Below are positions 1-35,552 of a stretch of 35,552 nucleotides of DNA, piece after piece. The translations under genes were made by a program, and so were the position numbers. Within the stretch, counting starts at the first letter, position 1; every line of letters begins with the position of its first letter. The DNA is from Saccoglossus kowalevskii (lineage: Eukaryota; Hemichordata; Enteropneusta; Harrimaniidae): assembly GCF_000003605.2 (NCBI RefSeq), contig NW_003132352.1, forward strand, positions 86,257-121,808, in the 5' to 3' direction. The notes beneath the pieces are model-generated. The model was given only the letters and a program-made list of their open reading frames with translations, made no database searches and had not been told where the DNA came from.

Positions 1-250
1 GCGCATATTTCATATGCCCCTTGGGCTGGAGCATCCTGCCATATACTAATTTCCATATGGGTTATGCATGCTCATATGGAACCCTGGTGCCTACTCCCCA
101 AGCCGTGCATATTTCATTTGCCCCTTGGGCTGGAGTACCCTGCCATATCCACCTGGGTCGCACATGCGCACATGTCACCCAGGATCCTGCTCCCCAAGCC
201 GCGCATATTTCATATGCCCCTTGGGCCAGAGCATCCTTCCATCAACTAAC
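1..250. repeat. Imperfect tandem repeat, unit about 96-104 bp, 2.5 copies
   Basis: Three units start at 1, 105 and 201, each opening with G(C/T)GCATATTTCAT and TGCCCCTTGGGC. The first two end with CTCCCCAAGCC. Unit lengths are 104 and 96 bp and the third copy degenerates near 250. All three frames stay open on the plus strand, but the translations are repetitive and unlike known proteins, so I treat it as non-coding satellite-like DNA. The left edge is cut by the window, so the array may be longer. Confidence 0.8.
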
Positions 251-394
251 TCAACCCATCTACCCAATCCTTATTTCATGAGGGGTCACTTCAGTCATGA
301 CATACTTGCCATTCCCTCAGTCTGGGCCAGGGATTTCATCCTGCCCCCCATTCAGTTTCTCAGTAGCCACTCTCCAGGCTACCCCTCACTTGCT

Positions 395-495
395 CGGTCA
401 CCTTCACGGTCACGCACGACCTTGGTGGCACGGTGACCTTCATCCCCTGGGCAGCATAGTGACCTTCAGCTACAAGGTCACTTCGTGGCCTTGAC
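395..495. promoter_or_regulatory. Cluster of AGGTCA-type half-sites
   Basis: TGACCTT occurs at 434-440 and 460-466, AAGGTCA at 474-480, and related GGTCAC or GGCCTTGA variants lie on either side. AGGTCA, especially with a 5' AA extension, is the half-site bound by many nuclear receptors. The cluster sits in a locally GC-richer patch next to the 100-bp repeats, so it could equally be part of a repeated element. There is no direct evidence of function. Confidence 0.25.
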
Positions 496-1072
496 GTTGA
501 TCTCACTTATGCCCTTGGCCTGGTAAGTTAGACTGAAGGGACCCCTTGCCCAATTTATAGTTTTATTAGAAATATGATTTTTTGTTTTTTGTAGAGTTAA
601 CTGTTTTTTATTATTGCATAATTAGTAAGTTTTTTGGTTTGTATGTGTTGATTTTGTATGTGCTTTTTTATTAAATGTAATTCAATTTATATCTTCTGTG
701 TGCGGTGTGTCTTTACAAATTACATAATAATAAATCATATCTTTAAAAAACGCAAAAATAGAATTTTTTTTATGCGTTTAAATATAAATGTACTAAACGA
801 CATGTTAATATGTTGCAAACATGATGTTTACAATGACAGAACAGAAAATAAAAAAAAGATGCCACTTTACCAAGCACATCTAACATGGGAGAAAAGTGTT
901 ACCATTGTAAGGTACATTTTACTAAGGTATTCAGATGTGACCACACACTGTGCACTGGCCACAAAATAATTAGGAATTCTTTGAAAGCAATATAAATAAT
1001 CAGGTGAAAATTCAATGTAGAATATGAACCTAATGCAGTGTAAAAGTCGACCAATTACTTAAATGCTAATGG

Positions 1073-1086
1073 GTAACCATGGCAAC
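1073..1086. promoter_or_regulatory. X-box-like motif (RFX type)
   Basis: The sequence GTAACCATGGCAAC fits the palindromic RFX X-box consensus GTNRCC-N(0-3)-RGYAAC. RFX factors regulate many ciliary genes in animals. The site lies in intron 2 of the myosin gene. One match in AT-rich DNA can occur by chance. Confidence 0.35.
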
Positions 1087-2826
1087 AGATAAACATTCTC
1101 AGAGCGTTTTTGTTTGAGTGTTTTATTTAATAACGTACCGACTGAGGTGAAAACCTTACCTAACGTAAAATGAATTACCTTTCTGAGTTTTTTCCTATCG
1201 TTTGAGATGACAACAACAAAAGGTGGGACACCTCTCTATGCATGAGGAAACAAATTTCTCACATTTGATGGGATGTTATTTTGCATGTATTCTCAGATGA
1301 GTGTGTTAAATAGCAACAATCTCTCCATGACAACGATATTAAAGCAAATGTGCAGGGCAGTGAGTGCAATTGCAATTTGTAAATTTGACAGACATTTCAT
1401 GGAATATGAACATTGAATCTTTATATTTGAGATGACAAAAATCTGAAGTGTACACAATATATTAAATTTGACATTGATCTTAGATACTTTAAAACCATAT
1501 GTAAAGTCATTGTTCACTAGTATTAAGTTACAATCCATTAACATTCACACATACTCAACATGCCAGTTTTGTTTGTTTTCTTGGTGAAAAATGATTGCAT
1601 AGAAAGCAGCATCCCTGGACGTCCCCATCCATCATTCTGTTGATACTCTTCTCTCTCCATACCGGTGTTAACAATCTTGTTTTTTCTTTGAACCAATTTG
1701 TATTAAGCGATAGAGCGCTCAATCGTTTATAAACTCAAATACATTTCAAGTATGTTTCGGCCAGCGTTTTGTGTTCACATGGTGCAATGTACAACACTTG
1801 ATTTGCTATAACTATGACGATAGGAACTGGTCCATCCATTACATTTATGTGACAGTGTTTAAAAATAGGTGCTGTTTTTCAGTGTTTGGTAGCCTTAAAA
1901 TGGAAATCATTTGGCCATTTTAGATTAGATTGTGCAACAAATGCATATGCATAGTTATAACATGATTTATGATGCATTTTTAAAGTTTGAATGTTATTGG
2001 TTGAGGCATGTTAGAGATTATGGCTCTGGAACTAAATTCATTAAAACAAAATGGCCACCAATTGGCCATTTTGAATCAGATAAAAAAAAAATTACATGTA
2101 TAAAGGTACCATTATGTACAGTGTACATGTATGTACAACGTTAGAACAAAATATATTCAAAATATGCAACCGAGATCCATGAAGGGAGGGAGTGAGTGAG
2201 TGAGCGAAAAAAGGTTAGGAGGAGGTAGTAGAATGACATTGTTGTCCTTGCATACTTCATTTTGATAGAATTAACATTTTTTTTACTCCAGACCACATGT
2301 GTTACATGCATTTACATATCATTGAAAGCAGACACAGCAAGGCACCGAATAATCCGTAAAGTGACTCATGTATGTGTTTTAACATCAGCTGGTGAAATCT
2401 GCAAATTAGCATAATATTATTTGAGGTGAAATGCATACACTACTGTGCTTGATCTGTTCTTATACTGTACATAGTACAATGTAGTGCTTTATATAAAATT
2501 TCATTTTATAAAAAAGTGCTTTATATTACAATATTAATGACAGATTGAAATCTAAGGATTATCCCAGTGTATGATATCACAGAGATGTCTAGTCCTGGAG
2601 TTAATAATATAATTACATTTTAAGGATACACTGGGTTCAATAATATACTTTTGACAAATTATTTCCTGTGACCATCTGTGTAAAATTGTATGGAGAATAC
2701 AAAAGGTAAATAAACTACTGAATTGTGCAACCCTGTTGTATGCATTTTGATCAATATTCTGTTCAAAATGGCCACCAGTATAGAGATTACTTGTAACAAA
2801 CATGATGGGAATAATACTAAATCATG

Positions 2827-2840
2827 GTTGCCACAGTAAC
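2827..2840. promoter_or_regulatory. Second X-box-like motif (RFX type)
   Basis: GTTGCC-AC-AGTAAC fits the X-box consensus with a two-base spacer. It is about 1.75 kb from the first match, in the same myosin intron. Its function is inferred only from the motif. Confidence 0.35.
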
Positions 2841-4512
2841 AAGTTCATTTCATTTTCCCTTTTTTTAATCCTACATTTTTGTAAGTTAATATCCATATGT
2901 TCATTGATTTTAAAATATGGATTCATTATAGTTGATGCTCTTTATAAAAGCCCAACATACTCATAGGCCAGGGTCATCTACTCCTCATGACCTAAGTCTG
3001 CCACATGACCTACATACAAAAGCCTGCAGACAGATATTACATTGTAAAATGTGTTCATTTAAAAATGCATTAGATACCCTGTCAAAGTGGTTAACCCCTT
3101 TGAATACCAATAAGGGCATCAAGACAAATTCCTTAGGCATTAAGGTGATATTTCTTATTGATGCCTAGAACATGAAGTTCACGCCCAGCATGGGTTTGGC
3201 TTACATACATATAAGCAATACTATTGGAGGGGTGTTTAAAATGGAAAAAATACAATATATAGAATGACAGTTTCTATCAGCCATTTATCTCTTAAAAACA
3301 CCATATCATGAATTATGGTGTATATAAAAGCACAAGCTGATAACAAAAAAGAAGAAAAAAAGATACACATCAGAGTTTCAAAGTGGTGAGATGCCATACA
3401 TACAAACCAGATCTATCAGAAGTAATCAAATTTATGATTTATTTTTACAAGATTGGCAACAGATTAATTTTATCATTCATCAATAGATTAGACGGGTACT
3501 AAAAAAATGTCTTTAAGGTTCAAGTTTAATACAGTTTAATATAAAAAATGGCTATGCAAATTTATTTCCACACAAAACATTCTGAATGGTGCCAAGGAGA
3601 TCAACAATAAAATAATTACCTAGATTTATCTAGGGATATTTCTATGGCAACGAAGAAGATGAAGATCCTAACATTACATTACTGTGTGATGGGAAAGCCA
3701 TTTGGATTGCATTATACAATACAAGACAGTCAAGCAGCCATAGTGTTTTTTCATCGCTTGACGAGTTCACATAATATGCAAATACAGAATTCATCTTCAT
3801 GGCGCAGCTGTTAATTTCATAGTATGCATATCATTTTAATAATTCATAAAATAAATAAAAATAAGTGAAATATGATGAAAATGATATACATCATGTAATA
3901 TGATCACGGTAACTGTGAGAATTTTTGGTATATAAATGATTGAAGCCACTACATTTTAACTTATGTGAGATGCATAACCAAGTTCCAAAAAAAAATTCAT
4001 ACACAGGATACAGAAAATGTAGAAATATTCACTAGATTTTAATTTAGACCATTGAGCAATCAAGGAATTACGCAAAATATAAACATTTTTTAATAATTAA
4101 GCCTTAGAAAGTACGCCTGTGGACAATTAAGCATGCATACATGTGTATGTGCAACAGCAGATATTTGAAGAAATTAAAAATGAAATTAAATGAAATGAGC
4201 CTAATAACACCACCACTTGGATTTCCTAATTAGTAATTAAAGGTCAGGGTTTGTATATTAAAATGAACAACTGCATTTATAAGTTATATCCAACAGTAGA
4301 ACAGAACAGACAGTTGCATAGTATGTATCAGAGTGCATTAACAAACTCAATTAATTACTCCAAAACCAATTAATTACAGCTGCTAGCTCTCACTTTATAG
4401 AATTGGACTTCTCATCATGATTTATGTCTAAAAAGGAGATTTTTTTTTAATATTCTCCCATATCTAAATGACTTTTGAAATAGTGCTACAGGGTTCATAT
4501 CCAGAGTAAAAA

Positions 4513-4743
4513 CTAACTCTGCTAGAGGGTCTGAATATCGTTTTCAATGGCCAGACATCCTTAGAGGTTCTGAACACTGGAGCCAATGAAGAAACAGACT
4601 TTACTAGGGGTCAGACTAGATTGATTATATACAATGTAGTCTCCAAGGTAATGAATGACTTGGCTAAGGGGTCTGACTGAGATGAATAGTCTCTACAACA
4701 ATTGACTTGGCTAAAAGGTCTGGCAGATTGAATATGGTCTCTG
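4513..4743. repeat. Degenerate tandem repeat, unit roughly 40-60 bp
   Basis: About five diverged units share a core of the type GACTTGGCTAAGGGGTCTG followed by a GATTGAATA..GTCTC tail. The clearest cores are near 4513, 4561, 4596, 4657 and 4704. Unit length varies because of indels. It looks like an old decayed minisatellite, and I see no coding potential. Confidence 0.6.
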
Positions 4744-5575
4744 TTATTATTTATTTATAAGTACACATTTGTTTGTTTTTTCTTCAAATAAACCATGTAT
4801 AATTTGCAAATTGTTACATCAGAAAAATGTTGGAAATCAGAAAAAGTAAAAATTAGCAAACACCACCAAACTGAAATGAGTACATTAGTACAAAAGTGTG
4901 AAAATGTCTCAGAGGTACTTTTGATTGAACATATACAATAGTAAAAGTTAAACTCTTCAAAGTTTATGTGTGAATATAATGCAATCATTGTTTCAAAGTG
5001 AAAATTAAAATTCCTAACATTCAGTGAAAGAGCAATGGCATGAGAGCTTAGGATCACCAGCCAGCAGATTCTCAGCACCAATAAGTAGCAAATTTGATCC
5101 AAATTCACTCAAAAGTTTGTGAGATTTTGCTTAAACTGGTTGAAATAATTGATATGCAAATTAGCTACTTAATATGCACAGACATAGCTTCAAAACTAGC
5201 ACACAGATGACAATATACAAACACAGACGTAGAAATCAATAGACCCTAGTTCATGTCTTTTGTTGTAGAAACAATGTACTTAAACCTTTGCAAAGATGTG
5301 ACATGTGTCCCATACGATATATTACACATACTGTATGTACAATTTATTGTTACACAAAATTGAAACAATGGCTTTCATTATTTTCTACCAACAAGACATC
5401 AACTATACCAACTACAGAATGTCCCATTTAATACACAATTTAACATAAGTCTCTAGGAAAAAAAACCCTCACACAATCGAATCGTTTCTTGAAATGGAGA
5501 TTAATCAACATACAATGTTTTCTTGACATGTTATTTCTCTGCCTCTCAATGGTAATCATAAACTCTAATACAAAC

Positions 5576-5784
5576 CTGATATGACAATACAAGTATCCTT
5601 CGCCCGTCTCTTCATTGTTTTATAAGCGGCATCAGCAATCGCGAAGACATGCGGTGGCCTCTCGTAAAGTTCCCGTCCCTTATATTGCTGTATAGTGTCA
5701 TTGTCAAATATATTCATAGTCCGGTACGGATTCACCGACACACATACCTCCCCAATGTACGTATAGATTTTACCTTTCTGGAAT
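5576..5784 (-). CDS. Myo1d: Class I myosin motor, coding exon 2 (Myo1D/Myo1G type)
   Basis: This 209-nt exon is bounded by an acceptor (TTATCTGTAG before 5784) and a donor (GTTTGT from 5575). With phase 2 in and phase 1 out it encodes residues 34-102 of the motor. Diagnostic pieces are [12 protein letters not shown], the VSVNPY strand, [29 protein letters not shown] and CIVIS, which in class I myosins lead directly into the GESGAGKT P-loop. The segment belongs to the N-terminal subdomain of the actin-activated ATPase and has no ATP-binding loop of its own. The [15 protein letters not shown] wording points to the Myo1D/Myo1G subgroup, whose fly homologue Myo31DF sets left-right chirality. The subgroup could be wrong, but the myosin I assignment is secure. 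The segment is only about a tenth of a full protein and the remaining exons lie outside the window. Confidence 0.93.
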
Positions 5785-7800
5785 CTACAGATAATAAAAA
5801 AACAAAAACAAAATGTAAGCATACATGTGTACATATATAATGAGGTTATTCACAGAATACCAGAATTTACATCAAGTACATTGTACTGCAAAGATATTGT
5901 TCAAGATGTGGTTTATTCAGATTTATATTTGAGGAAATGCCAGCAGTGGTTATCAACAAGTTCCGTCAAGGTGGCAGTATCTAAGCCACTGATCTTTAAA
6001 GTTCTTGTCGTTACTACATGTACATGTTATAATATTTTCTAAAGTAACTATTGTACTATAAAGCATCATAGGTTACAAGCGAGGCGTATAATAAAAATTG
6101 GTATAATTATCCATTTAATTTTATCCAATTGACGGAAGTATTGCGGATCATATACAATCAAGTACAACCATTTGCTTTTGTATTTGAATTTTGACGATAA
6201 CAAAAGATGGAAAAGGAACAATTTGGGGACAAATACAAATTGTAGGTTCTTCCACAATTTAATATTTGCCATAACCCGTATTTTATTAATTCAATTAATA
6301 TTGTATTTATTTGTTAGAAAATGAAGATGAAACTATTTACCCAGGCATCTAGACCAATATTAATAGTTTCAGTAATCTGCTATTTGACCAATCAAATTTG
6401 AAATGTGATCTCAAGCGATTACCTTCATCACCGTTTTTTCGGGGTTTCAATATGCATATAAACAGCGAGAAATAACATTAACATGACAGATTTTGCACAA
6501 ATGCAAATGAAACACCTAGCTCATACAGATATGTGCAATAATATTCGCTCATGCTACCAAAGACATCCCTTAATTATGAATTCCATTCATTACTTATGTA
6601 AAATGCTGCAACCAACCAATAGAGCCAAAGTGTTCAATTAGTAGCATGATATTTGAGCAAAGGTTTCTTGATTTTTCAAGGAATGAAATGTATACTAGAT
6701 CAGCAAAAAAATAATTTATTAAATATAAAAACATTTCTAAAAGAATTAGTCATCAGCTCTTAAAAAATCTCACAGTCTACAGACAGTATTCCGTACATGA
6801 TCATTATACAAGCATATCTGAGGTTATTTTGCGAGCGGATAATGTGACTGTGTTGGCAAATACTACGCTGTGATGCCAATATTGATAAAGATCTTGTCAG
6901 ACACTCTATCAAGATCTTACGATCGCTATGGCAACATGCTTTCAACTCAAATAAAATGATCTTATCCCATTATTGAGTTCATTTATCTTAGAGTCAAAGG
7001 TCGTTAAAACATTGACATTTATAAAATTGCGTCTCATAAACTAAGTGATCACATGATCAATAAAATTGTTTCTAGTTAAATAAATATATACAATCATTTG
7101 TAAAATGGCATGTTTGCGTAATATAAAAACATAAACTATTTCTAAAACCTATCAATTGAACACTATTTCATCGATCACAATGGCTGAGCGAATGAAGACT
7201 ATTGGTATTGAATTCTGCAATGGTCAATTCTTGGACCTACCAGTAACATTTCTCTCTGCAAAAAATAAATACTTTTGCTATTTAACATTTCGTACCAGTC
7301 TGCACAATGCTAATTCTAATATTTGAAATATATCTCTGAAGTGTTATGAGTAAAATCTGATGGGATATTTGCTTCACATAAATTGGGCATGATTGGAGGG
7401 GAGGCACAGAGACTCTTGGGTAATGGACATCATCAGATGGCTTCTATGGCCAATGAAAATTTCCTCTTTCGACTTTCCTAAGGGTCTCACCGGGAGAATT
7501 TCTTGATATCAATTTTCATGACATGATAATGTGAAGGCACTCGTGAAGATAAAATTAAGTGACAGTCCTTACGAGTCAAAATTCAGGAAATTTAACTCTA
7601 GCGAAAACGAATTAACTGCAAAGACAGCGAGTCTTGAGTTGTAATTTGAATATGGACAAAAACGTCTCATGATATTTAGACATATATACAGCTATAAATT
7701 GAATTTTCTCCCTGTTAACTGTATATTATTTTTACCACCCATGGCATAGCTGCTGGCACCAAAAAATGCCAAAGTCAAAACAAACACTGCTAAGAACATA

Positions 7801-7856
7801 TCAAGGAATATTGCAATATTTCAAGGAATATTGCAATATTCCAAGCAATATTGATA
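7801..7856. repeat. 20-bp tandem repeat with a palindromic core
   Basis: The 20-bp unit TCAAGGAATATTGCAATATT occurs exactly twice (7801-7820, 7821-7840), followed by a diverged partial copy to 7856. Each full unit contains the perfect 14-bp palindrome AATATTGCAATATT. The palindromes could fold as small hairpins or bind a dimeric factor. No function is known. Confidence 0.7.
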
Positions 7857-9969
7857 GAGAGAAAGCTATTTTCATAATCAGTTTATTTCAGCGACCGCTA
7901 AAAAAGCTAAATTTCGGCATTAATTACATTGTAAATTACAATCGAGTATAAAATAATGAAAACCTTGATCTACCATGCGACAATGCATTTTACAATTGCT
8001 TCTATCGAGTATAAACTACGCAGACACCCAAGATTATCGCTTACACTTTGCATCAAGGGTCCATTCACAGTATAAAGCACTGTGTCAATGCTACTCAAGC
8101 AGCAGATAAGTATCTCAGTCTGTACTAACTCTCTGTTATAAGAGAGGAATTTGTGCATCTTTAAGACTTAGAATACTCAAAGAAAAAAAAAAACAGGATC
8201 GCCATCAAGTATGACCTTTGAATCACTTGAAGATGTTTGAAGCAGAAAATTGCCACCAGAGAGAATAATTAGGCATTAATAGTTCAACTGATAACAGTTA
8301 ATCATCTGTGTAAGTTTATATATTTCATTGACGCATCACTTGTTTGTGTTCCAGTGACTTTCATCCGCTATTGTCAAATATACATGTATGCCATGATCAT
8401 CATTTCACGCACTGTGGTGCTTTCACCAGTCTACCTCTCTATTTTTTTTATTTTTTTTTAAATCCTGATATTAACCCTCTGGGCTCCAAAATACTTCAGG
8501 CACCATCCACAAAAATGTTCCATTTGTAGAAAATTTTGATGAAAAATTTCAAATTTTTTTGATCAAAAAATAAAAACATTGTCACATTGTCTGTCTAGTC
8601 CAAAATTTAAATTAAATTCAGTGAAAATTAAAGGAAATGTGAACAAATTTACCCGTTTTTGAGCAAGAAAAAAATGTGGTGCTCAAAGGCTTCGTTTTCA
8701 ACATAATAAAAACATCCATGCTCACAAATGTTAACCACAAGTCAGATATTTGGGAATACAGTGATCTCACATGATGTCACATACCACACCAAAATGTTCT
8801 ATTTTGACAATTATGACAGCGTGCATTCAGTGTGTAGAGTCCTCATAAAATGCCCACCTTCAAATATTTTCCTAGGTTATGTGACATCAGAAAGTATAGC
8901 TACCGGTACATGTACATGTATTAGTATACTAGTACGGAACTACTTTCTGAAAGTTGACACAAGTCTGGATAGTAGAACTACACTTTAAATTCACATTTAT
9001 CACTTCTCCCTTCCAAAAATGGCAGTAAAACATTTTCAAATTCTCAGTATTTTTTCCCTGCAATTCCAAAATGACAGAAAATATTTGAAGATTATGATTA
9101 AGACACAGTAATATTATGAGTGGAGTATTATTGAATTATTGCAAAAAAATAATATCGCTATGGTTTTTCAAAGTAATTAATTTACTACAGGTTTCAACCT
9201 ATAATTGTAATGCAGAACAGACGATAATAAGTGTAAAATGAAAGATTAATCCATCAAGATTTAATATGCGAGAGTCAATTACTATTAATGAATAATAATA
9301 ATAATTTGTGTTTCAAAATGAAAATAAGAACTACGGTACATCAATTACAACTGCTGGCTTAGAAGCTCTTAAGTAACTAGCATACTACTCAAAATGTCAG
9401 CTATATTTTCACTGCGCTGTTGTCAACATTACAATGATTAATGCAGTGGAAATCCAGCGAGGAAACCGCCACTAATCATACCTAATCAGAGCACTCTAGT
9501 TGTAGGCCATTTTCTTCAGTCAAACCATCATGTCCTTTTTTCACATAAACATCTACAAACAAATCTTCAAGTCTTCATTTTCAAAATCAATTTAATAACC
9601 AAACATTGTAACTTTATATAGTAAACAATTAGAGTGATTACAATTTTAGTAGGTATTTACTTTGTCAAATATGTATTTTTTTTAACAATATATTAAATCA
9701 AACAATGTTTAAATATAGTAATAACTGTTTATAGTTTCCAAATAGTTTTTACAGTTAGCAACACAAGAGAAACAATCATCAGTGTTTATTTTTGCACTAC
9801 ACATATGGATCACTAAGGGTTCACAGTTGTTCAGTTGCAGTTTGTTATAAAAACTATGTCGTAAAAATTTTGTGAACAATCAGATGCATTTGGGTCGTGC
9901 ATGACAGAATCTTAGGAAAATCACTATATACATGTACATAAAAATGTTGTGATTTTAATTACACATACA

Positions 9970-11710
9970 TATTTAGCAATATGACATCAGCGTAAGTCAG
10001 ATTTTGTGGTATAATTGCGATATTTGGGTATAACTGTGATATTTGAGTATACATGTTCATGTAAGTGATATTTGGGTATAACTGGGATATATTGGGTATA
10101 ACTGCAATATTTGGGTATAACTGGGATATTTGAGTATAACTGTGATATTTGGCTATAACTGGGATATTGGAGTGTAAACTGTTGGATAATGGGGTATAAC
10201 TGGGATATATTGGGTATAACTGTGGAACATTATGATATAGCAATTTGACATGAGTGCAAGTCAGATTTTGTGGTATAACTGTGATATTTGGGTATAACTT
10301 GATATTTGGGTATAACTGGAATATTTGGGTATAACTGGGATATTTGGATGTAACTGGGATATTTGGGTGTAACTGGGATATTTGGGTGTAACTGGGATAT
10401 TTGGGTATAACTGGGATATTTGGGTATAACTGGGATATTTGGGTATAACTGGGATATTGGAGTGTAACTGGGATATTTGGATATAACTGGGATATTTGGG
10501 TATAACTGGGATATTTGAGTATAACTGGGATATTTGAGTATAACTGTGATATTTGAGTATAACTGTGATAGTTGGGTATAACTGGGATAATTGGGTGTAA
10601 CTGGGATATTTGGGTATAACTGGGATATTTGGGTATAACTGGGATATTTGGGTATAACTGGGATATTTGGTTGGATATTTGGGTATAACTGGGATATTGG
10701 AGTGTAACTGGGATATTTGAGTATAACTGTGATATTTGGGTATAACTGGGATATTTGGGTATAACTGGGATATTTGGTTATAATTGGGATATTTGGTTAT
10801 AATTGGGATATTGGAGTGTAAACTGTTAGATGATGGGGTATAACTGTAACATTGTGATATAGCAATTTGACATGAGCGTAAGTCAGATTTTGTGGTATAA
10901 CTGGGATATTTGGGTATAACTGGGGTATTGGAGTGTAAACTGTGATATTTGGGTATAACTGGGATTTTGGGGTATAACTGGGATATGTGGGTATAACTGG
11001 GATATGTGGGTATAACTGGGATATTGGAGTGTAAACTGTTGGATAATGGGGTATAACTGGGATATATTGGGTATAACTGTGGAACATTATGATATAGCAA
11101 TTTGAAATGAGTGCAAGTCAGATTTTGTGGTATAACTGTGATATTTGGGTATAACTGGGATATTTGGGTATAACTGGGATATTTGGGTATAACTGGGATA
11201 TTTGGGTATAACTGGGATATTTGGGTATAACTGGGATATTTGGTTGGATATTTGGGTATAACTGGGATATTGGAGTGTAACTGGGATATTTGAGTATAAC
11301 TGTGATATTTGGGTATAACTGGGATATTTGGGTATAACTGGGATATTTGGTTATAATTGGGATATTTGGTTATAATTGGGATATTGGAGTGTAAACTGTT
11401 AGATGATGGGGTATAACTGTAACATTGTGATATAGCAATTTGACATGAGCGTAAGTCAGATTTTGTGGTATAACTGGGATATTTGGGTATAACTGGGGTA
11501 TTGGAGTGTAAACTGTGATATTTGGGTATAACTGGGATTTTGGGGTATAACTGGGATATGTGGGTATAACTGGGATATGTGGGTATAACTGGGATATTGG
11601 AGTGTAATCTGTTGGATAATGGGATATAACTGGGATATATTGGGTATAACTATAGGATATTTGGGTATAACTCTGGCACACTGGGATATACCGATAAGTA
11701 GGATATTGCA
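9970..11710. repeat. 19-bp G-rich minisatellite with higher-order structure
   Basis: The basic unit is 19 bp, TATAACTGGGATATTTGGG on the plus strand, with variants carrying TGTGATATT, TTGAGTATA or ATTGGAGTGTAA. Non-unit spacers containing ATAGCAATTTGA and AAGTCAGATTTTGTGG recur near 9980, 10240, 10865, 11095 and 11435, marking higher-order repeats. On the minus strand the unit has no stop codon in any frame, so a long apparent ORF (10261-11100, 279 residues, cycling Pro-Ser-Tyr-Thr-Gln-Ile) results without selection for coding. GGG runs separated by ATATTT and TATAACT meet the usual G-quadruplex spacing. The array lies wholly inside myosin intron 1. Confidence 0.95.
10671..11655. repeat. 573-bp direct duplication inside the 19-bp array
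   Basis: Landmarks recur exactly 573 bp apart: TTGGATATTT at 10671 and 11244, and TGATGGGG at 10831 and 11404. The copies, about 10671-11082 and 11244-11655, share the same order of variant units and spacers with only a few differences near the right end (for example AATCTG for AAACTG). That pattern indicates a recent block duplication or unequal exchange rather than independent unit drift. Confidence 0.85.
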
Positions 11711-13629
11711 GTATAACTGAAAAATTGTTGATTATCAGCTGATATTAATCAACTCTTCCAATGCCTTATTTTTTTCTCAAAAACATTTTTCCCTTGGCTT
11801 GGATTATATTTTTTTAGAATTACTCTGTCAATTTTGCACTATTAAAATTTCTCATTGTCTACAGGTCCTTATGAAAATTTTGAAAATATATGAACAAATT
11901 TACGAGGAAGGTAATACAAATTTGAAAATTTTCAAGACAGGCCTTTGTAAATATTGTTACAGTATATGCAAATATGTTTTAGTAGTGCCTGGCACGAAAA
12001 TGTACTTTAAATAAAATATATTACATAGACATGCGATAATTTATGGGCACCATATTGCTGTCTGTGTATGTTGTACAAACAGTCATACATCTTAAATAAC
12101 TGGATACACTGTACTACATGTTGTCAATTCACGGCAAACAAACACACACACTTTAATTTTACGTGACAAACTTCATGAAATATCAAAATTTTGTAGCAGT
12201 GAAAAGGCTTTTGTAAGGCAACAAACTTCTTGTGATTCACAACAAATCATCAAAAATCCACAGCAAATTGACGTAGCTAGGTTGAAAATGTCTTTATAGT
12301 CTGCACACATATTCATTTAATCTTTTTCACACTGTACCGCACTGTACCGCGTTCTATGATTACGTCAGTTATATATTTAGTAAGATTTCGTAATCATGAC
12401 AATCGAAATAAATCATCTACACAATACATGTGGTTCAAGGACACTCATTTTTGAGGCAAAAATTTTTTAAAATATGTTGGTTTAATTGCAACTGAATAGT
12501 GAACATTTAACTTAACTCTCGCCCAAATTTGTATGCACTTTTTTCTAATAATTCTTCAATATTTCTGGAAATGACCATATCTTTGGAGCCAACAGACACA
12601 GTTTGTGTTAATTCTTAGTTTTTACTCAAAAAAATTGGCTATTTTTATCCCAACCTTCTGAAGGAAAGTGCAGACTTTAAACAGAACTATTTTGTGAATT
12701 TGTGATGAAAAGCAGGAACTGGTGGTAAAAAGGTTAAGAACACCAAGGCAGTCAGGTTGCTCATTCATTGAGGCAATTGCTTTCATGGCTTCTGAATTTT
12801 GGAGCCCAGTATTATTGTTAACTGTACACAATTCATCTAAACATGCTTTATTGAATCGTTTAATACATACAATGTACATGTAGACACCCTGTCCATTTAT
12901 CAGACACATGACAATGCTAGACTGGAACATGAATGTTCTCATGACAACCAGATTAAGATACTTTGCTCCCAACAAATATGGTATCTATATCAACCCAATA
13001 GTATGTAAATATTTCATTTTTTTGTATAATCGCTTCACAATAAATTAATGATATATACGCTCATGATGCATACATTCTAGCGCTTAATTATGTAATTTTT
13101 CGTAAGAACAAGGAAAAGCGAGTATCCATTAGAAAAAAAAGAAGTCCCAGAAAACACAAAACATTCTACAAAGGAAATCTAAGGAAAGGGGGTGAATAAA
13201 AGGTAACAGGCTGTTGATCACATGGATACACGAATAATTTATCACTCAACTTATCATCTCCTTAGATGACAGTATGTGGACACACCCAGCGTGCTAACAT
13301 GCAGCTATCTATTATAATAAATATATATAACCTTCAGGGATCTTGTAGGTTAATAAGGTTTATCTTTCATTTAGCAGTAATAATTGGCTAGTACATAATT
13401 CTTTAGGTGATAATAGAGTTTGTGTAAAGAGATAGATAGAGCACTGAGATGTCTGCCAATGAAAAATGTCAAATAAACATGTCACACAACAGATGTACAG
13501 TGATACATTGTATATTGGTTGCCAATGTGTAAGGGGTGAGTTCCACAGAGTCTAACGCTCCTAGACTTGGCTCTCCACCCCACCTCATCATTGCCAAAAT
13601 TACCACTTAGCTTCCTGTCTCTTCACTGC

Positions 13630-14145
13630 CAGCATGGTCACATGGCTGTCAACCTCATCACTGCCAACATGGCCACACTCCACCCGAACACTGCCAACAT
13701 GGCCACTCTCCACCCAAACACAGCCAACATGGCCATTTGACCTTCCACCTGAATAATGCCACCATGACCACTCTCCACCCGAACACTGCCACCATGGTCA
13801 CTCTCCACCCGGACACTGCCACCATGGCCACTCTCCACCCAAACACTGCCAACATGGCCAATCTTCATCCGAACACTGCCAACATGACAACTCTCCACCC
13901 AAACACAGCCAACATGGCCATTTGGCCTTCCACCTGAATAATGCCAACATGGCCACTTTCCACCCAAACACTGCCAATATGGCCATTTGGCCTTCCACCT
14001 GAATAATGCCAACATGGCCACTCTCCACCCGAACACTCCCAATATGGCCATTTGGCCTTTTACCTGAATAATGCCAACATGGCCACTCTCTACCCGAACA
14101 CTGCCAATATGGCCATTTGGCCTTCCACCTGAATAATAAACATCA
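13630..14145. repeat. 30-bp minisatellite with a 65-bp higher-order unit
   Basis: The basic unit is about 30 bp, ATGGCCACTCTCCACCC plus RAACACTGCCAAC. On the right side a 35-bp variant (GGCCATTTGGCC..TTCCACCTGAATAATGCC) alternates with it, so GGCCATTTGGCC recurs at 13916, 13981, 14046 and 14111, exactly 65 bp apart. Because 30 is a multiple of three, ORFs appear on both strands: a 10-residue MATLHPNTAN repeat on plus, and Trp/Cys/Gly-rich repeats on minus. I regard both as by-products of the repeat. Confidence 0.92.
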
Positions 14146-16431
14146 GTTTACACATCAGCATTGACTTTACCGTTAAATACATTGTAATTTATAAATAGAT
14201 ATTTTAGAATTTAATTTGTTTGGGAAATTATCTAATTTGATCCACGGCATTATTCAAATACGTTTTTCAATATGAACTGAGATAAGTACAAGTACTATAC
14301 TGACTTTATTAAACCTCCAGAGGTCTCATTTTTTCTCCCACTGCATGATTAATTCATCATTTTTTTCTGTGCAGCTTGAATGAAAGTGTAATTTATACTT
14401 TCATTTGTTTTTGATACAGGCAGGGAGGCGAAAGGAATCTGAATCATAGCTTTTATTCTTTTTTCAGAAAATCAAAACAAAATTTATAATATTACTGAGA
14501 ATAACAGAAAACGAATGGTTAATATAAATTAAAGCATTAGTAGATGATCACAATGTTTCTTTATAATTATTACATTTTTTTCTTTTCAAGAAAACAAACA
14601 CAAAAGTGATCAAATAGTTGATCATTTTTTATTTGTGGTTTCCAACCTTATAGTATAATTTGCATTTTAAAAATGTCTTTATATTTAGTTTTTTAAAAAT
14701 GTATTCCCACTCCAAGCTATGAATCAGTCTCTGCTGAATTTTGTTTATGTCTTAGCAAACCCTACATATGGTTGCATTTCATCGAAAGAAAAACATATTT
14801 GAGACTGCACATGACAGAGCTGTGGTGACTATCTTCCTATTATAATGCAATTGGATCCCCTATCCTGGTATTATTCAGTCCCGACAACATGTGTCTACGC
14901 TCTGTTACATTTATCATTTATTGTAGATGAACTAATATACCGGTATATTGTGTACAAAGCATGTCAAGGACGATATTTGCTCTATTAGACGCATATATGA
15001 CCTGGTAAGCCCTAAATACTAAAATACTGTATTCTAAAATCATTACTTATAAGTGCATATGCTTACTAATGGAGCAAATATGGTAATCGGGCATAGTAAC
15101 ATAAGTGTAGTGGGTGCATTTGACTGCTCGGGAGCATAAACATATGTAGCCTGTAGTTTAACAGGTACAAACAGCGGGTGCTAAATTTGCATATTATTGC
15201 AAAATGAAAGAAAAACAGTGTCGTTGTGTTTAACATGAAAAAAAAAAAAAGACTGCAATGTAGAATACATTTGTATGGTTCATCAGGGCCACGTCTGCAT
15301 GGCATAATTCAATAACCCGTAATGACTATTTATTCACAAACAAGTCATTGTGAAAATTGACTCCAGGAACGCTGCATCATTTCATTTTTTTGAAAATGTA
15401 CAGTGACCACAAGCTTCACACACCTACACATTACACATAGTTGATTAAACCTTTGAAAGAGATTAATTTGCAAAGGATTTATAGAAATTGACGACTTATT
15501 CCTGCTATTAATCGCCATTTCTTAATCTTCCCAGTGACGAAATTTTGTCAACCAATTAAGAACATGGTTTACTAGAAAATGGAATGTTACACACGTTCTG
15601 ATAAAATTGGAATGCTGTTCATGCAGGAACCAAATATGATTTGCATAGATAGCTGGCTAAATGTACATGCAGTCAGAGACCATGTGCACCTGTGACTGAA
15701 ATTACTTGAGCCATTACATACGGATTTTCATCAGAAAATTGAGCTCAACAACTATGATTGATTTAATCAAGTGAAAAAACGTAATTCATCAATTTTATAG
15801 TACGGCTTTAAAAAAAAAAAACTATAACCAAAGTATGATGTATTTTTAATCATTGAAAAAACATCCGCGTCATAAGCAATATTTATCAAAACTCAACAAT
15901 TTGTAAAACAAATATTACATTAACAGAGGATATTAAAGTGGATATATATGGTGTATGAAGCCAAATAAAATGAAGGCTGCAAATTTCCATTATATCATGG
16001 TACATAAGAAAAAGAATATAGTATTAAATTAAAATTACAATAGCCAACTTTCACAATCGTTTCTCTTTCCCACTTTTTTGGTAATTGACTCTGTGTAAAA
16101 CTAATTTCCTATATTTCTATTGACTGAATAAAGTTGATACACGGGGCTATAAAAGAGTAATATTATCCATTTTCCTGTGTTGGAATCCTAATTGTTATGC
16201 TAATATATAAACAATAGGGTACTTCAAGCGAGCACATTGTGATCAAGAACTTAGTAACTTGAACAGCATTTTCAAAAGTGTTTGATGTTCACAGCAAAAC
16301 AGTATTGTTCTATTTGACAAGCGCAATACTAGCATGTCAGGTTTCTGATACAATGTTTGAATTTCACTGCTAATAAAAATAATTAACTAAGAACAAAATT
16401 AAAAAATTTACTTGACAAAACTTACTACCGG

Positions 16432-16642
16432 TACTGTAAAATGACTAATTTTCACTGGGTTTAAATTTCGCTGATTTACCATTTCAGGCATATTCAGTAG
16501 GTTTTAAATTCACGGTTTTATCTTTTAGATAATGTGTTCTATGCTAAATTTTACATATTCACTGGGTTTTAATTTAGCGAATTTTCCAGTCAGCGAAATA
16601 AGCAAAATTATAACCCAGTGAATAATTAATCCTTTTACAGTA
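16432..16642. mobile_element. MITE-like element, family 1, intact copy
   Basis: The 211-bp element is bounded by TA-CTGTAAAA on the left and TTTTACAG-TA on the right, consistent with TA target-site duplication and short terminal inverted repeats, as in Tc1/mariner-type non-autonomous elements. Internal inverted motifs such as TTCACTGGGTTT and AACCCAGTGAAT add dyad symmetry. A second copy in opposite orientation lies at 31729-31946. There is no coding capacity. Confidence 0.8.
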
Positions 16643-17086
16643 ATCCTGAATTTTATGAATAACAAATTACTACATGTAGTAAGTAGTAAATTTTGTGCAA
16701 AGTAATAATCAACTGATGATTGAAACAGGACTCCATACAAAATTATCAGCAAATTAAACAGGTAGTCCTATCATGATGCACTGGTAAATCCAATTTTTGT
16801 TTAATAAGGAAATGTTCCATTCAAGAAACAACCAAAACGATTTTTTAAAAATTAAATATAATTAAATGTAACAACCAATTCAATTTTATCTTCAGGCAAA
16901 TTCTTTTCTTTGAATCACCTCCAAAATATTTGAGATGAAATATTGTTAACCAATGTATCGTTAATAAAAACACTACTTCAGGAATGGGGACTGCAACTAC
17001 CGCCAGGAATACCAACAACGACAGATTGATATTACATGTGTATTACCAAATAGTGAACGTCATGGAAGAATCATCAAATTATAACA

Positions 17087-17302
17087 ATGGATGTCTTGTC
17101 TGTGAAAGACGTGAATCATTCCTCAGTAGAACTTACTGCAGAGTTAGCACAAGCAGCAGTGAGTGATTTATCATTACACGTAATTCAAATATTAAAACAA
17201 TCAGAAAAAAACAGTCATTTTAATAATGTACATGTAGTGTCACCACAGGATTTGAAAAATACGACATTATCGCAATCCGACATATCAAATTTATTTTACT
17301 AA
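17087..17302 (+). CDS. Candidate small intronless gene, TAF6-like histone-fold protein (71 aa)
   Basis: The ORF starts at an ATG in a favourable context (AACAATGG), with an upstream in-frame stop. It ends in TAA, and AATAAA follows at about 17324, within 25 bases of the stop. The 71-residue product has the helix-loop-helix rhythm of a histone fold. Its last 50 or so positions, from ELAQAAVSDLS through SPQDLKNTTLSQSDIS to LFY, can be laid without gaps on the TAF6/TAF6L histone fold as I remember it. The match keeps hydrophobic positions, the Asp before helix 2, the xxxD(L/F) entry to helix 3 and the final aromatic. The basic loop typical of TAF6 is missing. It lies on the opposite strand inside myosin intron 1. 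It may be a real nested gene, a retrocopy fragment or a chance ORF. The resemblance is from memory and weak at the identity level. Confidence 0.35.
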   Translation: MDVLSVKDVNHSSVELTAELAQAAVSDLSLHVIQILKQSEKNSHFNNVHVVSPQDLKNTTLSQSDISNLFY

Positions 17303-18629
17303 AGGAATTATGCATTAAACGAACAAATAAAATATAGCATTGCAGTGTATTTATTGAAATGATAAGGGTAAATGACCTAATTGTGTAGTATGTATAGAAA
17401 TATAAATTGAATAAACCAACCACACCCAGTAAGCAATCAACTATATCAATATGAGGATGTCTCCTTGGTTCATTATTTATTTAAAACACTGTATTAGTTA
17501 CCATCACAACAATGATCGCCTCCACAAGTCTGACATCATAAATACATAAACTTGAGTCTACAAAAAAATGATATTCTGTCAAAAGTTACTTGTATATGTA
17601 TCAACCGTAACAATCTAAGTCCTGCAGCAGAGTAACGGTATTTGTAAAACACACTGTGGAATAAACTACAAAGTAAAATATTTATGCTTGCATTGTGCAT
17701 GTACTAATGTGACAGACTAATTCACATAACATTGTAACTTAATTCACAAAAAAAACTTATTTATGTATTGTTAGTTATGAATATTTATGTGAAACAAAAA
17801 ATTCTATGTATAAATCGGTATATCTTGTACTCACATTTACACTTATAATGATATACATGTATGTTTCTGTTTGTATGTGTGTTTAACAATTTGAAAAACT
17901 GATTTCTACAGTTGAACCCAATTGTGAATCAAACTGTAAATCCAAACTACATTTTGACATGTACATGTAGCTTATTGCGTATAAAGAAACAGCAAAACCT
18001 GTCTCAACAAGTGAACACCAAAGAAAAATGTGTTTCTCATAGGGTTTAATTTGAGTAGGTTCTGTATTGCAATTTGCAATGTTCAATATTAGATGTATGT
18101 ACATGTACATGTACATAGAGTCAAAATCAACAATTTATAATATCAATATTTTCAAACTACATATAATTAAATGAACTGAAAGGCCACCTACATGCGAGTA
18201 TTCATCACACCCCTGCCCATAGATTTAAAGCAGTCCTTATGTAACTGCATGTAAAATGCCTCTGTATACAAATTTAGTATATGTATATGCAGATAATCCT
18301 AATACTGGAAGTTTTTGTTTTTTTCAAAATTAACATGGTATGTTTCAGATTTTCACTTTATTTTATCAGCAACACCATTTATTTATATTTCAAAAGTATT
18401 ATTAAAAATGTCCCTCTGGTATATAACAGATAAAATTTGTAGTATTAACATTATTTTCCAGCTATCTACAAACACTGGAGGGCTGTGTAGTGGTATCACA
18501 TTCACTGTTATTTCACAGCTAGACATCAATGATGTGAAATAATATCAGTGACATGTGACAACTGTCACACTGAATATTGCTACGGACATGGTATTAGATG
18601 TTCCAAATATTTAAATATTTTTGTCACCA

Positions 18630-19290
18630 GGCAGTGATTGGATGACCTGGAAAACCACTGATTGGACGGCCTGGACAACAAGTGATCGGACAGGCAGAAC
18701 AACCAGTGATCGGATGGCCTAGACAGACGGTGATTGGATGGCCTAGACAGACGGTGATTGGATGGCCTAGACAGACGGTGATTAGAAGGCCTAGACAGGC
18801 AGTGATTGGATGGCCTGGACAGGCAGTGATTGGATGACCTGGACAGGCAGTGATTGGATGGCCTGGACTGGCAGTGATTGGATGGCCTAGACAGACTGTG
18901 ATTGGATGGCCTAGACAGGCTGTGATTGGATGGCCTAGACAGGCAGTGATTGGATGGCCTAGACAGGCAGTGATTGGATGGCCTAGACAGACTGTGATTG
19001 GATGGCCTAGACAGGCTGTGATTGGATGGCCTGGACAGACTGTGATTGGATGGCCTAGACAGGCAGTGATTGGATGGCCTAGACAGACTGTGATTGGATG
19101 GCCTAGACAGACTGTGATTGGATGGCCTAGACAGGCTGTGATTGGATGGCCTGGACAGACTGTGATTGGATGGCCTGGACTGGCTGTGATTGGATGGCCT
19201 AGACAGGCTGTGATTGGATGGCCTAGACAGACTGTGATTGGATGGTCTGGACAACCAGAGATATGATGGCCTCATCAGACAGTAATTAGA
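18630..19290. repeat. 24-bp minisatellite, about 27 copies
   Basis: The unit is 24 bp, GTGATTGGATGGCCTAGACAGGCA with C/T and A/G variants, very homogeneous in the middle (18700-19240) and degenerate at both ends. Since 24 is a multiple of three, both strands are open across the array. Plus reads as an 8-residue VIGWPRQA/T repeat and minus as LSRPSNHS. The minus reading extends to 262 residues (18580-19368) with flanks that look random, so I do not call it coding. Confidence 0.95.
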
Positions 19291-19368
19291 CATCTGGTAT
19301 GTTACCAGACAATACAAGTTTTGCCAATGATACATGTTTAGACAGCTGTAAATATCAAGTACATACAA

Positions 19369-19550
19369 TACTGTGAAATACTTTATTTTCGATTGGAATT
19401 AATTTTCGCTATTTTCGGTGAAGGAATGATTCAGTGAAAATAAAATCCAGCGAATATACCTTTTGCCCTATATTTTACATTCAACTGGTCAAAAATCAGT
19501 GAAAAAAATTTTTGTACAAAACACCCAAAAAGTCTTTTCAGCGAAAAAGC
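19369..19550 (+). mobile_element. MITE-like element, family 2, 3'-truncated
   Basis: It begins TA-CTGTGAAATACTTTATTTTCG and follows the full copy at 33061-33272 through shared blocks such as AATAAAATCCAGCGAATAT and ACAAAACACCCAAAAAG, to about CAGCGAAAA at 19549. The terminal inverted repeat of the right end (about 30 bp) is absent. It is therefore a broken, non-autonomous relic. Confidence 0.75.
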
Positions 19551-21095
19551 AATGTATGATTGCTTGTCTCTTTAATAATAAGCCAGCAATAAACTCACAC
19601 TTCTAATCAGAATAATGCCAATAACAGTTTGAAAACTTTATTCTCTGTACTAGAATCCAGGATGTATCAAAGCATTAAACTATGTTCCACTAACGGACCA
19701 CGATGAAATAACACCCACAGAGTTATATACATACCGCCTCTCGAGAACGGTGGTTGAGTGAAACTCCATAAACTAACAGATCAAAACACTGTCAGTATTT
19801 ATAAACATGTATGCATACACATACAACTAAAAGAAAAAAAAGCAATGTAGGAGTTTTGTTTACTTTCTATTTATAACCATTTTACATCACCTGTCCAAGT
19901 ATGTACCTATTCCGCTGATAATTGATTAGAATCAGTTTCTAAATGTGTATATCAATGGGGAGGAATAACTAAAATAATGATGATGTAATGAGCACATTAC
20001 ACTGATTTTATACTATAAAATATTTATTATATAAAAAAAACAAATCAAACATGTATTTTTTGAACAAATTCAAACAATACAAAAATAGTGTCATAACAGT
20101 TACACTGTAAAGGTGCCATTAGCTATAGCTCTTAACATAACAGAATTATTTTGAATGTTAACAAAACCAATAAATGTGTGCTAGCCTGTAACCAGCACCA
20201 ACTTTGAACAAAGATATTTATGAGAATTAAGAACAAACAACACCCTTCTGATTCAGTCGTAGTGGAAACCTTATGTAACTTTACCACCCTGAAAAAATTA
20301 CAATACAAACTTTCACAATTAGTTTTTCAATTAGCTGTACAACATGTGAATTAATTATTATTTTTCACGACTGAGCACTATTTTTATAAAAATATCTCAC
20401 AATTCAGCAGTTTCAACCAATCTCAAAGAGATATTAAGAAAACAATGCGAAACAACGCAGAATTGGAACTGATAATTACTTGTATTAAAGTTCTTCAAAT
20501 AATCTTTAATTTGATTGATTGAGTACCGGGTACACCCCTCCCCCTCCCCCTATCCCACCAAATAAATCTCTACATTTCATGGCGTATTGAGTAGAGAGCC
20601 AGCTTACATTATCTAATACTTTCAGAATTACTGTTAAAGCTCCAGTTTCTTTTGTTATATTACAGGGTGGAGTCAGATTTAGACATTCAATCTTTTTTTT
20701 CACATGCAGGGGATAGGGCCAAATATAAAAAAAAATACTGTGGTTCATATACTGGTAACCTGATTTTCAAAAATAGGCAGATGGTTAAGAAATTTTTTTC
20801 AGATAAATTATTTCTTGGTTATACATGTAAATGCATTTTGTTTTTTTGTCTTTTATATTATGACATTATATTTTATATTATTTGCAAATAAGATTTAATG
20901 TCATAAATCTTGTTTGTAGTTGTTTACATTACCAAGTTTTGCAAAGTAAAATCCCATTCAAAGCCTGGCACAATTTTAAAATTTGTGATATCACCTAAAT
21001 ATGGTCAAAAAAGTTTACGGTCGGGTAATGAAAAATGTCAGGTTATAGAAACCACACAATTAAACTGAAGGTTCATTCAACAAAGCAGTAAATGC

Positions 21096-21260
21096 CAGGG
21101 TTCTCCCCAGGGGCATGATTGAATAGGGGTTTCCAACTGTTAATTTTTGGATAAACAATAGAACCAATTTAGTGTAACAACAAATACAATAGATATAATT
21201 AACATAGATTGTTATGTAAATTAGCCAATATTCTACACTTTTTCCCGGGAGAGAACACTG
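21096..21260. mobile_element. Short element with imperfect terminal inverted repeats
   Basis: The left end CAGGGTTCTCCCCAGG and the right end CCCGGGAGAGAACACTG are imperfect inverted repeats 165 bp apart, around an AT-rich core without an ORF. The same left-end motif, CAGGGTTCTCCCCAG, recurs at 35491, so it belongs to a dispersed family. Superfamily unknown. Confidence 0.55.
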
Positions 21261-22013
21261 AATGTCCTAAAGCATACTAGTATAATTAATATACTGTATG
21301 ATAAGAAGACGGAATCTAAGAATAGATGTGACCAAAAATGAGGTAAGAGTCAGGTGACATGATGAAGAACAGATTACACTTTATAACAAAAGAAGAAAAT
21401 AATGAAGACAAAATAAACCCTATGAGGTAATGCAAATATTTTTAAACATCAGAATTATAGTCAAATAATGTAAGAGGGCCTGTACAAGAGTCTGTATCCT
21501 GCCCCAATGCAGAACAGTAGTGTAGTTATGTATAAACATAAAACCAGAAGCTCTCACTGGTCAGGTAATTATTTCCTTTCTGAGCTTTGTCGTTATGGTT
21601 ACAGTGCATTTTGTTTCTTGTTTTGAATTTGAATTTTACAAAACAAGAACTTTTCTATGTAAGACTTTTATCATAAATAGCATATCTTCATAAACTATTA
21701 AATTTTACTAGGCATCAAGGTAGGGGACACACAGACATCTCGGCAACACAATGTCAGACAGACAATTCTATGTGGTAGTATTTATAGTTTACATTGTTAT
21801 CATTTCTGTGGGTTAAAGGGGCACTTCCAGTTAAGCCTAATCTCACAACAAATTTACTTTCTGGATTAAAATTACAATGGATAACAAAAGATTGATTAAC
21901 TTTGTAAACAGCATAAACAATAGTGTCCCATGATTCTTTGGTGCAATCCACGGGATTGAGCGGTTGATGTAGAAAATATTCATCGTTTCAGTAGATCTGC
22001 GTCTACTGATGTC

Positions 22014-22195
22014 CAACATGGCGACGAAGATTTGAACCCCAAAAATGCTTCTCTGAACGTTTCATAAGTATATTTTGTACATTGAATTATGATCTGCGTT
22101 TTTTATGAGAACACTATGATAGTTTAAACAATGTTAGTTTCATTTTATCGAAGTTTGCAGATATTTTACTCCCCGATCGCAATGTCGGCCATCTT
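22014..22195. promoter_or_regulatory. Candidate regulatory patch with two YY1-like motifs
   Basis: CAACATGGCG lies at 22014-22023 and the complement of AAGATGGCCGAC at 22184-22195. Both resemble the YY1 core (AAGATGGCGGC). The surrounding sequence is richer in CpG than the rest of the intron, and an X-box-like GTAACCATGGTTTA follows at 22355. This could be an intronic enhancer or the promoter of an unannotated transcript. No exon could be tied to it. Confidence 0.25.
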
Positions 22196-24420
22196 TTTTT
22201 TTCCTGACCGCTGCCAGTGGCAGTGTAAGTGACACAGAAGTTGTATGGTTACAATCGCCGCAACATTGGCAGTATGCTAATTCCCTTTGTTTTAATTGTT
22301 TACCGAGACACGCATCCTAACAAAAGAAGCGAGAGTTTCCTAACCATTTTTCTAGTAACCATGGTTTAAAGTAACGTAATGTAATAACAGAACGCCAGCC
22401 TCACCCTTCATTCGTAGGGTTTAGAAGTTATTTTCGCTCACTTCACTCATGATGACATGGGCACAAGAAACACCGCACCACTCGTGAAAATAACTTACAT
22501 ACCCAACAAACGTCAGGGAGAGGTCATGGTGTTCTGACATACCGGTAGTATCTGACATGCAAAAGCTGTTTCATTCATAATCTGTAATCACAAATGTGAG
22601 CAGCCACACCCAAAGATGACAATGTTGCATTCCATAGATGTGTCAAATTTCACTTCCACACCTACATAGAGGAAGTTATGTAAGCATCTCAGCAGATTGC
22701 CCCATGCCAGACATCCAGCAGCAGTATGACCTAATGACCTTCTACAAGATGGGAAACCACCGGATACACACGGATACACACAAATACAACTGTAAATAAG
22801 CATGACTAAAGCTTGGAATATCTAACTCAAATTTAAGTAATTTTCTACATGAGACTTTTAGTAATATTATTAAATTTTATTACTTTTATAGTATTAAGAT
22901 GATTTTACCGTAAGTTTTTAAATGAAAGCAAATACCAAAAGCCTGTTATAAACTGTAAACAAAGGGGGGGGGGGTATTTTGCGTCACTATTACATAACAG
23001 TGATTGACAAGAGTTTATTACAGGGAAGTATTTTTTCTTCTCTGCCCTAGAATCCAACTAGATTTTCAATGGAATCTTAACATATGAGCAGATTAATCAT
23101 AAATTTGGCACACAATTATCATATTCATAGTTGTAAATTAACAAAAAATGGATGTGTTTTTGATCTCATAACAGCAAAGAGACTTGATCGCTTTTTTCTA
23201 GGTACATGTATAATATATTGTCAGAATAAGGTTTTAACAGATTATGTTTGCTCTCTGGCCTCTAAAGCAGTATAACATTCACATGTCAATCAATGATACG
23301 GTAGGTTAGTTCACAGTCCATCTGGTTAGTTATTATGTGTGCATATTTTTCAGTTATAACAGGATACATTTTACTAGTACAGACTCATTAGTTGAAATTA
23401 TTTGTAAATTAGATATACACTATCATATATACACTGTACAACTCAATTTAATTTCAAAGCTACAAGAGGGCTCAATGGCTGAAAGAGGATCAGACCATTT
23501 CATTAGGGGTAAACGGGATAGAGTTTAGGGGTAATTTTTCAGAATTGGAAACTAGCGACCCCCAAATAAGAGCATTTCACACATATTTCACATATTAATT
23601 TATAACCATGATGAACAGACAATTTTTGGAACCAGGTACCTGGGATTTTTTTTAAAATTTATTTAGCTTCCTGTTAGCTCACCTTCCAAATAACATAACA
23701 GTCTTCACTCACTCACAGTGTGATAAGAGTCAGGGTTGGGCTGCATACTTTGATCCCTTTTTAAAATCCAATCACTTATTATGAAATATTAAAAACCCAA
23801 AAAATACACAGTTTAGTAAGAAAAAAAAATTAAATAAAAAATCGATAGCTCAGTCCCTTTGTGGGGAAAAATTATCTCAATCCTAATAAAACTTAAAAAA
23901 TTCCCAAAAACTGATAAATTTGCTGCAATGTTGTCATCACCAATACTTAATAAGTGTGGACATGACAGAGGCTACAAAATCAGGTTTACTTGATGATTAT
24001 TTTTATCAGAACAAAACGCTGAAAAATTAGGACAAGAAGAAATCAAGATTAAGAAATCAGTCTGATTGTAGAAAGGATAAAATGAGTAAAAATGGTCATT
24101 TGAAACACCTGTTAAAGATCAAACAATGGAAACAGACATGAAAACTGCCTTATCCTCATTCTGAGGTCAACGTCTGCTCCACCCTATAGTGTTTGCCTAA
24201 TAGCAATCACTAAACCGTTAGAGAAAAGACATGTCTTTTATATTGAGTCAAAACATAGAATTTTTGGGTTTAGTGAACTCAATGAGTGAGTTTCAATTTT
24301 TTTTTTTTAATATCATGTATAGTAGAATGAGAAATAACTGTGCTTAACCAGGTCTACGGTTCACAATAATTGTATGTATTTATTAAGGGATATTCTTTCA
24401 AGGTTTTATAAGATAAGGTT

Positions 24421-24555
24421 ATATATTTAGTGGTTTGTGAAATAAACAAAACATTTTAATTTTAACTTTGCATATTCATTGGGTTTTTAGTTAAACTATT
24501 TATCTATCAAAAAAATAAGCAAAAATAAAACCAAACTATAATAATTTATGCAGTA
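24421..24555. mobile_element. Degraded copy of MITE family 1
   Basis: Blocks such as CATATTCATTGGGTTTTTAG and AAATAAGCAAAAATAAAACC match the inner half of the family 1 element (CATATTCACTGGGTTTTAAT and AAATAAGCAAAATTATAACC), in the same order and ending in CAGTA. The left terminal repeat is not recognisable, so this is an old, decayed insertion. Confidence 0.55.
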
Positions 24556-25036
24556 CTATTGTATCATTGCAGTATTTTTGTTTTCAGTTTCTTTTTGAAT
24601 ATTCAACTAAATGGTAACTCTGTACACCATGTAGATCAATATTGGTACTGATACATACAGAAGACAAGTGTTGACTTTAAATGATTTTATCTTATCACGC
24701 GAGAACTAACCACAAGCATAGCAGGGATACTTTTTTAAAGTTGTACACCCCTACACCCACCCGGAAGCGAAATCGACAGTGTCCGTGTTTTCAATACCGG
24801 CGTTCGGTGTAATACTTTCAATGCTTATACATTCCAAACAAATACATGCACAGAATAGAGCCTGTGATTACTGTACTGTGATTACTGTACTCTAGAAACC
24901 CCTGAAGTAGTTCTTTAAAACCTTCCCCCAAATCGCCCAAATTCATCCATTGCTCCACGTCCTGCATTGGCGGAAAAATCAATTGGGCAGTCGCCTCATC
25001 ATCACCCACATCTCTCTACGTCCAGTCAGCACTTAC

Positions 25037-25134
25037 CTTAGTTTCAAATTTTCCATAAAATGTGGCAGGTCGACGGTGTCCAGAAGGACGAAATCGCCTT
25101 TCCCAAACTCGGGACCCTCGTGTGGTTCGAGCAT
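25037..25134 (-). CDS. Myo1d: Class I myosin, coding exon 1 with start codon (Myo1D/Myo1G type)
   Basis: The ATG at 25134 opens a 98-nt exon encoding 32 residues plus two bases of an Arg codon. The protein begins [20 protein letters not shown] and continues [13 protein letters not shown]. The FGK.DFVL.DTV.. .FM.NL..R arrangement matches the N-terminus of vertebrate Myo1D. The exon ends at CTAAG|GTAAGT. The split Arg codon completes exactly with the first base of exon 2 (5784), giving [13 protein letters not shown] with no frame problem. This confirms both the exon pair and the 19.3 kb intron between them. The product is a monomeric membrane-associated actin motor. The gene is oriented away from the plus-strand gene at 29593, so any shared regulation would be divergent. 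Confidence 0.92.
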
Positions 25135-25320
25135 GATTACCGATCAGCAGTGAATTAGCGCTCCACACAGTTTCCCACGGTCTGCAGATCACTCCATCAG
25201 CCGCTTCAGTTCAAAATCCAAATGGTCATGTGACTCATCGGACAACGCCCTCTATGACGTTGACAATAACTATTTGTAAACAAAGGCGGCGGTGAAAGAA
25301 CTGCCATGCGAGGGCTCGCG
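25135..25320 (-). promoter_or_regulatory. Probable myosin 5' UTR and proximal promoter
   Basis: Immediately upstream of the myosin ATG the sequence is clearly richer in CpG than the flanking introns. Visible motifs are GTCATGTGAC at 25225-25234 (an E-box of the MITF/USF shape), a CRE-like TGACGT at 25255-25260 and a forkhead site TGTAAACA at 25275-25282. An ETS-type CCGGAAGC lies inside intron 1 at 24761. No TATA box is obvious. The transcription start cannot be fixed from sequence alone. Confidence 0.45.
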
Positions 25321-28300
25321 TGATAGGAGAGATAGATACTCGCCTACTCAGTGAAAATGTTGTGAATATGCATTTGTTTGTTCATGATAGTTTTTTTTTT
25401 TACAGACGAAGTGCGCAGACTGAGCTTGGAATAATATAACAAAAAACTGTATTCCCGTTTGTGTTCAGATTTCTTAGATACCTCCATGCTTGATGATGTA
25501 AGATTATTTCTTTGACTGTGAGAGTGTAAGTTTTTTTCACCACCAAAGACATTAGAAAAAGATGTCTTTGATTTCACACACCGGTGCGTACAACTGGCCA
25601 CAGAACAAAATAAATAAACACCTTCAGGGGAAGATCACATGCCACTTATCACTTGGCAGTACATTGGACTTTTCAGTCTTCGTTTTTTAGAACAGTTTTT
25701 AATATTAAAAAAAAATGCCGACATTCGGATTGGCAACCTATATTAGCCCACCAAATCTCAAATTTGCGTGAAGTTACACAAAACGTAGCAACCTTTTATG
25801 ACGTAAGCATGGAGCCTGTACAACACTGAGATGACGTGTGTGTATCATGTCTCCCCCACAGTGCAATGTACAGAGATTATTCTGTTATTACAGTAGAGTT
25901 ATGACCAATATTTTATATACTGACTTTGCTTATCTCTAGTTCGTTCATTTTATTCGTCGCCCCATCTTCCCAGGATTCAACTATACGTATATAAATATTC
26001 ATTACGCAATATGCATGTAATGTTATATCAGTCAACAATATGTAAATTACATGTTACTGTCAGTGTTCTTTTTGAAAAAAACTGTCAAATAACCAATTTC
26101 GGCAACTGCCGTTGCGGGCGGCAACGTTATCATCCACCTCTTACACACAATCACTTCACTTGAAGTTTTATTTTGATTAGCGTCATGATTTGGTTTCAAT
26201 TTATTTAATTTATTTGTGTGTTCGTTGCACTACATCAAGCCTGAAGTCAGTGCCACAAACCATTTTTTTCTGAAGGAAGACTTTGGTCTGAAAAACTATC
26301 TTTGAAAAATATAATTACTATTAAGTATGCAGCCAGAGGTTAGAAGACCGATCATTTTCCTTGCTGTAAAATTGACAACGAAAATATTGAAGCGAAGTCA
26401 CATCAACAACTGTCCGCCGACTACAGTGTAATCTCCGAGTCGGCTAAAAATAATCGGTGAAATGCATATCTAAAATTTGTGAAACAAATGTCTACAAACA
26501 AATCAAAGTTAAACTTTAAATATACCATGTGAATACAGAATATAAACAATCATTTGTATTAACAAAATATCTGCAAAAATCAAACTCCATAACAGCCTGA
26601 GAAGGTGACACGAGCATGACCCCCATGTACCAAATTTGAACAAAATCCGTTCTGAGGTTTTTATGAGATTTTGCTTACACATACAAAGAAAAATTGTACT
26701 CAAAAATCCTATATTTGACAAACAGTTCATTCGACGAAACAAAGATAGTAGTGTTTAAAGATGTAGATTCTCAGGAGGCAACAGTACTGTTGACTTCTCT
26801 CTCCACTGGACACCAACTAACTATTTGAGTTGACTTGCAAACAAACTAGAGCTTGCAACATGATAGTTATTCCTAGAGGGCGTACTATAAGTACTATAAT
26901 ACAGTAGTCACACAATGAGGCAGTTCATATTTGTCTCAGTAAATCATTAATTTTTGACAGACACCTGTACAAAATACTTGGGCAAAAGCCAGCTAAGATT
27001 TGCTGTTATCTATTCATGTCTAAACACAGCACCGTTTTCCTGAGATCAGCCATTTGTTTTTATACTAAAATATCTGAATTACTTTGAATAAAGCTGGAAA
27101 TTATGTCCCTTAAAATAATTAGGCACCAATTTTTTTGGTAAGATATTTACATGAAACAAATACATTCGGTAGACTGCTTTCCCGCTGCTGTTTCAATCCT
27201 AAAACATGTTTGTATTCGAAATTAAATATGATGACAATGCATATTCATATTGAAACAAACTATGATAAAGGAAATAATATTATCCAAAAAAGGCCAAGGT
27301 CAACGGAGTTCAACTATGTTTTCAATAGGCGTCACAGTGCCCGTATGTTATATCATATCTTTTACCTTCATTACACTGTGGTTTAAATAATGGCGAGAGT
27401 AAGCGGGACATGGGGAATCCCCCTACCTGAATTAACTATCACACATAAACTCCCACAATGCACTGCTATGTATATACGTGATGCGCACCAGGTGGCGATG
27501 ATATTACTTTATAATAAAAAATATGCAAAAGTAAAACATGAAAATTAATATATATATATATCCATACATCGGATTGTAATCAAATATTCACGTCCTTAGT
27601 ACATTTGGTAGTACTCGTACAACTTGTAGAGCGCCCGCAATCGCTTATTACTGAGGTGTTTTTGCTAATATCCTAGGGTCAATGGTATTTAATTTCCCGA
27701 ACCTAGGGTGTACAAGATGTCCGATTGTGCAATGAAAAGGCAAGTTTAATTTCTCTGTCCCATATCTGATTGTTATTTCATCATTGCTCGTTATCTATTG
27801 GACATATATATTACACTAGCGTGTATTATTTTGCGTTAGTTTAATTTGTGTGTGTGTTAAAGTTAAAGTCAAGTCGCTGCACAGATTCTCTTTATTTACG
27901 CTGACGCAATGTCGAAATGACTCATACTTAGCACGAAAATGCCGCGGTAGGCCGGTTAAGTTGTCAGCGCCAGACGGCGGAAAATCGTAGCTTTAAGTAT
28001 CGCTACAGCTCGTCTTCACGGGATATATATGTTGCGCAATAGTCGGCCTGTTAAATTTGTTGATATTGTCGTTGTGGTAACAATCGGATAAATATAAGAG
28101 CAAAATTTCCCAATCATGACAGTCGCCATTACCGAGGACTTTTAATTTAAAGGAGGAAATGAAGTCGAAAAAAATCAAAACAATCTGTTTCTTTAATAAA
28201 CACGCTAACCACCGACCCAAATAATATTAGATGTTTATTCTATCTATGGTTTTACACTTATTAAATGGTCGATTAACGTTTTATTTGATAGCGCGAGTCG

Positions 28301-29592
28301 TTTTTTTGCGGTCTCAGCCACTTCCTTTATTCCGAGAAAACGGAGCACTTCGCGAAACTAATTTGCATTTTTTTTTTTAAATCTCATTTTCGCAGATTTC
28401 ATACTGTATTTATCCATAAACTACTGAATATAATTCTTTAAAGTAGATATATTGTTGTGTTTGTTTAGAATTGCGGTAATGAATAACGTTGTTGTTACCT
28501 GTTGTACTATATTACCTGGTAGTCAGACAAATATGCAAATTACCTGTCTGGAGTGAATAATAATGTAGTTCGGTCTGAATGTTCGCTGTTGGCAGACCAT
28601 GTATACAGCCATACATTTCAAATAACATTGAGTAATATAATTAATAGTGTGAGATTGTTTTAGATTTCAATTTCTTCTTCAATGCCATTTGCTTTTACTT
28701 GTGACAATACTAAGAAATCAGAGAGAGGTATTCACACAGAAGAGCTATGGTTTCTCCCATAGACCATAGACTCCAAATGGCATCGCATATAAAAGTTGAT
28801 AAAAGTACATAAATTTTCATATAGCACGCACTAGAAACTATCACCTATCGAGAGTATGTTTATTAAATTCTCATTATTTTTTTTAAGCCTACAGTATTCA
28901 TAGTATCCATTTTGCTAAATTTTTGCTAAATTTTTATAATAATTTGGTCCATACCGACTAGTTCAGACACTGCTTTTAGTTTTTAATCAGGAGTTTTGTC
29001 AATTTAATGACCATTTCATGTGGAGAGAAGCAGACTGTAAAAACTAATTTTGTAGATGGTGCCAAAAGTGCTCAAAATGTTAATTTGACATGTTGTAATC
29101 AGTAGGTTCATCAAAGTGGCCTTATTCCTGGTTGCTTAGTTACCAGACAAGTGAGATGGAGGGGGTTGATGTTGATTTACTTTTGGTCAGTACGACTATG
29201 CAAATATTTAAATATTTTACTATGATACTAGTTTTAGTTTTTTTTGTTGAAAATGTTTTGTATTTTAGGCATGCACATTATGTTTGAAATTTTCCAAAAT
29301 GCTTGGAAAATATAGAAGATGTGTTTGTCATTCAGTCATACACACACACAACAAAGTTGGGGAAAATATAATTTATAAAATCTCGGTCTCTGTATGTACA
29401 TTTATAACATATTTCTGAGAAAACAAGCTCGCAAATCACTGGTGGCAAAATCAACCCATCTCCCATTTATATCGTGAACATGTTGAATAACATACATGTA
29501 GCGAGCATAAAAGAAGTTCAGAGGGAAATGTGATGTATACTGCATTTTGAGTCTAATATCAAATTAATTGTATTTACTGTAAATAATTTCAG
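25301..29592. other. Intergenic space between divergent genes
   Basis: No coding exon could be supported here. The region 27900-28340 has more CpG (for example GCCGCGGTAGGCCGG and GCGCGAGTCG) and is a reasonable place for the promoter and 5' exon of the plus-strand gene, whose first recognised exon begins at a splice acceptor. Simple repeats include a TATATATATA run near 27550. The rest is AT-rich and featureless to me. Confidence 0.5.
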
Positions 29593-31020
29593 GTAGACGC
29601 AGACTTGCTACAATGCCAGAATCTGACAGGATAGACGATACACGTGTCAAATACTTGGTGGCGGACAGCTTGAATTCCAAGTACAAACTCGAGAAATGTT
29701 CAACTGATGTAAAAGTGTCTGAGAAACAACAAAAACAGAGTGTACAGTTGATACAAGGCAATGAAAAGGACACAAACTATAAAACTCTAATCCTGGATAA
29801 AACAGACAAATGTTTCATAAACAACATAACCGAGATTGAGAAATGTTCAACTGATGATATATTGTCTGAAAAACAACAACAAAAAGGTGTACGATCAATT
29901 AAAAAAAATAAAAAGAACAAAAACTGTAAAACACCTAGCAAAGAAAAGATAGAGAAATGTTTAGAACACAATAAGAAACTGGAAGACAGTAACAAATCTA
30001 CTGATGAGAAAAGACAACAAGTAATAAAACCTGTTCCATGTGAAGATAAGAATACTCAGCAATACGACAATAAACTGACTTACGTAGAGAAGTGCAATCA
30101 AATCAGCCAAGAGTGCACCAGTATTAGTGAGAGCAAGAATGGTGAATTGCGGTCTGCTTTATCCATCGGCACATCACCATCGGTAAGATTCACAGACATG
30201 ATTTTAAAGATTCCTCCAACTCACATTAAGATGCAAGTCTCAAAGGAACAACAACTGCAGATGAATATTCCAGAGAAGGCTGATGCGGATACAGTGGAAA
30301 GGGAGAAAGATATGACATCTGCTGTCAAGGAGAACGACAATATTGTCACACCACATCATGGAATGGAGGATGAAGAAGAAAGTGTAGTCGTTCCTCACAG
30401 CACAAGTAGCACTCTGGAGAATGCTCCGTTAGAAAAACCGTCCAGTTTTTGCTATAGTGAAGAAATTTTGCAGAGTGTTATTCATGAAGATTCTGCGGTA
30501 GTCAAGGATAATGAGCCAACTGTAAATTCGTCAAGTCAAGCGGACCCATCAGAGGATTCGTCTGAATCACTGGTGTCTGATGATGAACCTACCACCGTGG
30601 AGGACATCACATTCAGTGAAAGTGAGGAACTCTATGAAGAAAACAAAACAGACGTTGACGCGGATGGTTCTGAAATTGGCGGGATGTTTGTTACTAGTTA
30701 TGAAAAAGAGAAGTTTGATGAAGAAAATGAGAAAGAAGTTGATGATTGTGAGAAACATAATGAAGAACAACACTGTATTGGAAATGAAGAAGAAGCCCAT
30801 GAAAAAAGTGATGGATGCCAAATGATAGATGCAATGGATTCAAACAAAATACAGGAGCAAATCGAGCTGCTCTGTGATGGGAACAAAAAAAATGAAATTA
30901 TCAAATTTCTGGAACATAAGAAGGAGAAAGGACTAATTGAAGAACCGGAGTCTAAACGGAAAGAATGGATTGAGTGCATGAATGAGAAAAACAAATCTAA
31001 CAATACTGTATCTAATGATG
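29593..31020 (+). CDS. Unrecognised acidic protein, first visible coding exon
   Basis: The exon begins after the acceptor TAATTTCAG (ending 29592), and the first Met is at 29613 in an adequate context (ACAATGC). No in-frame stop separates acceptor and Met, so an upstream exon could add residues. From the Met it encodes 469 residues plus one base and ends at GATG|GTGAGT. Residues about 25-135 carry a divergent Cys/Gln/Lys repeat (EKCSTD...SEKQQ). Residues about 230-430 are Asp/Glu/Ser-rich and probably disordered. A charged, helix-prone segment (GNKKNEIIKFLEHKKEKG) comes near the end. No catalytic motif is visible. The composition suggests a regulatory or scaffold role, but no function can be assigned. 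Confidence 0.8.
29691..29970 (+). repeat. In-frame 147-nt coding duplication
   Basis: GAGAAATGTTCAACTGATG occurs at 29691 and 29838, 147 nt (49 codons) apart. The following codons align through SEKQQ, an Asn/Lys-rich stretch, NxKT and a closing KC(F/L). A weaker third start, GAGAAATGTT, lies at 29952. The protein therefore carries two clear and one partial copy of a 49-residue unit made by internal tandem duplication. Confidence 0.75.
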
Positions 31021-31122
31021 GTGAGTATCCACTCGTATATTTCAGAATTTGTGGCAACATTATGATGCTGTTATGTTATTATTTTGAGGTTTGCTGGGAC
31101 TTATTCATTATCATTATTTCAG
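31021..31122 (+). other. 102-nt stopless, frame-preserving intron
   Basis: The sequence starts GTGAGT and ends ATTATTTCAG, so it looks like a normal short intron. Its length is a multiple of three and it has no stop in the reading frame. If retained it adds 34 residues, including a hydrophobic run (IMMLLCYYFEV followed by CWDLFIIIIS), directly before a strongly basic segment. The end is CAGCAG, a NAGNAG tandem acceptor that would add or remove one Ala in frame. Confidence 0.7.
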
Positions 31123-31207
31123 CAGTACAAACCTTAAAGAAAAGAAAACATCGGAATAGAAAAAGAAAGAATACAAAGAAAGTGACGACCAGAAAAATAC
31201 AAACTGA
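31123..31207 (+). CDS. Second coding exon: basic segment
   Basis: This 85-nt exon (phase 1 in, phase 2 out) lies between the CAG acceptor and the donor GA|GTGAGT. It encodes VQTLKKRKHRNRKRKNTKKV followed by TTRKIQTE, a Lys/Arg cluster that fits a nuclear localisation signal or a nucleic-acid contact. If the donor is not used, translation stops at TGA two bases further on (31209-31211), giving a 532-residue product when the previous intron is also retained. Confidence 0.7.
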
Positions 31208-31526
31208 GTGAGTATGACACTTCAAATTTCTATGTTTAAAAAAAAAAAAAAATTGAATAATTGTATTAATACATGCTTGATAACTGTGTATATTATTAAG
31301 GGGCGAGTATTAATTTTTTGGGCTTAAGTTAATCAATACATTTGATGAACCATTAAAAATGCAGTTGGTATCAGTATGTTCAGACATTTACATTGGAAAT
31401 ATGTTTTGAATAGTCTGACGGCGGTGGGTTGGGGCGGGGGGCACTGTACCTGGAAGCATTTTGTAAAATTGTATTGAGCATGTACAAAAACATTAACAGA
31501 ATTTGTTTGAACTATCGTTTCGTAAG

Positions 31527-31677
31527 GTGCAAGCCAGAGTCCAAAACGAAAATCAATGGAAACCAAAAACTGCAGAGCAGTAAAGCTTTAGGGAGACAGA
31601 CTGCAAAGAGTCATGGCAAAAGAAATAGGAGTCGTGGTGGAAAGTCTGGAAACGATGGCACTACATCTCAAGGACAG
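31527..31677 (+). CDS. Third coding exon: polar Gly/Ser/Lys/Arg-rich
   Basis: The 151-nt exon is inferred from the acceptor TTTCGTAAG, the donor GGACAG|GTAATA and phase (2 in, 0 out). It reads CKPESKTKINGNQKLQSSKA and then a Gly/Arg/Ser-rich GKRNRSRGGKSGNDG stretch. I tested other nearby AG acceptors at 31535, 31541 and 31543, and each gave a stop within the exon, so this start is preferred although AAG is a weaker acceptor. The segment is likely disordered and continues the basic region. Confidence 0.6.
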
Positions 31678-31728
31678 GTAATACTTTACATAGTTTGTCT
31701 GCCTGGAGATAGTTATGTCCATATGAAA

Positions 31729-31946
31729 TACTGTAAAAAGATTAATTATTCACTGGGTTTTAATTTTGCTTATTTCGCTGACTGGAAAATGCGCTAAATT
31801 AAAACCCAGTGAATATGTAAAATTGAACACAGAACAAGTTTAAATATATCTGAATGATAAAACCGTGAATTTGAAAGCAATTGAATATGCATAAAATGGT
31901 AAATCAGCGAAATTCAAACCCATTGAAAATTAGTCATTTTACAGTA
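31729..31946. mobile_element. MITE family 1 copy inside a short intron
   Basis: The 218-bp element is bounded by TA-CTGTAAAA and TTTTACAG-TA and is the reverse complement of the copy at 16432-16642. Blocks AACCCAGTGAATATGTAAAA and GGTAAATCAGCGAAATT are shared. It occupies most of the 312-nt intron 31678-31989. Without it the intron would be about 94 nt, close to the 102-nt first intron. Confidence 0.8.
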
Positions 31947-31989
31947 CTTAATATGTTGTTTACACATTAAATTTGTTTGTATTTGCCAG

Positions 31990-32256
31990 AGTTCACTTCC
32001 GTCTACATGTGGTGCAAGGAACAGAACAACTAGTGGTAGAAGTAGTGGTGGTGATGATGAAGATGGTGATGACAATGAACGCAGGCCACGTCGCGGTCAA
32101 AACAAGGTGCCAGCAGACAAGCTTGATGAAGATGGTAGGACTAGAAAAGACAAGGAATGTGGAGAGGATGATAAAGCAGGAGATGACGTTGGCGGGGCAG
32201 GAGATGATGTTGACAGGGCGGGAGATGACGTTGGCGGGGCAGGAGATGACAATCCT
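31990..32256 (+). CDS. Fourth coding exon: Asp/Gly-rich with 7-residue repeats
   Basis: The 267-nt, phase 0-0 exon runs from the TTTGCCAG acceptor to the donor AATCCT|GTACGT. It encodes 89 residues: a Ser/Gly linker, an acidic DDEDGDDNE patch, the basic ERRPRRGQNK, then AGDDVGG-type heptad repeats. Being a multiple of three, it could be skipped without a frameshift. If its donor is ignored the frame stops at 32290. Composition again points to a disordered linker of alternating charge. Confidence 0.7.
32176..32250 (+). repeat. 21-bp coding minisatellite, about 3.5 copies
   Basis: The unit GCAGGAGATGACGTTGGCGGG and its variant ending GTTGACAGG repeat in frame from 32176 to about 32250, encoding AGDDVGG/AGDDVDR. 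It is GC-rich compared with the surroundings and likely to vary in copy number between individuals. Confidence 0.8.
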
Positions 32257-33060
32257 GTACGTTCACTCAAAATAAGTAATTCAGATTTTTAGAACTGTCA
32301 AACCAGACCAGACAGATTTTAATAATTTTGTTTAAATATTGTTAAAAGTTACATGTCTTTATGCAATATAATACCATGGGCAGATACAGAATTTTACTTA
32401 ATCTGGTCTGTTTTTTTGTAAAAATAAAAATAAACTAGAATTTTTTTTTTTTTATTGAAATCTTCAGATTTTAGTTGGTTTGTACAAAGACCTTTCTGGA
32501 TTCACACTTGAGTGAAAAATTAATACTTTCTATATTACTGATCTCATCGCATATACAAAGACATTTATCTATTATGTTATGGCAATTAATATTCCTTTAT
32601 AATGTAGGTACTTAATGTATTAGTATGTCGACTGCCGACACTCGGAGCATCCTGTGAAACTCAGCCATACAGCGTTAGTGTAAGTAACATAGTTACATAA
32701 ATATCTGGATTTTATAAGATACGCAACATTTATGAAGATTCTCCCCTTTCATGTCAGCTCAATTGCGCGCAACGATTCGTCCTTTTCTGACCAATAGCAT
32801 CATAACATGCAATGTTTGTTTCTGTAAACAGAAGAGATTGATGTTGTTGCTATATTCAAAAAGGCAAACGTGTAATATGCAGTCATGATTAGTGTCATGT
32901 TCATTTCTCTCACGTTACGTTTGTATTTCTAGAAGTGTAACGTTTGTTTTACGATTTTGTAATCCTCTCGCAATTTGTGTGTCTTCAGATGTTATCTTTT
33001 TTGCATATCACATTAATTGAATGCCTTTATCTTATAAGTCTTTGATAACAAATAATAATA

Positions 33061-33272
33061 TACTGTAGAATACTTTATTTTCGCTTGGAATTTAATTTCG
33101 CTATTTTCGCTGAAGGGATGATTCCGTGAAAATAAAATCCAGCGAATATATATTTTTTCCTATATTTCACATTAAACTCGTCAAATATCAGTGAAAATAA
33201 ATTACATACAAAACACCCAAAAAGCCATTTCAGCAAAAATTAATTCCAGCGAAAATAAAGTATTTCACAGTA
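33061..33272 (+). mobile_element. MITE family 2, full-length copy
   Basis: The 212-bp element runs from TA-CTGTAGAATACTTTATTTTCG to CGAAAATAAAGTATTTCACAG-TA. The ends are near-perfect inverted repeats of about 30 bp and the flanking TA fits a TA target-site duplication. Internal blocks match the truncated copy at 19369-19550. No ORF. Confidence 0.8.
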
Positions 33273-33321
33273 TTGTAAACTGATTTCATTTTTGTAGTCT
33301 ATGAAAATTTCAAAAACTATC

Positions 33322-33460
33322 TCTAGAATTGATTTATTTTATAGTAACATAAACGCCTGAAATTAAAGTGACAAGGTGTATCTAATTTCATTTTGGTATA
33401 CTAAAATATTTCTAGAATTGGTTTATTTTATAGTAACATAAATGACAAGGTGTATCTAAT
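33322..33460. repeat. Tandem duplication upstream of the Cys-rich exon
   Basis: TCTAGAATTG and TTTATTTTATAGTAACATAA followed by GACAAGGTGTATCTAAT occur at 33322-33386 and again at 33411-33460. The first copy has a 14-bp insertion. The second copy ends 27 bp before the acceptor of the Cys-rich exon, so it may overlap its branch-point region. Confidence 0.75.
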
Positions 33461-33487
33461 GATCAATGTGCTTTTCTCTGCTTACAG

Positions 33488-33773
33488 CCGAGACTTCCCG
33501 GTAATGTGGAACATTCTACCCATTTCAAGGATCATCTCAAGACTAGTTTCCACCTTACTCAGCGTTGGCTTGACTGCATCTGCCAATCATGTGTCTTTGT
33601 TATGGATGGTTTCCGCCATACCGAGCAGTGCCGATCGACTCAAACACGTTGTGAAATCTGCAAATCTGTGTCAGAAGTCTGTCGACTCAGCATTGAACAG
33701 TGTACTGAGATGTGCAGATGTACTATGCCATTCTGTAAGAATTTGAGACGAATTGTACAACTGGTGGACAGTG
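33488..33773 (+). CDS. Fifth coding exon: TAZ-like Cys-rich zinc-finger module
   Basis: The 286-nt exon (phase 0 in, 1 out) lies between CTGCTTACAG and AGTG|GTAAGT. It encodes about residues 638-732 of the joined protein, counted from the Met at 29613. Cys occur at about 667, 669, 672, 685, 692, 695, 702, 709, 713, 715 and 720, with His at 681. The block H-x3-C-x6-C-x2-C-K-x5-C-x6-C ending in C-x4-C with PFC-x-N has the spacing of the second and third zinc sites of the CBP/p300 TAZ2 domain, which binds transactivation peptides. A C-x4-C, x8, His arrangement upstream fits the first site in part. One usual His is Ser here and the last loop has one extra residue. Alternatives are another helical Cys-rich fold, for example of the copper-storage type. 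This is the only module in the protein with a recognisable pattern. Confidence 0.6.
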
Positions 33774-34407
33774 GTAAGTTTGTTTACCAAGATCTGTGAA
33801 TGTATCTATGGAACGGGTTGCCTTGTTACACTTTTGACTTGTGTGTTTCATGTTCATGTACATTCTGTTGCTGTGTTCTTTAGACTTTGCCTTAATTACT
33901 CTGTGTTTGTTTGTCAGCTTAACTCAGGTGAAAACTGACATTTTCAACTTCTTCTTTGATTTTGAATGGCTAAAATTTTGTTTGACACTTGGCGATAAGA
34001 GCAGAGAACAGCCACTGGTGGCACTGTATACAATCAAAACCTACTGAGGCTTGCCTACACTCATTCAGACTTGAGTGTAAAGGCCAGAAACAGTTAAATT
34101 TGGTGATAGTACTTTAGTATGATAGAAAGCATGTACTGTCTTCTAATAACCCCAATAAACAGAACCTTTTGTGAACTGCTTTTGTAACAAGACTACAATT
34201 ACAATTGTCATATCAACACCTTGTTCTAATATGGATAATATTGTTCAGAACATTATCAAGTTTTTTCTGAGGAAGACTTGCTACAAGGACAGTAGAACGG
34301 TTTCAACCATGAGGCTGCTTATTGGAAAAACATTCTGTACATCAAATATTTTACCTGAAGTGTGTTGTCATTAAAGTGTTGTCTTTTCATTCTTGCTCCA
34401 TTTGCAG
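33774..34407 (+). other. Intron between the fifth and sixth exons
   Basis: It starts GTAAGT and ends CCATTTGCAG. Short ORFs within it lack splice context and resemble nothing known to me. I see nothing else in it. Confidence 0.7.
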
Positions 34408-35264
34408 AGAATTGGTGGAATATCTTGTACAGGTACATACATGAATACCTGCAGAAACAGAAGCATGGAGCACACCAGATCAACCCACCTGGTCACAGTG
34501 GCAATAGCAGCTCCCAGTTAGTGTCTAGTAGATGTGATCCAAACCAACCACTGAGACGTGGTGCCGTCAACATGCCTGGAACTCCACTGAATACATATCG
34601 CAATTTGTCTGTTCCGTTGACAGCCATACCAGAGCTGCAGACACAACCAATTATGAATAATAATAATAATGTTTGTTCTCACATTGAGGACATTCAGCCT
34701 GCAAGAGACTTTGATAATATTGCTGCTGTGCAAGCACATTTGAATGACCACCCTATTCTGGAACAAAGGAATGGTAGTTACCATCATGACAATGGTGGAG
34801 ACCCACATCAAATATTGGCCAGGGGATCAACTTCTAATACAGAGGATGTTGCAAATCAGCAGCTTGATAATAAATCTGCAATGTATGCTTTTATTGGAGG
34901 CAACGAGGGTACAACGGGCCATACACTTCCGTCCTTAACAGATATTAGAATAGAAATGCAAATTGATGTTCCTCCAACTAGTCATAGAGATCGATTCAAG
35001 TCATGTAGCGGTGCAGGGCAGCAAGCAACTACTATGCGACAGGAGCGATTCCAGTCTGCCGAGCCTCCAATCACGATACATCATCCAGCTCCGCATCACA
35101 GGCCTGCATTTGATATAGTCGTATCTTGCAGTGAATTTAGAAGATCTGATGTCCAAATGTTTTCCTTCAGGTGGGATAGATTGTCTCAAGTTCTACGATC
35201 AGGTGGAAGAGTTCCTGATGATAAGGAAGGGGCTCCAATGCAGGAAGGGATCCTAATCCATAAG
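34408..35264 (+). CDS. Sixth coding exon: long polar C-terminal region (gene continues)
   Basis: The 857-nt exon (phase 1 in, 0 out) runs from the TTTGCAG acceptor to CATAAG|GTAAAG. It begins ENWWNILYRYIHEYLQKQKH, an amphipathic helix-like segment continuing directly from the Cys-rich module, and then about 260 residues rich in Asn, Gln, His, Pro and Ser with no recognisable domain. A run of AAT codons gives a short Asn tract. A short, more ordered-looking stretch (FRWDRLSQVLRSGG) is near the end. If the last donor is ignored, the frame stops at 35289-35291. The clean phase suggests at least one more exon beyond the window. Confidence 0.75.
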
Positions 35265-35552
35265 GTAAAGTTTTGCTTTAAAAAGAAATGAATTAGAAAT
35301 GAATTTCCCAGAACCATGTGGTTATAATAAGCGATATTATTTGTGTTTGATTACATGTAAAATTCTCTTAATTGTGTGAGAGACTGTATTTCACGAAAAT
35401 TTGGATTGGAGACACTGAAATTCAGCTCCCTTAATTGCACATTTCAATTGGCTAAATTTTGTATGGCCCAAATTTTTGGTTTATTGTATTCAGGGTTCTC
35501 CCCAGAAAAAATGCATAGCGCCGGGGCTAATTTGCATAATAATTTGCATATG
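35265..35552 (+). other. Start of next intron with a dispersed repeat at the edge
   Basis: After the GTAAAG donor there is AT-rich non-coding sequence. From 35491 the motif CAGGGTTCTCCCCAG followed by a GC-richer patch (AGCGCCGGGG) matches the left end of the element at 21096. The element is cut off by the window end. Confidence 0.55.

Follow-up and report, generated by a model that had tools for sequence, protein, structure and literature searches.

NIK (MAP3K14), which phosphorylates IKKalpha and drives the processing of p100, is the kinase through which signals enter the non-canonical NF-kappaB pathway, whose organization outside vertebrates is unsettled. The protein has been described as having a TRAF3-binding region at its N-terminus, then a negative regulatory domain that contains basic and proline-rich motifs, a kinase domain and a C-terminal domain that binds IKKalpha and p100 (PMC7696043); the main text of that review names no zinc finger and has no occurrence of the word ‘zinc’. 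A MAP3K14 homologue has been mentioned in a sea anemone (PMC7654579), and a gene named MAP3K14 responds in the symbiont-bearing cells of a deep-sea mussel (PMC11299980, in which ‘TAZ’ does not occur). Orthologues of MAP3K14 and MAP3K8 could not be identified by domain annotation in a survey of Aplysia (PMC9334734). The other described system to which this locus compares is the TAZ2 (CH3) domain of CBP and p300, a four-helix bundle. It coordinates three zinc ions, with one His and three Cys at each site (PMC12022988). TAZ2 of CBP has 13 Cys, and mutating four of them left the binding of three zinc ions intact (PMC7614390). The TAZ2 of p300 is bound by transcription factors and autoinhibits the acetyltransferase until one of them binds (PMC10475075). 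Our literature searches, with subscription journals mostly outside their reach, found neither NIK, MAP3K14 nor any other kinase paired with a TAZ zinc finger, and a search for ‘TAZ zinc finger’ with ‘mollusc’ found nothing. The pairing described below, of a NIK-type kinase and a TAZ2-like module, is unreported in the literature searched; similar annotated sequences may well exist.

The window, by which we mean the whole stretch of 35,552 nucleotides of Saccoglossus kowalevskii DNA that was analysed, is one piece of a longer contig in an assembly of 572 Mb and 4,830 contigs. It cuts a gene for which the same contig carries ten more in-frame exons, up to a stop. Our model of this gene starts with an ATG at 29613 and stops with a TAG whose last base is extended window position 46751. 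Its 16 exons are separated by 15 GT-AG introns, all in matching phase, and give one frame of 1,889 residues; the exon joins were chosen by eye and are predictions. The features of the gene are as follows.

29593 to 31020, plus strand: exon E1, Lys/Glu-rich and acidic, of low complexity, with the in-frame ATG as a possible start
31123 to 31207, plus strand: exon E2, strongly basic segment KKRKHRNRKRKNTKK, read from the sequence as a candidate nuclear localisation or basic region
31527 to 31677, plus strand: exon E3, basic segment continued, from the gene model
31990 to 32256, plus strand: exon E4, acidic, with 21-bp in-frame repeats (AGDDVGG; tandem repeat at 32176-32250)
33488 to 33773, plus strand: exon E5, TAZ2-like, probably zinc-binding module (model residues 638-732)
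34408 to 35264, plus strand: exon E6, polar linker, of which the last residues, EGILIHK, align in PDB matches with NIK ahead of its kinase domain
35265 to 35552, plus strand: start of the intron toward the kinase exons; the gene continues beyond the window on the same contig
37206 to 39911, extended window coordinates: kinase exons, from the gene model
41079 to 46751, extended window coordinates: C-terminal part, from the gene model

The order in the model is thus a basic region (E2-E3), acidic repeats (E4), the TAZ-like module (E5), the polar linker (E6) and the kinase. E1 contains an internal 147-bp duplication (29691-29962), and the ORF around it matched no Pfam family. We read E5 as an exon of a NIK/MAP3K14-type kinase, an invertebrate orthologue of NIK, in which it would supply a zinc-dependent docking or autoregulatory module; to this reading as a whole we give a probability of a little under 0.6.

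E5 is 286 bases long, encodes a 95-residue Cys/His-rich stretch and has good splice edges (acceptor ttacag before 33488, donor gtaagt after 33773), entering in phase 0 and leaving in phase 1. The coding signal of its frame is weak, with a codon score of +4.0 against +4.3 in one reverse frame, while 124 intron windows score -0.3 or less. The Cys and His spacing reported for this exon by an earlier, sequence-only reading is present: numbered from the first codon, it comprises H44-x3-C48, C55-x2-C58-x6-C65-x6-C72 and a closing pair, C78-x4-C83, within MPFC. A C-x2-C followed by a C-x4-C is the order found in TAZ2. The ‘lost His’ and ‘extra loop residue’ of the same reading can likewise be located in alignments to the p300 and CBP sequences of the PDB, the first as Ser68 at the position of a TAZ2 His, and the second as C72-x5-C78 compared with C-x4-C in p300.

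These alignments show that E5 shares with TAZ2 the order and spacing of 10 of the 12 zinc-ligand positions, and that it differs in the replacement of one Cys and one His, in extra Cys nearby and in the longer loop. With the zinc-binding residues of TAZ2 assigned as we take them to be, site 2 is complete (H44, C48, C55, C58). Site 1 keeps H22, C30 and C35 and misses one Cys, with C32 beside it, and site 3 keeps C72, C78 and C83 and has lost its His, though C76 and C65 lie close by. The spare Cys near sites 1 and 3 might stand in for the missing ligands, and the module probably binds zinc. It is only mildly basic (13 K+R, 10 D+E), less so than TAZ2 of CBP, which speaks against the TAZ reading.

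The case for TAZ likeness rests mainly on the match to PDB sequences, its specificity for p300 and CBP, and the full-length register of the ligands. A phmmer search of the PDB with E5 returned 13 distinct sequences at E-values up to 10, every one of them named p300 or CBP, with a best E-value of 2.8e-4 that became 8.2e-5 once the following residues were added. Six of the 13 chains are named as fusions to a partner (C/EBP epsilon, p63, p73, NUT and, twice, p53) and one, 3t92, has TAZ2 in its name; the remaining chains are presumably TAZ2 too, and not TAZ1. The Pfam TAZ profile search suggested by the sequence-only reading placed zf-TAZ (PF02135) first on E5, at 17.2 bits and an E-value of 0.0069, with the next family, NMDAR2_C, at an E-value of 6.6, though the score lies below the curated cut-off of 25 bits. 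That cut-off was missed in all four queries (17.3, 11.8, 17.2 and 16.4 bits), and formal membership of E5 in the zf-TAZ family fails.

A sub-threshold profile score is what would be expected if E5 were instead a decayed or unrelated Cys-rich insert that binds no zinc and resembles TAZ through its Cys spacing alone, and several results point in that direction. The zf-TAZ score is lowest, 11.8 bits with an E-value of 0.35, when the query is lengthened to 389 residues. The adjoining acidic ORF (31927-32292) matched Zn_ribbon_Thio2 at an E-value of 0.0081 over 11 residues, which is surely spurious, so that an E-value of 0.007 is not decisive for zf-TAZ. A search of the genome with the zf-TAZ model gave a single match, inside a tandem repeat elsewhere (L005), which at 19.5 bits exceeds the score of E5 and is a chance match; it returned neither E5 nor any CBP gene (one candidate scored each time), and it is therefore unusable for counting TAZ domains in this genome. 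The loss of the His ligand fits the same explanation, as does the poor single-sequence AlphaFold2 model of E5 (mean pLDDT 51.3), which is all-helical (helices at 8-21, 25-42, 46-49, 51-65, 69-75 and 80-94); Foldseek returned 13 matches to this model, with no TAZ structure among them and a best E-value of 3.8. Against an unrelated insert stand the restriction of the PDB matches to p300 and CBP chains, the extension of the match to positions other than Cys (HT..C, C.ICK, PFC.N), and the behavior of nine composition-matched shuffles of E5, none of which matched any Pfam family at E-values up to 10. The exon is also required for the kinase frame unless E6 is skipped with it: omitting only the 286 bases of E5, which lead from phase 0 into phase 1, would shift the frame, while omitting both exons would preserve it (286 + 857 = 1143 bases). 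Weighing these, we consider an unrelated or decayed insert rather unlikely. The similarity of E5 to TAZ2, as judged from these searches, is moderate, and the module is likely to be truly TAZ-derived.

If it is, it could still be a TAZ2 copied fairly recently from CBP or p300 by exon shuffling and without a settled role, for which the containment of the whole module in a single exon would speak. The sequence has diverged too far to sit well with a recent copy: in a search of the 572-Mb genome with p300 TAZ2, E5 was the sole reported match, at 22 bits, an E-value of 0.126 and 33% identity (one candidate scored). When E5 itself was the query, the genome search reported E5 alone and no second copy (again with a single candidate scored). 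The exon is also asymmetric in phase, entering in 0 and leaving in 1. Recent shuffling is accordingly an improbable origin. The p300 TAZ2 search showed no CBP gene, an outcome that may be due to introns, to gaps or to the first filter, and from which we infer no absence of the gene. Relatives of E5 were also sought among viral contigs, where two pattern matches were found, neither of them a relative. A search of NCBIfam, which serves prokaryotes, gave nothing.

The sequence-only reading had proposed that the TAZ-like module may belong to a lineage-specific adaptor that competes for or mimics CBP contacts. It had only the first six exons before it; the gene extends past the window, which places the module ahead of a kinase domain, in the first half of the protein. 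The joined kinase exons match Pfam Pkinase at 1.3e-52; the catalytic Lys and DFG are there, and HGDLK stands where most kinases have HRD. Among the best 60 of 2,200 PDB matches, ranks 1 to 11 are all NIK/MAP3K14 (4.3e-40 to 2.7e-38), followed by MAP3K8 at rank 12 (1.3e-36) and STK25/24 from 1.2e-33. By this ranking the kinase domain is nearest NIK; MAP3K8 (TPL2) is the next nearest kinase, but scores below all 11 NIK sequences. A genome search with the kinase gave 35 rows, of which five are matches to its own exons at 82-98% identity, and the other 30 have 23-46% identity and E-values no better than 3.1e-14 (the best at 26%); the kinase is single-copy in the genome. The C-terminus of the model aligns with the human NIK sequence at a local score of 47, which one of 2000 shuffles reaches and which compares with 31 for the best other window of the protein; this putatively NIK-like end matched nothing in Pfam or the PDB. 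Taken together, the locus resembles NIK in its kinase domain, in the strap that precedes this domain, in the HGD-type catalytic loop, in a basic region ahead and possibly in its C-terminal end. It is unlike NIK in that the 1,889-residue model has a long, acidic N-terminus and includes a module resembling TAZ2. The NIK-like part starts at model residue 1012.

How firmly E5 is tied to this kinase depends on the join of E6 to the exon that opens the kinase. Two neighboring products, a TAZ-like nuclear adaptor made from E1-E6 and a separate NIK-type kinase, would be compatible with the 1,364 N that lie in the intron between them, starting at the window end (L001 3810-5173), and with the predicted status of the joins. 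If the RNA were left unspliced here, the frame of E6 would run into a stop at 35291, 27 bases into the following intron, so that an unspliced end is possible. Yet the GT donor that closes E6 leaves the frame in phase 0, which is also the phase in which the first kinase exon opens, and the NIK alignment already begins in the last seven residues of E6 (EGILIHK) and runs on into the kinase exons, which means that the homology itself crosses the join. Two separate products seem, if anything, slightly less credible than recent shuffling, and we consider it very likely that E5 belongs to the NIK-type gene.

A stand-alone adaptor is rejected because frame, phases and homology continue from E6 into a complete NIK-type kinase with its C-terminal region, a fragment of CBP or p300 is rejected because a kinase follows, and another Cys-rich family is rejected because the profile search found none that outranks zf-TAZ on E5. 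The statement that the protein has none of the CBP modules held for the pieces that were scanned (the E1-E2, E4 and E5-E6 ORFs, the kinase and C-terminal exons C4-C5); Pfam found no acetyltransferase, bromodomain or KIX in the E1-E2, E4 and E5-E6 ORFs or in C4-C5. The locus differs from CBP and p300 in that the module sits in a kinase protein.

For the reading that we prefer, a NIK-type kinase with a built-in TAZ2-like module, a mechanism can be proposed by analogy. The module would be a probably zinc-binding, helical unit between the basic region and the kinase domain, a position that corresponds to the negative regulatory region of NIK, where NIK is restrained. That placement, together with the restraint exerted by TAZ2 in p300, is what leads us to a proposal of docking and restraining. 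As TAZ2 does, the module may bind short amphipathic or acidic peptides, which could come from a partner or from the same protein. A docked partner might be a Rel/p100-type factor, an IKK or an adaptor. In addition or instead, the module may restrain the kinase, or the docking region at its C-terminus, for as long as no partner has displaced the module, such that partner binding would free or direct the kinase. We regard the chance that the module has a docking or autoregulatory role as slightly short of even.

If a NIK-type gene does carry an additional docking module of the CBP kind, it would reveal an older or different control of NIK, and a TAZ fold and a kinase in one protein would parallel the position of TAZ2 beside the acetyltransferase of p300. 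A broader and rather doubtful extension is that invertebrate NIK has, or ancestrally had, a TAZ2-type receptor for transactivation peptides, which would tether the kinase to NF-kappaB/Rel or other transcription factors and read the same kind of signal as CBP and p300. Vertebrate NIK would then have lost this receptor, and would rely on TRAF3-controlled turnover and the negative regulatory region.

Some minor observations concern the same gene. Right after the TAZ-like module, the start of E6 (about 34425-34470) holds a helical-looking stretch with a weak LisH match (E-value 0.15), which could prolong the final helix of the module or serve as a motif for dimerisation. Exon C4 (L002 4289-4395) gave a weak Ras-association match (E-value 0.078) when read on into the intron; the match vanishes once C4 is spliced to the exon that follows and is probably due to chance.

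Elsewhere in the window, ARAGORN and Rfam scans returned nothing. A small, coding-like ORF on the plus strand (17057-17302, beginning MDVLSVKDVN) matched no Pfam family. About 87 copies of a 19-bp repeat occupy 10003-11672 with an extreme strand bias (GC skew of 0.67 and 0.50 in two 1-kb bins), and tandem arrays at 18628-19272 and 13659-14137, with units of 24 bp and 30/65 bp, leave long open frames. On the minus strand, an exon at 5565-5849 encodes part of a myosin motor (Pfam Myosin_head, 9.7e-28) and belongs to a neighboring gene on the opposite strand.
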